Assembly (NCBI GenBank): GCA_947461435.1
Contig: CANHLE010000005.1
Span: 1-64,000, forward strand
From: Paracoccaceae bacterium
Lineage (GTDB): Bacteria; Pseudomonadota; Alphaproteobacteria; Rhodobacterales; Rhodobacteraceae
DNA: 64,000 nt
Direction: 5' to 3'
Shown in pieces: positions 1 through 64,000 of this stretch; the first letter of the stretch is position 1; every line of letters starts with the position of its first letter. The position numbers and the translations under genes are program-made. The notes below the pieces were generated by a model. That model was given only the letters and a program-made list of their open reading frames with translations, ran no database searches and had not been told where the DNA came from.

Positions 1-765
1 GCGCGGGCACGCAAAGGGCAAATGCCGCATCTTTATGATTTGGCCTCGACGATGGGCTGGTCCTATCTTTGCGTGATTGCCGAAGGTGAGACCTGGTTTC
101 GCAATCCCTCTGTTTATGCCTTTTTCGACCAAATGGTCTTGGAATCCTTCTTTGACGGCTTTGACCGTGTGCAATTTTACGGGGCAGGCATGACGGGCTA
201 TGCCGCCTGCGCCTTTTCGGTGGCCGCGCCCGGCGCAACCGTGCTTGCCGTCGCCCCCCGCGCCACCATGGCACCGAACCGCGTCCCCTTCGAACAGCGG
301 GATCGTGGGGCCCGGCGGCTTGATTTTTCCAGCCGCTATGGCTTTGCACCCGATCTGATCCGCGCGGCAAAAGAAGTGTGGATCCTGCGCGATCCGGCCC
401 ATACCGCCGACGCCGCCCAAGCCGCGCTGTTTCAGGGCCAGCATGTGAAGACCCTGAATGTCCGCTATATGGGCGAGCGTGCCGAACATGCGCTGATCGA
501 ACTGGATATTCTGCCGCAGCTTTTGGTCGCCGCCATGAAGGGAGAGCTGACGCCTTCAGTGTTCGCAACCCTGTGGCGGGCGCGGCGCAAATTTGGCGGC
601 TATCTGAAACAACTGCTGCTGCGCACCGATGCCGCAGCGCGCGAAACCCTGTCTTATGCCATTTGTGCCAATGTGGCGCGGCGCACCCGCGCGCCGCGGT
701 TCAAGCGGCGTTTGGACGAGATGGATGCAGCGCGTGCCGCACGGGTCAAGGAACCCGTGCAGTGA
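1..765 (+). CDS. alpha/beta-hydrolase-fold protein of unknown function, 3' part
   Basis: The frame is open from the first base (ARARKGQ precedes the first Met at base 22), so the true start lies outside the window. The visible 254 codons carry YGAGMTGYAA where alpha/beta hydrolases have a nucleophile elbow of the type YGSSMGGYAA, followed by a hydrophobic strand and VLAVAPRATM. The nucleophilic serine position is glycine, so a classical serine hydrolase activity is not expected. The C-terminal part is basic and helical. Related Rhodobacterales proteins are, as I recall, sometimes labelled PAPS reductase, but no PAPS-reductase motif is visible and I consider that name unsupported. The gene ends 1 bp before the stop of the convergent lprI-like gene. 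Confidence 0.6.
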   Translation, partial: ARARKGQMPHLYDLASTMGWSYLCVIAEGETWFRNPSVYAFFDQMVLESFFDGFDRVQFYGAGMTGYAACAFSVAAPGATVLAVAPRATMAPNRVPFEQRDRGARRLDFSSRYGFAPDLIRAAKEVWILRDPAHTADAAQAALFQGQHVKTLNVRYMGERAEHALIELDILPQLLVAAMKGELTPSVFATLWRARRKFGGYLKQLLLRTDAAARETLSYAICANVARRTRAPRFKRRLDEMDAARAARVKEPVQ

Positions 766-766
766 T

Positions 767-1168
767 CTAATACTGCCCCTGTTCGGTCAGGATATACAGA
801 TCCCCCACCCGCGACCACGTCAGCCGCGCCAGACATCCCATCTGGATCATCGGTTGGATGGATCCCCCGATGTAGGGGTAAGCCTCTGCTTCACAAGCGG
901 TGTCGCGGAAGGCCACCCAGGCGCGCTGCGCTGCCCGCAGCGATTCCTCCGCGCCGCGGTCGGCCTTGGTCAGATTTGCATCCAGATCCTTCATCGCGCG
1001 GATGGCGTCTTTGTAGGCCCCGTTCAACTCTTCATCCGCCGCCGCCCAGTCGGCCCTGGCGCAGTCGGTCATTTCCATCTGCGTTTGGGCACTGTCACAA
1101 TCGCCGCTTTGGGCGAAACTGGGCGAAGCCGCGACCACCAAAGCCATCATTTTCAGGACAAACCGCAT
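767..1168 (-). CDS. LprI-family (DUF1311) secreted protein
   Basis: A 133-aa secreted protein with an N-terminal signal peptide ([20 protein letters not shown]) and four cysteines in the mature part. [14 protein letters not shown] followed by a helical segment and [13 protein letters not shown] is the pattern of the DUF1311/LprI lysozyme-inhibitor-like family. ATG at 1168 is chosen over the upstream TTG at 1180 because GGAGG lies about 6 nt before it. Members are periplasmic or lipid-anchored; some inhibit lysozyme, but this activity is only inferred. It is convergent with the gene at 1-765 and divergent from pyrC. Confidence 0.7.
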
Positions 1169-1254
1169 CACACCCTCCAAGTTTTGCGTGCAGACTACCG
1201 GATGTGCATGGCAATGCCACTGGAAAGAGCGGCCCTTTTGCGGTAGCGGGGGGC

Positions 1255-2298
1255 ATGATGCACAGCCTTACCCTCCGCCGCCCCGACGATTGGCACCTGC
1301 ACCTGCGCGATGGCGCGATGCTCAAAGGTGTCCTGCCCGAAACCACACGGCATTTTGCCCGCGCGATCATCATGCCCAATCTTGTGCCGCCCGTCGTCAC
1401 CGGCGCGCAGGCCCTCGCTTACCGCGACCGTATTCTGGCCGCCCTTCCGGACGGCGCGCCGTTTGAACCCTTGATGACCCTGTATCTGACCGAAGGAACC
1501 GATCCGGCCGATGTTGTGGCCGCCGCCCAATCCGGGTTGATCAAGGCCGTCAAACTTTACCCCGCGGGCGCGACGACCAACAGCCACGGCGGCGTGCGCG
1601 ACCTGACGCGGGTCTATCCCGTGCTGGAGGCGATGGCGAAAATCGGTCTGCCGTTGTGCACCCACGGCGAGGTGACCACCCCCGACGTCGATATCTTCGA
1701 CCGCGAAGCCGTGTTCATTGACACCGTGCTGGATCCCTTGCGCCGGGCCATCCCGGGCCTGCGCGTTGTGATGGAACACATCACCACGTCCGAAGGGGTT
1801 GCCTATGCCGCATCGGGCGGTGCGGATCTGGCTGCCACGATCACGACGCATCACCTGATCATCAACCGCAACCATATTCTGGTGGGGGGGATCCGGCCAC
1901 ATTACTATTGCCTGCCCGTGGCCAAACGGGAAAGCCATCGGCTGGCCCTGCGAAAAGCGGCCACTTCGGGGGCGGCCTGTTATTTTCTGGGAACCGACTC
2001 CGCGCCGCATATCGATGCTCTCAAGGAACATGCCTGCGGCTGCGCGGGGTGCTTTACCGCCACCAACACCATGCCCCTTCTGGCGCATGTCTTCGAAGAC
2101 GAAAATGCCCTTGGCCAATTGGAATCCTTCACAAGCCTGAACGGGCCCGCCTTTTATCGTCTGCCCGCGAACGAGGCCCGCATCACCATTGTCAAACATG
2201 CGGCCGCGCAAACCTTTCCGGAAAAAATCCTGACGGAGGCCGGTCCGGTCACCGTTTTCAACCCCGGTTTTCCGGTATATTGGCATGTGGAAAGCTGA
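1255..2298 (+). CDS. pyrC: dihydroorotase, class II
   Basis: Catalyses reversible cyclisation of N-carbamoyl-aspartate to dihydroorotate in pyrimidine synthesis (cytoplasm). The 347-aa product aligns along its length with E. coli PyrC from memory: [13 protein letters not shown] supplies metal ligands H14 and H16, [13 protein letters not shown] contains the lysine (K100) that is carboxylated to bridge the two zinc ions, and GEVT, MEHITT, GTDSAPH and CGCAGCF follow in family order. The longest open frame extends to 976, but homology begins only at the ATGATG at 1255/1258, which has a G-rich stretch just upstream. pyrE follows after 76 bp on the same strand. Confidence 0.96.
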
Positions 2299-2374
2299 CG
2301 TTCCGCCACAGCGCAGCCGTTGAACCGCCCTGCCGCCGCATGACCTTGGCCCGCGGCCCCTCGAAAGAACCGTG

Positions 2375-3055
2375 ATGATCCCTGCAGCCTTCCCCCCCGC
2401 CGCCGAAATCGCCCGCCTGACCGCCCGGGCCCTGTTGGAAATCAAGGCCGTTCACTTCAACGCCGATACCCCGTTCACCTTGGCGTCTGGTTTGCCCTCG
2501 CCCACCTATATTGATTGCCGAAAGTTGATTTCTTACCCGCGCATCCGATCTGTCTTGATGGATTTTCTGACGGTCACGATCCTGCGCGATGCCGGCTTCG
2601 AAGCCTTCGACAACATCGCCGGCGGCGAGACGGCCGGCATCCCCTTTGCCGCCCTTGTGGCCGAACGCATGGCCCTTCCCATGACCTATGTGCGCAAGAA
2701 ACCCAAAGGCTATGGCCGCAACGCCCGGATTGAAGGCGCGATGTCCGAAGGGCAGCGCGTGCTTCTGGTCGAGGATCTGACCACGGATGGCGGATCAAAA
2801 CTGTCGTTTGTCGATGCCATCCGCGAAACGGGGGCCACCTGCGCCCACACGGCGGTGATCTTTTACTACGGTATCTTCCCGGAAACCACGCAGCGGCTCG
2901 CCGATCATGGAATCGCCTTGCATCATTTGTGCACCTGGTGGGATGTTCTGGCCGAAGCCCGCGCGCAGGGCGCCTTCTCGCCCGAAACTCTGGCCGAGGT
3001 TGAAACCTTTCTGCACGATCCCCGCGCTTGGCAAGCCGCCCGCAGCAAGGCTTAA
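2375..3055 (+). CDS. pyrE: orotate phosphoribosyltransferase
   Basis: Transfers ribose-5-phosphate from PRPP to orotate to give OMP. The 226-aa protein has the orotate-side signature [18 protein letters not shown], the lysine-rich mobile loop [10 protein letters not shown], and the PRPP-binding loop [14 protein letters not shown]. The C-terminal extension with CTWWDVL is typical of the alphaproteobacterial branch as I know it. GTG at 2372 directly precedes the chosen ATG, and either could be used. It follows pyrC, so two consecutive steps of the pathway are co-transcribed or at least adjacent. Confidence 0.95.
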
Positions 3056-3268
3056 CTTCTTGTGGACAAAGCGGTGGACGACTTTGGAACAAGTCGCTGT
3101 CCGAATCGCGAACAGGTTGAATTTTCCCATCCTGACCCCAAAATATGGTAGATAGCTTGGCGCGGCCCACCATGGGGCGCGAGTATTGCGGCACTTATCC
3201 CCAGAGTTGCTGCGCTTGCCCTTGGGCGCGCGCAGCGGTTAACAGAGGGGGAAATATGGGGTGGTACA
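3056..3268 (+). promoter_or_regulatory. dnaB upstream region with two DnaA-box-like 9-mers
   Basis: This 213-bp gap contains TGTGGACAA at 3061-3069 and TTATCCCCA at 3195-3203. Each differs at one position from a DnaA box (TGTGGATAA / TTATCCACA). The region presumably holds the dnaB promoter, but I could not fix -35/-10 elements. Two one-mismatch 9-mers could be chance. Confidence 0.3.
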
Positions 3269-4765
3269 ATGAATGAAGTTGCGACGATACGGGCAATTCT
3301 GCCAAGTCTTTCGGCCGACCAAACCGATGTTCTTCCTCATAATATCGAAGCTGAACAGCAGCTTCTGGGCGCAATCCTGACCAACAACGATGTCTATGAC
3401 CGCATCGCCAGCCTAGTGAAGCCCGAACATTTCTTTGATCCCGTCCACCAGCGCATCTTTGAACGCGCCGCCGCACGCATCCAGAAAAACGCCCTTGCCA
3501 CCCCCGTCACCTTGAAACCCTTTTTCGAAGATGACGACGGTCTGAAGGAACTGGGCGGTCCGTCCTATCTGGTCCGTCTGGCGGGGGCTGCAATTTCCGC
3601 CTTTGCCGCGCGCGACTATGCGCAGATGATCTATGATCTGGCCGTGCGGCGCGAATTGATTTCGCTGGGCCGCGATATCTCGGCCAAGGCGGCCAAGGTC
3701 GAGGTAACGAACGAACCCAAGGAACAGATCATTGAGGCCGAACAGCGGCTGTACAAGCTCGGAGAGCAGGGCGTCGCGGAGCGTGGATTTCAAAGCTTTC
3801 TCAAGGCGGTAACGGACGCAGTGAATGTGGCCAACGCCGCCTACCAGCGCGAAGGCGGCCTTGCAGGCATCTCCACCGGGTTGATTGATCTGGATAAGAA
3901 ACTGGGCGGCTTGCACCCGTCAGACCTGCTTATTCTGGCCGGTCGCCCCTCGATGGGCAAAACCTCTTTGGCCACCAACATCGCCTTCAACATCGCCAAG
4001 GCCTACAAACGGGGCCGCTTGCCCGATGGCGGCGAAGGCGCGGTCGAAGGCGGCGTTGTGGGGTTCTTTTCACTTGAAATGAGCGCCGAGCAATTGGCCG
4101 CACGCGTTCTGTCCGAAGCCTCCGAAGTGCCGTCCGAACAAATTCGCCGCGGCGACATGACCGAGGCCGAATTTCGCCGTTTTGTCGAAGCGGCCAAGGC
4201 GCTTGAATCCTGCCCCTTGTATATCGACGATACGCCCGCATTGCCGATCTCTCAGGTCGCAGCCCGGGCCCGCCGCCTGAAACGCACCCATGGGTTGGAT
4301 GTGCTGATGGTGGACTATCTGCAACTTCTCAAAGGCTCGTCCAAGGAAAACCGGGTACAAGAAGTGTCGGAAATCACCCAAGGGCTGAAAGCGATAGCCA
4401 AGGAACTGAATATTCCCGTCGTGGCCCTGTCGCAGCTGTCGCGTCAGGTGGAAAGCCGTGAGGATAAGCGCCCCCAACTGTCAGACCTGCGCGAATCCGG
4501 CTCGATCGAACAAGACGCCGATGTTGTGATGTTCGTCTACCGCGATGAATATTATAAAGAACGGGAAAAACCCGGCGATCACGAGTTGGAAAAGATGGCA
4601 CAGTGGCAGGTCGTGATGGAACAGGTTCACGGCAAGGCCGAGGTGATCATCGGCAAGCAGCGCCACGGCCCCATCGGATCGGTCGAACTGTCCTTTGAAG
4701 GGCGCTTTACCCGCTTTGGCAATCTTGCCAAGGCTTGGCAAAGCGGCAGCGACGACAGGTTCTAA
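3269..4765 (+). CDS. dnaB: replicative DNA helicase
   Basis: Hexameric 5'-3' helicase of the replication fork. The 498-aa protein has the DnaB N-terminal dimerisation domain (PHNIEAEQQLLGAIL to about residue 160), a linker, and a RecA-like ATPase with Walker A GRPSMGKTS at residues 225-233 and Walker B VLMVDYLQLL at 345-354. LSQLSRQVESR and DLRESGSIEQDAD (sensor and arginine-finger region) follow. Length is normal and there is no intein. Its TAA stop shares bases with the stop of the convergent lpxB gene, so the two messages overlap tail to tail. Confidence 0.97.
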   Translation: MNEVATIRAILPSLSADQTDVLPHNIEAEQQLLGAILTNNDVYDRIASLVKPEHFFDPVHQRIFERAAARIQKNALATPVTLKPFFEDDDGLKELGGPSYLVRLAGAAISAFAARDYAQMIYDLAVRRELISLGRDISAKAAKVEVTNEPKEQIIEAEQRLYKLGEQGVAERGFQSFLKAVTDAVNVANAAYQREGGLAGISTGLIDLDKKLGGLHPSDLLILAGRPSMGKTSLATNIAFNIAKAYKRGRLPDGGEGAVEGGVVGFFSLEMSAEQLAARVLSEASEVPSEQIRRGDMTEAEFRRFVEAAKALESCPLYIDDTPALPISQVAARARRLKRTHGLDVLMVDYLQLLKGSSKENRVQEVSEITQGLKAIAKELNIPVVALSQLSRQVESREDKRPQLSDLRESGSIEQDADVVMFVYRDEYYKEREKPGDHELEKMAQWQVVMEQVHGKAEVIIGKQRHGPIGSVELSFEGRFTRFGNLAKAWQSGSDDRF

Positions 4766-5883
4766 CGCCCGATCGCCCCAAGAACAGACCGCGCCGCGCG
4801 CAGGCCCGGCGCCTCGCCGCCGCGGCCCAGAAGGGTCATTGTCGCCTCCATCGCCGCGTTCTGCGCGTCCGGATGGGCCAGCGCGTCCAGCACGGCGGCC
4901 GCAATGGGCCCCGGCTGGCACTTCGGGCCCAAAAACTCTGGGACAACGCGGGTCTGCGAGATCAGGTTCACAAGGGTCACCGTATCCACCCGCGCCGCGC
5001 GCCGCATCAACCAAAAACTGAGGGGGTTCATCTTGTAGGCCACCACCATCGGGCAGGCGTTTGCCGCCAACTCCAACGACACGGTCCCCGACGCAGCCAC
5101 TGCCACATCCGCCGCCGCAAAGGCATCGCGTTTGCGCGCCGTATCGGTGATGATCTCGGGCCGCACCGGCCAATCCGCCGTCAGGGCCCGCACATCGCCT
5201 TCCACGCCCCGCACGGTTGGCAGGGCCACGCGCAACCCCGGATGCACGCGCAGAAGATCGCCCAAAACCGCGCCAAACACCGGCGCAAGCCGGCGCACCT
5301 CGCCCCGGCGCGAACCGGGAAGCATCAGGATCAGGGGCCAGGATCCCGGCAGGGCATTGGCCATGCCCAAGGGTTCTGCCACGACAGGATGGCCCACGAA
5401 GTCGGCGGTCATGCCCGCCGCTGTCATATAAGGCGGCTCAAAGGGCAACAGCGTCAGCACATGGTCGATCACCCGCGCCATCTTGGCCGCCCGCCCCGGC
5501 CGCCAGGCCCAAACCGACGGCGCCACATAGTGGATGATGCGCAGATCGCGGCGCCCTGCCTTGACCAAATCGGCGACGCGCAGACAAAAATCAGGGCTGT
5601 CGATGGTGATCATCGCATCGGGCGACGCGGCCAAAGCGGCCTGCGCCGTCTGCCGGATGCGCCGCTTGAGCGGCAGGTATTTCGGCAAAACCTCAACCAA
5701 TCCCATGATCGACAGTTCTTCCATGGGAAAAAGGCTGTCCAACCCTTCGGCCTGCATCAAGGGGCCCCCGATGCCTTGAAACGACACATCGGGATGCAAG
5801 GCTTTCAAACCCGCCATCAGCGCCGCCCCCAGACGATCGCCCGACGGCTCGCCCGCGATCAGGAAAAAGCTTAGCGCGCCCAC
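4762..5883 (-). CDS. lpxB: lipid-A-disaccharide synthase
   Basis: Condenses UDP-2,3-diacylglucosamine with lipid X to make the lipid A disaccharide at the inner face of the inner membrane. The 373-aa protein shows AGEPSGDRLGAALM at the N-terminus, GIGGPLM, APSVWAWRPGR and PGSRRGEVRRLAP, all hallmarks of LpxB. The start is GTG at 5883 and overlaps the end of lpxI by 13 bp, implying translational coupling. It is the last gene of the envelope operon, and its stop overlaps that of dnaB. Confidence 0.95.
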   Translation of the reverse strand: MGALSFFLIAGEPSGDRLGAALMAGLKALHPDVSFQGIGGPLMQAEGLDSLFPMEELSIMGLVEVLPKYLPLKRRIRQTAQAALAASPDAMITIDSPDFCLRVADLVKAGRRDLRIIHYVAPSVWAWRPGRAAKMARVIDHVLTLLPFEPPYMTAAGMTADFVGHPVVAEPLGMANALPGSWPLILMLPGSRRGEVRRLAPVFGAVLGDLLRVHPGLRVALPTVRGVEGDVRALTADWPVRPEIITDTARKRDAFAAADVAVAASGTVSLELAANACPMVVAYKMNPLSFWLMRRAARVDTVTLVNLISQTRVVPEFLGPKCQPGPIAAAVLDALAHPDAQNAAMEATMTLLGRGGEAPGLRAARSVLGAIGR

Positions 5884-6674
5884 AGGAACAGACCGGTCTG
5901 ATCGGCCAAGGCCTGCATGGCCGCAAGATCAAGGCAAATCACCGCCCCCGCCTGAAAGGCGATCCCGCCCAGACCGGCCCTCGCGGCCGCCTGCACGGTC
6001 TGCGGGCCCAAAGTGGGCAGATCAATGCGCAGGTCTTGTCCCGGCTTGGCTGCCTTGTAGTAAAGGCCCCGCCCTTGCGCCGGATCAGGCCGCAGCGCGC
6101 CCAAAAGCGCCACCTGGGCCAGCATCGCATCGGTGCCGGCAAGCGTTTCCGCGCCAAGGCACAGGCCCTGCGCGACCACACAGCCCTGCCCCACGTCCAC
6201 GGCCCCCAGCGCCGCCACAATATCAGCAGCACGCTGCGCATCGGCCTCGTCGCGCGGGCCAAGCGTTCCGGCCAAAAGACCCGGTCCGGGCACAAGGCCG
6301 GGTGCAAGATCGGCCACACCAGCGATCACGAATCCGCATTCGCCGAAAATCGCCAGAACCTCGCGCAAGGTTGCATCATCGCCCCCCTGCATGGCCGCCA
6401 AAAGCCGGGGAACCATCTGGGCAGTGGCCGGATCGAACAGCGATGGGTCAAGCCTTGGCCGCTGCACCGCCCCGACAAAGGCAACGCGAGAGATGCCCTG
6501 ATCCTCCAGCCAGCGCAAAAACAGCGCCAAACGTTCAATGCGAAACACCTGATCCGGCACCACACCTTCGGGGGAAAATCCGTCAAGCGCGCAGACAAGG
6601 GGCCGCTCGGCCAAGACGGCCACAAGGGCGGCGGCCAGCCCCCCAGATCCCGCGATGATGGCCGTGCGGGTCAT
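5871..6674 (-). CDS. lpxI: UDP-2,3-diacylglucosamine pyrophosphatase, LpxI type
   Basis: Hydrolyses UDP-2,3-diacylglucosamine to lipid X and UMP, the step done by LpxH in enterobacteria; LpxI (formerly DUF1009) is the alphaproteobacterial replacement. The 267-aa protein starts MTRTAIIAGSGGLAAAL, and has FVGAVQRPRLDP and a C-terminal domain with GLYYKAAKPGQDLRIDLPT and GLGGIAFQAG, the conserved LpxI pattern. It lies 7 bp after lpxA and overlaps lpxB, so lpxA-lpxI-lpxB are consecutive pathway genes in one transcript. Confidence 0.93.
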   Translation of the reverse strand: MTRTAIIAGSGGLAAALVAVLAERPLVCALDGFSPEGVVPDQVFRIERLALFLRWLEDQGISRVAFVGAVQRPRLDPSLFDPATAQMVPRLLAAMQGGDDATLREVLAIFGECGFVIAGVADLAPGLVPGPGLLAGTLGPRDEADAQRAADIVAALGAVDVGQGCVVAQGLCLGAETLAGTDAMLAQVALLGALRPDPAQGRGLYYKAAKPGQDLRIDLPTLGPQTVQAAARAGLGGIAFQAGAVICLDLAAMQALADQTGLFLWAR

Positions 6675-6681
6675 GCGCCTC

Positions 6682-7479
6682 TCACTTCGGCGTCAGGAAC
6701 GAACGGTCCGAGGCGGACAGAACAAAGTCGACAATCTCGCGCACCATCGGGCTTGTTGCGGTTGCTGACAGCGCGCGGGCGCGGTCCAAAAACGCGCCCT
6801 CTCCGTCTTTCAGCGCCTCATAGGCCGCCCGCAGGGCACTGATTTCGGCCCGGTCCACGCCGCGCCGCTTCAGCCCGATCAGGTTCAGCCCTTCCAACTC
6901 TCCGCGCGAGGCCTGCACCAAACCATGCGGGATCACATCATGGGTCACCATGGTCAGCGCGCCGATGATCGCGCCCTTGCCCACCCGAACCCATTGGTGA
7001 ATGCCAGACAACCCGCCGATGATCACATCATCGCCAATCACACAATGCCCGGCAATCGCCACCTGATTGGCCAAAATGACCCGGCTGCCGACCAAGGCAT
7101 CATGCCCCACATGCGCGCCCGTCATCAAAAGACAATCATCGCCCACCCGCGTCACGCCCCCGCCCCCGGCTGTCCCGGTGTTAAGCGTGGCCCCTTCGCG
7201 GATACGGCAGCGCGCGCCGACGACCAGACGGGTCTTCTCGCCCTTGTATTTCAGATCCTGCGGCACCTCGCCGACCGTGGCAAAAGGAAAAACCACCGTG
7301 CCCGCGCCCACATCGGTCCAGCCGGTCACAACGGCATGAGATTTGATTTCCGCGCCATCGGCCAAAGTCACGTCAGCGCCGATCAGGCAAAACGGGCCCA
7401 CGCGCACGCCCGCGCCAATCTTGGCCCCCTCTTCGATCATGGCCGAGGGGTGAATGATGGCCGTGCCATGAATATCCAT
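6682..7479 (-). CDS. lpxA: UDP-N-acetylglucosamine acyltransferase
   Basis: First step of lipid A synthesis: 3-O-acylation of UDP-GlcNAc from acyl-ACP. The 265-aa protein has a left-handed beta-helix of hexapeptide repeats, the catalytic histidine in GAHVGHD (about residue 126), and the EGLNLIGLKRRG helical domain. An ungapped alignment with E. coli LpxA from memory puts alanine (about residue 174) at the acyl-chain ruler position, glycine in E. coli (C14) and methionine in Pseudomonas (C10). A shorter acyl chain is therefore inferred. ATG 7479 is preferred over TTG 7485 because AAAGG lies upstream and it clears the fabZ stop. Confidence 0.95.
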   Translation of the reverse strand: MDIHGTAIIHPSAMIEEGAKIGAGVRVGPFCLIGADVTLADGAEIKSHAVVTGWTDVGAGTVVFPFATVGEVPQDLKYKGEKTRLVVGARCRIREGATLNTGTAGGGGVTRVGDDCLLMTGAHVGHDALVGSRVILANQVAIAGHCVIGDDVIIGGLSGIHQWVRVGKGAIIGALTMVTHDVIPHGLVQASRGELEGLNLIGLKRRGVDRAEISALRAAYEALKDGEGAFLDRARALSATATSPMVREIVDFVLSASDRSFLTPK

Positions 7480-7481
7480 GG

Positions 7482-7961
7482 TCAAGCCTTTGGAAGATCG
7501 AACATGGCCGTAAATGTCGCCTCGCAGGCCAACTCGCCTTCCACCATGGCGCGGCCTTCAAACTTCCACACCTTGCCGCCGCCGCGCACCGCCTTGACAT
7601 GCAACTCCATCACGTCGCCCGGTACCACTTTGCGGCGGAATTTCACCCCATCCACCCCCATGAAGAACACCTTGGCGTTCTTGTCGACCAGATCCATCGA
7701 CAGGCCCACCAGAACCCCCGACGTTTGCGCCATCGCCTCCACGATCATCACACCGGGGAAGATCGGCATGCCCGGAAAATGGCCCTGAAACTGAGGTTCG
7801 TTGAACGTGACATTCTTGACGCCAATGCAATGATCGTTCGGAACGATGTCATAGACCTTGTCCACCAGCAAAAACGGATAGCGATGCGGAATGATCCGCT
7901 GGATCAACTCCAGATCGGCGGTCAATGGGGCGGTGATTGCAGTGGGCGCAGTATCAGCCAT
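7482..7961 (-). CDS. fabZ: 3-hydroxyacyl-[ACP] dehydratase
   Basis: Dehydrates (3R)-hydroxyacyl-ACP in fatty acid elongation, competing with LpxA for the same substrate, which explains why they are neighbours. The 159-aa hot-dog fold protein has the active-site motif [20 protein letters not shown] with catalytic His and Glu. A strong Shine-Dalgarno (GGAG, 5 nt before ATG) marks the start. lpxD, often located just before fabZ in proteobacteria, is not present here. Confidence 0.96.
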
Positions 7962-8057
7962 GTCGTCTCCTCAGCGGCATCTGGCCCGGTGCGGGCCCTT
8001 GCCCCTGACTAGCAACAAGGCCGCGCTGAAACAAGGCACGCAAGCGCCAGCGCGCGA

Positions 8058-8621
8058 CTAGGGCTGTACGGGGACGGTGGGGGTCGGCGCGGGCTTTGCC
8101 AGCGCATCCATGCGCCGGATCGCCTCATCGGTAATGTCGATCCGGTCAAAGGAAACAAGCACGGCCTTGTCATCCAGAATGACAAAGGCGCCGACGTCTT
8201 TCATGATCTCGCCCAGAACCGGCGCCAGCGATTGAAAGAACTTCTGCCGCTCTTCTTCGCGCTTGCGCTCCAATGCCTTGGCCTTGGCAACCTGCGCATC
8301 GCGCAGCCCCACCGCCTTGGTGTTGAAGGCCTCTGCCAGTGCTTGAAATTCCGCCGTCCCCAAACTTGGCCGGCGCAGGGTCAGGTCGCGTTCCTCCGCC
8401 TCCAAGGCTGCTTCGATCTTGCGGTTTTCCGCGGCCAAAGCGTCATTTTCCGCAGAAATCGACGCCTCAAGCGCCTTGCCCGCCGCGCTTTCGCGAAAAA
8501 CGCGCTCTTTTTCCAAGGTCAAAACCGGTGTGGCCGGCGGCAAGGGCTGTGACAGCTCTTGCGCCAGCCCCGCCCCGGCCAGCGCAACCGCAAACACCGC
8601 TGACAGCCAAAGGCCCCGCAT
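8058..8621 (-). CDS. OmpH/Skp-family periplasmic chaperone
   Basis: A 187-aa secreted protein: signal peptide MRGLWLSAVFAVALAGAGLA, a long charged coiled-coil (about residues 40-130, rich in Ala/Glu/Arg/Lys) and a short C-terminal beta segment (AFVILDDKAVLVSFDRIDIT). This is the Skp/OmpH tentacle-chaperone architecture, which holds unfolded outer-membrane proteins for BamA. Its ATG shares one base with the bamA stop, supporting translational coupling. Sequence identity in this family is low, so the name rests on architecture plus context. Confidence 0.85.
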   Translation of the reverse strand: MRGLWLSAVFAVALAGAGLAQELSQPLPPATPVLTLEKERVFRESAAGKALEASISAENDALAAENRKIEAALEAEERDLTLRRPSLGTAEFQALAEAFNTKAVGLRDAQVAKAKALERKREEERQKFFQSLAPVLGEIMKDVGAFVILDDKAVLVSFDRIDITDEAIRRMDALAKPAPTPTVPVQP

Positions 8622-11008
8622 CAGAACTTCGTCGAAATCGTGAATTCGAACGGCTGTTCCCTGTCATAATCTTCCTTGACCAGCGCCTTCGAGAAGTTGA
8701 AGCGCAAGGGCCCGATCGGCGTTGTCCAGAACAGCGAAAGACCAGCCACAGCGCGCGGATGCATCCCATCATCAACCGCCCCTCCGGTGCCGGCCGTGGT
8801 GTCCAGATTCCACACAGAGCCGACATCGAAAAACGCCCCGCCCGTGATCCCGTATTCTTCGGGAAGACCCAGCGGGAAATCAGCCTCAAACCGGGCGACG
8901 GCATAGATGGTGCCGCCAAGCGCATCTTCGTTTCCGGCCGTCAGATCGCGCGGGCCAATTCCATTCGGCTCAAAACCCCGAATCTTGCCCTTGGCGAAAT
9001 AGCGCTCCGTCACGCGCGGTTCAAACCCGCCAAACCCTTTGATCAGCCCCCCTTCAAAAATGGCCCGCACGGCCACTTCGTTCTGGAAAACCTGGGTTTC
9101 AGTCAACGCCAACACGCTGCTGTCGATGTATTTTGTATCGCCGCCCGCGCCCGCGACATCTTGGTTGAAACGCAGCAAGAACCGCGTATCGGGATCAAGC
9201 CCGCCAAACTTTGTATCGAAGACATAAGAATACCCGAAGGACGAGGTCGTCAGCAGGCCTTCTTCGCCTTGCAGGATCGTTGAAGATCCGGGGTTCGATT
9301 CGTCCACATCCGGCGTCAACGGATCGTCCAGCACCAGCCGATCCACATTCGAAATCCCGTCCCGCTTGACCGAATAGCGCAGTTCAAGCCGCGCATTCTT
9401 GGACACCGGGAATTCCAGCGCCGGCGTGATAGAGCCGTCCAGCGTATCGTAATTGGCGAAATCATTGTTCGAGGTGCGGTAAAGACCATTGAACTTGAAC
9501 TTCAGATCGCGCCCCAAAAGGGCCGGCTCTGCGAAGGTAAAGGAACTTTCGCGGTTGTTGGTGCCGGTTTGGAACACAAAAGACAGGGCCTGCCCGCGTC
9601 CCAGAAAGTTCGTCTCGGAATAAGACACGTTGAAGCCCAGACCATTGGTCGTGCCATAGGTCGCGCCAAAGCTGATCGATCCCGTGGGCTGCTCTTCGAC
9701 ATTGACGTTCAGAACCACCTGATCGGGCCCATTGCCCGGTTTGGCATCAACCTGCGCATCGGCAAAAAAGCCCAAGGCGCGAATTCGTTCGGCGGCTTGA
9801 CGAATTTCACGCGGGTTGAAGGGGTCCCCTTCGACCGATTTGAACTGCCGGCGCACCACTTGGTCCACCGTCGTCGTGTTGCCTTCAATGTCGATGCGCT
9901 CCACGAAAATCCGCTCGCCGCGCACCAGCGCAAAGGTGATATCCACCGTGCCATCGCGGTCGTTGCGCGTGACTCGCGGTTCGACACGCATGAAATTCAA
10001 ACCCTGCTCCAGCGCCAGATTTTCCATCCGGGCGGTGTTGGATTCGATGACTTGCGGCGAATAGGTCACGCCTGAACGCAGCTTGTTGACCGCCTCAAAA
10101 GGCGCCGCATCGACGCCCTCGATCTCGGACACGGTGCTGACAGACCCAATCTTGAAACTGCGACCTTCTGAAATCGTGAAGGCCACGAAGGTGGCATCGC
10201 GCTCGCGGCTGACGTCGGCCGATGCATCAAGTACCTGAAAATCGATGTAGCCGCGCGACAGATAGAAGTCTTTCAGCAGCTGCTTGTCCAACTCCACCCG
10301 CTCGGGCACGAAGGTATCACGCTGGATCAGGTTGCGCAGAAACCCCGCTTGTTTGGTTTCCAAAACCTGCCGCAATCGGCGGTCGGAATAATCGCGGTTG
10401 CCGATGAACGACAATCGTTCAATCTCAACCACTTTTCCTTCGGCAATCTCGAAGACCAGATCCACCCGATTGTCGTCGCGCCGGATGATCTTTGGCGTGA
10501 TGCTGGCCGCCATGCGGCCTTTGGCGCGGTAGATTTCGCTTAGCGTCGCGGCGTCCGCTTCGGCCTGCGCCGGGGAATAAACCAGCCGCGATTTCGACGT
10601 GATCGCCCCCGCCAATTCCTCGTCTTTCAGGCGCTTGTTTCCTTGAAAATCCACCACATTCAACATGGGGAATTCCTTGACGCGGATCACCAGTGTTCCG
10701 CCATTGGGAACCAGTTCCACGCTTTCAAAAAGACCGGCTTGAATGATGCGCTGATAGGCCTCGTTCAAGGCGGCGGCCGACATCGAACTGCCCTTGCCGA
10801 TTCCCGCATAGGACAGAATCGTTGCGGCATCAACGCGTTGATTTCCTTCGATAACCACGTTGGAAAATGCGTAATCTTGCGCCTGTGCAGACATCAAGAA
10901 GGGCTCGTAACCCACTGTAGATGAAAGCAGAACGGCAAGTGCCGACGCCCGCAAAAGTCGAAGGGTCGCCCCCGGTTTCGCTGATCCGGCTTTGGCCGTA
11001 GACGTCAT
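8621..11008 (-). CDS. bamA: outer membrane protein assembly factor BamA
   Basis: Central Omp85 insertase of the BAM complex. The 795-aa precursor has a long signal peptide ending near AQAQ, five POTRA repeats (starting FSNVVIEGNQRV, with VVDFQGNKRL, IERLSFIGNRDY and VERIDIEGNTTT visible), then a 16-strand barrel. KGKIRGFEPNGIGPRD is the conserved L6-loop [V/I]RGF motif, and the barrel ends in aromatic FEFTISTKF. The longest open frame starts at 11227, but ATG 11008 with an upstream GAGG and a good signal peptide is the better start. It sits between rseP and ompH. Confidence 0.95.
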   Translation of the reverse strand: MTSTAKAGSAKPGATLRLLRASALAVLLSSTVGYEPFLMSAQAQDYAFSNVVIEGNQRVDAATILSYAGIGKGSSMSAAALNEAYQRIIQAGLFESVELVPNGGTLVIRVKEFPMLNVVDFQGNKRLKDEELAGAITSKSRLVYSPAQAEADAATLSEIYRAKGRMAASITPKIIRRDDNRVDLVFEIAEGKVVEIERLSFIGNRDYSDRRLRQVLETKQAGFLRNLIQRDTFVPERVELDKQLLKDFYLSRGYIDFQVLDASADVSRERDATFVAFTISEGRSFKIGSVSTVSEIEGVDAAPFEAVNKLRSGVTYSPQVIESNTARMENLALEQGLNFMRVEPRVTRNDRDGTVDITFALVRGERIFVERIDIEGNTTTVDQVVRRQFKSVEGDPFNPREIRQAAERIRALGFFADAQVDAKPGNGPDQVVLNVNVEEQPTGSISFGATYGTTNGLGFNVSYSETNFLGRGQALSFVFQTGTNNRESSFTFAEPALLGRDLKFKFNGLYRTSNNDFANYDTLDGSITPALEFPVSKNARLELRYSVKRDGISNVDRLVLDDPLTPDVDESNPGSSTILQGEEGLLTTSSFGYSYVFDTKFGGLDPDTRFLLRFNQDVAGAGGDTKYIDSSVLALTETQVFQNEVAVRAIFEGGLIKGFGGFEPRVTERYFAKGKIRGFEPNGIGPRDLTAGNEDALGGTIYAVARFEADFPLGLPEEYGITGGAFFDVGSVWNLDTTAGTGGAVDDGMHPRAVAGLSLFWTTPIGPLRFNFSKALVKEDYDREQPFEFTISTKF

Positions 11009-11162
11009 GGAAAGCCTCACCCTATTCTTGCTGTCATCTCCCTGACTAACGGCTTCGACCACCCTTGTCAAAAGGGCGAAAACGCCCCAATTCGGGGCGC
11101 GCGCAGAATGTTGGAAAATGGCAAGAATTGGCTCATCTGTTGCCCCGGTCAGGGCAAAAGCC

Positions 11163-11300
11163 TTAGGGCAAAAGCAGCGCCTGCCCCAAAAAGGCCCCGG
11201 CCAGCAGCCCCACAAGAACCGTGCCAAGGGTGAACAGCAGATCCCAATTCACATTCACCAGAATGCGAAACCCTTTGACCTGCTCCAGAACGTGCTGCAT
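11163..11300 (-). CDS. small single-span membrane protein (45 aa) between rseP and bamA
   Basis: Translating the minus strand from ATG 11300 gives 45 residues: an amphipathic start (MQHVLEQVKGFRILVNVNW) and one hydrophobic helix (LLFTLGTVLVGLLAGAFLG). GGAGAG lies 5 nt before the ATG, in the right place for a ribosome site. It is too short for ordinary gene callers. Its location between the RseP protease and BamA genes, in the same direction, suggests an envelope role, perhaps as an RseP partner or substrate, or as an assembly factor. No function is known to me. Confidence 0.6.
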   Translation of the reverse strand: MQHVLEQVKGFRILVNVNWDLLFTLGTVLVGLLAGAFLGQALLLP

Positions 11301-11398
11301 GGCTCTCTCCTGACCAATGCGGCAAGGATTGGATCAATATTGTGGCCAATTTATGGCCAAACCGCTGGCCACCCAGTCAGACCCCAGTCAGACCCCGG

Positions 11399-12745
11399 TC
11401 AGACACAGACCAGATCGTTGCGCAAAGCATAGATCATCAAGCCCAGGACCAGGGCCAGCCCGATCATCGTCATCCGTCCCAGCGCCTTGGCAGAGGGCGG
11501 CTTTCCCGTCACCGCTTCCCAAGCATGAAATACCAGATGCCCGCCGTCCAACACAGGCACCGGCATCAGGTTCATCAGGCCAATGCCCAGCGACAACACC
11601 GCCAAGGTGCCCAAAAAGCTTTCCCACCCACTTTTCGCGGCATCGCCCATGACAACCGCCATCGTGATCGCGCCGGAAATATTGCAGCTTGAAATCTGTC
11701 CTTTCACAATCGCCACGATCCCACTGATCGACGACTGCGTGACGCGAACCGTATTGTCCCAAGCCAGCGTTACAACCTCCCAAGGGCCGGGTCGCTGTGC
11801 GGCCAACTCCACCGCCAGCGCAGACGACAAACCGATCAGCCAGCGTGTTTCAAATCCGCCATCGTCTTTCGGCAAATCGCGGCGGCGCGGCGTCAACGTC
11901 AGATCGAAACTGTTGCCCGCGCGCCAAATGGTCAACGACACCGGGGTTCCCATCGCGGCATCCACCATCGGCGAGATATCGGCAAACCGTTGAACCGGCG
12001 TGCCATTCACGGCCAAAACGACATCACCCGGTTCAATTCCGGCATCCATCGCGGCTGATTTCGACATGACCGATCCGGCGATGGCCGGCAAAGGATACGG
12101 GCCCCTGACCACGGTTTGCACCCCGCCGCGCAGCACCCGGTATTCGGTGCCATCGGCCGGCGGCAGATCCTGAACGGCTTTGTAAAAGCTGGCGACGTCG
12201 GGCGTCTCCACGCCGCCTATGGCCAGAATTTGATCTTGCGGCAACAGGCCGGTTTCAAACCCCGGCAAGGCCCGCACGCTGGAAATCACAGGCTTGTCTT
12301 CGTCGTTGATCACACCCCAGATCGACACCATGGCCCCAAAGACCACCATTGTCAGCAAGACGTTGAACATCGGCCCGGCCAGAACCGTTGCGGCGCGGGC
12401 CCACAAAGGCGCGCCGTGCATCGTGCGGCGCTTGTCCTGCGCCGACAGACGCGACAGCGCCGCCTCATCCGGATTGGCGGACGATGCATTCGCATCGCCC
12501 AGAAACTTCACATATCCGCCCAGCGGCACCGCTGCCAATTGCCAGCGCGTGCCATGCCGGTCCGTGCGCGAAAAGATCACGCGCCCAAATCCCAGCGAAA
12601 ACACTTCCGCATGAATGCCCGACCACCGTCCGACGATGTAATGGCCGAATTCATGCACGAAAACGATGACCATGATCGAGATCAGAAAAAAGGCAACCGT
12701 CCACGCGCCATCGCCAAGCGCGGCCAATACAGTCTCAATGGTCAT
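11399..12745 (-). CDS. rseP: RIP metalloprotease RseP (site-2 protease family)
   Basis: Intramembrane zinc protease that cleaves anti-sigma factors and signal-peptide remnants. The 448-aa protein has the catalytic HEFGH at residues 31-35 in the first membrane helix, PLGGYVKFLGD, two PDZ segments (the second with GDVVLAVNGTPVQRF), and the C-terminal NLMPVPVLDGG with the third zinc ligand. Near the stop, the coding and following DNA contain three imperfect copies of CAGTCAGACCCC (about 11373-11404), so the last residues may vary between strains. It follows dxr by 15 bp. Confidence 0.94.
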   Translation of the reverse strand: MTIETVLAALGDGAWTVAFFLISIMVIVFVHEFGHYIVGRWSGIHAEVFSLGFGRVIFSRTDRHGTRWQLAAVPLGGYVKFLGDANASSANPDEAALSRLSAQDKRRTMHGAPLWARAATVLAGPMFNVLLTMVVFGAMVSIWGVINDEDKPVISSVRALPGFETGLLPQDQILAIGGVETPDVASFYKAVQDLPPADGTEYRVLRGGVQTVVRGPYPLPAIAGSVMSKSAAMDAGIEPGDVVLAVNGTPVQRFADISPMVDAAMGTPVSLTIWRAGNSFDLTLTPRRRDLPKDDGGFETRWLIGLSSALAVELAAQRPGPWEVVTLAWDNTVRVTQSSISGIVAIVKGQISSCNISGAITMAVVMGDAAKSGWESFLGTLAVLSLGIGLMNLMPVPVLDGGHLVFHAWEAVTGKPPSAKALGRMTMIGLALVLGLMIYALRNDLVCV

Positions 12746-12760
12746 CCTGCCTCCGCGGCG

Positions 12761-13936
12761 TTAGGAATTCTTGGCGGCCAAACCGCGCGCCGTTCTGCGT
12801 GTCAGATCGTCCATCGCAAGAACATCTTCAAGGGTTGGTATCGCATCAGTCGGGCCAAATTGTGCCCAAAGCGCGGAAAGACTGGCCTCAACCAGATGCG
12901 ACATCTGCGCAAAGCCCAGCGATCCGGCGATGAACTGGTCCAGCGCCACCTCTTTGGCCGCGTTGAAGGCCGCGCCGGAAAGACCGCCCGCCACCATCAC
13001 CTCGTGGGCCAATCGCAGGGCCGGATACCGGATCAGATCGGGCGCCCGAAAGGTCATCTGGCCCAACTTGGCAAAATCCAGCCGGGCCACGGGCAACGGG
13101 GCACGTTCGGGGTAATTCAGCGCAAAGCCAATCGGGTGGCGCATATCCGGCATGCCCAGATGCGCGATGATGCCGCCATCATGAAATCCCACCATGGAAT
13201 GAATGATGCTTTCGGGGTGAATAATCACCTCAACCTGATCGGGACGCACGCCAAACAGTTCCTTGGCCTCGATCACTTCCATCGCCTTGTTGAACATCGA
13301 TGCAGAATCGATGGTGATGCGCGGCCCCATCGACCAGTTGGGATGGGCCAGCGCGTCTTGAACCGTGGCGTTTTGCAGCGCCTCCAACGGCCAATCGCGC
13401 AGCGCCCCGCCCGAGGCGGTCAAGATAATCCGCTCCACGGCGCGGGAATCTTCGCCCATAAGGCTTTGAAAAATGGCAGAATGTTCGGAATCGACCGGCA
13501 AAACCGTGGCACCGTGCGCCCGGGCTGTCGCCATCAACAGCGGGCCCGCGGTCACCAGACTTTCCTTGTTGGCCAGCGCCAGCGTCGATCCATGGGCTAA
13601 GGCGCGCATCCCCGGAACCAGCCCCGCTGCGCCCACGATGGCCGACATCACCCAATCGGCCGGGCGGTCCGCCGCCTCGGCAATGGCCGTCGCGCCCGCC
13701 GCCGCCTGCACGCCCGTTCCGGCAAGCCGGTCTTGCAATTCGCCCAGCGCATCCTCATGCGCCGTCACCGCCACCTCGGCCCGCAGCGCCACCGCCATTT
13801 GCGCAAGCCGCGCCAGATTGCGCCCCCCGCTCAGCGCCACCGTGTGAAAGGCCTGCGGCCCGCCCGCCCGTGTGATCAGATCAAAGGTGCTTTCCCCGAT
13901 CGATCCTGTGGCCCCGAATATCGAAATACGACGCAT
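12761..13936 (-). CDS. dxr: 1-deoxy-D-xylulose 5-phosphate reductoisomerase
   Basis: Second step of the MEP isoprenoid pathway: NADPH-dependent rearrangement of DXP to MEP. The 391-aa protein begins MRRISIFGATGSIGESTFDL (NADPH fold), and has ALANKESLVTAG, VDSEHSAIFQSL, TASGGALRDW (substrate loop) and SASMFNKAMEVIEA, all standard Dxr signatures. It is 2 bp after cdsA and near uppS, whose substrate derives from this pathway. Confidence 0.96.
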   Translation of the reverse strand: MRRISIFGATGSIGESTFDLITRAGGPQAFHTVALSGGRNLARLAQMAVALRAEVAVTAHEDALGELQDRLAGTGVQAAAGATAIAEAADRPADWVMSAIVGAAGLVPGMRALAHGSTLALANKESLVTAGPLLMATARAHGATVLPVDSEHSAIFQSLMGEDSRAVERIILTASGGALRDWPLEALQNATVQDALAHPNWSMGPRITIDSASMFNKAMEVIEAKELFGVRPDQVEVIIHPESIIHSMVGFHDGGIIAHLGMPDMRHPIGFALNYPERAPLPVARLDFAKLGQMTFRAPDLIRYPALRLAHEVMVAGGLSGAAFNAAKEVALDQFIAGSLGFAQMSHLVEASLSALWAQFGPTDAIPTLEDVLAMDDLTRRTARGLAAKNS

Positions 13937-13938
13937 CT

Positions 13939-14730
13939 TCAGCTCCCCGTCGGCCAGCCCATGAACGGCGACAGGATAAAGAACGCAACCGCCGCCCCGG
14001 TCAACGCATCAAACCGGTCCAAGAACCCACCATGTCCGGGAATAAGCGCCGAGGAGTCCTTGACCCCGGCCCGGCGCTTGACCCAACTTTCGGCAATATC
14101 CCCCATCTGCCCCGCAAAGGCTATCAGGGGTGATACGAAGATCACGGTCCAGTTGGCTGGCCCGAACAGCCAAAACCCAAGGCCCAGAATCACCGCGGCC
14201 CCCCAACCCGCAATGGTGCCGGACCAGGTCTTCTTGGGGCTGATCGCGGGCCAGAATTTGGCCCCGCCCAAACTGCGCCCCACAAAATACCCCGCCGTGT
14301 CGGCCGCCACAACAATGCCCACCAACCACAAAACCCCTGCAATCCCCGCCCCATAACGCAGATCGATCAAGGTATGGGCCGACAGCATCAAGGCCAGCGC
14401 GCACAGGCCCGCCATCGTGGCGTCACGCCGCGGCGTCAGCGCCAGTGCAATCGCAGGAAGTGTCAGGAAGGCAAAGGTCACGCCGCCAAAGCTGGCGTCG
14501 ATCAGCACGCACAGCGCCGCCCCCAACCCCAGCCCCACCGCATCCAGCATGGCCATGGGCGCGGTCAACCGTGCCAATTCCCACATCATCAGTCCGGTGA
14601 CCACCGCCACCAGCAGCATCAGGGGAACCCCGCCCAGGATCAGATCAATCCCGCCCACCCCAAGCAGCACTGCAGCCGAGATGACCCGCGTCCGCAAGTC
14701 CGTCCAACTGCCGCCTGCCGAAGAGGTCAT
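13939..14730 (-). CDS. cdsA: phosphatidate cytidylyltransferase
   Basis: Makes CDP-diacylglycerol from phosphatidate and CTP, the branch point for phospholipids. The 263-aa integral membrane protein has about eight hydrophobic helices and the complete CDS signature near its end (SWVKRRAGVKDSS followed by PGHGGFLDRFD), with the invariant metal-binding aspartates. Its ATG overlaps the uppS stop by 4 bp (ATGA). Confidence 0.95.
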   Translation of the reverse strand: MTSSAGGSWTDLRTRVISAAVLLGVGGIDLILGGVPLMLLVAVVTGLMMWELARLTAPMAMLDAVGLGLGAALCVLIDASFGGVTFAFLTLPAIALALTPRRDATMAGLCALALMLSAHTLIDLRYGAGIAGVLWLVGIVVAADTAGYFVGRSLGGAKFWPAISPKKTWSGTIAGWGAAVILGLGFWLFGPANWTVIFVSPLIAFAGQMGDIAESWVKRRAGVKDSSALIPGHGGFLDRFDALTGAAVAFFILSPFMGWPTGS

Positions 14731-15479
14731 GCAGTGCCCACGCCCCCAAACCGACGTTCACGGTTGCCAAATTGCGCCAGAATCTGTGCCAGCGCCGCAC
14801 GGTCAAAATCCGGCCACAGCGTGGGCGTGAATTCATATTCTGCATAGGCGGCTTGCCACGGCAGAAAATTCGATGTCCGCGTCTCACCCGAGGTGCGGAT
14901 CACAAGATCAGGATCTGGAAAACCCTTGGTGTCCAGATAGTCGGCAATCGTGTCGTCCGTCACGTTTTCCGGCTTCAAGACGCCCGCGGCCACATCATTG
15001 GCCAACAAACGCATGGCACGTGCCATCTCGTCCCGCCCGCCATAGTTCAAGGCAACCGTCAGGTTCAAACGCGACAGGGGCGCGGTGCGGGCTTCAATAT
15101 CCACCATCAACCGCCGCAATTTGTCGTTCAACTTGGTGCGATCCCCGATAAAGCGCATCCGCACGCCTTCCGCCGCCATCCGGTCGGCCTCTCGCTCGAT
15201 GTACCGCGCAAAAATCGACATCAGACCCAAGACTTCCTCGGTCGAACGCTTCCAGTTTTCGGTCGAAAAGGCATAGATTGTCAGCCATTTTATTCCAAAG
15301 TCCGGCGCAACCCGAACGATCTCTTTCACCCTCTCGGCGCCTTTGCGGTGCCCCACAAGACGCGGCCAGCCCTTTTCCGTCGCCCAGCGCCCGTTGCCAT
15401 CCATAATGATGGCCACGTGCTCCGCCACTTTCGACGATCTGCTGTCTAATTTATGTCCTGAGCCCACGCCCGCCCTCAT
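14727..15479 (-). CDS. uppS: undecaprenyl pyrophosphate synthase
   Basis: cis-prenyltransferase producing C55-PP, the lipid carrier for peptidoglycan and O-antigen. The 250-aa protein has HVAIIMDGNGRWA (catalytic D27), GHRKGAERVKEIV, YAFSTENWKRS, NYGGRDE, and the C-terminal RTSGETRTSNFLPWQ and ERRFGG signatures. I prefer ATG 15479 over TTG 15521, because the extra 14 residues have no family counterpart. AT-rich DNA upstream (15480-15557) is the likely promoter of the envelope genes. Confidence 0.93.
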   Translation of the reverse strand: MRAGVGSGHKLDSRSSKVAEHVAIIMDGNGRWATEKGWPRLVGHRKGAERVKEIVRVAPDFGIKWLTIYAFSTENWKRSTEEVLGLMSIFARYIEREADRMAAEGVRMRFIGDRTKLNDKLRRLMVDIEARTAPLSRLNLTVALNYGGRDEMARAMRLLANDVAAGVLKPENVTDDTIADYLDTKGFPDPDLVIRTSGETRTSNFLPWQAAYAEYEFTPTLWPDFDRAALAQILAQFGNRERRFGGVGTA

Positions 15480-15557
15480 CTTTAATGCTTCTATAGCTGA
15501 ACTTTGAACGCTTAATCTCAAGTAAAGAATAATTTCTAAACGGTTACACCGGTCAAA
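15480..15557 (-). promoter_or_regulatory. AT-rich upstream region of uppS, possible promoter
   Basis: The gap between frr and uppS is much more AT-rich than its surroundings. On the minus strand TTGACC (15556-15551) is followed after 17 nt by ATTATT (15533-15528), a weak sigma-70-like pair. This would give uppS-cdsA-dxr-rseP-bamA and the lipid A genes a promoter of their own, separate from pyrH-frr. Evidence is composition plus partial hexamers only. Confidence 0.35.
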
Positions 15558-16124
15558 TCAGACCTGCATGATCTCTTGCTGCTTGCTTTCCAGTGCCTTG
15601 TCGACAGCCGCAATCGACTTGTCGGTCAAATCCTGCACCTCGTCTGACCACATCTTTTGGTCGTCCTCGCCCATTCCGGCGGCTTTGGCCTTCTTGATCT
15701 GGTCCATCCCATCGCGGCGCACATTGCGAATCGCAACCTTGGCGCTTTCGGCATACTGGGCCGCCACCTTGGCCAATTCCTTGCGCCGCTGTTCGTTCAA
15801 CTCCGGGATCGGCAGACGAATCAAAGGGCCGTCGCTGATCGGATTGATCCCGATCCCACTTTCGCGGATCGCTTTTTCCACCTTGGAAATCATCGCCTTG
15901 TCCCAGACGTTGATCACAACCATGCGCGGTTCGGGAACGTTGACCGTGCCCAACTGGTTGATGGGGGTCATCTGACCATAGGCATCCACCATGATCGGAT
16001 CCACAATCGCGGCACTGGCCCGGCCGGTGCGCAAACTGGCAAATTCGCCGCGCAGCGACGTCATCGCGCCGTCCATGCGGCGCTGAATGGCATCTAGGTC
16101 AATTTCAAGATCGTCTGCCGACAT
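15558..16124 (-). CDS. frr: ribosome recycling factor
   Basis: With EF-G, splits post-termination ribosomes. The 188-aa protein has [46 protein letters not shown] and [16 protein letters not shown], the conserved RRF core, and the usual length. The longest open frame runs to 16403, but family homology starts at ATG 16124, preceded by AAGGAC. The pyrH-frr order is widespread in bacteria. Confidence 0.96.
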
Positions 16125-16217
16125 GGGCCCTGTCCTTCTGGTCGTCTCGTCCGTTTTGGCCCGTATAGCAGAGGTTGCTTGCTCTGGTATAGACCTGACA
16201 ATATTCGCCCCCCGCGC

Positions 16218-16239
16218 TGGCCGCCCAATAAGGCAGCCA
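16218..16239 (-). terminator. small hairpin in the pyrH-frr spacer
   Basis: TGGCCGCC (16218-16225) and GGCAGCCA (16232-16239) can pair over 8 positions (one G-U in RNA) with a 6-nt loop. There is no T-tract, so it may be an mRNA-processing or attenuating hairpin rather than a terminator. Confidence 0.3.
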
Positions 16240-16278
16240 AGGGCGCCGAAAGGCCAATAAAAACGCCGTGCTAAGGTT

Positions 16279-17013
16279 TCAGCCTTGAACCCGCGTATAG
16301 GTTCCCTTGCCCGCAAGGATTCCCTTGAACCCGCCCGGCTCGTCCAAGGAAAACACGATGATCGGCAGGTTGTTATCACGGGCCAATGCGATGGCACTGG
16401 CATCCATCACCCCCAGATGCTGCTGCAACACCTCGTCATAGGTGACATTGTCATACCGTTTGGCATCGGCGTGTTTCTTGGGGTCCTTGTCGTAAACGCC
16501 GTCCACTTTTGTGCCTTTGAAAATCGCCTGACAGGCCATTTCGCTGGCGCGCAACGTCGCCGCCGTATCGGTCGTGAAATAAGGGTTTCCGGTACCGGCC
16601 GCAAAAATGCACACGCGCTGCTTTTCCAGATGGCGCACAGCGCGGCGGCGAATATAGGGCTCGCAGACCTGATCCATCGGAATGGCACTTATCACGCGGG
16701 TAAAGACGCCAATTTCTTCCAGCGCCGATTGCATGGCCAGCGCGTTCATCACCGTCGCCAGCATGCCCATGTAATCGGCCGTGGTCCGCTCCATCCCCTG
16801 CGCCGATCCGGCCAGACCGCGGAAAATATTGCCGCCCCCGATCACCATGCAAATCTCGACACCCAGATCGCGCACCGATTTCACCTCTTGGGCGATGCGC
16901 GCCACGGTCGGCGGATGCAGACCGTACCCCAAATCCCCCATCAAGGCCTCGCCCGAGATTTTCAGCATCACGCGAGAGTAGGTGACCCCCGCTTCGGTGG
17001 CTGGATTCGGCAT
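16279..17013 (-). CDS. pyrH: UMP kinase
   Basis: Hexameric bacterial UMP kinase (amino acid kinase fold), phosphorylating UMP to UDP. The 244-aa protein has [61 protein letters not shown] and [12 protein letters not shown], all PyrH signatures. The ATG at 17013 is preceded by AGGGG. It is head-to-head with miaA, with about 110 bp between the starts, and precedes frr. Confidence 0.96.
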
Positions 17014-17122
17014 GGGATACCCCTGTATGTTGATCTTGCGTTTGACTAAGCCGCAAAATGTCGCAAAACGGCGTCAGGTTCAACCGCTGTTGGCACCAAG
17101 ATCGGGGATAAGACACAGCAAG

Positions 17123-17998
17123 ATGACGGATCTGTCCCGCATATCGCGTGAGCGTGCCGTTCTGATCGCAGGTCCCACGGCCAGTGGCAAATCCGCCCTC
17201 GCCATGGAACTGGCGGCGCGCGATGGCCGCCTGATCGTCAACGCAGACGCGCTGCAGGTCTATGGCAACTGGCGGCTGCTCACCGCCCGGCCCAGTGCGG
17301 CGGACGAGGCGGCAGCGCCCCATGCCCTCTATGGTCATCTCGCCCGCGATTGCCCCTATTCGGTGGGCGATTGGCTGCGGGATCTGGCCCCCCTTCTGGC
17401 CCGCCCGGTCGTGATCGTCGGCGGCACGGGTCTGTATTTTTCGGCCCTGACCGCTGGCCTTGCCCAAATTCCCACCACCCCCGCCCCCATTCGCGCCGAG
17501 GCAGATGCCCGCCGGGCCGAGGGCGGCATTGCCGCGCTTTTGCCCGACCTCGACGCCGAAACCCGCGCCAAAATCGATCTGCAAAACCCCATGCGGGTTC
17601 AGCGCGCTTGGGAAGTCTGGCGCAGTACCGGTCAAAGCCTGGCCGTCTGGCAGTCCACGACCGGCCCGGCGCTGTTGCCGCTGAAAGAGGCAGAGCCTCT
17701 TGTTCTGCGCCCCGGCGTGCCTTGGTTGGATGCCCGCATTGCCCGCCGGTTCCACCAGATGGTGGATCACGGTGCCCTGGAAGAGGCGCGGGCCGAGGCG
17801 CCCTATTTCAACCCCGCCCTGCCCTCCGCCAAAGCGATTGGTGCGGCCGAACTGATCGGCCATCTGAGGGGCGAATCATCGCTGGATCAGGCCATCGCCG
17901 CCGCGATCCTGGCCTCGCGCCAATACGCCAAACGCCAACGCACCTGGTTTCGCTCGCGCATGGGCGATTGGCATGAATTCGCCATTTCGGGGGGCTGA
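17123..17998 (+). CDS. miaA: tRNA dimethylallyltransferase
   Basis: Adds the dimethylallyl group to A37 of tRNAs that read UNN codons. The 291-aa protein begins with the P-loop [19 protein letters not shown], then [24 protein letters not shown], and a helical C-terminus with [12 protein letters not shown] and [13 protein letters not shown] (tRNA-contacting region). ATG 17123 is chosen because the longer frame to 16982 runs into the pyrH promoter area. It is divergent from pyrH. Confidence 0.93.
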
Positions 17999-18152
17999 TC
18001 GGCAAGACGCCGCCGACCGGAATTTCATCCACAAACTTATCCCCCGAAATCCGGCCGCGTGCCGCAGGATCGCCATAAACTTGATGTGTTTTCGCTTGGG
18101 TTCCCCCCTGCGACTTGATCTATTGCATTAAACGAACAAGGTTTGAAAAAAC

Positions 18153-18944
18153 ATGGCCGCCGACACCTCCCAAATGCGTCTGATCGCGATCCCCCGGCTG
18201 GCCGCCGGCGGCCGGTGGCGGGTGGAGGCGATGCGGACGCTGTCGGAATCCTGCCTGCTGTGGTTCACCAAGGGACAGGGGCGCATCACCGTGGCAGGCG
18301 TCACGCGCGGCTATACCCCGCACAACGCCATCTTCATCCCCGCCGGGGTGATGCACGGCTTTGAAGTTGGCCCGCAAGTTTTTGGTTCTGCTGTGTTTTT
18401 TGGAAAAGACACCACCGTGACCCTGCCCAAGGAACCCTTGCACCTGCGCATCCGCGAAGTGCATGCGCAACAAGAGGTCAATCAGACCCTCGACATGATC
18501 CAGCGCGAAATGGACAGTGATACCCCGGCCCATGACCGGGCCGCGCGCCACCATCTGGGGCTGTTGGGCGTCTGGCTGGAACGTCAGGCCGTGCGCGTCG
18601 CCCCCGAAACCGTGCGGCCCGATGCGGCCCGCCGGTTGGTCGCCCGCTATACCACCTTGATGGAAAGCCGTTTTCGCGCCGGGGCGGGCGTGGGCGATAT
18701 GGCCACCGAACTGGGCGTGACCCCAACCCATCTGACGCGCTGCTGCCGCGAAACCTGCGGAAGGTCAGCGATCGATCTGTTGCAAGACCGCAGGATCTTC
18801 GAAGCCTGCACGTTGCTGTTGGAAACACAAAACCCGATCGGGCGAATCGGACAAAGCCTTGGCTTCACCTCGGCGGCCTATTTCACCCGCGCCTTTCAAC
18901 ACCACACCGGCCTGTCGCCTTCGGCGTTCCGCCGCGCCCAATAG
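18153..18944 (+). CDS. AraC-family transcriptional regulator
   Basis: 263 aa. The N-terminal half looks like a cupin sensor domain (TRGYTPHNAIFIPAGVMHGFEV is a typical AraC cupin strand pattern). The C-terminal half has two helix-turn-helix units: MATELGVTPTHLTRCCRETCG and the conserved second one IGRIGQSLGFTSAAYFTRAFQ followed by GLSPSAFRRAQ. It lies about 320 bp upstream of, and in the same direction as, the ABC transporter operon, which is the obvious candidate target. The ligand is unknown. Confidence 0.88.
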   Translation: MAADTSQMRLIAIPRLAAGGRWRVEAMRTLSESCLLWFTKGQGRITVAGVTRGYTPHNAIFIPAGVMHGFEVGPQVFGSAVFFGKDTTVTLPKEPLHLRIREVHAQQEVNQTLDMIQREMDSDTPAHDRAARHHLGLLGVWLERQAVRVAPETVRPDAARRLVARYTTLMESRFRAGAGVGDMATELGVTPTHLTRCCRETCGRSAIDLLQDRRIFEACTLLLETQNPIGRIGQSLGFTSAAYFTRAFQHHTGLSPSAFRRAQ

Positions 18945-18961
18945 GGGCCCCCACAGGCCCC
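18944..18961 (+). terminator. hairpin at the end of the araC-type gene
   Basis: GGGGCC (18944-18949), loop CCCACA, GGCCCC (18956-18961), beginning within the stop codon and followed by AAAT rather than a T-run. A short, GC-only stem; a weak terminator at best. Confidence 0.4.
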
Positions 18962-19265
18962 AAATCCCCGACAAGAATCGAATCGTCCGCAAAGATGGAA
19001 TCACATCCGCTTTGGCGGGAAACCGGACCTACGCCCTTGGCTTGCAATACTGGCATGTTTCCGTCCCAATTTGTCGTAAACGTTATAGTTGCTGCCGGAA
19101 CGAGCCGTTGACGGACGGATAGAAAACGTGCCGAATGTCACGGTTGGGTTCCGGGAGGACCGCAGCCACTGTCTTCGGGCTTCGTGGGGACGAAGTGCGT
19201 TGAAAAGCGGTCCGGGGACCAAGACAAAAATGAACACAAGGCAACAGCCTGACAGGGAGAGACTT
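18962..19265 (+). promoter_or_regulatory. promoter and structured leader of the ABC transporter operon
   Basis: This is the only gene-free stretch of about 300 bases in the window. It has a -10-like TATAGT at 19084-19089 without a convincing -35. Further down, GGACCGC (19157-19163) and GCGGTCC (19207-19213) can pair, enclosing a perfect small hairpin CTTCGT-GGGG-ACGAAG (19180-19195). The leader ends with GGGAGAG, 5 nt before the ATG of the binding-protein gene. This suggests a structured 5' UTR and possibly AraC-type operators, which I could not delimit. Confidence 0.4.
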
Positions 19266-20918
19266 ATGAAAGACACGCTCCACACCGAGGAAATGCTGCA
19301 CCCAGCGGCCCACATGTACGCACGTGAAGTGCGTGAGGGCACCCTGAGCCGCCGCGAATTCCTGGCCCGCACCACCGCCCTCGGCGTGTCGGCCGTGGCC
19401 GCCTACGGCCTGATCGGCCTCGACGCTCCGGCAGCCCTTGCTCAGGACGCCACGATGGGCGGCACGCTGCGCATGAACATGGAAACCAAGGCGCTGAAAG
19501 ATCCGCGCACGTTCGACTGGTCGGAACTGGCGAACTTTGCCCGCGGCTGGCTGGAATATCTGGTTGAATACAACAACGACGGCTCGCTGCGCGGCATGCT
19601 GCTCGAATCGTGGTCAACCAATGACAACGCAACCGAATACACCCTGAACGTCCGCAAAGGCGTAACCTGGACCAACGGTGACGCGTTCACCGCAGCAGAC
19701 GTGGCCTTCAACATCACCCGTTGGTGCGATGGCAATGTCGAAGGCAACTCGATGGCAGGCCGTATGGCTGCGCTCGTCGATGCCACCACCAAAGTGGCCC
19801 GCGAAGGCGCCATCACGGTCGTTGACGACTCGACGGTCAAACTGACGCTTCTGTCGCCCGATATCACCGTGATCGTCGGCATGGCCGACTACCCGGCTTC
19901 GATCGTCCATCAGGCCTATGACGGTTCTGATCCGTCCGTGAACCCGGTTGGCACCGGCCCCTACCTGCCAGAGACCAACGAAGTGGGCGTCAAGCAGGTT
20001 CTGGTCAAGAATGCCGAGCATGCATGGTGGGGCACCGAAGTTTACGGCGGGCCATACCTGGACCGTATCGAATACATCGACTTCGGCACCGATCCGGCCG
20101 CTGTTGTTGCGGCAGCAGGCTCGGGCGAGCTTGACGCCACCTATGCCTCGACAGGCGAATTCATCGACCAACTCGCAGCTCTGGGCTGGACCACCTCCGA
20201 AGCTGTGACGGCTGCCACCTTGGCCGTGCGCTTCAACCAAACTCAGGCCCCCTATACGGACGCTGCGGTTCGCAAGGCCCTGATCAAGGCCGTCGACAAC
20301 AAGGTCGTTCTGGAACTGGGTTATTCCAACCGGGGCACCGTGGCCGAAAACCACCACGTCTGCCCGATCCACCCAGAATACGCCGCTCTGGCACCTTTGG
20401 TGGTTGATCCTGCAGCTGCCAAAGCCGAAATCGAGGCTGCAGGCCTGCTTGCGACCGAATTCGAGCTGATCTCGCTCGATGACGCATGGCAAGCTGCCAC
20501 CTGCGACGCCGTTGCTGCCCAGATCCGCGATGCTGGCATCACGATCAAGCGGACGGTTCTGCCAGGCTCGACCTTCTGGAACGACTGGACGAAGTACCCG
20601 TTCTCGGCCACCGAATGGAACATGCGTCCTTTGGGCGTTCAGATCCTCGCGCTGGCTTACCGCTCGGGCGAAGCTTGGAACGAAGCTGGCATGGCGAACG
20701 CAGACTTTGACGCAGCCCTTGCAGAAGCCTTGGCAATCTCGGATGCCGCCAAGCGCTCTGAAGTGATGGCAAAGCTGGAAACGATCATGCAGGAAACCGG
20801 CGTGATGGTGCAGCCCTACTGGCGCTCCATCTTCCGGAACTTTGACCCCAAGGTCAAAGGCGCCGACATGCACGCCACGTTCGAGCATCACCACTACAAG
20901 TGGTCGATCTCGGCTTAA
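19266..20918 (+). CDS. Tat-exported peptide-type (SBP_bac_5) solute-binding protein
   Basis: Periplasmic binding component of a Dpp/Opp/nickel-type ABC importer. The 550-aa precursor has a long n-region and a twin-arginine motif SRREFL (residues 28-33), then a hydrophobic segment ending [16 protein letters not shown]. Tat export of this class is unusual but known in Rhodobacterales. The mature part has the SBP_bac_5 pattern: [45 protein letters not shown] and [14 protein letters not shown] 19266 is set by GGGAGAG; the frame open to 19089 is leader. It is followed by a strong hairpin and two permease genes. The ligand cannot be told from sequence. Confidence 0.9.
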
Positions 20919-20935
20919 GCGCCTGATCTGAAGTT

Positions 20936-20969
20936 TTCGGGGCGCGCGGGAAACCTCGCGCGCCCCGAA
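20936..20969 (+). terminator. strong hairpin between binding protein and first permease
   Basis: TTCGGGGCGCGCG (20936-20948) and CGCGCGCCCCGAA (20957-20969) form a perfect 13-bp stem, extendable by two pairs inside the loop; TGTTTGT follows. Such hairpins after binding-protein genes typically stop part of the transcription or protect the upstream mRNA from 3' exonucleases, giving an excess of binding protein over permease. Confidence 0.75.
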
Positions 20970-21049
20970 TGTTTGTAAAATCTCTGCTTTGAACGCGCCG
21001 CCGGGTCCTCTGGCGGGTGCGCCATCGCCCAAAGCTGGACACTCCGCCC

Positions 21050-22135
21050 ATGCTGTTTTTCATCCTGCGCCGCCTCGGGGTCATGGTTTTGACAGCCCTC
21101 GCGCTGACCTTCATCGTGTTCTACCTCACCAATCTGCCGCCCAACCTTGAAAAGCTTGCAAAATCCGAAGCCTCGGTGCGCATGACGGACGATCAGGTTG
21201 TCAGTTGGATCGAAAACAACGGCTTCAACACACCCGTTCTGGCCCGCTACGGCGAATGGCTGGGCGTCTTGCCCGGATGGGTCAAGACGATGGACGATGG
21301 CGAAGTGCGCGGTCGCTGCATTCCCAAGGGATCTGACGCGGCCTTGGCGCCCGGCTATTGCGGGCTGATGCAGGGCACCTGGGGCACGTCGACGGTCTTC
21401 AAAAAGCCTGTCACGGCAGTGCTCGCGCGCGGGCTTGGCCAAACCGGATGGCTGATGCTGGCCGTCATGCTGGTCATGGTTCCCACCTCTTTGGTGCTGG
21501 GCGTGCTGTCCGGCATGCGCGAAGGCTCTCGCACCGACCGCGTGCTGTCCACCTTCGCCATCGCAACCACCGCGACGCCCGAATATGTTTCTGGCGTTAT
21601 CTTCATCGCCCTGTTCGCCTCGGCCACCACCGGCATCTCGCCGATCTTGGCCTCATGGGGCTGGATCGAGGGCAAAACGCTGTTCATGGGCACAGCCACC
21701 TCGGCCATGGACAACATCACCTTTTGGAACTTCGCCCTGCCGGTGATGACCATTGCCCTGTACGGCATCGGCTATATCGCCCGCATGACCCGCGCTTCTA
21801 TGACCGAGGTGATGACCGCCCAATACATCCGCACCGCGCGCCTCAAAGGCGTCTCTTTCCGCCAGGTCGTGCTGCGGCACGCCCTGCGCAACGCCCTGAT
21901 TGCGCCCTTCACCGTGATCATGCTGCAATTCCCCTGGTTGCTGAACGGCGTCGTGATCGTCGAAACCCTTTTCAACTACAAAGGCTTCGGCTGGACACTC
22001 GTTCAAGCCGCCGGCAACAACGACATCGAGCTGTTGCTTGGCTGTTCGGTCGTTGCCGTCTTCGTCGTTCTGGTGACGCAGCTCATCTCTGATGTCGGCT
22101 ATGTCTTCCTCAACCCCCGCATCCGGCTGAGTTAA
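21050..22135 (+). CDS. ABC transporter permease (DppB-like), atypical subfamily
   Basis: 361-aa inner-membrane permease. The first helix (FFILRRLGVMVLTALALTFIVF) is DppB-like. It is followed by an unusually long periplasmic segment (about residues 35-125) with two cysteines, C90 and C104, that could form a disulphide. The permease core follows (MREGSRTDRVLSTF; TATPEYVSGVIF), with the EAA-like cytoplasmic loop RTARLKGVSFRQVVLRHALRN near residue 275. ATG 21050 begins at the normal DppB N-terminus; a GTG at 21017 is possible. It pairs with the next permease. Confidence 0.88.
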   Translation: MLFFILRRLGVMVLTALALTFIVFYLTNLPPNLEKLAKSEASVRMTDDQVVSWIENNGFNTPVLARYGEWLGVLPGWVKTMDDGEVRGRCIPKGSDAALAPGYCGLMQGTWGTSTVFKKPVTAVLARGLGQTGWLMLAVMLVMVPTSLVLGVLSGMREGSRTDRVLSTFAIATTATPEYVSGVIFIALFASATTGISPILASWGWIEGKTLFMGTATSAMDNITFWNFALPVMTIALYGIGYIARMTRASMTEVMTAQYIRTARLKGVSFRQVVLRHALRNALIAPFTVIMLQFPWLLNGVVIVETLFNYKGFGWTLVQAAGNNDIELLLGCSVVAVFVVLVTQLISDVGYVFLNPRIRLS

Positions 22136-22143
22136 GGAGACCA

Positions 22144-23310
22144 ATGATGGAACCATTGTCATGGGGCGGCGTCTTTTCGGGCATCTTCGTGCAGTTCATG
22201 CCGGTTTGGATCTCGCTGATCTTGGCCTATGCGGTGTCAATCCGGTTCAAGCGCCGCTTGGGATTGTTCGGCAAGCTGTTTGACAGCCCCGTCGGGATGA
22301 TCGGCTTTGGCATCGTGATGTTCTGGGTCTTCACCGCTGTCTTTGCCGGCATGATCATCACCATGGACCCTCTGGCGCAATTTTCCGGCTCCAAGAATGC
22401 CATCGTCGGCTCTGCGCTCAAGGCGCCCGACGACGGGGCCTATACCCACTTCCTTCTGGGCGCCGATCACGTCGCGCGCGACGTCTTCTCGCGTATGGTC
22501 ATGGGCGCACGCGATGTGCTCAAGATCGCGCCGGCCGCCACGGTCTTTGCCTTTATGGTGGGGGTGACGTTGGGCCTGCCCGCTGGCTATTTCGGCGGCG
22601 CGCTGGATACCGTGCTGTCCTTTTTGGCCAACCTTGTGTTGGCCTTCCCGGTCATCTTGCTGTTCTACCTGCTCGTAACGCCGGAAATCGTCAAAACCGG
22701 CATCCCGATCTATTTTGCCGCCGTCTTGTTCCTGTTCCCGGTGATCTTTTTCACCATCCTGTTCAATTCGCGCTTTTTCACCAATCCGCCCAAACGTAAC
22801 CTCTTTGTCGGCCTGACCCTTGTTTTCGGTCTTTGGGCCTATTCGGGGCTGGCGTTCAACATGGATCCGACCGGCGTTTTCTCGATGGATCCAAACTTGC
22901 TGAACGTCTTCGTCTCGGTGGTCTTCGTCAATTCGCCCGGCGTGTTCCGGATCGTGCGCGGCATGGTGATGGACATCAAGACAAGGGACTATGTGGCCGC
23001 CGGCCAAACCCGGGGCGAGGGTCCGTGGTACATCATGCTCTGGGAGATTTTGCCCAACGCCCGCGGTCCGCTGATCGTCGATTTCTGCCTGCGCATCGGC
23101 TACACCACGATCTTGCTGGGCACGCTGGGCTTCTTTGGTCTGGGCGTCTCGCCGGAATCGCCCGACTGGGGTTCGACCATCGATGACGGGCGCAAACTGC
23201 TGTCGATCGTGCCACATCCGGCGCTGGTGCCCGCCATCGCCTTGATGAGCCTTGTTCTGGGGCTCAACCTTCTGGCCGATGGGCTGCGCGAAGAAAGCCT
23301 GAAAGACTGA
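22144..23310 (+). CDS. ABC transporter permease (DppC-like), enlarged
   Basis: 388-aa second permease, longer than the usual ~300 aa for DppC. It has an extra N-terminal helix (PVWISLILAYAVSIRFK), the DppC-like stretch HFLLGADHVARDVFSRMVMGAR, an additional helical pair in the middle (IYFAAVLFLFPVIFFTILF; NLFVGLTLVFGLWAYSGLAF), and the EAA-type loop AAGQTRGEGPWYIMLWEILPN. GFFGLGVSPESPDWGSTIDDG is the usual DppC end signature. GGAG lies 4-5 nt before ATGATG, and the gene starts 8 bp after the first permease. Confidence 0.88.
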   Translation: MMEPLSWGGVFSGIFVQFMPVWISLILAYAVSIRFKRRLGLFGKLFDSPVGMIGFGIVMFWVFTAVFAGMIITMDPLAQFSGSKNAIVGSALKAPDDGAYTHFLLGADHVARDVFSRMVMGARDVLKIAPAATVFAFMVGVTLGLPAGYFGGALDTVLSFLANLVLAFPVILLFYLLVTPEIVKTGIPIYFAAVLFLFPVIFFTILFNSRFFTNPPKRNLFVGLTLVFGLWAYSGLAFNMDPTGVFSMDPNLLNVFVSVVFVNSPGVFRIVRGMVMDIKTRDYVAAGQTRGEGPWYIMLWEILPNARGPLIVDFCLRIGYTTILLGTLGFFGLGVSPESPDWGSTIDDGRKLLSIVPHPALVPAIALMSLVLGLNLLADGLREESLKD

Positions 23311-23404
23311 TGCGGCCGCTCTGGCCCTTTCTGCGTCTGTAACCATCCCGGGGGTCCGGGGACATATTCCCGGATCCCGACCTGTCCACCAAAGCGAGGC
23401 TGCC

Positions 23405-25495
23405 ATGTCAGACGCCACCCCCTGGGACCCCTCAAAACCGATCCTCGAGATCGACAATCTGTCGATTTCCTTCTTCACCCGTCTGCGCGAAATCCCGGCG
23501 GTGATGGATTTTTCCTGCAAGGTCATGCCGGGCGAGGCGATGGGTCTGGTGGGCGAAAGCGGCTGCGGCAAATCCACCGTCGCCCTGGCGGTCATGCGCG
23601 ATCTTGGCAAGAACGGCCGGATTGTCGGCGGAACGATTAAGTTCAAGGGCCGCGACCTGACCACGATGGGCGACGAAGAACTGCGCCAGATCCGGGGCAG
23701 CCAGATCGCGATGATCTATCAAGAGCCGATGGCCTCGCTGAACCCGGCCATGAAAATTGGCGCGCAACTGGCCGAAGTGCCGATGATCCATCAAGGCATG
23801 GCGCGCGATGATGCCTGGGCCTTGGCCCGCCAGATCGTGGCCGACGTCCACCTGCCCGATCCCGACCGCATTTTGAACGCCTATCCCCATCAGCTTTCGG
23901 GCGGCCAACAGCAGCGCATCGTCATCGCCATGGCGCTGATGTCCAAACCCGCCCTTCTTATTCTGGATGAACCCACCACCGCGCTTGACGTGACGGTTGA
24001 GGCGGGCATTGTCGATCTGGTCAAGGATCTGGGCCACAAATACGGCACCTCCATGCTGTTCATCTCGCACAACCTTGGGCTTGTCATGGATGTCTGCGAC
24101 CGCCTTTGCGTCATGTATTCTGGCGAAGCGGTCGAAACCGGTTCGGTCCGCGAAGTGTTCAACGACATGCGCCATCCCTATACGCAGGCGCTGTTCCGCT
24201 CTATCCCGTTGCCCGGGGCCGACAAGAACGCGCGCCCGCTCATTGCCATTCCGGGCAACTTCCCCCTGCCCCACGAACGCCCCACCGGGTGCAACTTTGG
24301 CCCCCGCTGCGATTACTTTGCCGAAGGTCGCTGCAATGCCGCCGATGTGCCGATGTCGGATGTTCCCGGCGCTGATCGCCATGCCTCGCGCTGCCTGAAA
24401 TGGGCCGAGATTGATTGGGACGCGCCCCCCGCCACCCGCGCGGTCAAGGAAAAGTCGCCCATCGGCCGTGTCGTGCTGAAAATGGAAGACCTGAAGAAAT
24501 ACTACGCCATTTCCGGCGGGGCGTTTGGGGGCGGCGCAAAAAAGGTTGTCAAAGCCAACGAAACCCTGACCTTCGAGGCCCGCGAAGGCGAAACGCTCGC
24601 CATTGTGGGCGAATCGGGATGTGGCAAATCCACCTTCGCCAAAGTGCTGATGGGTCTGGAAACCGCCACCTCCGGCTCGATCATGCTGTTTGACGAAAAC
24701 GTACAGTCCACGCCGATCCAAAAGCGCAATATCGACACAGTATCCTCGGTGCAGATGGTGTTTCAAAACCCCTTCGACACGCTGAACCCGTCCATGACGG
24801 TCGGTCGCCAGATCATTCGCGCGCTCGAAATCTTCAAACAAGGCACCTCGGACTTGGAAAGAGAGCAGCGCATGCTGACCCTGCTCGATCTTGTCAAACT
24901 GCCCCGCGCCTTTGCCGAACGCATGCCCCGTCAGTTGTCAGGCGGCCAGAAACAGCGCGTCGGCATCGCCCGCGCCTTCGCCGGCGGTGCCAAGGTTGTG
25001 GTGGCCGATGAACCCGTCTCGGCGCTTGATGTGTCGGTTCAGGCCGCCGTGACCGATCTGCTGATGGACATTCAGCGCGAAAACAAGACCACCCTGTTGT
25101 TCATCAGCCATGATCTGTCGATCGTACGCTATCTGTCAGATCGGGTCATGGTCATGTATCTGGGCCATGTCGTGGAAATGGGCACCACCGATCAGGTGTT
25201 CCAGCCGCCCTATCATCCCTATACCGAGGCGCTGTTGTCAGCCGTGCCCATCGCCGACACAAAGGTGATCCGCAAGCGCATCGTGCTCGAAGGGGATATT
25301 CCGTCGGCCGTGAACCCCCCGCCCGGATGCCCGTTCCAAACCCGCTGCCGCTGGAAGTCGCAGGTCCCCGGCGGGCTGTGCGACACCCAGATGCCGCCTG
25401 TGCAGATCTTGGAGGGCGGCCATCAGATCAAATGCCACCTTTCGGCTCAGATCCTGTCGCAGATGGAACCTGTCATCAAATTCGCCGCGCAATAG
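23405..25495 (+). CDS. fused double ATPase of the ABC transporter (DppD-DppF type)
   Basis: A 696-aa protein with two complete nucleotide-binding domains in one chain. Domain 1 (about residues 13-330): Walker A GESGCGKST, Q-loop MIYQEPMASLNP, signature LSGGQQQR, Walker B LLILDEPTTALD, H-loop. Domain 2 (about 355-690): Walker A GESGCGKST, Q-loop MVFQNPFDTLNP, signature LSGGQKQR, Walker B VVVADEPVSALD. Both end with the cysteine-containing oligopeptide-transporter tail (GCNFGPRCDY; GCPFQTRCRW), likely an Fe-S or metal site as in other Dpp/Opp ATPases. All catalytic motifs look intact on both halves. Confidence 0.95.
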   Translation: MSDATPWDPSKPILEIDNLSISFFTRLREIPAVMDFSCKVMPGEAMGLVGESGCGKSTVALAVMRDLGKNGRIVGGTIKFKGRDLTTMGDEELRQIRGSQIAMIYQEPMASLNPAMKIGAQLAEVPMIHQGMARDDAWALARQIVADVHLPDPDRILNAYPHQLSGGQQQRIVIAMALMSKPALLILDEPTTALDVTVEAGIVDLVKDLGHKYGTSMLFISHNLGLVMDVCDRLCVMYSGEAVETGSVREVFNDMRHPYTQALFRSIPLPGADKNARPLIAIPGNFPLPHERPTGCNFGPRCDYFAEGRCNAADVPMSDVPGADRHASRCLKWAEIDWDAPPATRAVKEKSPIGRVVLKMEDLKKYYAISGGAFGGGAKKVVKANETLTFEAREGETLAIVGESGCGKSTFAKVLMGLETATSGSIMLFDENVQSTPIQKRNIDTVSSVQMVFQNPFDTLNPSMTVGRQIIRALEIFKQGTSDLEREQRMLTLLDLVKLPRAFAERMPRQLSGGQKQRVGIARAFAGGAKVVVADEPVSALDVSVQAAVTDLLMDIQRENKTTLLFISHDLSIVRYLSDRVMVMYLGHVVEMGTTDQVFQPPYHPYTEALLSAVPIADTKVIRKRIVLEGDIPSAVNPPPGCPFQTRCRWKSQVPGGLCDTQMPPVQILEGGHQIKCHLSAQILSQMEPVIKFAAQ

Positions 25496-25498
25496 CCC

Positions 25499-26377
25499 AT
25501 GCAGATGCGCATCCTGCGGCCCGCCCCGCATATCTGGGCGTTCTACGATGGCCGCATTGACGGATACCGCTTTGCCCCCGGCCCAAACTGGGTGGATGAC
25601 GGGGCCCTGTCGCTTGGCATCGCCTCCTATGCGCTGGTCGATGGGGCCGAGGCGCTGATCTATGACACGCACTGCACCATGGCCCATGCCCGGTTCATCC
25701 GCTCGGCGTTGGAACAGGCAGGCGTAAAACGCTTTACCGTCGTCCTGTCGCATTGGCATCTGGACCATGTGGCCGGAACCGAAGTGTTTGCGGATTGTCA
25801 GATCATCGCGAACACCCGAACCGACCAGCATCTGCGCCAGCGCCAATCGGCCATCGAGGCGGGAACCAGCAGCGGTGCCCCCGCCATCGCCCCGCTGATC
25901 TTGCCCACGCACACCTTCGAAGACCGCGTTCATCTGCACGTCGGCCGCCTGCACATCGATCTGATCCAGTGCAACATCCATTCCGATGACGCGACGGTGC
26001 TCTGGCTCGGTCATGACGGAATCCTTCTGGCGGGCGATACCATCGAAGACACCGTCACCTATGTCAGCGATCCAGACCAACTGGCCGCGCATCTGGTCGA
26101 TCTGGATCGCCTGTCAGGCCTTGGTGCCCGCACCATCCTGCCCAACCACGGCGCGCCGGACATGATCGCCAGCGGCAGCTATGGCCCGGCCACGATCAAG
26201 GCCACGCAAGACTATATCTGGCATTTGCTGGCCGCACGCGCCGATCCGGCCCTGCGCCGCACGCCGCTTGGCCAAGTGATCGCCCCGGCGCTGGCGTCCG
26301 GCGCGCTCACCTACTTCGCCCCCTACGAGGCGATTCATGCGCAAAATCTGAACCGGGTCTGCGGCCAGGCCGACTAA
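25499..26377 (+). CDS. metallo-beta-lactamase-fold hydrolase
   Basis: 292 aa, starting 3 bp after the ATPase stop and therefore very probably in its operon. The MBL signature is present: SHWHLDHVAG (H85, H87, D89, H90), a later metal-binding region CNIHSDDATVLW, GILLAGDTIEDTVTYV with the bridging aspartate, and LPNHGAPDMI with the last histidine. There is no signal peptide, so it should act in the cytoplasm, perhaps on the imported solute (ester, lactone or amide). Substrate unknown; RNase-type or glyoxalase-type functions are less likely given the context. Confidence 0.85.
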   Translation: MQMRILRPAPHIWAFYDGRIDGYRFAPGPNWVDDGALSLGIASYALVDGAEALIYDTHCTMAHARFIRSALEQAGVKRFTVVLSHWHLDHVAGTEVFADCQIIANTRTDQHLRQRQSAIEAGTSSGAPAIAPLILPTHTFEDRVHLHVGRLHIDLIQCNIHSDDATVLWLGHDGILLAGDTIEDTVTYVSDPDQLAAHLVDLDRLSGLGARTILPNHGAPDMIASGSYGPATIKATQDYIWHLLAARADPALRRTPLGQVIAPALASGALTYFAPYEAIHAQNLNRVCGQAD

Positions 26378-26425
26378 GGGCGGCGGCCACATGCGGCAAG
26401 CCGGGCCCCTCGGCGGCCCCGCCGA

Positions 26426-27025
26426 TCAGCCTAAAATCGCGATGACATAGTTCTTGGTCTCGTCAAACGGCGGGATCCCGCCGTGTTTCTCCACCGCTTC
26501 GGGCCCCGCATTATAGGCCGCCAGCGCCAGACGCCACGAGCCGAACCGATCGTACATCATGCGCAGGTACTTCGCCCCGCCTTCCAAATTATCCGTCGGA
26601 TCGTTGATATCCACGCCCAGCCGTTCCGCCGTGCCGGGCATCAACTGCGCAAGGCCCGTAGCCCCCTTTGGCGAAACCGCCCCCGGGTTCCAGCCCGATT
26701 CTTGCTGCACCAGCTTCAAGAACATCTCTTCGGGCACGTCATGCCGCCGCGCGGCCGCTTTTGCGACCTCCAGAAACTTGCCCTTGTAATTGCCTGTATA
26801 GCGCACCGCGGGCGCCTCTTCGGCAGAAGATCCGTCATAATCGGGCGTCAGGCGCACCGAATATTCGTATTGATCCGACAGCCGTCCGTCCAATAGGGCG
26901 GTCTTTGCCGCGAATGAGGACGACCCCTTGCCCCCGCCCGAAAGTTTCAACCCTTCAGCAAAGCCAGGTCCGGCCGCAAGCAGCACGGTCAACACAGCCC
27001 AAAAGGTTCCATCGCTTCTGCGCAA
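26426..27025 (-). CDS. secreted lytic transglycosylase (SLT domain)
   Basis: 199-aa peptidoglycan lytic transglycosylase. A TTG start at 27025 gives a plausible signal peptide ([22 protein letters not shown]); no in-frame ATG precedes the hydrophobic segment. The SLT domain occupies residues about 85-199: [20 protein letters not shown] with catalytic Glu, [26 protein letters not shown], and [20 protein letters not shown] ending NYVIAIL. It cleaves glycan strands to 1,6-anhydro products. Convergent with the ABC operon; the stops are about 50 bp apart. Confidence 0.88.
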
Positions 27026-27098
27026 GCCCGCCGCCCACCCAATTATTTCGCCCCATATATAGGCAAATCACCTGCGATTTCCAGCCCTGACAGGCCCC

Positions 27099-27695
27099 CT
27101 ATGGCAGGGCCTTGCCGATCCGGCCCGGACCGGATGCCTCCAAGGGCGCGCGCAGCAAATCTTCGACCAGCAGACTGACCAGCTGCGCCCGCCCGGCGAC
27201 ACCTGCCTTGCGGTAAATCGCGTTCAAATGGGTCTTGACCGTGCCCTCGGCTGATCCGCGCAATTCGGCGATCTCGGCGATCGAAAAGCCCTTGATGGCA
27301 AAGGCCGCGATGTCCTGCTCAGACGGCGTCAGCCCCCAATCGCGGAAATATTCTTCCATGATCTGCGCCAAGGCCCCGGCGGCCACCCGCAGTCCCTGCT
27401 CCAGACTGGCCTGCCGGCGCAGCATGCGCAGCAAGACTCCAATCTCGAACACAATGGCCAACATCAGCCCAAAGGTCGCCCCGATTTCCGGGATCATATG
27501 CCAATCGGACAACATGTTGGGCCACAGCGCCAACATGTCCGTCCCCGCATCCAGCACAAAGACGACCCATAAAAAGGTTTGAAACACAATAAGCGCTACC
27601 AAAGGAAAGGCCTGACGCACGCTTTGCTGCGCCATCGTCGTCTGCCGCGCCCCGCTGGCCCTTGCGTCAGACGCGATCGCTTGGTCGCTTGTCAT
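27099..27695 (-). CDS. membrane-anchored LuxR-type regulator
   Basis: 198 aa. Two predicted transmembrane helices (about residues 29-49, FPLVALIVFQTFLWVVFVLD; and 68-90, EIGATFGLMLAIVFEIGVLL) precede a basic stretch and a C-terminal LuxR helix-turn-helix: LTPSEQDIAAFAIKGFSIAE, then GTVKTHLNAIYRKAG. No receiver or autoinducer domain is present, so signal input must come through the membrane or a partner. Its ATG overlaps the stop of the upstream cytochrome b561 gene by 4 bp, making the b561 protein the likely partner. Confidence 0.8.
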   Translation of the reverse strand: MTSDQAIASDARASGARQTTMAQQSVRQAFPLVALIVFQTFLWVVFVLDAGTDMLALWPNMLSDWHMIPEIGATFGLMLAIVFEIGVLLRMLRRQASLEQGLRVAAGALAQIMEEYFRDWGLTPSEQDIAAFAIKGFSIAEIAELRGSAEGTVKTHLNAIYRKAGVAGRAQLVSLLVEDLLRAPLEASGPGRIGKALP

Positions 27696-28234
27696 GCTTT
27701 GCCGGCTCCAGACACATCCGCAGGTAGATCCTTGTACCCGGTAATCATCGACTTCGGAAGGTTCACCCGCAGCCTGCGGCTTTCCACCACAACCGCCGTC
27801 ACATGCATCACCACGGAAATCTCTGCCCAGGTCACCAAGGTCTCATGCGCCTGTTTGACCCAATCCACACCAAACCAGGACAAGGTTGTCATCATGTATC
27901 CGGTCGTCGCAATCGCCGCCAAGGTGAAAAGCAGATTATAAATCATCAGGGCCCCCAAGGGCGAATGTCCGGCATGGGCGTGGCGACGGCCCGTCGTCAT
28001 TTCGGCCAACTGCCCCAAGGATCCTGAAAAAGACGGGGGGAAATCGGCAAAGCGCGCGTGCCGGCTGCCCAGCACCCCCCAGATCAGCCGCAGGCCAATC
28101 AACCCGGCCACGGCATATCCGACCCAGCGGTGCAGCCGGGCCTCGGGGTTTGTGAAAATCGCGTTGGCCGCAAAAGCAGCCACCAGCGACCAATGAAACA
28201 GCCGCACGGCGCGGTCCCACACATAGGTCTTCAT
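27692..28234 (-). CDS. cytochrome b561-family protein
   Basis: 180-aa membrane protein with four hydrophobic helices and conserved histidines suited to bind two b hemes: VRLFHWSLV (H14), ARLHRWVGY (H35), and KQAHETLVTWAEISVVMHVTA near the C-terminus. YVWDRAVRLFHW at the N-terminus is typical of the prokaryotic b561/Ni-Fe-hydrogenase b-subunit group. The longer open frame to 28372 is rejected; ATG 28234 has AAGGA upstream. It transfers electrons across or within the inner membrane; donor unknown. Lies between the PepSY protein and the membrane LuxR regulator. Confidence 0.88.
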   Translation of the reverse strand: MKTYVWDRAVRLFHWSLVAAFAANAIFTNPEARLHRWVGYAVAGLIGLRLIWGVLGSRHARFADFPPSFSGSLGQLAEMTTGRRHAHAGHSPLGALMIYNLLFTLAAIATTGYMMTTLSWFGVDWVKQAHETLVTWAEISVVMHVTAVVVESRRLRVNLPKSMITGYKDLPADVSGAGKA

Positions 28235-28302
28235 CCTGTCGTCCTTTCCTTCTGGCGCAGCGGGCCCCCGGGCACATCCCAAGGGGCCAAGTGCCGGCGC
28301 GC

Positions 28303-28632
28303 TTAGTTGCTTTCGGCAGCCTCGCCAGACACTTCGTCGCCGCTCGCATCGGTGCAAACCCCATCGGTGCATGATTTGATCAGCGCCAGATCGGCGCCGT
28401 AATACATCTCATAGGTCGCGCCATCCTTGACGGCATAAACTTCGATCATGCCATCTTCCATTTGCATCTTGCGAACCTCATAGCCCTGCGAGGTCATCTG
28501 CACATTCAACGTTTCCTGCATCGCAGGATCCAGGGCCTCCCCCTCGGCAAGGGCCGCCCCGGCGGTCAACAAGGCAAAGCCCAAAACGGCAATCTGGGCA
28601 GCTTTCGGGGCAAAACGGGTCATCACAAACAT
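28303..28632 (-). CDS. secreted PepSY-like protein
   Basis: 109 aa with signal peptide (MTRFAPKAAQIAVLGFALLTAGAAL region) and one small domain, TLNVQMTSQGYEVRKMQMEDGMIEVYAVKDGATYEMYY, which matches the short PepSY (PepSY_2) pattern. An acidic tail with two cysteines (SCTDGVCTDASGDE) may be redox-active or metal-binding. ATG 28632 is preceded by AAGGAA, 6 nt away. First gene of a three-gene minus-strand group with b561 and luxR. Confidence 0.75.
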   Translation of the reverse strand: MFVMTRFAPKAAQIAVLGFALLTAGAALAEGEALDPAMQETLNVQMTSQGYEVRKMQMEDGMIEVYAVKDGATYEMYYGADLALIKSCTDGVCTDASGDEVSGEAAESN

Positions 28633-28841
28633 CGTCGCGTTCCTTTTCAACAGGTTTGATCGTATCGCGGCCAAGGCGGCCGGGATCTGCTTTCCCTGAA
28701 GGCTGACGGCCAAAGCCACCATTGCTCTTACGGACGAGCCGACCAGAATAAGACCCGAGTTGCAGGGCCGGGCCCCTGCGATTATAGGATTTATTAACCA
28801 AACCCACCGAAAGTGGCAGGGACGGAATCAGGGAGAGTAAG
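28633..28841. promoter_or_regulatory. divergent promoter region of the PepSY group and ssb
   Basis: 209 bp between two divergent genes. An AT-rich patch (TTATAGGATTTATTAACC, about 28782-28799) about 45-60 bp before ssb is the probable -10 region for ssb. No SOS-type GAAC-N7-GAAC is visible, so ssb does not look LexA-controlled here. A small inverted repeat, GGGCCGGGCCC, occurs near 28764. Confidence 0.35.
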
Positions 28842-29378
28842 ATGGCAGGCTCGGTCAACAAGGTGATCATCGTGGGCAATCTGGGGCGCGACCCCGAAGT
28901 GCGCAGTTTTCCCAATGGCGGCAAGGTGGTGAACCTGCGCATCGCCACATCAGAATCATGGCGCGACAAATCCAGCGGGGAACGCAAAGAGCGGACCGAA
29001 TGGCATTCTGTCGCCATCTTCAACGAGGCTTTGGGCAAGATCGCCGAACAGTATCTGAAAAAAGGCTCGACGGTTTACATCGAGGGCCAACTAGAAACCC
29101 GCAAGTGGCAAGATCAGTCCGGCGCAGATCGGTACACCACCGAAGTCGTGCTGCGTCAGTTCCGGGGCGAATTGACGCTTTTGGGCGGGCGTGACGGCGG
29201 GTCATCGGGTGGCGGCGCGGCGGGCGGCTATGATGACCGGGGCAGCTATGATGATTACGGATCGGGTGCGGCGGGCGGCGGTGCGCCTGCGGGCGGCGGC
29301 GCCTCGCGCGGGGGATACGGAGGCGGCGCGGCCTCGGGGGGGCGCGGGTCAGATATGGATGATGAAATTCCCTTCTGA
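28842..29378 (+). CDS. ssb: single-stranded DNA-binding protein
   Basis: Tetrameric ssDNA-binding protein. 178 aa: an OB fold ([60 protein letters not shown]), a glycine-rich disordered linker (about residues 112-168), and the acidic tip DMDDEIPF that recruits repair and replication proteins. GGGAGAG lies 5-6 nt before the ATG. Followed by a strong terminator. Confidence 0.97.
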
Positions 29379-29409
29379 TCACCGCGCCAGATTATTGGCC
29401 CCATTTCCC

Positions 29410-29440
29410 GACCCAAGACCTTTGGTCTTGGGTCTTTTTT
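29410..29440 (+). terminator. intrinsic terminator after ssb
   Basis: GACCCAAGACC (29410-29420), loop TTT, GGTCTTGGGTC (29424-29434), then TTTTTT. Perfect 11-bp stem plus T-run: the clearest Rho-independent terminator in the window. Confidence 0.93.
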
Positions 29441-29535
29441 GTGTGAATGCGCGCGCTTGGCGGCCAATTTCTGCCCGCTCTGGACCTTTGCCCAAAATTC
29501 CCTATATAATCGGTCAACAAAGCAAGAGACCGACC

Positions 29536-29898
29536 ATGAACCAACCGCAGGACCCTTTGGAAGGCGCCCCCCTGATCGCGCCATCCACCACCGAACATCC
29601 TTTGTATGAGGATGTGGTCAACGCCTGCCGAACCGTGTTCGATCCTGAAATTCCGGTCAATATTTTTGACCTTGGCCTTGTCTATACCATTGATATCGGC
29701 GCCGAAAATCAAGTCGCCATCGCCATGACGCTCACAGCCCCCGGCTGCCCGGTTGCCGGCGAAATGCCCGGCTGGGTACAAGAAGCGGTCTCGTCAGTCG
29801 CGGGCGTCAAAGAGGTGGACGTGAACATGACCTTCGATCCCCCTTGGGGCATGGAGATGATGTCAGACGAAGCCCGCCTTGAACTTGGCTTCATGTAA
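29536..29898 (+). CDS. SufT-like Fe-S assembly protein (MIP18/DUF59 family)
   Basis: 120-aa single-domain DUF59 protein. Motifs: YEDVVNACRTVFDPEIPVNI, FDLGLVYTIDI, MTLTAPGCPVAGEMPGW (conserved Cys) and VNMTFDPPWGMEMMSDEARL, matching the SufT/PaaD-like MIP18 group. Such proteins help mature Fe-S proteins, usually beside the suf operon; here an IscA-like gene is about 1.5 kb downstream. ATG 29536 is chosen over the longer frame, which overlaps ssb and its terminator. Confidence 0.88.
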   Translation: MNQPQDPLEGAPLIAPSTTEHPLYEDVVNACRTVFDPEIPVNIFDLGLVYTIDIGAENQVAIAMTLTAPGCPVAGEMPGWVQEAVSSVAGVKEVDVNMTFDPPWGMEMMSDEARLELGFM

Positions 29899-29927
29899 GG
29901 CAACCCCCTAAGCCTGCAACTGCCAAA

Positions 29928-29976
29928 TGCAAGCCTTTTAGATTGCAAAAATACTTCGCAAGCATTTTAGCTTGCA
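29928..29976 (+). promoter_or_regulatory. two tandem 20-bp inverted-repeat operators before the SatD-like gene
   Basis: TGCAAGCCTTTTAGATTGCA (29928-29947) and CGCAAGCATTTTAGCTTGCA (29957-29976) match at 17 of 20 positions and start 29 nt apart. Each is an inverted repeat: the second is GCAAGC-ATTTTA-GCTTGC, the first has TGCAA/TTGCA arms. They end 30 bp before the start of a gene with a C-terminal helix-turn-helix, so autoregulation is likely. Confidence 0.65.
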
Positions 29977-30005
29977 TTTCATCCCCATAATGCTAAATTT
30001 CGTCC

Positions 30006-30659
30006 ATGGAACAGGGCTCTGTGATCACGGGTGATCTGATCGGCTCGACCCGGCTTGCACCCGAGGCGACCAGCATCGCCATGTCGGCCTTGGGCGAAGC
30101 CGCAGCCACCCTGTCGCGCCTGACGGGCACCGATGCGCGCTTCACCCGGTTTCGCGGCGATGGATGGCAGGTGTATCTGCCCGGCAGATCCCATGTTCTG
30201 CGGGCGGCGCTGTTGCTGATGGCCCATCTGCGCGCCTCTGGCAGCGGGTTGACCACACGCCTGTCGGTGGGCGTCGGGCCGATCACCTCCTTGGGCACGC
30301 AGGATCTGTCCGATGCCGCAGGCCCGGCCTTTACCCTGTCCGGCCGCGCCTTGGACAAGATGCCCCCTCAGCCCCCCCATTTCGCCTATAGTGACCCTCA
30401 CGATCTTGGGTCTTGGCGGCAGGCGGTGCTGAATCTGGCGCTTTGGCAGGCCCGCGCCTGGACCCCCGAACAAGCCCAGGCGGCCGCCATGACCCTGACC
30501 CCGCCGGCCTTCGGCCCCCGCCCCAGCGACGAGACGCTGGCGAAAACCCTTGGCATTTCCCGCCAGGCCTTCCAATCTCGGATCAAGGGCTCCGGCGTCG
30601 CCTGCCTGACCCGCGCCCTGATGGCCTTCGAATCAGGCGCTGACCCCGCGGAGATCTGA
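30006..30659 (+). CDS. SatD-like regulator: cyclase-fold sensor domain plus C-terminal HTH
   Basis: 217 aa. The N-terminal 125 residues resemble class III nucleotidyl cyclase domains: VITGDLIGSTRLA matches the first metal-binding strand (xDIxGST), FRGDGWQVYLP matches the second (GDGxxxxF), ALRAALLLMAHLRA the following helix, TTRLSVGVGPI the RIGIHxG strand, and GPAFTLSGRALDKM the GxAVNxAARL helix with the catalytic Asn replaced. The C-terminus has an HTH: PSDETLAKTLGISRQAFQSR. It therefore looks like a DNA-binding protein with a nucleotide-binding sensor. The SatD family and its neighbourhood with DUF3307 genes are known in Firmicutes, but function is unclear. The gene stops 1 bp before the DUF3307 gene. 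Confidence 0.65.
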   Translation: MEQGSVITGDLIGSTRLAPEATSIAMSALGEAAATLSRLTGTDARFTRFRGDGWQVYLPGRSHVLRAALLLMAHLRASGSGLTTRLSVGVGPITSLGTQDLSDAAGPAFTLSGRALDKMPPQPPHFAYSDPHDLGSWRQAVLNLALWQARAWTPEQAQAAAMTLTPPAFGPRPSDETLAKTLGISRQAFQSRIKGSGVACLTRALMAFESGADPAEI

Positions 30660-30660
30660 G

Positions 30661-31383
30661 ATGATCCAAACCCTTGCCGCCCTGATCTTTGCCCATGTCC
30701 TTGCCGATTTCGTTCTTCAATCCAGCGCCATGGTGGCCAGCAAAGCACGCCCCGCCACGCTGGCCCTGCATGGGCTGATCGTGCTGGCCACGGCCACGCT
30801 GGCTTTGGGGGCGGCCTCGGTTTGGCTTTTGGCCCTCGCGGCCGCGCACATGGCCATCGACATCGCCAAAACCCGGCTGACCCGCCCTGGCTTTTGGCCC
30901 TTCATGGCCGATCAGGCCGCCCATGGCCTCAGCCTGATCATGGTGGCCTATGCCGCCCCGCGCCTGTGGCAAGACGGTGTGTGGTCACCCCTCGCGCCAG
31001 ATTTGCCCATCCCGTCCCTGATGATTCTGGCCAGCGGCGCGATTGTGGCCACCCGCGCCGGCGGTTTCGCGATCGGCTTGCTGATGGAACCTTGGGCCGC
31101 CCATACCCCGGCGGGCCTGCCCAATGGCGGGCGCGCCATCGGCAATCTGGAACGCGGGCTGATCTTTCTTCTGATTCTCACGGGTCAGGCGCAAAGCATC
31201 GGCTTTCTGATCGCCGCAAAGTCTGTCTTGCGATTTGGCAGCATCAGCAATGAAAAAGAGGCCAGCGAATATGTCATCATTGGCACGCTGGCCTCGTTTT
31301 GCTGGGCCATCGCGGTGGCCTTGGGCACAACAACTTTGCTGGGCCACCTGCCCGCCCTTGGAATTCCCGACCTTTTGCCTTAA
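30661..31383 (+). CDS. DUF3307 integral membrane protein
   Basis: 240 aa with about six hydrophobic helices. The N-terminal part has the DUF3307 pattern of polar residues within membrane helices: IFAHVLADFVLQSSAMV, LALHGLIVL, AAHMAIDIAK and ADQAAHGLSLI, giving four histidines and two aspartates that could bind metal or protons. The C-terminus has LIAAKSVLRFG and EYVIIGTLASFCWAI. It starts 1 bp after the SatD-like stop, so the two are translationally coupled. Function unknown. Confidence 0.75.
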   Translation: MIQTLAALIFAHVLADFVLQSSAMVASKARPATLALHGLIVLATATLALGAASVWLLALAAAHMAIDIAKTRLTRPGFWPFMADQAAHGLSLIMVAYAAPRLWQDGVWSPLAPDLPIPSLMILASGAIVATRAGGFAIGLLMEPWAAHTPAGLPNGGRAIGNLERGLIFLLILTGQAQSIGFLIAAKSVLRFGSISNEKEASEYVIIGTLASFCWAIAVALGTTTLLGHLPALGIPDLLP

Positions 31384-31407
31384 GTATACCAAAGCAAGGA
31401 GCCCGCC

Positions 31408-31767
31408 ATGTTTGGAATTCCCGGAAAAGCCGCTGTCACCCTTACCCCCATTGCCGCGCGCCAGATCGCAAAGCTGATGGGCCAGAAAGGCGCCGAAGGC
31501 CTTCGCATCGGCATAAAGAAGGGCGGCTGTGCGGGCATGGAATACACGATGGACTATGTGGCAGACCGCAATCCGCTGGACGAGGTGGTTGAACAGGACG
31601 GCGCGCGTGTGCTGATTGCGCCCATGGCCCAGATGTTCCTGATCGGCACCGAGATCGATTACGAGGTGGATCTGCTGCAAGCCGGGTTCAAATTCCGCAA
31701 TCCCAACGTCGCAGAGGCTTGCGGCTGCGGCGAGTCGATCAAGTTCAAGGACCAGCCCAGCGCCTGA
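31408..31767 (+). CDS. IscA/SufA-like A-type Fe-S carrier
   Basis: 119-aa HesB-like protein: VTLTPIAARQIAKLM, LRIGIKKGGCAGMEYTMDY, and the C-terminal NPNVAEACGCGESIKF, which give the three conserved cysteines (C, CxC) of A-type carriers. It delivers Fe-S clusters to apo-proteins. AAGGAG lies about 6 nt before the ATG. SufA, IscA and ErpA cannot be separated by eye. Confidence 0.9.
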   Translation: MFGIPGKAAVTLTPIAARQIAKLMGQKGAEGLRIGIKKGGCAGMEYTMDYVADRNPLDEVVEQDGARVLIAPMAQMFLIGTEIDYEVDLLQAGFKFRNPNVAEACGCGESIKFKDQPSA

Positions 31768-31886
31768 CGTGGGCGAAACCGCGCGATCAGGCCAAAATTT
31801 ACGCCCTGTGCCCGGTTTTCTGCCGATAATTCTTCACGTGCCGCGCCATTCGCGCTAGCCCTATCCCCGCATAGCAGGAGGATACG

Positions 31887-32627
31887 ATGCGCAAACTGGC
31901 CGCCGGGAACTGGAAAATGAATGGCTCTGCCGCCGCCTTGGCAGAGGTTGGCGCCCTGATCGCGGCCCATCCTGCCCCGGCCTGCGAGATGCTGCTGTGC
32001 CCCCCCGCCACCTTGATCGCGCAAATGGCCGCGGCCGCCCGATCCTCGGCACTGCAGGTCGGCGGGCAAGATTGCCATCCCAAGGCCTCAGGCGCCCATA
32101 CCGGGGATGTGTCGGCCGCAATGCTGAAAGACGCCGGCGCTTCCCATGTGATCCTTGGCCATTCGGAACGCCGGGCCGATCACGGCGAAACGGATGCCCT
32201 TGTGCAGACCAAGGCCGAAGCGGCTTTGGCCGCAGGTCTGATCGCCATCGTCTGTCTGGGCGAGACCGAGGCAGAACGCGATGCGGGCCAGACCCTCGAT
32301 GTCATCGGCCGCCAATTGGCCGGATCCGTGCCGCAGGCCGCCACCGCACAAACCCTTGTGATCGCCTATGAACCCGTCTGGGCCATCGGCACCGGCCGCA
32401 CCCCCACCCTCGATCAGATCGCCGAGGTTCACGCCTTCCTGCGCGCCCGCCTGACCCTACGTTTTGGGGCCAGCGCCGCCCAGATGCGCCTGCTTTACGG
32501 CGGCTCGGTCAAACCGTCCAACGCGGCCGAGATTTTCGCCGTTCCGCATGTCGATGGGGCCTTGGTCGGCGGGGCCAGCCTGAAATCTGCCGATTTTGGC
32601 GCGATTGTTGCGGCCCTGTCCGCCTGA
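31887..32627 (+). CDS. tpiA: triosephosphate isomerase
   Basis: Interconverts dihydroxyacetone phosphate and glyceraldehyde-3-phosphate. The 246-aa TIM barrel has [10 protein letters not shown] (catalytic Lys), [13 protein letters not shown] (catalytic H92), [15 protein letters not shown] (catalytic E162, loop 6), and [11 protein letters not shown] for phosphate binding. GCAGGAGG lies 6 nt upstream of the ATG. Apparently monocistronic. Confidence 0.97.
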
Positions 32628-32686
32628 CGACACGGCAGGGTCGCGAACATGCCAGCCCTGTTCGCACCCGCGTGTCACCAAACCGC

Positions 32687-33610
32687 ATGAGCACATCTTC
32701 CGCCCCCCCCGTCACCACCCTGTTAACCGCCAATCTGATCTGCATGCTGTCGATGCTGATCTGGGCGGCCGGCCTGCCTGCGGCCGACCTGCTGATCCCG
32801 CTTTTGCCTCTGGATCAGTTGAATGCGCTGCGCATGGCGCTGTCGGCGGTCTTCCTTTTGGGCCTGTGGGCTGTCGTCGAAGGCTGGCGGCCTCTGATGC
32901 AGGTCAATTGGGCCAAGGGCCTGATGGTGGGCAGTCTGATCGGGCTTGGGGCATGGTTCCTGATCATGGGTCAGGCGCGCGGCGGGGCCGTGACCGCCGC
33001 CGTGATCTCGGCCACCCTGCCGGTTGTCGGCATCGCGCTTGAAGTGGTGCTTGATGGCCGCAAACTGACGCTGGCCTTGGTTCTGGGTCTGGTTCTGTCC
33101 TTGATCGGCGGGTTCATGGCGCTTGATCTGAAAGGCGGCGGGCTGTCGCTGGGCCTCGGCGCGCTGCTGTGCTTTGGCTCTGTGCTCAGCTTTGCCCTCG
33201 GCTCACGGCTGACCGTCACCGCCTTTCCCCGGCAATCCGCGCTGGGCCGCACCGCCGTCACCCTGACGGGGGCCGCCATAGCGGCGCTTTTGGCGGCCTT
33301 GGTCACGGGCGCCTTGGGCGGCCCGGCCCCCACGTTCGCCACTTGGGGGCTAAAAGAGGTTGGGGCGATCTTGCTGTTTTCCGTCGGCGCTTTGGGCATA
33401 TCGCAATATATGTTCATCATCTCGGTTGAACGTCTGGGCATCGGCCTGTCCGCGATCCACATCAATGCCGCCCCCTTCTATGTGATGCTGATCCTGTTCG
33501 GTCTGGGCGGCGCTTGGGATTGGTCGCAGGCCGCCGCCGCAACCTTGGTCGGGGCCGGGGTCCTGATCGCGCAGGGTCTGGTGCCCCTGCCCTTCGGGCA
33601 GCGCGCATGA
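32687..33610 (+). CDS. DMT-superfamily (EamA) transporter
   Basis: 307-aa membrane protein with about ten helices in two EamA halves, probably an exporter of small metabolites. Helix features include LIWAAGLPAADLLIPL, NALRMALSAVFLLGLWA, GGAVTAAVISATLPVVGI and, in the second half, SVGALGISQYMFIISVERLG. ATG 32687 is chosen; GTG 32672 would add five residues. Its stop overlaps the P450 start as ATGA, so export or uptake may be tied to the P450's substrate or product. Confidence 0.85.
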   Translation: MSTSSAPPVTTLLTANLICMLSMLIWAAGLPAADLLIPLLPLDQLNALRMALSAVFLLGLWAVVEGWRPLMQVNWAKGLMVGSLIGLGAWFLIMGQARGGAVTAAVISATLPVVGIALEVVLDGRKLTLALVLGLVLSLIGGFMALDLKGGGLSLGLGALLCFGSVLSFALGSRLTVTAFPRQSALGRTAVTLTGAAIAALLAALVTGALGGPAPTFATWGLKEVGAILLFSVGALGISQYMFIISVERLGIGLSAIHINAAPFYVMLILFGLGGAWDWSQAAAATLVGAGVLIAQGLVPLPFGQRA

Positions 33611-34794
33611 TCACACTGTCCCAATCGCCCACCGAACCGGGTTTCGTGCAAAACCCTTACCCCTTTTACGAAAAGGCCCGCGCCACGGGTCCTTTCTTTC
33701 GCTGGTCCGATTATGACATGGTCTGCACCGGCAATTGGGCCGCAACCTCGGCGATCTTTCGCGATCGCCGCTTTGGCCGCGAAGCGCCGCCCGAACGCGC
33801 GCCCGTAATTCCAGATCATCTGCGCCCGTTTTACGCCGTCGAATCCCATTCGATGCTGGAACTGGAACCGCCCCGCCACACCCGCCTGCGCGGCCTTGTG
33901 CTGCGGGCCTTCACCTCGCGCCGCATCGCCGCCCTTGGCCCTGAAATCGCGGCCCTGTCCCACCAGCTGATCGACGCCTTCCCGCCGGGCGACTTTGATC
34001 TGCTGCAACACTTTGGCCAAAAGCTGCCGGTCATCATCATCGCCCGCCTTCTGGGTGTGCCCGAACAGATGTCAGAAGATCTGCTGCGCTGGTCCAATGC
34101 CATGGTGGGCATGTATATGGCCGGCCGCACCCGCGCGCGCGAAGACGCCGCGATTGCCGCCACCACGGCCTTTGTCGATTTCATGCGCCAATATGTCGAT
34201 CAACGCCGCGCCAAGCCCGCCGATGATCTGATCACCTCCTTGATCGAGGCGGAAGAGGCGGGCGAACGGCTGACCACGGACGAGCTGATCACCACCTGCA
34301 TCTTGCTGCTCAACGCCGGGCACGAGGCGACGGTGCACACCATCGGCAATGGCGTGAAATCGTTGCTGGAAACCGCCACGCCTGCCGCGGCTTTGGCCCC
34401 CGGCGCGGTCGAGGCGTCTGTTGAAGAAATCCTGCGTTTTGATCCGGCCCTGCACATGTTCACCCGCTGGGTTTATGAGCCTGCCGAGGTGATGGGCCAC
34501 ACCTTCCAACGCGGCGATCAGGTGGCGCTGCTTCTGGCCGCCGCCAACCGCGATCCCGCACAATGGGAAGATCCCGGCCGATTCGATCCGGCCCGGCCGA
34601 TCAGGCCTCATGCCAGCTTTGGCGCAGGCCAGCATTTCTGCGTGGGCGCGCCTTTGGCCCGGCTGGAACTGCAAATCGCACTGCCCATCCTGTTCCAGCG
34701 CCTGCCCGGCCTCGCCTTGGCCGCGCCGCCGCAGTACAAGGATGTCTATCATTTCCACGGGCTTGACCGATTGGTGCTGCGCCGCACGGCATAG
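33607..34794 (+). CDS. cytochrome P450
   Basis: 395-aa soluble bacterial P450. The I-helix oxygen-binding region reads LLLNAGHEATVHTIGNG; the ExxR motif is VEEILRFD; the heme loop FGAGQHFCVGAPLARLEL places the thiolate ligand at C345. All residues needed for a monooxygenase are present. No ferredoxin or reductase gene is in the vicinity, so redox partners must be encoded elsewhere. Substrate unknown. The start overlaps the stop of the DMT transporter; the long frame to 33514 is rejected. Confidence 0.93.
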   Translation: MITLSQSPTEPGFVQNPYPFYEKARATGPFFRWSDYDMVCTGNWAATSAIFRDRRFGREAPPERAPVIPDHLRPFYAVESHSMLELEPPRHTRLRGLVLRAFTSRRIAALGPEIAALSHQLIDAFPPGDFDLLQHFGQKLPVIIIARLLGVPEQMSEDLLRWSNAMVGMYMAGRTRAREDAAIAATTAFVDFMRQYVDQRRAKPADDLITSLIEAEEAGERLTTDELITTCILLLNAGHEATVHTIGNGVKSLLETATPAAALAPGAVEASVEEILRFDPALHMFTRWVYEPAEVMGHTFQRGDQVALLLAAANRDPAQWEDPGRFDPARPIRPHASFGAGQHFCVGAPLARLELQIALPILFQRLPGLALAAPPQYKDVYHFHGLDRLVLRRTA

Positions 34795-34815
34795 AACGGC
34801 GCATTGCCCCGCAGA

Positions 34816-36492
34816 TCAGTCGCCCTGCATCACCGCTGTGATGGGCGCAAGCTGCACCGTCGATCCCCGACCTTCGACCATCCATTCAAGAATGGCCGCG
34901 ACAGTATCTGGCCTTGTCTGCCCGATCACAACCACCTGCCCCTCTTGTGCGGCCTTGAAGGCAGCCCTGTCCAGATAGCGGCGGATGATGGGTGTTTTCT
35001 CGCCCTCGGCATCCATTTCGCGGAAGATCGTGGCATGGGCCAAGCCCTCGCGCTGCGCCACCTGATCGGCCGCGCCCAGCCCCCGATCATAGGTCACAAT
35101 CCCGCGGCCCTGCGCCTTCAGGATCGGAATGGCCTGCGTGGCCAAAAGCCGGTTTTCCTGCAAACCGCCAACCGCGGCATCCAGATAGGCCACCGTTTCG
35201 GGCAATTCCTGCCCCAGCGCCTGAAAGCTTTGCTCCAGATCGGCGGCGGTCGCCCCCTCGGGAAGACCCGAGGCCAAAATCATCACCTCTTGCCCGGCCG
35301 CGCGATAGACCCGCACCGCCTCGGCCGCATCCGGGGCTGCGGGATCAATCACGAAGGTCACGGCAAAGGGCAACTTTGCCAGATCCGCCCGTGCCATGCC
35401 CGCCGCCCCGATATCGGCCAGCAGGATGGCAAATTTCGGCTTGCCCGCCTCGGCCGTAAAATCGCGCGCATAGGCTTTGATCGGCAGACCGGCCTGCGGA
35501 TCCAGCACCAGAACCTCGCCCTCGGCAGCCGTATCGGCGTCGGGGGCCGCATCGCCAATCCGGGGCAACCGGTCGGTCACAACGCCGTCCACCTCTTTTG
35601 ACAGGCCGGGCGTCGGCGCAAGTTTTTCGCTCCCGCGCGGCTTGACCGTCAACGGTTGCGGTTTTTCGGCAGGAGTCGGGCCCGCTTCGGGCGCAGCCGG
35701 AACACTGGGTTTGGCGGGCACTTGGGGCAGGCTTTGGCCCGATCCACTTTCTTGACCGGGCATGGCGGTTTTTTGCTCGCTCCCGGGGGCCTGCGTCTCG
35801 GCGGGCGGATCCAGCAAGGTGTCTTGCTTGGGGGCAGGCATCGTGCCCGTATCCGGCGTCGGGGCCGGATCGGCGGTCGGGGCAGCAGGCGCGGCCGGTT
35901 CTGTCTTGGGCGCGGCCGGGGCCTTGTCGCCCTTGGGGGCTGCGGCCCGGGCTTCGGCTTCGGGTGTCAGGGTCAGCCCGCCTTGCGCCGCAGGCTTCAC
36001 CTCCGGTCCCTTCGCCAGCTTGAGCGGGGCCGCCGCCTCTGCGCCCTTGGCCTCGGCGGCCGCAGCCGCATCATCGCCCGCAGCAGGCACAGGTGGCGCC
36101 GCCGCAGCCGGATCTGTTGCCGCAGGATCCGCCGCAGCGGCCTCTTTCAGCGTCACCGTGCCCACGGCTGGATCTGCCGGTGCGGCCAGCGCCGGTTCGG
36201 CCTTGGGGTCTGTCACACCGGTCTTTTGGGTCACACTGGGCTTGCCAAGGGTCACTGTCGCCACCGCCGGATCCGCCGCCGCCACAACCGCCGGCGCCGC
36301 GCCGGGGTCCTGCGCCTGCACATCCGCCGTGACCGGCAAATCCACCGAGGGGGGCGCGACCAGCGAAATCACCGCCAAACCGGCGCCGCTGACGATCAAT
36401 CCCCACACAAGCCCTACCAAGAATCCTCGGCTCACCCCGCCACCCCCGATATTCCGTCTATCTGCTTGACGCTTGCGCGCCCTTCTGACCAT
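34816..36492 (-). CDS. YibQ-like divergent polysaccharide deacetylase with long Pro/Ala linker
   Basis: 558 aa. An N-terminal transmembrane anchor (GFLVGLVWGLIVSGAGLAVISL, about residues 23-45) follows a basic cytoplasmic tail. Residues about 50-330 are a low-complexity Ala/Pro-rich linker with a repeated element (DPAVATVTL, DPAVGTVTL). Residues about 345-558 are a divergent polysaccharide deacetylase domain (DUF610): FAILLADIGAAG, LPFAVTFVIDPAAP, QEVMILASGLPEGATAADLE, VVVIGQTRPDT. It should be periplasmic, tethered and able to reach the cell wall. It is divergent from trpG with only 52 bp between. Confidence 0.82.
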   Translation of the reverse strand: MVRRARKRQADRRNIGGGGVSRGFLVGLVWGLIVSGAGLAVISLVAPPSVDLPVTADVQAQDPGAAPAVVAAADPAVATVTLGKPSVTQKTGVTDPKAEPALAAPADPAVGTVTLKEAAAADPAATDPAAAAPPVPAAGDDAAAAAEAKGAEAAAPLKLAKGPEVKPAAQGGLTLTPEAEARAAAPKGDKAPAAPKTEPAAPAAPTADPAPTPDTGTMPAPKQDTLLDPPAETQAPGSEQKTAMPGQESGSGQSLPQVPAKPSVPAAPEAGPTPAEKPQPLTVKPRGSEKLAPTPGLSKEVDGVVTDRLPRIGDAAPDADTAAEGEVLVLDPQAGLPIKAYARDFTAEAGKPKFAILLADIGAAGMARADLAKLPFAVTFVIDPAAPDAAEAVRVYRAAGQEVMILASGLPEGATAADLEQSFQALGQELPETVAYLDAAVGGLQENRLLATQAIPILKAQGRGIVTYDRGLGAADQVAQREGLAHATIFREMDAEGEKTPIIRRYLDRAAFKAAQEGQVVVIGQTRPDTVAAILEWMVEGRGSTVQLAPITAVMQGD

Positions 36493-36544
36493 CTATAGCC
36501 CGGCCCGTCGCGGTCTTCATCCCTAAACATACGCGGAACGCAAC

Positions 36545-37132
36545 ATGCTGCTTCTGATCGACAACTATGACAGCTTTACCTATAACCTCGTCCACTATCT
36601 GGGCGAACTGGGCGCAGATGTTCGGGTTGTGCGCAATGATGTGATGTCTGTGCAAGAGGCGATTGGCCTGCGTCCCGAACTCATCGTGCTTTCCCCCGGC
36701 CCCTGTGACCCTGCCGCCGCAGGCATTTGCCTGCCGCTGACCCTCGCCGCCGCCGCCGCCGACATCCCCCTGCTGGGGGTCTGCCTTGGCCATCAGACCA
36801 TTGGGCAAGCCTTTGGGGGCGATGTGGTGCGCTGCCACGAGATTGTGCACGGCAAGATGGGCCGCATGCACCATGCCGGACAAGGCATGTTTCGCGGCCT
36901 GCCCTCGCCCTTTTTGGCAACCCGGTATCACTCCCTCGTGGTTCAGCGCGAGACGCTTCCGCCCTGCCTTGAAGTGACCTCTTGGCTTGAAGATGGCACG
37001 ATCATGGGCCTGCGCCACCGCGAAAAGCGGATCGAAGGCGTGCAGTTCCACCCGGAAAGCATCGCCTCGGAACATGGCCACCAACTGTTGCAAAACTTCC
37101 TAGACTCCGCCCGCGAAAGGGTTCCCGCATGA
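36545..37132 (+). CDS. trpG: anthranilate synthase component II (glutamine amidotransferase)
   Basis: Supplies ammonia from glutamine for anthranilate synthesis. The 195-aa class I amidotransferase has [29 protein letters not shown], the nucleophile in [17 protein letters not shown], and the His-Glu pair in [14 protein letters not shown]. The catalytic triad is complete. trpE, its partner, is not in the window. The stop overlaps the trpD start by 4 bp. A pabA role is also possible. Confidence 0.94.
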
Positions 37133-38151
37133 CCACCTCCGCAGATGGCCTGAAACCGCTGATCGCGATCGCCGCCACCCGGGCCCTCACGCGCAGCGAA
37201 GCGCAAAGCGCCTTTGAAATCCTGTTCGAAGGGGCAGCGACCCCGGCGCAGGTTGGCGGCTTTCTGATGGCGCTGCGCACGCGCGGCGAAACGGTGGATG
37301 AATATGCTGCGGCCGCCTTTGTGATGCGGGCAAAGTGCCACGCGGTCAGCGCCCCTGACGGCGCCATGGATATCGTGGGCACAGGCGGCGATGGCAAGGG
37401 CACGCTGAACATCTCGACCGCAACCGCCTTTGTCGTGGCCGGGGCCGGGGTCTGCGTGGCCAAACACGGCAACCGCAATCTGTCGTCCAAATCCGGGTCA
37501 GCCGACGCGCTGACCGAACTTGGCCTGAACATCATGGTCGGCCCCGAGGTGGTGGAACGCTGCATTCAAGAGGCCGGGATCGGCTTCATGATGGCCCCGA
37601 TGCACCATCCCGCTATGCGCCATGTCGGCCCGATCCGGGCCGAACTGGGCACCCGCACCATCTTCAACATCCTGGGCCCCTTGACCAATCCCGCAGGGGT
37701 GACGCGCCAATTGACAGGGGCCTTCAGCCCGGCCCTGATCCGCCCCATGGCCGAAACCCTGCGCGCCCTCGGCTCGCACCGGGCATGGCTGGTTCACGGC
37801 TCGGATGGCACCGATGAATTGTCCATCGCTGGCCCTTCGTCGGTGGCGGCCCTTGATCAGGGCGAGATTTCCGAGTTTGAGGTGCACCCCGAAGATGCGG
37901 GCCTGCCCGTTCATCCGTTTTCCGCCATTCTGGGCGGCACCCCGGCCGAAAATGGCGCCGCCTTTCGCCGCCTGATGGCGGCAGAACCGGGCGCTTACCG
38001 CGACGCGGTTCTTCTGAACGCGGCGGCCGCCCTTTTGGTCGCAGGCAAGGCAGCAACCCTGCCCGAAGGCGTGGAAATGGCCCGTGTATCCATCGATTCC
38101 GGCGCGGCCAAGGCCAAACTTGCCGCCCTTGTGCAGCTGACCAACGCCTAA
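37129..38151 (+). CDS. trpD: anthranilate phosphoribosyltransferase
   Basis: Transfers phosphoribose from PRPP to anthranilate. The 340-aa protein has [20 protein letters not shown] (PRPP loop), [37 protein letters not shown] and GPLTNPAG, all TrpD signatures. It is translationally coupled to trpG. The 190-bp spacer to trpC is unusually long for this operon. Confidence 0.96.
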
Positions 38152-38341
38152 GGCGGCGGCATTGGGCCTTGTTCGGCCCGCCGCCGGGCCATCTTGGGCC
38201 CACCGCAAAGACCCGTCCGGGCACCGCCTTATGCCGCCGCCTTATCCCGGCCGCCCCCCCTGCCCGTCACCAGGCGTTCAGGTCCCCGCCCCGCCCGATC
38301 TTCCCCTTTTCTTTCCCCCCACAGGCCGTTACCCTTCCCGC
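38152..38341 (+). promoter_or_regulatory. trpD-trpC spacer: GC hairpins then C-rich, G-poor tract
   Basis: The first third folds readily: GGCGGC (38153-38158) can pair with GCCGCC (38180-38185), and GGGCC-ATCTT-GGGCCC follows. The last 60 bases (about 38281-38340) are C/T-rich with long C-runs and few G, as expected of a Rho-loading (rut) site. This may lower trpC-moaC-moeA expression relative to trpGD, or hold a promoter. Prediction only. Confidence 0.4.
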
Positions 38342-39142
38342 ATGAGCACGATCCTCGACCGCATCAAAACCTATAAACTGGCCGAGGTGGCCGCCCGAAA
38401 GGCCGCCCGCACCTTGGCCGAGGTTGAAACCGCCGCCCGTCAGGCTTCGGCGCCGCGCGGCTTTGCCCAAGCCCTCACGCGCGCTGCCGCCACCGGCTAT
38501 GGCCTGATCGCCGAGATCAAGAAGGCCAGCCCCTCCAAGGGTCTGATCCGCGCCGATTTCGATCCGCCCGCGCTGGCCCGCGCCTATCAGGCTGGCGGGG
38601 CCACTTGCCTGTCCGTGCTGACCGACACGCCCTCGTTTCAAGGCGCTGATGCCTTTTTGCTGGCCGCCCGCGCCGCCACCACCCTGCCCGCGATCCGCAA
38701 GGATTTTCTGTATGATACCTATCAGGTCGCCGAATCCCGCGCGCTTGGGGCCGATGCAATCTTGATCATCATGGCCACCCTGTCCGACGCGCAGGCCGCC
38801 GAACTGGAACAGGCTGCCCACAGCTTTGGGATGGATGCCTTGATTGAAGTGCATGACGAGGCCGAACTGGACCGTGCCCTGCGCCTGACCTCGCCCTTGA
38901 TCGGGGTGAACAACCGCAACCTTCACACCTTTGATCTGACGCTCGATACCACCCGCCGCCTGTCCCGGCTGATCCCCGCAGACCGCCACCTTGTCTGCGA
39001 ATCCGGGCTCTATACGCCCGCCGATCTGGCCGACATGGCCGCCCATGGCGCGCGCCGCTTTCTGATCGGCGAAAGTCTGATGCGCCAACCCGATGTGGCC
39101 CATGCCACCGCAACCCTTCTGGCCAATCCGGTCCCGGCATGA
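38342..39142 (+). CDS. trpC: indole-3-glycerol phosphate synthase
   Basis: Ring closure of CdRP to indole-3-glycerol phosphate. The 266-aa barrel has [21 protein letters not shown] (catalytic Glu/Lys), [42 protein letters not shown] and [13 protein letters not shown] 38342 is the family start; the frame open to 38162 is spacer. Not fused to trpF. The stop overlaps moaC (ATGA). Confidence 0.96.
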
Positions 39143-39630
39143 CCACCGACGCGCCCCGCCTGACCCATTTCGACGAAACGGGCGCCGCGCATATGGTGGA
39201 CGTGTCTGGCAAACCCGCCACAGCGCGCACCGCCGTGGCCGAGGGTCTGGTGAAAATGTCCGCTGAAACGCTGGATCTTGTCCTGCAAGGCACGGCCAAG
39301 AAGGGCGATGTTCTGGGCGTGGCCCGCTTGGCCGGAATCATGGGGGCCAAAAAAACCGCAGACCTGATCCCGCTTTGCCACCCCCTTGCCCTGTCCAAGG
39401 TCGCGCTGGATCTGACCCCCGACCGCGCCCTGCCGGGCCTGCGCGTGACCGCAACGGTCAAGACCAGCGGTCAAACCGGCGTCGAGATGGAGGCGCTGAC
39501 CGCCGTCTCTGTCGCCTGCCTGACAATCTACGACATGCTCAAGGCCGCGGAAAAGGGGATGGAGATTTCGCAAATTCGCCTTGTCCTGAAAGAGGGCGGC
39601 AAATCGGGCCGCTATGAGGCGTCCAGATGA
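39139..39630 (+). CDS. moaC: cyclic pyranopterin monophosphate synthase
   Basis: Second enzyme of molybdenum cofactor synthesis; with MoaA converts GTP to cPMP. 163 aa: [58 protein letters not shown] and [11 protein letters not shown] cover the whole family signature. Overlaps trpC and moeA by 4 bp each, forming a tight trpC-moaC-moeA unit as in other Rhodobacterales. Confidence 0.97.
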
Positions 39631-40802
39631 TCAGCGTGGACGAAGCGCAGACGAGGGTTCTGTCGCTGTGCCGTCCCCTCCCTGCGCAAACCCTGCCCCT
39701 GCGTCTGGCCCTTGGCCGGCGCCTTGCCATGCCCCTCGCCGCGCGCATGACACAGCCCCCCTTTGATGCCAGTGCGATGGATGGCTACGCCCTACCCGTC
39801 GCCCCCCTTGCCGGGGCCCGGTTTGATGTTGTGGGCGAGGCGGCGGCAGGGCGCGGCCACCCCGGCGCGCTCTTGCCAAACACCGCAATCCGCATCTTCA
39901 CCGGGGCCCCCGTGCCCCAAGGCACCTCGCATGTCGTGATCCAAGAGGATGTGACGCGCACAGCCAACCAGATCACCCTTGGCCCCGCCCCCGATCAGGC
40001 CCGCAACATCCGGCCGCGCGGGCAGGATTTCACCGAAGGTCAGGTCTTTGCGCCCAAACGTCTGGGCCCGGCCGATCTGGGCCTTCTGGCCGCGATGAAC
40101 ATCGCCGAGGTGCCGGTCCACCGCCGCCCGGTCATCGCGCTTTTGTCCACCGGAGACGAACTTGTTCCCCCCGGAACCGTTCCCGGTCCCGATCAGATCA
40201 TTGGCTCCTCCGCCTATGCCTTGGCGGCGCTGGCCGAAACCGCAGGCGGCACCCTGCGCCTTTTGCCCATTGCCCGCGATGATCTGGCCCATGTCAGCGC
40301 CGCGCTGGATCTGGCGCAAGACGCCGATCTGATCGTCACTCTTGGCGGCGCATCGGTGGGCGATCATGATCTGATCGGCCGTCACGCGGCCGATCTTGGC
40401 CTGACGCTCGACTTTTGGAAAATCGCCCTGCGCCCGGGCAAACCCATGATGGCCGGGCGGCGCGGCCCTGTTCCGGTGCTGGGTCTGCCCGGCAATCCTG
40501 TTTCGGCCTATGTCTGCGCCGTGCTGTTCTTGTTGCCCATGATCCGCGCCATGCAAGGTGATCCCGCCCCCTTGCCGCCCCTGCAAACCGCGCAGCTTGC
40601 CACCGATCTGCCGGCCAATGGCCCCCGGCGGCACTATCTGCGCGCCAGCCATTCGCCCGAAACCGGCCGCATCCTGCCCGCCGCCTCGCAGGATTCCGCG
40701 TTGACATCGGTGCTCGCGCAGGCGAACGCGCTGCTGATCCACCCTGAATTCAGCGGCCCCTGCCGCGCGGGCGATACCGTGGCATTCTTGCCCCTGCCCT
40801 AA
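39627..40802 (+). CDS. moeA: molybdopterin molybdenumtransferase
   Basis: Inserts molybdate into adenylylated molybdopterin. 391 aa with [68 protein letters not shown] and [18 protein letters not shown], in the normal order of domains I-IV. It ends 66 bp before lexA. Confidence 0.96.
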
Positions 40803-40809
40803 GAAACAC

Positions 40810-40838
40810 TTGACACAAACGGGGAACAGGGGCAGAAC
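40810..40838 (+). promoter_or_regulatory. lexA promoter with SOS box GAAC-N7-GAAC
   Basis: TTGACA at 40810-40815 is a perfect -35. GAAC (40824-40827), 7 nt, GAAC (40835-40838) is the reverse complement of the alphaproteobacterial LexA site GTTC-N7-GTTC, and it overlaps the -10 position. LexA bound here would block its own promoter: textbook autoregulation. Confidence 0.88.
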
Positions 40839-40868
40839 ATTGCGTTAACACCCACTCGGAGACCGGGC

Positions 40869-41564
40869 ATGCTGACGCGCAAGCAACTTGAACTTCTCGA
40901 CTTTATCAAGCAGCGGACCGACCGCGATGGCGTGCCCCCCTCGTTTGACGAGATGAAGGATGCGCTGGATCTGCGGTCAAAATCCGGCATTCACCGCTTG
41001 ATCACAGCATTGGAAGAACGCGGCTTTATCCGCCGCCTCGCCCACCGGGCCCGCGCGCTTGAAATCGTCAAACTCCCCGATGCAATGGAACGTCCCGGCT
41101 TCTCGCCCCGCGTCATTCAGGGCGACAAGCCCAAACCCACCCCGCAGCCGCGCGGCGCCATGGATGTCAGTCAAATTCACGCGCTGGAACTGCCCGTCAT
41201 GGGCCGGATCGCGGCAGGTGTTCCGATTGAGGCGATCAGCCATGTCTCACATCACGTGGCCGTGCCCGGCTCCATGTTGTCGGGCAAGGGCACGCATTAC
41301 GCCCTTGAAGTCAAAGGCGACAGCATGATTGAGGCGGGGATCAACGATGGCGACATCGTGGTGATCCGCGAACAGGTCACGGCCGAAAATGGCGATATCG
41401 TCGTGGCACTGGTCGATGATGCCGAAGCCACGCTAAAGCGTTTCCGTCGGCGCGGCGCCATGATCGCGCTTGAGGCGGCGAACCCGGCCTATGAAACCCG
41501 CGTGTTCCCCGACCACATGGTCAAGGTTCAGGGCCGCCTTGTCGGGTTGATCCGCAGCTACTGA
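40869..41564 (+). CDS. lexA: LexA repressor
   Basis: SOS repressor. 231 aa: an N-terminal winged helix ([39 protein letters not shown]), a cleavage site Ala-Gly in [11 protein letters not shown], and the Ser/Lys dyad in [14 protein letters not shown] and [15 protein letters not shown] box lies upstream. Its 3' end overlaps that of convergent comEC by 7 bp. Confidence 0.97.
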
Positions 41565-43669
41565 TCCGCCGCGCCCAAGGCGGTGCGGCGCGGCGCGGCA
41601 ACAATGGTGATCTGCGGTGCAATCGCGCCGCCCCCGCGCCAAAGACGGGCCGTATCGCGCGCAGGCCGCAAGATCAGGGCTCCGTCTTGGATATGGCCGG
41701 CCAAAGCGCCTGTTTCGGCCAACCGCCGCACATCGATCACCGTGCAGCCCTGTGGCGCAAGCCCTTCCACCGCGGCCGTTGTCACCACCAGATCCGCCGC
41801 CGCGCAGGCCTCGGCCAAACGCGCTACCGCCTCGGGTCCTGTCAGGCTGATGGCCCGAACCTGCCCCACCTGAAATTGCAGCCCGTCCTTCGGGCCGGCA
41901 AAGCCCGGGCGCTTGGCAGCGGCCGCCTGCGCCGCCAGATCCCCGTCGTTTTGCAGCCAGGTCTGCGCGGCAAAGGCCGCGCTGCGGGCCTGGCTCAGCG
42001 CGCGGCCTTCTGGTCCGACCACCCCCACCAAGCGGGCATCTTGGGCGATCAAAAGCACCGGCCGCTCCGTCGTGGCCCACAAGATCAGCCCCGCCAGTGC
42101 GGGCAAAACCGCCGCCCACCGCCCGCGCCCGTGCCACAAGATCGCCCAGATCCCCGCCAACGTGATCAAAGCCAAAGTGCCCGCTTGGGGCGCAACAATC
42201 GGCGTGACCGATCCTTCAAGCCCCGAAACCCAATGCGCCACTGCCAGGATCCAGGCCGACGCCTGCCCCATCACCCACAGGGCCGGCCCCGCAAGACCCA
42301 AAGGCGCCAGCATCGCGGCGACGGCCCCCGCCCCCATCAGCACCAACATCGCCGGTCCCGTCAGCAGATTGGCAACCAAGCCATAATCGGTGAACCGGTT
42401 GAAATGCGCAGCCGCATAGGGCGCCGTCGCCGCCCCTGCCAGAACCGAGGACAGCAGCATCACATAGCCCGCCATCACCCAGCCGGGCATCTTCCCCGCA
42501 ACCCCGCGCCCGTCCAACAGGTGAAACCCCGCGATCAAGACCACCGTCGCCGCAAAAGACAGTTGAAACCCCGGTTCCAACACCTCTTCGGGCTGCCAGA
42601 TCAGCAATACAACCGCTGAAATCGCCACAGACCGCAGGGTCAGCGCCCGCCGGTCCAGCACAACCGCCCCCAGCATCACCGTCACCATCAAAAAGGCCCG
42701 CTCGGTCGCCACATTGGCCCCCGAAAGCAGCATGTAAAACGCCGCAACCCCAAAGGCCGCCACCGCCGCCAGCTTCTTGGCATTCACCCGCAGCGCCACC
42801 GGCGGCACCAAGGCCAAACCATAGCGAAACAGCGCAAAGACAAAAATCGTCAGAAAGGCCATGTTCTGGCCCGATATCGCCAGAAGATGCGCCAGATTGC
42901 TGTCGCGCAGCGCCTGAACCGTCTCGGCGCGGATCCCCGATCTGTCGCCCGTCATGGCCCCGGCCGCAAAAGCCCCCGCGTCGCCGGGCACCTGCGCGCG
43001 GATCGACGCGCCCAGCCAAGACCTCAGCCGATTGATGGTTTGGCCCGCAGGCTCCGGCGGCGCCCAAAGAACCAGCGGATCGCGGCTATATCCCACAGCG
43101 CCCAACTGATCGAAAAACGCCATGCGCTGAAAATCAAAAGCGCCCGGCTCCACCGGCCCGCCGGGGGCGGCAAGCTGCGCCGTGATCATCACCACCTCCC
43201 CCGGCGAGACAGCAGGTTCTTGATTTTGCAGCGAAATACGAATGTTTTTCGGGGTCAACTGCGGCGACAGGTTCAGCAAAACCACCTGATCCAGCACCAA
43301 TCGCAGCGCATCAGACTGGCTTCGGTCAATCTCAACCACCCGGCCTTGAACCGGGCCGCGATAATCTGCCGCCAGAACAGGGGCCTGCACGCTGTACAGA
43401 CGCAAGCCACAAGACAGCACCCCGATCAAAACCGCGCCGCAGGCCACTAGCGGCGGATGCCAAAGCTCTGGCAAGGCAAACCACCCCCACACGATCAGCC
43501 CGAACGCCAGCGCGGCCACCCCATAAACCCAAGTTGCAGGCTCATATGACAGCGAAAACCACAGCCCGATCCCGATCGCCTGAAACACCGGAATCCAAGC
43601 AAAAAGCTGCCCACGCGCCTTCAACAGCGCCTCAAGGGGCCTCAAGGCCAAGCTCCGCCTGCCCGCCAC
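41558..43669 (-). CDS. comEC: ComEC/Rec2-family DNA-uptake channel protein
   Basis: 703-aa membrane protein. N-terminal DUF4131-like domain with OB-like segment ([20 protein letters not shown]), then the Competence domain with about ten helices: [63 protein letters not shown]. The last ~180 residues lack the metallo-beta-lactamase HxHxDH motif found in Bacillus ComEC, so any nuclease function is lost or elsewhere. Start GTG 43669 with AAGGGG upstream. Convergent with lexA. Confidence 0.9.
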
Positions 43670-43744
43670 CTTGTTTTGCCCCTTCCTTTTGCCTAAAGCT
43701 GCCCCCGATCCTGCCGAAATATGGTTTCCATAAGGTTAACGCCC

Positions 43745-43818
43745 ATGCCCGCCTCCTCTGCCACGTCCGCCGCCTCTGCCATGCCCGCCTCCTCTGCCAC
43801 GCCCCCGTCCGCCGCCTC
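43745..43818 (+). repeat. tandem duplication at the 5' end of gltX
   Basis: Two adjacent copies beginning ATGCCCGCCTCCTCTGCCAC at 43745 and 43781 (36 bp apart). After the identical 20 bp, copy 2 carries six extra bases (GCCCCC) and then GTCCGCCGCCTC as in copy 1. Each copy contains an in-frame ATG, giving an Ala/Ser-rich N-terminus. Confidence 0.85.
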
Positions 43819-45220
43819 CTCGGCCCCGGTTGTCACCCGGTTTGCCCCCTCGCCAACGGGCTATCTTCACATCGGTGGCGGCCGAACGGCCCTGTTCAAC
43901 TGGCTTTTCGCACGCGGGCGCGGTGGCAAGTTCCTGCTCAGAATCGAAGATACCGACCGCGAACGCTCCACCCCCGAAGCGACGGCCGCCATCTTGCGCG
44001 GCCTGACATGGCTGGGCCTTGATTGGGATGGCGATGTGGTCAGCCAGTTTGACCGCAAAGATCGCCACGCCGAGGTTGCGCATCAGATGTTGGCGCGCGG
44101 CACTGCTTATAAATGCTTTTCCACCCAAGACGAAATTGCCGCCTTCCGCGCTAAGGCCGAAGCCGAAGGCGCCTCCTATGCCGTGTTTCAAAGCCCATGG
44201 CGCGATGCCGATCCGGCCCGCTTTCCGGACTCGCCCTATGTCATCCGCATGAAGGCGCCCCGCACGGGCGAAAGCCATATCGACGATCAGGTTCAGGGCC
44301 GCGTGGTGATCAAGAACGACACCTTGGATGACATGATCGTGCTGCGGTCTGACGGAACACCCACCTATATGCTGGCCGTCGTGGTGGATGACCATGACAT
44401 GGGCGTGACCCATGTGATCCGGGGCGATGACCATCTGAACAACGCCGCGCGCCAACAGATGGTCTATACGGCCATGGATTGGGCCGTGCCGGTCTGGGCC
44501 CATATCCCCCTGATCCACGGACCAGACGGCAAAAAGCTGTCCAAACGCCACGGCGCCACCGGGGTCGAAGAGTATCAGGTCATGGGCTATCCGGCCGCTG
44601 GCATGCGCAATTACCTGTCGCGTCTGGGCTGGGCCCATGGCGATATGGAGATTTTTACCAGCCAAGAGGCGATGAAGGTTTTCGATCTGAAGGGAATCGG
44701 AAAGGCCCCCGCGCGTCTGGATTTCAAGAAGCTGGAAAATACCTGCGGGCATCACATGGCCATGACGGACGATGCTGCACTGCTGCATGAATTGACTGCC
44801 TACTTGGCCGCAGCCGAAAAACCAGCGCTGACATCGGCGCAATCCGACCTGCTGCTGCGGGGGATGTACTGCGTCAAGGACCGCGCGAAGACCTTCCCGG
44901 ACTTGATTGATAAGGCTCACTTTATGTTGATCAGCCGCCCCATCGTTCCTGATGAGGCGGCGGCGAAATCCTTGGATGCGGTATCCCGCGGTATACTGAA
45001 AACATTGACGCCGCGACTGCAAAATGCTAGCTGGACAAAAGACGCGCTTGAACCGATCCTTAACCAAATTGTCGCAGAAACAGGACTAGGATTCGGGAAA
45101 CTCGCCGCGCCCATTCGCGCCGCCCTGGCCGGAAAGACGGCGACACCAAGCGTTTTCGACATGATGCTCGTCATCGGCCGGAACGAAACACTTGCTCGGC
45201 TTGAAGAGGCATCGGCCTGA
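43745..45220 (+). CDS. gltX: glutamyl-tRNA synthetase
   Basis: Charges tRNA-Glu. The 491-aa class I synthetase has [20 protein letters not shown] (HIGH motif), [22 protein letters not shown], and [12 protein letters not shown] (KMSKS). The N-terminus carries about 27 residues of repeated Ala/Ser/Pro sequence before VVTRFAPSP, where most GltX proteins start. AAGG lies about 10 nt before ATG 43745; ATG 43781 is an alternative. The last ~240 bases are less G+C-rich (131 of 240 in 44881-45120) than the body. Confidence 0.94.
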
Positions 45221-45287
45221 TCGCCCGCCCCCTTCCGGCCAATGACATGCCGCCGGGGCTACCCCCCTTCGGCTTTGGGGAGAGACG

Positions 45288-46583
45288 ATGACCGACGCAA
45301 CCCGTACCGCCACGCTGACACTGGACGGCAAGGAATATTCCCTGCCCGTCCTGTCGCCCTCCGTTGGCCCCGATGTTCTGGATATCCGCAAGTTGTATGG
45401 CGAGGCGGATGTTTTCACCTTTGACCCCGGCTTTACCTCCACCGCCGCCTGCGAAAGCGCGATCACCTTTATTGATGGCGACAAGGGCGAACTTCTTCAC
45501 CGCGGATACCCGATCGAACAGCTGGCGGCGCAGTCGACCCATATCGAACTGTGCTATCTGCTGCTGTACGGTGAATTGCCAACTGCCGCCCAACTGGCCG
45601 ATTTCACCGGACGTGTGACCAAACACACCATGGTGCACGAACAGATGCACAACTTCTTCCGCGGTTTCCGGCGCGATGCGCATCCCATGGCCACCATGGT
45701 GGGCGTCGTGGGTGCCATGTCGGCCTTCTACCACGACAGCTTGGACATCAATGATCCTTGGCAGCGCGAAGTCGCCTCGATCCGCATGATCGCCAAACTG
45801 CCAACCATTGCGGCCATGGCCTTCAAATATTCGGTCGGCCAACCCTTCGTCTACCCAAAGAATGCCTTCAGCTATGCCGGCAATTTCCTGAACATGTGCT
45901 TTGCCGTCCCGGCAGAGGATTATGTCGTCAACCCCGTTTTGGAAAAGGCGATGGACCGCATCATGATGCTCCACGCCGATCACGAACAAAACGCCTCCAC
46001 CTCAACGGTGCGCCTTGCCGGCTCCTCGGGCGCAAACCCCTTTGCCTGCATCGCGGCCGGCATCGCTTGCTTGTGGGGCCCGGCCCATGGCGGGGCCAAT
46101 CAGGCCTGCCTTGAAATGCTGCGCGAAATCGGCACGGTTGACCGGATTCCAGAATATATCGCCAAAGCCAAAGACAAGAATTCCGGCTTCCGCCTGATGG
46201 GATTTGGCCACCGCGTCTACAAGAACTTCGATCCCCGCGCGACGGTGATGAAGGAATCCGCAGACGAGGTGCTGGGTCTTTTGGGCATCGAAAACAATCC
46301 GACCTTGCAAGTGGCCAAGGAACTGGAACGCATCGCGCTGCAAGATGAATATTTCGTTTCCAAGAAACTCTATCCCAATGTCGATTTCTATTCGGGCATC
46401 ATCTTGGATGCGATGGGCTTTCCCACGTCGATGTTCACCCCGATCTTTGCGATCTCGCGCACCGTCGGCTGGATTTCGCAGTGGAAAGAAATGATCGCCG
46501 AAAAGAACCAGAAAATTGGCCGTCCGCGCCAATTGTATGTCGGCTCGCCAAAACGCGATTATGTGAACATCCGCCACCGCTAA
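45288..46583 (+). CDS. gltA: citrate synthase
   Basis: First TCA-cycle step. 431-aa type II (hexameric, Gram-negative) enzyme: [49 protein letters not shown] (catalytic His), [14 protein letters not shown] (catalytic His) and [15 protein letters not shown] (catalytic Asp). GGGGAGAG sits 4-5 nt before the ATG. A strong hairpin follows. Confidence 0.97.
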
Positions 46584-46599
46584 GCGGCGGCAGGAATTT

Positions 46600-46630
46600 A
46601 TAAAGGGCGGCCGCCTTGGCCGCCCTTTAT
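46600..46630 (+). terminator. hairpin terminator after gltA
   Basis: ATAAAGGGCGGCC (46600-46612), loop GCCTT, GGCCGCCCTTTAT (46618-46630): a perfect 13-bp stem starting 17 nt after the gltA stop. The T-rich arm end substitutes for a full T-tract. Confidence 0.82.
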
Positions 46631-46727
46631 CCTGTCCCCCTGCGCCCCTGTGCCGCAGCCCCCGGGGGGTGAAAATGACAGTCTCTCTCCTAAATCTCAG
46701 GGCATAGCCGCAACACAGGCCCGTCCC

Positions 46728-47378
46728 ATGACACAGGTTTCCCCCCTCTCCTCCGCGTCCTCCGCCTCTCCCGATCTGACCTTGCATCATGCGCCCAAAG
46801 GCGCGGCAGACTGGAACGCCCTGCGCTTTGTAAAATTCTTGCGCCTCTTCGCCGATGCCTTCTTTTCCAAACGCTACGGCCACCGCGCCGTGGTGCTGGA
46901 AACCGTGGCCGCCGTTCCGGGCATGGTCGGCGGCCTGTTGCAACACCTCAAGGCGCTGCGCCACATCCGCGATGATCACGGCTGGATCCGCGAGCTTCTG
47001 GACGAGGCCGAGAATGAACGCATGCACCTGATGACCTTCATCGACATCGCCCAGCCCTCGCGCACCGAACGGCTGATCATCATGGTCGGCCAGGCGCTGT
47101 TCTACAATTTCTACTTCTTCTTGTACCTTTTTGCCCCACGCGCCGCGCACCGCGTCGTGGGCTATCTCGAAGAAGAGGCGGTGGTCAGCTATACCCAATA
47201 TCTGGCCGAAATCGATGCCGGCCGGGTGGCCAATGTTCCGGCCCCGGCTTTGGCGCTGGACTATTGGCACCTGCCCCCCGGGGCGACCTTGCGCGATGTG
47301 GTCATCGTGATCCGCGCCGACGAGGCCGGCCACCGCGACCGCAACCACGCCATGGCCGACGAGATCCTCGCCCGCTGA
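46728..47378 (+). CDS. bacterial alternative oxidase (AOX)
   Basis: 216-aa di-iron ubiquinol oxidase that reduces O2 to water without pumping protons. All six iron-ligand motifs are present: LET (E58), NERMHL (E97, H100), LEEEA (148-150) and RADEAGH (E199, H202). Two amphipathic membrane-facing helices fit the monotopic fold ([30 protein letters not shown]). No mitochondrial-type N-terminal targeting or regulatory Cys region is visible. ATG 46728 is chosen; the longer frame runs into the terminator. AOX is sporadic in bacteria, mostly Alphaproteobacteria. Confidence 0.9.
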
Positions 47379-47468
47379 AAGGCGAATTCCCGCCCGCCGC
47401 ATCTTGCCCCTATGACGGCGCCCGATTTTGCCTTACCCCTTGCTCGGGTTCACCATATCCCGGGCACG

Positions 47469-47485
47469 GGGGGGCCGCTCCCCCC
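47469..47485 (+). other. G6/C6 hairpin before the DUF1624 gene
   Basis: GGGGGG (47469-47474), loop CCGCT, CCCCCC (47480-47485). It ends 12 nt before the ATG and could hide or expose the ribosome site, or act as a weak terminator after AOX. Confidence 0.4.
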
Positions 47486-47497
47486 AGAGCAAGACAC

Positions 47498-48220
47498 ATG
47501 CAAGCAGATCGCACAGACCGTCTCATGCTCATCGATCTGGCCAGAACGGCGGCGCTTTTGGGGATGATCGCCTTTCATCTGCGCTTTGATCTTGTGATCT
47601 TCGGCATCTCGCCCCCGCAAGTGACGGCAACCTTCGGCTTTTACTGGCACGCGCGTCTGGTGGCGGGCGCCTTTCTGTTTCTGTCCGGCCTGTCGCTGTG
47701 GCTCGCCCACGGCGCAGGCATCCGCTGGCCCGCCTTTTGGCGCCGCGAGGCAAAGTTGATCGCCGCCGCCGCCGCCGTCTCGCTGGCCACGGCCTTGGCC
47801 GTGCCGCAGTCCTGGATCTTTTTCGGCATCCTGCATTCCATCGCCCTTGGCTCGATTCTGGCCCTGCCGTTCCTGCGCCAACCGGCGCCGCTGACCTTGG
47901 CCGCCGGGGCGATGATCATGGCAGCCTCGTACCACCTGCCGCAGATCATGCAGTGGAATCACCCTGCCCTGCGGTGGATCGGCCTGCAAACCCTGCCCAG
48001 CAACACCATGGATCTGGAACCACTGGTGCCTTGGTTCGGCGTTTTGTTGCTGGGGGTGGGAACCGGCAAACTTCTGGCCCCGCTCTGGCCGCGCCTGCAC
48101 CTGCGCCCCTCGCAAACCCTGCGCCGTCTGGCTTGGCCCGGGCAACACAGTTTGGTCATTTACCTGATCCATCAACCGGTTTTGATGGCCCTTGTCTGGA
48201 CCTACCTCCACCTGATCTGA
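47498..48220 (+). CDS. DUF1624-type membrane acyltransferase
   Basis: 240-aa membrane protein with about seven helices. RLMLIDLARTAALLGMIAFH is the typical N-terminus of the DUF1624/heparan-alpha-glucosaminide N-acetyltransferase-like group; later FYWHARLVAGAFLFLSGLS, WIFFGILHSIALGSI, LVPWFGVLLLGVGTG and the final SLVIYLIHQPVLMALV fit. These proteins move acyl groups to sugars on the outer side of the membrane, but the target here is unknown. ATG 47498 has only a weak ribosome site. Confidence 0.82.
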   Translation: MQADRTDRLMLIDLARTAALLGMIAFHLRFDLVIFGISPPQVTATFGFYWHARLVAGAFLFLSGLSLWLAHGAGIRWPAFWRREAKLIAAAAAVSLATALAVPQSWIFFGILHSIALGSILALPFLRQPAPLTLAAGAMIMAASYHLPQIMQWNHPALRWIGLQTLPSNTMDLEPLVPWFGVLLLGVGTGKLLAPLWPRLHLRPSQTLRRLAWPGQHSLVIYLIHQPVLMALVWTYLHLI

Positions 48221-48281
48221 CCCCCTTCCCCCGCCGCCAAGTTTCGCTATGGTGGCGCAAATTTGAAAAGGGAGACGGATC

Positions 48282-49577
48282 ATGGGCATCGCAGAGGTGG
48301 TCGCACGCGGCGTGGCAATTGTGGGGGCCACGATGATCTTGATGCGCCGCTTTGGGGCCGAACCGGCTGAACCTGCGATTGGCCTTGCCCCCCAGATCCC
48401 CGCCGCCAAGGCGCAAGGCATCCCCACCCTGAAAATGCCCACCGCCCGGGGTTGGGCGCCCGGTCATCTGCCCACCTGCGCCCCGGGCCTGAAGGTCAAT
48501 GCCTTTGCAACCGGTCTGGACCACCCGCGCAGCCTCGAAATTCTGCCCAATGGCGACGTTCTGACGGCCGAGGCGATGTTCGTGCCCGGCGGCATGAAGA
48601 CACCCTTTGACTATGCCATCCACGTCACGATGAAACGCGCCGCCGCCGTGGGCGACAGCCCCAACCGTGTGATCTTGCTGCGCGACGCCGACCGCGACGG
48701 CGTTGCCGAAACCCGAGAGGTGTTTCTCGACAATCAAAATCAGCCCTTTGGTGTCCTGCATCTGAACGGCACGATCTATCTGGGCAACACAGACGAGCTT
48801 TTGGCCTTCCCCTACACCGATGGTCAGACCAAGCTGACAGGACCGGGAAAACAACTGGCCACCTTCAAACCCGGCGGCCACTGGACGCGCAGCCTGCTGC
48901 TGTCACCCGACCAGACGCAGATCTATGTCGGTGTCGGCTCGCTCTCGAACATCGGGGATAACGGGATGGAGGCCGAAGAAGGCCGGGCGATGATTCAGGT
49001 CTATGACATCGCCAGCGGCCAGATCCGCCCCTTCGCCACAGGCCTGCGCAACCCCGTCGGCATGGCGTGGGAACCGTCACATCAGGCCCTGTTCACCGTG
49101 GTCAACGAACGCGACGGTCTGGGCGATGAAACCCCGCCCGATTATCTCACCTCGGTGGTCGATGGCGGCTTTTACGGCTGGCCCTATTGCTATTGGGGCC
49201 AGATCGTTGATGACCGCGTCCCGCAGGATGCCGCGCTTGTCGCCCGCGCGATCCAGCCCGATTATGCCTTGGGCGGCCATACCGCCAGCCTTGGCCTGTG
49301 CTGGATGCCCCAAGGCACCCTGCCCGGTTTTCCCGATGGCATGGTGATTGGCCAGCACGGGTCGTGGAACCGCTCCAAACTCTCAGGCTACAAGGTGATC
49401 TTTGTTCCCTTCATCGATGGCAAACCCCAAGGCGAGGCGCGCACCATCCTGTCTGGCTTCCTGTCAGAGGATGAAAAGTTTTCCTATGGCCGCCCCGTCG
49501 GCGTGGCGATCAAGGATGGCGCGCTTTTGGTGGCCGATGACGTTGGTGATGTGATCTGGCGCGTCACCGGGGCCTAA
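48282..49577 (+). CDS. PQQ-type sorbosone dehydrogenase-like beta-propeller protein
   Basis: 431 aa with a hydrophobic N-terminus (VVARGVAIVGATMILM) acting as signal or anchor, then a six-bladed propeller of the sorbosone/soluble glucose dehydrogenase type: GLDHPRSLEILPNGDVLTAE, DADRDGVAETREVFLDNQNQ, HWTRSLLLSPDQTQIYVGVG, FATGLRNPVGMAWEP, IGQHGSWNRSKLSGYKV. Calcium/PQQ binding is assumed from family. A periplasmic sugar or aldehyde oxidation feeding electrons to the respiratory chain is inferred. GGGAGACGG lies before the ATG. Confidence 0.85.
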   Translation: MGIAEVVARGVAIVGATMILMRRFGAEPAEPAIGLAPQIPAAKAQGIPTLKMPTARGWAPGHLPTCAPGLKVNAFATGLDHPRSLEILPNGDVLTAEAMFVPGGMKTPFDYAIHVTMKRAAAVGDSPNRVILLRDADRDGVAETREVFLDNQNQPFGVLHLNGTIYLGNTDELLAFPYTDGQTKLTGPGKQLATFKPGGHWTRSLLLSPDQTQIYVGVGSLSNIGDNGMEAEEGRAMIQVYDIASGQIRPFATGLRNPVGMAWEPSHQALFTVVNERDGLGDETPPDYLTSVVDGGFYGWPYCYWGQIVDDRVPQDAALVARAIQPDYALGGHTASLGLCWMPQGTLPGFPDGMVIGQHGSWNRSKLSGYKVIFVPFIDGKPQGEARTILSGFLSEDEKFSYGRPVGVAIKDGALLVADDVGDVIWRVTGA

Positions 49578-49584
49578 GGCGCCC

Positions 49585-50460
49585 CTACCGCGCCGTCCCA
49601 TCCATCCCGGCCACCGCCCCATAGGTTTCGGGGCGGCGGTCGCGGAACAGCCCCCAGCTGGCCCGCAGATCCGCAATGGCCTGCAAATCAAATGGATGCA
49701 CCAAAACCGCCTCATCCGTGCGGTCGGCCCGCGCCATCAGCGCCCCGGTGTGATCGGCGATAAAGCTTGATCCGTAAAACGTCACATCCCGCCCGCCCGG
49801 CGCCACTTCGCGCCCAATGCGGTTGCTGGCGATCACGGGCATGATATTGGCCCCCGCATGGCCGCGCATCACCATTTCCCAATGCGGCTGGCTGTCATAA
49901 TCGGGCGCAGGCGGTTCCGATCCGATCGCCGTGGGATACAGCAGCATCTCGGCCCCCATCAGCGCCATCGACCGCGCCGCTTCGGGAAACCATTGATCCC
50001 AGCAGATCCCGACCCCGATCTTGCCAAATCCGGTGTGCCACACCTTGTAGCCCGTATCTCCGGGTGAGAAGTAATACTTCTCCTCATATCCCGGGCCCTG
50101 CGGAATATGGCTTTTGCGATAATTGCCCAAGACGCGGCCGTCAGCATCAATCATCGCCACCGCGTTGAAATGCGCCTGCCCCGCCTTTTCGAAATAGGAA
50201 CAGGGCAGCACCACCCCCAATTCCCGCGCCAGATCGGCAAAACGCGCGATCAGGGGGTGCCCCTCCCTCAGTTGGGCAAGCGCAAAATACTCCGTCCGCT
50301 GTTCAATACAGAAATAGGGCGTCGCGAATAATTCCTGCACCAAGATGACATTGGCCCCCTGCGCCGCCGCACGGCGCACCAAGGTTTCGGCCTTATCGGC
50401 ATTTGCGGGCAAATCCCAGCTGCAGGCAAATTGCGTGGCGGCAACGGTGACACGGCGCAT
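49585..50460 (-). CDS. aguB: N-carbamoylputrescine amidase
   Basis: Hydrolyses N-carbamoylputrescine to putrescine, CO2 and ammonia. 291-aa nitrilase-fold protein with the Glu-Lys-Cys triad: VILVQELFATPYFC (Glu), YRKSHIPQGPGYEEKYYF (Lys), GVGICWDQWFPEAAR (Cys). The GYEEKYYF and WDQWFPE contexts are those of AguB rather than other nitrilases. ATG 50460 has GGAG upstream; the frame to 50496 is rejected. It lies in a group with ornithine decarboxylase, both yielding putrescine; AguA (agmatine deiminase) is not in the window. Confidence 0.93.
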   Translation of the reverse strand: MRRVTVAATQFACSWDLPANADKAETLVRRAAAQGANVILVQELFATPYFCIEQRTEYFALAQLREGHPLIARFADLARELGVVLPCSYFEKAGQAHFNAVAMIDADGRVLGNYRKSHIPQGPGYEEKYYFSPGDTGYKVWHTGFGKIGVGICWDQWFPEAARSMALMGAEMLLYPTAIGSEPPAPDYDSQPHWEMVMRGHAGANIMPVIASNRIGREVAPGGRDVTFYGSSFIADHTGALMARADRTDEAVLVHPFDLQAIADLRASWGLFRDRRPETYGAVAGMDGTAR

Positions 50461-50511
50461 GGGGCTCTCCTTAGGGTGACCCCGCGCTTTGATCAAACCC
50501 CGCGCCGAAAA

Positions 50512-51591
50512 TCAATAGAGCCGTGTCAGCGGCCAAGGCACCCAACTAAAGGCGCGCTGCCCCTCGGCGCTGGAATGAAGCCGCTCTGACGGATCGCGCC
50601 CCACCACCCGCGCCCGGCGCAACAAGAACAAGGCGCCCCAACCGCGCGCGGTGCCCACCATGGGCGCGGTGGCATCGCAAACGAACCGCTCGCGCCAGCC
50701 GCCCGGCGCGGTCAATCCCGCCGCCTCGGCCCGTTCAATCATCCAGACAAGCGGGATATTGGCCAAAGGGCGGCTGGCCTGAAAATGCCCCACATGCCCC
50801 CCCACATCCGCATGCGCCCCCCGAAACCACACCTGTTCAATGTTGCCCGCCCAATCCTTCGGCGTGCTCCACATCACCGGATCAAAAGCAACCCGCGTTT
50901 CATGCAGCGCCAAGGCATGAAACCCATGCTTGACCGACCGACCCAGATGATGGTTGTGAAACCGGTGCTTGCCATCGCTCAGCATCCACAGCAGCGGCAG
51001 CCGCAAACCCAGCGCCTTGACCGTATCCCAAACCCCCACGCATTCAATCGCCGTATCCGCATGGCAATGCCCCGCAGCAAAGGCCTTCGCCGCATCCGAA
51101 TCCGGCGCGGTTTGGTAATGGCGATAGGCTTGGCTGACCGCGCGCTCTGTCGCCATCTCGCGCTTCAGCAATCCCACCCGGTCAATCACCCCCGCAAGCG
51201 AGCGCACCGCAAAAGCGCCCCGCGAATAGCCAAACAGATAAATGCGATCGCCCTCGCGGTAGTGACTGGCCAACCAGCCATAGGCCCGCCGGATCTGCCG
51301 ATTGATCCCCCGACCTTGGGCAAGGTCGCTCAGATGCCGCCAACCTTCCCATTGCAGGCCCGGCTCGTAATACACGGTACGGTCCGCGCGCCGCCGCCCT
51401 TCGGTCAGCAGTTTGAACAAAAGCCCCGCATTGGTTTCTTGCCCCGGCTCCAACGATGACAAAGTGCCATCCAGAATGATCACATGATCCACCCGGCCCC
51501 GCAGCGCGCCTTTTGGCGGCGGCGCGGCAGGCTCCACCGCGGCAACAGCAGGCCCTCTCCACCAGCGCCGGATCCGCGTGAATGGGTTCAC
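50512..51591 (-). CDS. DUF2235 alpha/beta hydrolase
   Basis: 359 aa. DUF2235 proteins include phospholipase-type Tle effectors of type VI secretion and many housekeeping relatives. Here HVIILDGTLSSL opens the fold, YLFGYSRGAFAVRSLAG holds the nucleophile elbow (GYSRG), CVGVWDTVKALG the Asp region, and WFRGAHADVGG the His. No export signal, immunity gene or VgrG is nearby, so an effector role is not supported. GTG 51591 is chosen because GGAGGGG lies 4 nt upstream; the longer frame starts with TTG 51648 inside a hairpin. It sits between odc and aguB. Confidence 0.82.
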   Translation of the reverse strand: MNPFTRIRRWWRGPAVAAVEPAAPPPKGALRGRVDHVIILDGTLSSLEPGQETNAGLLFKLLTEGRRRADRTVYYEPGLQWEGWRHLSDLAQGRGINRQIRRAYGWLASHYREGDRIYLFGYSRGAFAVRSLAGVIDRVGLLKREMATERAVSQAYRHYQTAPDSDAAKAFAAGHCHADTAIECVGVWDTVKALGLRLPLLWMLSDGKHRFHNHHLGRSVKHGFHALALHETRVAFDPVMWSTPKDWAGNIEQVWFRGAHADVGGHVGHFQASRPLANIPLVWMIERAEAAGLTAPGGWRERFVCDATAPMVGTARGWGALFLLRRARVVGRDPSERLHSSAEGQRAFSWVPWPLTRLY

Positions 51592-51608
51592 TCGCCCCTC
51601 CAAATACC

Positions 51609-51634
51609 CAAGGGCCGCCCGAGGGCAGCCCTTG
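51609..51634 (-). terminator. hairpin between odc and the DUF2235 gene
   Basis: On the minus strand CAAGGGCTGCC, loop CTCG, GGCGGCCCTTG forms an 11-bp stem with one G-U. It lies 18 nt before the DUF2235 start. No T-tract, so it may attenuate read-through from odc. Confidence 0.55.
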
Positions 51635-51701
51635 TACGATAGTCCCAAAGTTTCAATCCCGTCTTAAAGAATCTGCACAAATCCCTGTGATCGCGGGAAA
51701 T

Positions 51702-52847
51702 TCACAGTTTCGCAGACAGAACCGTTACCCGTCCCAACTCTCCAAAGCCGTTAAAGCGGCTGTTGGTGACCGTGGAATAGGCGCCCATGCCTTGCACCAG
51801 CACATAATCGCCCTCGGCGATATCGGATGGAAACGGCACATCGCCGGGCAAACGGTCAACAGAATCGCAGGTCGGACCAAAGCAGATGCGGCCCTGAACC
51901 TTTCCCGTGCGGCGATGACCTTCGGCGTCCATCACCTCGATCCGGTCGATGATGCCGATCTGCCCCAATTCGAACAGCGATCCATAGACCCCATCGTTCA
52001 GGAACACATGGGTGCCATCGCGCACCGCCTTGACCCGCGCCGCCAGAATGAACGCATCCCCGCACAGCCCGCGCCCCGGCTCGCAGATCAAAGCCGGACG
52101 CTCGTCCCCAAAGGCTTCGCTTGCCACGCGGTCGATCGTTTCAAAGGTCGCTTCCAACTGCGGCAAGATCCCGTGGGCGCGGTGGTTTGGAAATCCGCCG
52201 CCCACATTCAGCCGCGCAATCTTCACCCCGGCCCGGCTGGCAATCACGGCCGCCGCGCGGATATAGCTGGCCCAAGCGGCCGGATCGGTGCATTGCGTGC
52301 CCGGATGGAAGGTGATCGACGGGATGAACCCGGCCGATGCCACCGTTTTCAACAGCTCCACCGCCACATCTTCAGTCGCGCCAAACTTGGCCCCAAAGTT
52401 ATAGGCCGCCCCCGCCACTGGCAACTTGAAGCGCACCGAAATCTCGCAGCCCGCCGCGGGCACCATGTCGATCAGCTTGGCCAGTTCCGAATGGCTGTCC
52501 ACCGACCAGGATTTCACCCTGTGATCAACGCCAAACTTGATTTCGGTTCTGGACCGGACGGGATTGTTGTAATGAATGGCCGCGTCCGGCGCCAAGCGGC
52601 GGATCAGGTCAATCTCGAAGGGCGAGGCACAATCGAACCCCTGAACGCCCGCGGCGACCAGATTTTCAATCACCTCTTCCCCGGGATTGGACTTGACCGC
52701 ATAGGTCACAAGCCCCGGGAAACCATCAAGAAACCGGCGCGCCATCGCTTGGATGACGGCGGGTGCAAAAAACAGCACCGGGTTTTCCGGCTGCTGATTT
52801 TTCAGGAATTCGGTCGGATTGGTCCAGATCGTTTTGGACAGTCCCAT
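51702..52847 (-). CDS. ornithine/lysine decarboxylase, alanine-racemase fold
   Basis: PLP decarboxylase making putrescine from ornithine. The 381-aa fold III enzyme has the PLP lysine in LVTYAVKSNP (K52), GFDCASPFEI, ITFHPGTQCTDP, LNVGGGFPNH (phosphate loop), EPGRGLCGDA, and the active-site Cys in FGPTCDSVDRLP. The start at ATG 52847 has AAAGGA upstream. Divergent from an Lrp-type regulator, with a 236-bp control region between. The ODC label follows the usual alphaproteobacterial enzyme; dual lysine/ornithine use is possible. Confidence 0.92.
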   Translation of the reverse strand: MGLSKTIWTNPTEFLKNQQPENPVLFFAPAVIQAMARRFLDGFPGLVTYAVKSNPGEEVIENLVAAGVQGFDCASPFEIDLIRRLAPDAAIHYNNPVRSRTEIKFGVDHRVKSWSVDSHSELAKLIDMVPAAGCEISVRFKLPVAGAAYNFGAKFGATEDVAVELLKTVASAGFIPSITFHPGTQCTDPAAWASYIRAAAVIASRAGVKIARLNVGGGFPNHRAHGILPQLEATFETIDRVASEAFGDERPALICEPGRGLCGDAFILAARVKAVRDGTHVFLNDGVYGSLFELGQIGIIDRIEVMDAEGHRRTGKVQGRICFGPTCDSVDRLPGDVPFPSDIAEGDYVLVQGMGAYSTVTNSRFNGFGELGRVTVLSAKL

Positions 52848-53032
52848 CGGCGTGATCCTTTCTGCCAACAAGATGCAAATCCCCTTTCGTTGCCGCCAAA
52901 ATCAAGCGTGAAGGCAAAGCAATATCGAAGGCACCTGCGAGGTTTTTCCAACCAGGCCAGGTGCGTATGAGCCGCCCTTTTCCTGCAACTGAGGATGTCG
53001 CATATGGGGTACAACTTCACCGAACAAAACTA

Positions 53033-53064
53033 TATAATCGACGTGAATCATCGTCATAATGACG
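53033..53064. promoter_or_regulatory. TATAAT box and Lrp-type palindrome in the odc/lrp intergenic region
   Basis: TATAAT occurs at 53033-53038 on the plus strand. CGTCAT-A-ATGACG (53052-53064) is a perfect 6+1+6 palindrome, 19 bp before the lrp ATG and downstream of the TATAAT, a suitable position for autorepression by the Lrp-type protein. An upstream -35 is not obvious. Confidence 0.55.
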
Positions 53065-53083
53065 AAAAAGGTGGGCATATTGC

Positions 53084-53515
53084 ATGGATGACCTTGATAG
53101 AAACGTTCTTACCCTTCTGGGGGCCGATGCACGGATGTCCGTGGCAACCCTTGCCCGGCGCCTGAAGGTCGCCCGATCCACGATTCAGGCCCGGCTGGAG
53201 CGTCTGGAAACCACCGGTATCATCGCCGGCTACACCTTGAAGCTGGGCGAAGCCGCCCGTCAGGGCCGTCTGCGCGCCAGTGTTCTTCTGACCATCGAAC
53301 CGCGCGCACAGGCCGCAATCTTGCAGCGCCTCAAGGCCTTGCCGGAAATAGAGCGGGTGTTCACCACTTCGGGCCGCTTTGATCTTTTGCTGCAAATTGC
53401 CGCCTCCAACACACAGGTGCTTGATTCGGTGCTCGATCAGATCGGCGGTCTGACCGGGGTGAAATCCTCCGAAAGCCTCATTCACCTGTCCACCCGTCTG
53501 GACAGGGCCGTCTGA
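53084..53515 (+). CDS. Lrp/AsnC-family transcriptional regulator
   Basis: 143 aa. N-terminal HTH ([37 protein letters not shown]) followed by [11 protein letters not shown] and a C-terminal RAM ligand-binding domain ([20 protein letters not shown]). Divergent from ornithine decarboxylase, so that gene and its own are likely targets, with an amino acid such as ornithine as a possible effector (inference). Confidence 0.9.
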
Positions 53516-53592
53516 CGCGCCAGATTTGCCCCAAACCCCTTGGAAATCCCGGCGCTTTTGGCTATTCGGGCGACAACAAAAGGATGCCGACG

Positions 53593-56592
53593 ATGCCCAT
53601 GGAAAAGAACTTCAACCCGGCCGAGGCCGAAGCCCGCATTTCCGCCTTGTGGGAGGCTGAAAAGGTCGGCCGCGCGGGGGCCAACAAAAAGCCCGGCGCG
53701 AAACCCTTTTCCATCATGATCCCCCCGCCCAATGTCACCGGATCGCTTCACATGGGCCATGCCTTCAACAACACCCTTCAGGATATTCTGATCCGCTGGC
53801 ACCGCATGCAGGGCGACGATACCCTGTGGCAAGTGGGCACCGATCACGCGGGCATTGCCACCCAGATGGTGGTTGAACGCGAACTGGCCAAAGACAAATC
53901 CAACGCCACCCGCCGCGAGATGGGCCGCGAGGCTTTTCTGGCCAAGGTCTGGGAATGGAAAGCGCAATCCGGCGGCACCATCATCAACCAGCTCAAACGC
54001 CTTGGCGCGTCCTGCGACTGGGACCGCGAGGCTTTCACCATGTCGGGCAATTTCCCCGATGCCGTGACCAAGGTCTTTGTGGACATGTACAACAAGGGGC
54101 TGATCTACCGCGGCAAGCGCCTTGTGAACTGGGACCCCCACTTTGAAACCGCGATTTCCGATCTTGAGGTCGAGAATATCGAAGTCGCGGGCCATATGTG
54201 GCATTTCAAATACCGCCTCGCGGGCGGCGAGACCTATGAATACATTGAAAAAGACGCCGAAGGGACTGTAACGCTGCGCGAGACGCGCGATTATATCTCC
54301 ATCGCCACAACGCGCCCCGAAACCATGCTGGGCGACGGCGCGGTCGCGGTTCACCCCTCTGACGCGCGCTATGCCCCCATTGTCGGCAAGATGGTGCACC
54401 TGCCGCTGTGTGACCGCCTGATCCCGATCATCACCGATGAATACCCCGACCCGACCTTTGGTTCCGGCGCGGTGAAGATCACCGGCGCGCATGATTTCAA
54501 CGATTATGCCGTGGCCAAACGCGCGAACCTGCCCTGCTACCGCCTGATGGACACCAGCGCCAAAATGCGCGCCGATGGTGCGCCCTATGAACAGGCCGTC
54601 GCCCGCGCCCGCGAAATCGCGGCGGGCAGCGCAACGAGCGAATCCGAAGTCGATGCGCTGAACCTCGTCCCCGAAAAATACCGCGGTCTTGACCGTTTTG
54701 AGGCCCGCAAACAGGTCGTGGCCGACATCACCGCTGCAGGCCTTGCCGTGACCACCTTGGTCAAGGAAGTCGACGAAGAAACCGGCAGCGAACATCTGCG
54801 GCTGGAGCCGGTGGTCGAGGCGAAAAAGATCATGCAGCCCTTCGGTGACCGATCGAAGGTCGTGATCGAGCCGATGCTGACCGACCAATGGTTCGTGGAC
54901 ACCGCCAAAATTGTTGGCCCCGCACTGGATGCCGTGCGCACGGGCAAGACCCGCATTATGCCGGAATCGGGCGAGAAGACCTATTTCCACTGGCTGGAGA
55001 ATATCGAGCCGTGGTGTATTTCCCGCCAGCTGTGGTGGGGGCATCAAATTCCGGTTTGGTACGGGCCAAAACTTCTTGCAAAAGAGGGTACTTCAATCCT
55101 TGTGGCGAAGCGCACTTGGAATGAAAGCAAAGATTTCATTGAGAATGAACTTCAGCCTTTTTGTGCACCTTCAAGTGAAGAAGCCATAAAAATGGCTGAA
55201 GAATATTACGGAATGAAAGTTTCTGAATCTAACACTTTGCTTCATTCAATTCTGGCCGATGCGGCTCCTGGCGCGACAGTTTCTATTTTTCGCGACCCCG
55301 ACGTCCTCGACACCTGGTTCTCCTCCGGCCTCTGGCCTATCGGCACGCTCGGCTGGCCCGACCAAACCCCTGAACTGCAAACCTATTTCCCCACCTCCGC
55401 CCTCATCACCGGGTCTGATATCATCTTCTTCTGGGTCGCCCGGATGATGATGATGCAACTGGCCGTCGTGGGCGAGGTGCCGTTCAAAGACGTCTACCTG
55501 CACGGCCTTGTGCGCGACGCCAAGGGCAAGAAAATGTCGAAATCCTTGGGCAACGTGGTTGACCCCCTCGACGCCATCAACGAATTCGGTGCCGATGCCC
55601 TGCGCTTTACCAATGCCGCCATGGCCTCGATGGGCGGGGTTTTGAAATACGACCCCCAGCGCATCGCGGGCTATCGCAACTTTGGCACTAAACTGTGGAA
55701 CGCCTGCCGCTTTGCCGAAATGAACGGCGTCTGGGAAGGGCACAAAACCCAAGAGACGCCCCCCCCGGCCACCGCCACCGCCAACCTGTGGATCTTGGGC
55801 GAAACCGCCAAGGCCTTGGCCGAGGTGAACGATGCACTGGCCGCCTACCGCTTTGATCAGGCGGCAGATGCGCTGTACAAATTCGTCTGGGGCCGGGTTT
55901 GCGACTGGTATGTCGAATTCGCCAAACCGTTGTTCGACGGGCCGCAAGCCGGCGAAACCCGCGCCACGATGGCCTTTGTGCTGGATCACTGCATGATCCT
56001 GCTGCACCCCTTCATGCCCTTCATCACCGAAGAGCTGTGGTCCACCACCGGCACGCGCGCCAAACGGCTGGTGCACACCGATTGGCCCCGCCTTGGCACC
56101 GATCTGATCACCGCCGAGGCCGATCTTGAAATGACCTGGGTCACCACCTTGATCGACGAGGTCCGCTCTGCCCGCGCGCAGGTTCACGTGCCCGTCGGCC
56201 TGAAGATCGACATCGTGGCCACCACCCTTGGCGAGGCTGCCCGCATGGCATGGCAGCGCAACGACGCGCTGATCCGCCGCCTTGCGCGCATCGACACCTT
56301 CGCCGAAGGCCCCGCGCCCAAAGGCTCCATCTCGCTGGCCGCCCCCGGCGCAACCTTTGCCATTCCTCTGGCCGGTCTGATCGACATCGCCGAGGAAAAA
56401 GCCCGCCTGACAAAGGCAATGGACAAGCTGGCCAAGGAAATCGGCGGGCTGAAGGGCCGCCTGACCAACCCCAACTTCGCGGCCTCTGCCCCCGAAGATG
56501 TGGTGATGGAAGCCCGCGCCAACCTTGAAGCGCGCGAGGAAGAGGCGGCAAAGCTCACCGCGGCCCTGTCCCGTCTGGCCGAAATCGGCTGA
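53593..56592 (+). CDS. valS: valyl-tRNA synthetase
   Basis: Charges tRNA-Val. The 999-aa class I enzyme has [20 protein letters not shown] (HIGH), [13 protein letters not shown], the editing domain ([17 protein letters not shown]), [30 protein letters not shown], and [14 protein letters not shown] (KMSKS), and ends in a coiled-coil ([20 protein letters not shown]). Between WYGP and DVLDTW, where length varies in the family, lies an insert of about 70 residues encoded by AT-rich DNA. ATG 53593 has AAAGGA 8 nt upstream; 53584 is an alternative. Confidence 0.97.
55045..55290 (+). other. AT-rich foreign-looking segment inside valS
   Basis: By hand count 55081-55260 has 70 G/C of 180 bases (39%), while 55321-55380 has 40 of 60 (67%). 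Codons switch to ATT, GTT, TCT, TTT, CTT, GAA and AAA exactly within the segment and return to GTC, CTC, GAC afterwards. The reading frame is kept. Confidence 0.85.
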
Positions 56593-56627
56593 GGCCCTGT
56601 TTTCGGGCAGATGACCCGTGACCATGT

Positions 56628-56648
56628 CCCATTGCCCGCTGCAATGGG
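56628..56648 (+). terminator. hairpin after valS
   Basis: CCCATTG (56628-56634), 7-nt loop, CAATGGG (56642-56648), 36 nt after the valS stop. No T-tract; weak. Confidence 0.4.
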
Positions 56649-56717
56649 GCCGCTTGGGGGGGGCAGCCGCCCTTTCACTCTGCCCCTGCCATCCCCATAT
56701 CTGGGGGGGAGGGTCCC

Positions 56718-57047
56718 ATGTCCTGGATCAGCAGACGTGCCGAACGCCAAATCGCCAAGGCCAAGGCCGAAGGCGCGCTTGACCATCTGCCGGGCGCAGG
56801 CAAACCGCTCGTGGATCACCCCGAAAATGCCTTCGTCTCGGCCAGCGACGCCGCGGGCTTTCGCCTCATGGCGGCCGCGGGCCTTCTGCCGCAGGAAATC
56901 ACCCTGAAAAAAGCCGCCGCGGTGCAGCGCGTTCATCTTTCCACCCTGACAGACCCCGCCCTGCGCAAGGCCGCCATGGCCAAACTCGCCGAAATCGAAA
57001 TGCGCCAAGCCATTGCCGAAGAGGCCCGCCGCGAATTTCTACGCTAA
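56718..57047 (+). CDS. DUF1992 (DnaJC28-like) protein
   Basis: 109 aa with the DUF1992 pattern: ERQIAKAKAEGALDHLPGAG, KPLVDHPENAFV, MAAAGLLPQEITLKK. The family is shared with the conserved domain of eukaryotic DNAJC28, without the J domain. Highly charged, helical, cytoplasmic; function unknown. GGGGGAGGG lies before the ATG. Confidence 0.85.
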   Translation: MSWISRRAERQIAKAKAEGALDHLPGAGKPLVDHPENAFVSASDAAGFRLMAAAGLLPQEITLKKAAAVQRVHLSTLTDPALRKAAMAKLAEIEMRQAIAEEARREFLR

Positions 57048-57128
57048 CCTGTACAAACAGCGCGGCAGCCCGCGCGTGGCCCTGAAAGGCCCCTTGCCAG
57101 AACCTGATTTCCTCGCCACTTTCCCCCC

Positions 57129-58226
57129 ATGTCGCGCTTTCTCACCCCCCTCGCCCAATCGCTGCCGTCAAGCGTTCCCTTCGTCGGCCCCGAAACCCAG
57201 GAACGCCGCCTCGGCCGCCCCTTCGCGGCCAGACTTGGCGCGAACGAAAGCCTTTTCGGCCCTTCGCCCAAGGCACTTGCCGCGCTTGCCGCCGCCGCAT
57301 CGCAGGTCTGGATGTACGGCGATCCGGAAAACCATGATCTCAAATCCGCCATCGCGGCCCATCACGGCGTCACCCCGGCGCATGTTGTGGTGGGCGAAGG
57401 GATTGATGGGCTCTTGGGCTATCTCGCGCGGCTGACAGTCACCGAAGGCACCGCCGTCGTCACCTCTCTGGGGGCCTATCCCACCTTCAATTTCCACATT
57501 CTGGGGTTTGGCGGCGCGCTGACGCGGGTGCCCTACCGCGGCAACCACGAAGACCCCGAATCCTTGCTTGAGGCGGCGATCCGCCAGCGCGCGCGCCTTG
57601 TGTATCTGGCCAACCCCGACAATCCGATGGGCAGCCACCACCCCGGATCGGTGATCGAAGATCTGATCGCCCAGTTGCCCGAAGACACGCTTTTGGTTCT
57701 GGACGAGGCCTATGTCGATCTGGCGCCACCCGAAACCGCCGCCCGTGTCGCGCCCGATGATCCGCGCGTCATCCGCCTGCGCACCTTTTCCAAGGCGCAT
57801 GGCATGGCCGGGGCCCGCGTGGGCTATGCGCTGGCCGAACCGGGCCTTGCCCGCGCTTTTGACAAGGTGCGCAACCATTTTGCCGTCGGCCGCATCGTTC
57901 AGGCGGGTGCCTTGGCCGCGCTGGCAGATACCGACCATCTGCACAGCGTGCGCGCCAGAACACTGCGCGCGCGCGCGCAACTGGGCGACATCGCCCGCGC
58001 CCACGGCCTTGAACCCCTGCCCTCGGCCACCAATTTCGTCACCTTGGATTGCGGCCGCGATGGGGACTATGCCCACGCTGTGCTGGCCGCCCTGACGCAG
58101 CACGGAATCTTCGTGCGCATGCCCGGCGTCGCCCCGCTGGATCGGTGCATCCGTGTCAGCCTTGGCGACGAAAAGGCCATGGCCACCTTTGGTGACGCCT
58201 TAGGGCGGGCTTTGAAATCAATCTGA
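57129..58226 (+). CDS. HisC-type pyridoxal phosphate aminotransferase
   Basis: 365-aa fold type I aminotransferase of the histidinol-phosphate aminotransferase group: LGANESLFGPSP, VWMYGDPENHDLKSAIAAHH, VYLANPDNPMGSHH, LLVLDEAYVDLAP, LRTFSKAHGMAGARVGYALA with the PLP lysine, and a C-terminal RVSLGDEKAM. It could be HisC or a dedicated aromatic/other aminotransferase; no his genes are adjacent. Active-site residues appear intact. Confidence 0.85.
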   Translation: MSRFLTPLAQSLPSSVPFVGPETQERRLGRPFAARLGANESLFGPSPKALAALAAAASQVWMYGDPENHDLKSAIAAHHGVTPAHVVVGEGIDGLLGYLARLTVTEGTAVVTSLGAYPTFNFHILGFGGALTRVPYRGNHEDPESLLEAAIRQRARLVYLANPDNPMGSHHPGSVIEDLIAQLPEDTLLVLDEAYVDLAPPETAARVAPDDPRVIRLRTFSKAHGMAGARVGYALAEPGLARAFDKVRNHFAVGRIVQAGALAALADTDHLHSVRARTLRARAQLGDIARAHGLEPLPSATNFVTLDCGRDGDYAHAVLAALTQHGIFVRMPGVAPLDRCIRVSLGDEKAMATFGDALGRALKSI

Positions 58227-58236
58227 CGGTCCGCGC

Positions 58237-58596
58237 CTATTCGGCAGCGATGCCCGTTGCAGGCCCAAGGCTCGGCGCCGATCCTTCGGCCACATCCTTG
58301 GCCGAGCCCAATCGCGGCGCGGTTTCCACCGCGATCAACCGCGTCTGCACCGCTTCGGCATCGGCCGACAGGATGCGTCGGAACACCATCATGTTCTGAT
58401 AGGTGGTCTTGGTGCCCGTCAGGCCCGTGCGCTCATCCACGGGCAAGGTATCTGCCCGCACATAGTCCCAGCCTTCGGCCCCCATCGCATTCATCATCGT
58501 GGTCATCGCCAAGGCGAAACGTTCTTCGGTCGTCTTCACCCCGCGGGCTTTTTCGCCGCGGCGCGGTGCCGGAACCACTTTGAATTCATAGCGCAT
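58237..58596 (-). CDS. DUF4177-like small protein
   Basis: 119 aa: MRYEFKVVPAPRRGEKARGV, then ALAMTTMMNAMGAEGWDYVRADTLP and YQNMMVFRR, the pattern of DUF4177 (short protein with the AEGWEYV-type motif). A flexible Ala/Pro-rich C-terminus follows. Start ATG 58596 in preference to GTG 58608. Convergent with the aminotransferase gene; function unknown. Confidence 0.72.
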   Translation of the reverse strand: MRYEFKVVPAPRRGEKARGVKTTEERFALAMTTMMNAMGAEGWDYVRADTLPVDERTGLTGTKTTYQNMMVFRRILSADAEAVQTRLIAVETAPRLGSAKDVAEGSAPSLGPATGIAAE

Positions 58597-58731
58597 GAAA
58601 CACCCCACCCCAAGACTGTGCTAAAACTAATACTCAGATTCGCCGCCCAAGTCCAAGATTTCCTTGATCTTTCCGGAAAAAGCGGGCGCAACCCCATCCT
58701 GTTGTGGCGCGCCGCGCATCGCCCCCAACCC

Positions 58732-59421
58732 CTAGCGGCCCGCCACGCGCCGCGCCGCCCTTGCGCCCAAAACCTCTGCCCCCACCAGCGCCGCCACCGC
58801 TAGCCCCACCGACAAGGCCACCATCCCCGCCGCCGCAGCCTCGCCGCCCGGAACGGAAAGCTGCCCCTGAATGGCGCTCGCCAGCGTGCGCGTCTGGCCC
58901 GGAATCGCGGCAACAAAGGTGATCGTCGCCCCAAATTCGCCCAGCGCCTTGGCAAATCCCATCACGCCGCCCACCAGAACGCCGGGCCGAATCAAGGGCC
59001 AGATCACCTTGGCAAACACCATCCAAGGCCCCGCCCCAAGCGAGGCCGCCGACAACAAAACCTCGCGCGGCAGCGCCTCCAGCGAGGCGCGGATCGGCCG
59101 CACCATCAAGGGCATCCCCATCACGATCGACGCCAAAACCGCGCCCTTCCAGTTGAATGCCAAGATCAGCCCCAGCGCCGCCTCCAGCGTGCTGCCCAAA
59201 GGTCCCTTGCGCCCAAACCAGATCAGCAGCAGCCACCCCGTCGCAACCGGCGGCAGGACCAGCGGCAAATGCACCAAAAGGTTCAGCATAAACCAGCCCG
59301 GAAACCGCCGCACCAAAGCCAAGGCAAGGCCCAGCGCCACCGGCACCCCCAACGCCGTGGCCCAGCACGCCACCCACAGCGTCAATCGCAGCGCATCCCA
59401 AGCCTCAGGCGGAAACATCAT
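58732..59421 (-). CDS. modB: molybdate ABC transporter permease
   Basis: 229-aa inner-membrane permease with five to six helices: LRLTLWVACWATALGVPVAL, NLLVHLPLVLPPVATGWLLL, ASIVMGMPLMVRPIRASLEA, and the EAA-type FAKALGEFGATITFVAAIPG, which is specific to ModB/CysT-like permeases. The start overlaps the modA stop by 4 bp. The ATPase gene modC, which usually follows, is absent: only 135 bp separate modB from the next start. Confidence 0.93.
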   Translation of the reverse strand: MMFPPEAWDALRLTLWVACWATALGVPVALGLALALVRRFPGWFMLNLLVHLPLVLPPVATGWLLLIWFGRKGPLGSTLEAALGLILAFNWKGAVLASIVMGMPLMVRPIRASLEALPREVLLSAASLGAGPWMVFAKVIWPLIRPGVLVGGVMGFAKALGEFGATITFVAAIPGQTRTLASAIQGQLSVPGGEAAAAGMVALSVGLAVAALVGAEVLGARAARRVAGR

Positions 59422-60179
59422 GGCAGAATGTCAAATCCCAAGGCGGCAAACACGCCATCGGCGCGCTCGGCCTGCACATAGGCCGCAAATTCCGTCGCCG
59501 CCGGGCCCGCCCCCGCCATCACCGCCAAGGGATAGCGGATTGCGCTGTGGCTGTCGGCGGGAAACTCCGCCACAACGCCAACCCCGTCGGCCGCCAAATC
59601 ATCCGCCACCGCATCCGAGGCGTAGACAATGCCAAATCCGGCTTCGCCCGTCTCCACCAACGCCAAGGCCGCGCGGGCGGTGTCGGTTTCGGCCACCTGC
59701 GGCGCCGCCGCGTCCCACAGACCCAGACTGACAAGCGCCTCTTTGCCATACTGCCCGGCCGGAACCGAATCCACCCGCCCCATCGCCAGCTTTCCCCCCG
59801 CCAAAAGTTCCGCCAGATCCAGACCGGGCCCCAAATCGACCCGCGCCGCATCGGCCCCATGCGCGATCAGCACCAACTGATTGCCCAAGATGGCCCGCCG
59901 GCTTCCGGGCGCGACCAATCCCGCCGCCTCCACCTCATCCATCCAGATCTCCGACGCCGACAGAAACAGATCCGCCGGCGCGCCTTCTTCGATCTGCTTG
60001 GCCAGCTTTGAGGATGAATCATAGGCGATCAGGGCCACATTCCCCGTCTCGTCGCGCCATTCCGCTGCAATCTGGTCCAACGCGGTCTTCAGACTCGAGG
60101 CTGCAAAAACCGTCACCTCCTCTGCCCGCAAGGGCAGGCCCATGCCTGACACCAAACCAGCAATAACAAGGATTTTCAT
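59418..60179 (-). CDS. modA: molybdate-binding protein
   Basis: Periplasmic molybdate/tungstate binder. 253-aa precursor with a signal peptide (MKILVIAGLVSGMGLPLRAE) and ModA motifs: VTVFAASSLKTALDQIAAEW, LIAYDSSSKLAKQIEEGAPA, DLFLSASEIWMDE, FGIVYASDAVADD and RYPLAVMA. The 58-bp gap to the modE-like gene contains two GCGCGC blocks and a TATAG, perhaps part of a Mo-responsive operator, but no clear ModE site. Confidence 0.93.
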   Translation of the reverse strand: MKILVIAGLVSGMGLPLRAEEVTVFAASSLKTALDQIAAEWRDETGNVALIAYDSSSKLAKQIEEGAPADLFLSASEIWMDEVEAAGLVAPGSRRAILGNQLVLIAHGADAARVDLGPGLDLAELLAGGKLAMGRVDSVPAGQYGKEALVSLGLWDAAAPQVAETDTARAALALVETGEAGFGIVYASDAVADDLAADGVGVVAEFPADSHSAIRYPLAVMAGAGPAATEFAAYVQAERADGVFAALGFDILP

Positions 60180-60237
60180 GGGTTTGCACCTTTCACTTTC
60201 AGCGACACTATAGCGCGCTGACCAAGGCGCGCAAACG

Positions 60238-60576
60238 TTATTTCCGCTTGGACATATCGAAAATCGCCCGCAAATCGCCGGCCGCGTCATGCCACACCAG
60301 CGCTTCCAGCGCGCGAAACCGAGTCAAAAGCTTTGCCCCCGCCTCGGTCACCGCCGCCCCGCCGCCCTTGGCCCCCCCGCGCAAGGAAATCACCACCGGC
60401 TCGGACAAGCCCGCGTTCATTTCCTCCACCAAACCCCAGGCACGCTTGTAACTCATCCCCATCGCCCGGCCCGCCGCCGAAATGGACCCTTCGCGTGCGA
60501 TCGCCTCCAACAATTCGGCCTTGCCCGGCCCCATGACCAGACCATTGTCAAATTCCAACCGCAGCTTCAGATCCAT
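60238..60576 (-). CDS. ModE N-terminal-domain regulator (single HTH domain)
   Basis: 112-aa winged-helix protein: LLEAIAREGSISAAGRAMGM, SYKRAWGLVEEMNAGLSEPV, GGAKGGGAAVTEAGAKLLTR, the ModE/LysR-like N-terminal domain. The C-terminal molybdate-binding (TOBE/Mop) domains of E. coli ModE are missing, so it may sense molybdate through a partner or dimer interface, or control by another means. Lies directly upstream of modA. The frame open to 60651 is rejected. Confidence 0.85.
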   Translation of the reverse strand: MDLKLRLEFDNGLVMGPGKAELLEAIAREGSISAAGRAMGMSYKRAWGLVEEMNAGLSEPVVISLRGGAKGGGAAVTEAGAKLLTRFRALEALVWHDAAGDLRAIFDMSKRK

Positions 60577-60684
60577 CACGGCCCCCAACCGATCGCCCGC
60601 CCCAAACGCACGCGCCGCCCAAGGTCTCCCCCGTGCGGCGCGTCCCGTCAACCCGGTCTCATCCCAATGGACGGCCGCTTCGCC

Positions 60685-61905
60685 CTAGAAAAAGGCCTGA
60701 AGCCCGGTGATCGCCCGGCCCAGGATCAGCGCATGCACATCATGCGTCCCCTCATAGGTGTTGACCGTCTCCAGATTCACCATATGGCGCATGATCTGAT
60801 AATCTTCCTGAATCCCATTGCCGCCATGCATGTCGCGCGCCCAACGGGCCGCCTCCAGCGCCTTGCCGCAATTGTTGCGCTTCACGATCGAAATCATCTC
60901 CGGCGCGGCATTGGCCTCGTCCAGCAAACGCCCCACCCGCAGGCTGGCCTGCAGGCCCAGCGAAATCTCTGTCATCATGTTGGCCAGCTTCAACTGATAC
61001 AGCTGCATCCCCGCCAAGGGTTTGCCAAACTGCTTGCGGTCCAGCCCATACTGACGGGCCGCCGACATGCAAAACTCTGCCGCGCCCATGACCCCCCAGG
61101 AAATGCCGTAACGCGCCCGGTTCAAACAGCCAAACGGCCCCTTCAACCCTTCGACAAACGGCAAAAGCGCCTCTTCGCCCACTTCGACATCCTTCATCAC
61201 GATCTCACCCGTGACAGAGGCCCGCAGACTCAACTTGCCCCCCACCTTGGGCGCGCTCAACCCCGTCATGCCCTTGTCCAGCACAAAACCCCGGATCTTG
61301 CCGCCATGCGCATCAGATTTGGCCCAAATCACAAAGACATCGGCAATCGGTGCGTTCGAAATCCACATCTTCGCGCCATTGATCACATAGCCATTGGCGG
61401 TTTTCTTGGCCGTCGTCTTCATGCCCGCCGGATCAGACCCTGCATCGGGTTCTGTCAGGCCAAAACAACCAATCCATTCGCCCGACGACAGCTTGGGCAG
61501 ATACTTCTGACGCTGCGCTTCGGTGCCATAGGCATAGATCGGATACATCACCAAACTGGATTGCACAGACATCATCGACCGATAGCCGCTGTCCACCCGC
61601 TCCACTTCGCGTGCGATCAGACCATAGGCCACATAGCTTGCCCCGAGGCCGCCGTATTCTTCGGGAATGGTGGACCCCAAAAGACCCATCTGCCCCATCT
61701 CGCGAAAGATTTCCGGGTCTGCCGTCTCGTCGCGGTAAGCGGCGATCACCCGCGGCTGCAGCTTTTCCTGCGCATAGGCCCGCGCGCCATCGCGCAGCAT
61801 GCGCTCTTCCTCGCTCAGCTGGTCCTCCAGACGAAAGGGATCTTCCCAGTTGAACCGCCCCAGATCGGGCGCGTCTTTGGCTTTCAGCTTGGGTTGGTCG
61901 GCCAT
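60685..61905 (-). CDS. glutaryl-CoA dehydrogenase
   Basis: 406-aa acyl-CoA dehydrogenase of the GCD branch: oxidative decarboxylation of glutaryl-CoA to crotonyl-CoA in lysine/tryptophan breakdown. [86 protein letters not shown] and [20 protein letters not shown] (catalytic Glu) match GcdH. GGAGG lies 7 nt before the ATG. Divergent from a LysR-type gene. Confidence 0.94.
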
Positions 61906-61920
61906 CGGGAATCCTCCACA

Positions 61921-62009
61921 GGAAATCTCATATTCTTCTCGCCATATCCCACATTATTCGGCAAAATGCCAGCGATACAGCCTCACTTATTCATGAGGAA
62001 ACCTCATAT
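61921..62009. promoter_or_regulatory. gcdH/lysR control region with LysR-type box and repeated half-site
   Basis: ATGAGG-AAA-CCTCAT (61993-62007) is an inverted repeat that contains the LysR T-N11-A form and touches the lysR start. GGAAATCTCATAT (61921-61933) matches GGAAACCTCATAT (61997-62009) at 12 of 13 positions, giving a second half-site close to the gcdH ribosome site. Confidence 0.6.
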
Positions 62010-62889
62010 GTTTGCCCGCCGCTATCTGCCCTCCATCCCCTCGCTTCTGGCGCTGGAAGCCGTCGCGCGCCTTGGAACCGCCTCGGCGGCCGCGGCCGAG
62101 TTGAACCTGACGCAGGGCGCCGTCTCGCGCCAGTTGCAGGTTCTCGAAGGGCAACTTGGTGTGCCCCTCCTGATACGCGACAAACACCGCCTGCGGCTGA
62201 CCCCCGCCGCCCAGGATTTCGTGACCGAGGCGCGGCGGGCCTTATCCACGCTGGCCTCTGCCTCTCTCAGCCTGCGGGCCAACCCGACGGGCGGCTCGCT
62301 TAATCTGGCGATTCTGCCCGCCTTCGGTATCCATTGGCTCGCCCCGCGTCTGGCACGCTTTGCCCGCCAACACCCCGAAGTCACCGTGAACCTGTCCACC
62401 CGCCTGAAACCGTTCGATTTCGAGGCGACGAATTTTGATGCGGCCATCCACTATGGACGGCAGGACTGGCCCCATGTGAACTACCTCAAACTCATGGACG
62501 AAGACCTTTTGGCCGTGGCCGCCCCTGCCCTGCTATCGCATCCGTTGACCCAAGCCGGCGACATCTTGCACCTGCCGCTTTTGCAACTCGACAGCCGTCC
62601 GGGCGATTGGTCGCGGTGGCTGACGCATCACGGCGCCCCGCCGCAGCGCCCGCCCGCCATGCTGTTCGATCAGTTCGCCACGATGAGTCAGGCCGCCATC
62701 CATGGGCTTGGGGCGGCGCTTGTCCCGACCTATCTGCTCGACCGCGATCTTGCCGAAGGCCGCCTTGTACCCGTCTTTGGCCCCCCAATTCCGGCCCTTG
62801 GCGCCTATTATCTGACCTACCCCAGTTCCGCCCCGCCCCGTGCCCCCCTCGCCTCTTTTATCACCTGGCTGGCCAGCGAACTGCGTTGA
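62008..62889 (+). CDS. LysR-family regulator (GcvA-like)
   Basis: 293 aa. HTH at residues about 8-65: PSLLALEAVARLGTASAAAA, ELNLTQGAVSRQLQVLEGQL; then a periplasmic-binding-type effector domain of the GcvA group (NLAILPAFGIHWLAPRLARF; NFDAAIHYGRQDWP; AIHGLGAALVPTYLL). ATG 62008 has AGGA upstream; ATG 61993 is possible. Divergent from glutaryl-CoA dehydrogenase, so a GcdR-like activator role is likely. Confidence 0.92.
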   Translation: MFARRYLPSIPSLLALEAVARLGTASAAAAELNLTQGAVSRQLQVLEGQLGVPLLIRDKHRLRLTPAAQDFVTEARRALSTLASASLSLRANPTGGSLNLAILPAFGIHWLAPRLARFARQHPEVTVNLSTRLKPFDFEATNFDAAIHYGRQDWPHVNYLKLMDEDLLAVAAPALLSHPLTQAGDILHLPLLQLDSRPGDWSRWLTHHGAPPQRPPAMLFDQFATMSQAAIHGLGAALVPTYLLDRDLAEGRLVPVFGPPIPALGAYYLTYPSSAPPRAPLASFITWLASELR

Positions 62890-62998
62890 ACCCCGCCCCC
62901 TCCTGCCGGGAACCTGTGGGGTAAGCCAGCCGCAACGCAGAGAAATCTGGCTTGCCTGCCCCCTCGACAAGCCAACCTCTCGCGGTCATTCTGCCCAC

Positions 62999-63241
62999 AT
63001 GAAAGACACCCTGATCCTTGGCGGCGGCCTTGCGGGAACCGCCGCCGCTTTGTGGCTGGCCGACTTGGGCCGCACCGCCCCCCTGATCGAGGCGCGCGGC
63101 GCCCCGGTGTCGCCGCCGCTGGCCCGTCTGGCCTTTGCCGGATCGGATCTGTACTCTGACGCACAGGGCTGGTTTGAAGGTGCGCTTTTAACCGCCCGCG
63201 CCGCCGTAACCGCCCGTCACAACCGCCTGCAGAAAGCGTGA
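62999..63241 (+). pseudogene. collapsed flavin amine oxidase gene (N- and C-termini joined)
   Basis: An 80-codon frame. Its first ~33 residues (MKDTLILGGGLAGTAAALWL and ADLGRTAPLIEARG) are a Rossmann FAD-binding start. The next ~35 (LARLAFAGSDLYSDAQGWFE followed by GALLTARAAV) are the C-terminal FAD-contacting end of flavin amine oxidases. The ~350 residues normally between are missing, with the frame kept. Probably a deletion remnant; it cannot be catalytic. No ribosome site is evident. It ends 6 bp before the next gene. Confidence 0.6.
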
Positions 63242-63247
63242 TATCCC

Positions 63248-64000
63248 ATGAAAACCGGTGATGTATCCTTCTGGTACGCCGATATCGGCCTGCCCCAAAC
63301 CCGCCGTCCGGCCCTGCCCGGCGACACCGTGGCCGATGTTGCGATTATTGGCGCGGGATTTACCGGGCTTTGGACGGCCTATTACCTGATGAAAGCCGCG
63401 CCCCACCTGAAAGTTGTGGTGGTGGAAAAGGAATTTGCCGGATTCGGCGCGTCGGGGCGCAATGGCGGTTGGTGCATGGGCACCTTTGCCTGGAATCACG
63501 AACGCTATGCCCGCGACACCTCGCGCGCGGCGGTTCTGGACATGGTGAAGGCGCTGGAAACCACCGTCGAGGAAATCGCCGCGGTCTGCCGCACAGAAGG
63601 AATCGATGCCGATATCCTGCCCACCGAAGAGATGATGGTGGCGACGAACCCGGCCCAAATGGCCCGCCTGTCCAGCGAAGTGGCGCATCACCAGGCCTGG
63701 GGCAACGGCCACCGCGTTCGGGCCCTGTCGGCCGCCGAGGTGTCGCAGCGGATTTCGGTTCCGGGGGTTCTGGGCGCGATGACCCTGTCCGGCATGACCC
63801 GGGTTCAGCCCGCCAAACTGGTCCGCGGTCTGGCCGAGGCGGCCGAACGCGCGGGCGCGGTTATTCACGAAGGGACCGAAGTTCTGTCTTATGCCAAAGG
63901 CCAGATCGTCACAGCCCAGGGCCGGGTGACGGCCCCGATTATCCTGCGCTGCACCGAGGGATTCACGGCCACGATTCCGGGACGAAAGCGCGAATGGCTG
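63248..64000 (+). CDS. FAD-dependent oxidoreductase (DAO family), 5' part
   Basis: 251 codons, open at the window end. SFWYADIGLPQTRRPALPGD, then the Rossmann motif VAIIGAGFTGLWTAYYLMKA, and VVEKEFAGFGASGRNGGWCM are typical of the DAO/OrdL/PuuB group that oxidises amines such as gamma-glutamylputrescine or N-methyl amino acids. A putrescine-related role would fit the polyamine genes 10 kb away but is speculative. Confidence 0.88.
   Translation, partial: MKTGDVSFWYADIGLPQTRRPALPGDTVADVAIIGAGFTGLWTAYYLMKAAPHLKVVVVEKEFAGFGASGRNGGWCMGTFAWNHERYARDTSRAAVLDMVKALETTVEEIAAVCRTEGIDADILPTEEMMVATNPAQMARLSSEVAHHQAWGNGHRVRALSAAEVSQRISVPGVLGAMTLSGMTRVQPAKLVRGLAEAAERAGAVIHEGTEVLSYAKGQIVTAQGRVTAPIILRCTEGFTATIPGRKREWL

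Follow-up and report, generated by a model that had tools for sequence, protein, structure and literature searches.

Mycobacteria have multidomain proteins in which a cyclase-like domain and a LuxR-type helix-turn-helix (HTH) are joined in one chain. The SatD family takes its name from the sat (secretion and acid tolerance) operon in Streptococcus mutans. In the literature searched (subscription journals and preprints were outside it), SatD appears as a family name tied to acid tolerance (PMC10326533), and no operator or DNA-binding role was found for it; DUF3307 appears there in one paper alone, as an entry in a table of jumbo-phage genes (PMC8504454). Some class III cyclases, e.g., Rv1900c, can do without the catalytic Asn (PMC4886424). 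DUF2652 cyclase-like proteins (PMC4886424) were set apart by their description as a different family.

A stretch of 64,000 nucleotides from a Paracoccaceae bacterium (contig CANHLE010000005.1), referred to below as the window, carries a satD-like gene followed by the gene of a DUF3307 membrane protein. A preliminary description of this locus had suggested that a degenerate cyclase domain senses a nucleotide and autoregulates the membrane protein through inverted repeats. The sequence features described there are real and understated, and the interpretation is supported in part; at the level of DNA recognition the case is stronger than proposed. The reading favored here, with a probability of about 0.7, is that SatD is a nucleotide-sensing one-component regulator, most likely a repressor of its own two-gene operon with DUF3307.

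The satD-DUF3307 locus and its distribution

The features of the locus are collected in Table 1. As described previously, two 20-bp dyads precede satD, are identical at 17/20 positions and are located 29 nt apart from start to start; the chance expectation for such a pair in the window is 0.07. The third dyad lies directly 3' of the stop codon of the upstream gene and exactly 29 bp upstream of the next copy. Genome-wide, the tandem pattern (≤3 mismatches) was detected at this locus, in two overlapping registers, and at one 3-mismatch site on another contig, and the reversed-pattern control of this search gave 0 matches. Within its genome, the 29-bp tandem is almost unique. A genome search with a single dyad was uninformative (310 matches per strand vs. 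174 for the reversed pattern). The gap between satD and the next gene is 1 nt, and the membrane protein reported there is DUF3307 (PF11750; 56.1 bits against a cut-off of 23, E = 4.8e-15).

Table 1. Features of the locus (nucleotide positions in the window, or residues where indicated) and their basis
Feature	Position	Strand	Basis or remark
Third operator dyad, degraded, GCAACCCCCTAAGCCTGC	29900..29917	.	Genome-wide tandem search
Operator dyad 1, TGCAAGCCTTTTAGATTGCA, 18-bp core GCAAG-N8-ATTGC at 29929-29946	29928..29947	.	
Operator dyad 2, CGCAAGCATTTTAGCTTGCA, core GCAAG-N8-CTTGC at 29958-29975	29957..29976	.	
Proposed -10 box TAAATT	29994..29999	+	Tentative reading of the window against the 51-locus promoter profile
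satD-like gene, 217 aa	30006..30659	+	AlphaFold, Foldseek, HTH matched to operators
Class III cyclase-fold domain of SatD	about residues 1-150		AlphaFold and Foldseek
C-terminal HTH of SatD	helices 175-182, 186-196		AlphaFold; matched to operators
DUF3307 membrane protein gene, 240 aa	30661..31383	+	Pfam PF11750, alignment, model
Neighboring DUF59 Fe-S assembly gene (PF01883)	29533..29898	+	Usual left flank
Neighboring HesB/IscA-type gene (PF01521)	31408..31767	+	Usual right flank

The comparison set comprised 144 distinct SatD homologues; the profile scan of genome contigs was performed with a 15-member alignment. A homologue is present in 88 of the 396 sampled Rhodobacteraceae genera (about 22%). 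The flanks are nearly constant: the DUF59 Fe-S gene is located upstream in 117/143 cases and the IscA/HesB gene downstream in 128/135. Of 20 genomes that lack satD, 13 have the two flanking genes directly side by side (IscA within 120 nt); satD-DUF3307 is therefore present or absent as a unit at a single site. Since the DUF59 and IscA-type genes adjoin in many genomes lacking the pair, they mark a site and not a pathway; the DUF59 gene is a site marker outside the satD-DUF3307 system, and an Fe-S function deduced from the neighborhood was set aside.

The coupling to DUF3307 suggested earlier holds across the loci of relatives, where the pair is kept together. DUF3307 is found beside satD in every Rhodobacteraceae locus with enough downstream sequence (L042, L060 and L145, cut by contig ends, were excluded) except L085. 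At L085 (satD match 1998-2606, minus strand) both metal Asp motifs are lost, DUF3307 is missing and a dyad is retained, which gives the appearance of an operon in decay. Some Rhodobacteraceae genomes without satD (G006, G012, G017, G028 and others) have solitary DUF3307 ORFs that are short, about 130-200 aa, and similar to the phage form. The combination of satD and DUF3307 was seen in Proteobacteria and on a Bacteroidota plasmid; among phages, jumbo and T4-like ones also carry DUF3307.

Plasmids of Sphingomonas, Segatella, Pseudomonas fragi, Enterobacter, Vibrio and Klebsiella carry the pair. In Klebsiella (L212:281-1937), the pair makes up the main cargo of a ColRNAI plasmid of 4.4 kb, on which three other genes are listed. 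On a Sphingomonas insulae plasmid (L181:947-8437), the pair is situated between a ThsB-type TIR gene/ImmA-like gene and a Pycsar cyclase-effector pair, and on an Enterobacter kobei plasmid (L210:47-5662), it follows a Gabija GajB helicase (E 1.5e-232) as well as an IS3 element. One chromosomal copy (L200) lies near a type IV restriction-like gene; other chromosomal copies, judged by eye, are among ordinary genes. PADLOC gave no model match for SatD or DUF3307, including the PycC and Pycsar effector profiles. As these neighborhoods are cases without a control, a plasmid pair found twice beside known defense systems is a lead toward defense, not proof.

Operator dyads, promoter geometry and recognition code

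The repeats noticed in the window are conserved upstream of relatives. In an unbiased palindrome count over 85 upstream regions, perfect 5-bp arms at spacer 8 were found 128 times against 10.6 expected, the highest count of all spacers. A sequence-independent de novo search (threshold: a score of 17 or more of 20) detected tandem 5-N8-5 dyads at 132/144 homologous loci vs. 0.4% of shuffled regions. Successive dyads are 28-30 bp apart in 222/236 cases, mostly 29; two to four copies are present at 128 of the 132 loci, and two-dyad loci account for 51/132. The commonest positions are -49 and -20, with distal copies at -78 and -107.

Autoregulation, as proposed initially, agrees with the dyads located upstream of satD in 122 loci, but in 10 loci they are called between satD and DUF3307; the constant target therefore looks like DUF3307 itself, and autoregulation alone is an incomplete account. 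In most of these 10 loci, residue 186 is Q and the gap between satD and DUF3307 is longer. A few loci seem, by eye, to have dyads both upstream of satD and before DUF3307. Upstream of satD in L209, L210, L212 and L219, single or paired TCAAC/ACAAC-type dyads have a 7-nt and not an 8-nt spacer (partly by eye); a second operator class is possible.

Alignment of the 51 loci whose dyads lie at -49 and -20 (the A of ATG being +1) reveals TTGC[AT]T at -35 to -30, followed by a 17-nt spacer and a TATA-like element at -12 to -7. In this profile, the -35 box is formed by the right arm of one dyad and the -10 box by the center of the next, an arrangement that would in itself give a 29-bp period. The window is without the -20 dyad found in relatives. 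It could be read as a -35 box TTGCAT (29972-29977), overlapped by the right arm of dyad 2, a spacer of 16 nt and the -10 box of Table 1, with a predicted +1 at 30006; a generic sigma-70 scan scored no promoter in the window. The predicted +1 would be the A of the satD start codon, giving a leaderless mRNA. Repression is likely, as the overlap of the dyads with the -35 and -10 boxes argues for it without proving it; both leaderless transcription and repression are inferred from the promoter geometry.

Half-sites vary among the loci (GCAAG, TCAAG, ACAAG, ACAGG, ACAGC, GCAAC, GAAAG and GGAAG). All 217 SatD columns were ranked by association with each half-site base. Base 1 is most strongly associated with R186, base 2 with Q187, base 4 with A188 and base 5 with S191 (the rankings for bases 2 and 4 rest on few variant loci), and the top columns for all four informative bases lie in the predicted recognition helix 186-196. 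At residue 186, R is paired with G in base 1 at 98 loci, Q with A at 9 and P/T/A with T at 16; at residue 187, E is paired with G and P with A in base 2, in few loci; at residue 191, K is paired with C in base 5 in 13/16. Independent switches were traced on a tree from which the HTH had been excluded; five loci with register artefacts in the de novo search (L046, L069, L076, L105 and L164) did not enter this test. Pairs on well supported branches never run the opposite way and are few (2, 3 and 3). Because supported independent switches are so few (2-3 per position), no significance is claimed from the tree test alone, and the code statistics rest on the column ranking, the out-of-sample cases and the mix of switches.

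The code was derived without the homologues from gammaproteobacteria, and these mostly obey it, with exceptions. K191 occurs with C5 in L182, L201 and L211, R186 with G1 in six loci (L182 and L202-L206), Q with A in L201 and T with T in L211. The R-to-G rule is broken by L200 and Segatella L183, where R pairs with T. Operator recognition, i.e., reading of the dyads by the predicted HTH of SatD, is well supported by these associations.

The Segatella SatD (L183:3929-4624) combines RQNFNYHW with dyads of the TCAA type. At positions 190/191 it has N/Y, as does the TCAAG class of Rhodobacteraceae, and these positions may therefore share in reading base 1.

Properties of SatD and DUF3307

The AlphaFold model of SatD (pLDDT 94.7) contains both the cyclase fold and the C-terminal HTH claimed in the preliminary description, the latter being matched to the operators. 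Its best PDB matches in Foldseek are class III cyclases (E about 1e-4 to 1e-3, TM by target up to 0.54), with Rv1900c structures at the top and a bacterial cUMP synthase among them; GGDEF domains and GTP cyclohydrolase III are ranked lower. Sequence searches of solved structures with SatD gave HTH-level or chance matches only. The motifs GDLIGST, FRGDGWQ and GPAFTLSGRAL listed previously are all present. The class III fold is found with its first strand and the hairpin carrying the metal Asp: D10 and D52, whose equivalence to the metal Asp was set by motif and topology, not by superposed coordinates, are each kept in 143/144 homologues, as is Q55, and W54 is kept in 144/144. The catalytic Asn and Arg of the class are not retained in this way. 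The Asn is absent, as had been stated, its variable position being occupied by T110, and the transition-state Arg position (R114) is Arg in 82/144.

The missing Asn agrees with the term degenerate cyclase used initially, but to call the domain degenerate for want of Asn is too quick, since this residue is dispensable in Rv1900c and both metal Asp are nearly invariant in SatD, which might thus still be an active enzyme. The SatD-like naming is supported by the GD...GD[EGS][FW]Q motifs, the HTH and the DUF3307 pairing (a hallmark taken from the preliminary description and the loci seen here), but not by PF16264 (SatD), which gives the window protein 11 bits against a cut-off of 29 (E = 0.32) and matches 7/74 relatives at E < 0.01 (best 4e-5). 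At the sequence level, SatD corresponds to a one-component regulator, with a sensor-like and a DNA-binding domain in one chain and an operator at its own promoter. The initial proposal had been made dependent on a cyclase-like fold and on conservation of the repeats in relatives, and at this level both were found.

In the DUF3307 model (pLDDT 94.9), eight helices are predicted instead of the six proposed previously. Residues invariant in the alignment are H12, D16, Q20, K28, H37, H63, D67, K70, D84, Q85, H88, E164, R165, K187, S188, R191, E203 and Y204. As a guess from the sequence, they would suit a metal site in the membrane and a patch that binds phosphate. The fold search against the PDB gave no meaningful match, that against a viral library gave another DUF3307 alone (E-value 4), and the sequence search of solved structures gave no matches. 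Phage DUF3307 (phrog_2470) is found in phiKZ-like phages, Aeh1 and Sulfitobacter phages. The N-terminal half with the His/Asp motifs is common to the phage and window proteins, whereas the phage form is mostly short and without the C-terminal half. SatD was looked for in phages, and none was found. In Aeh1 (L213:2480-3331), the DUF3307-like match covers an annotated ORF of 345 nt for a membrane protein together with the annotated ORF that follows.

Proposed mechanism, alternatives and known systems

According to the proposed mechanism, and here on strong evidence from the sequences, the C-terminal HTH of SatD reads 18-bp tandem dyads (5-N8-5), mostly 28-30 bp apart, located before satD or, in part of the genomes, before DUF3307 alone. 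Judging from the sequences of relatives, neighboring dyads would coincide with the -35 and -10 boxes, so that bound SatD would shut out RNA polymerase. The cyclase-fold domain, in which the two metal Asp are kept and Asn/Arg are not, could bind a metal-nucleotide and thereby change DNA binding. The released product would be DUF3307, whose first helices carry invariant His/Asp and whose last ones carry Arg/Lys/Glu, probably a membrane enzyme or channel-like effector answering the sensed nucleotide change. The nucleotide ligand and the DUF3307 function are presumed.

Alternatively, SatD could be enzymatically active, as a nucleotide cyclase or nucleotide-polymerising enzyme, and repress its own operon as well; DUF3307 would then be a membrane effector activated by the enzyme product, in a Pycsar-like, possibly anti-phage signaling module of two genes. 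Such an enzyme would suit the nearly invariant metal Asp, the dispensable Asn of Rv1900c (whose structures top the fold matches), the cUMP synthase among these matches, the position of the pair beside Pycsar and ThsB in Sphingomonas and beside GajB in Enterobacter, and its role as main cargo of the small Klebsiella plasmid. We nevertheless consider it unlikely: Arg occupies its position in just 82/144 homologues and the Asn position is variable, no PADLOC model matches the pair, chromosomal copies often lie among housekeeping genes, and the defense neighbors are few cases without a control. An activator, recruiting polymerase from the distal dyads (-78, -107) and limited by the proximal ones, would make use of the two to four dyads present at most loci; it is a distinctly improbable option, as the commonest dyads (-49, -20) overlap the inferred -35 and -10 boxes and two-dyad loci are common.

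Binding of the dyads by another regulator, the match of the SatD helix reflecting shared ancestry, appears very improbable. Related sequences do share both traits, and well supported independent switches are few; ancestry, however, touches all 217 columns alike, yet the four top columns sit in one helix, different switches (R/Q/P, Q/E/P and K) and remote gammaproteobacteria fit the same code, and the tandem is near-unique in its genome. That the repeats are RNA hairpins or a terminator and not operators is hardly conceivable: a terminator-like site was scored on the minus strand (29976-29957), but such sites are about as many as in shuffles (2 vs. 1.5), the predicted transcript start is downstream of the dyads, and the fixed 29-bp period and helix-matched half-sites speak for operators.

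Repression by a nucleotide-sensing SatD is thus the preferred reading. A bolder and rather doubtful extension would make SatD-DUF3307 an undescribed mobile two-gene module for signaling or defense, in which a nucleotide-handling cyclase-fold sensor or enzyme also represses its membrane effector and the recognition code is readable. The operator map assigns to the orphan SatD and DUF3307 families a first definite role open to experiment, that of a cyclase-fold DNA-binding switch for a membrane protein, and turns a gene pair that occurs even on very small plasmids into a switch that can be tested directly. For the pairing of helix residues with bases, the recognition code provides a clean data set from nature, and release from the dyads offers a simple assay by which the sensed nucleotide could be searched for. 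If the mobile copies are defense modules, a regulator-sensor design would be added to the cyclic-nucleotide defense field.

Compared with class III cyclases (Rv1900c, CyaC, Ma1120 and the bacterial cUMP synthase), SatD is alike in fold and in both metal Asp, but has no catalytic Asn, no conserved Arg, about 15% identity and a fused HTH. With the SatD family (PF16264), the window protein shares the two-motif GD...GD arrangement and the C-terminal HTH; intermediate forms exist, e.g., RGDEFQ in Vibrio L211. The mycobacterial proteins likewise have a cyclase-like domain joined to an HTH but are much larger, and we know of no tandem-operator code or DUF3307 partner for them. In Pycsar (PycC cyclase and PycTM), as in the pair described here, a cyclase-fold protein stands beside a membrane protein, whereas SatD differs by its HTH and altered active site.
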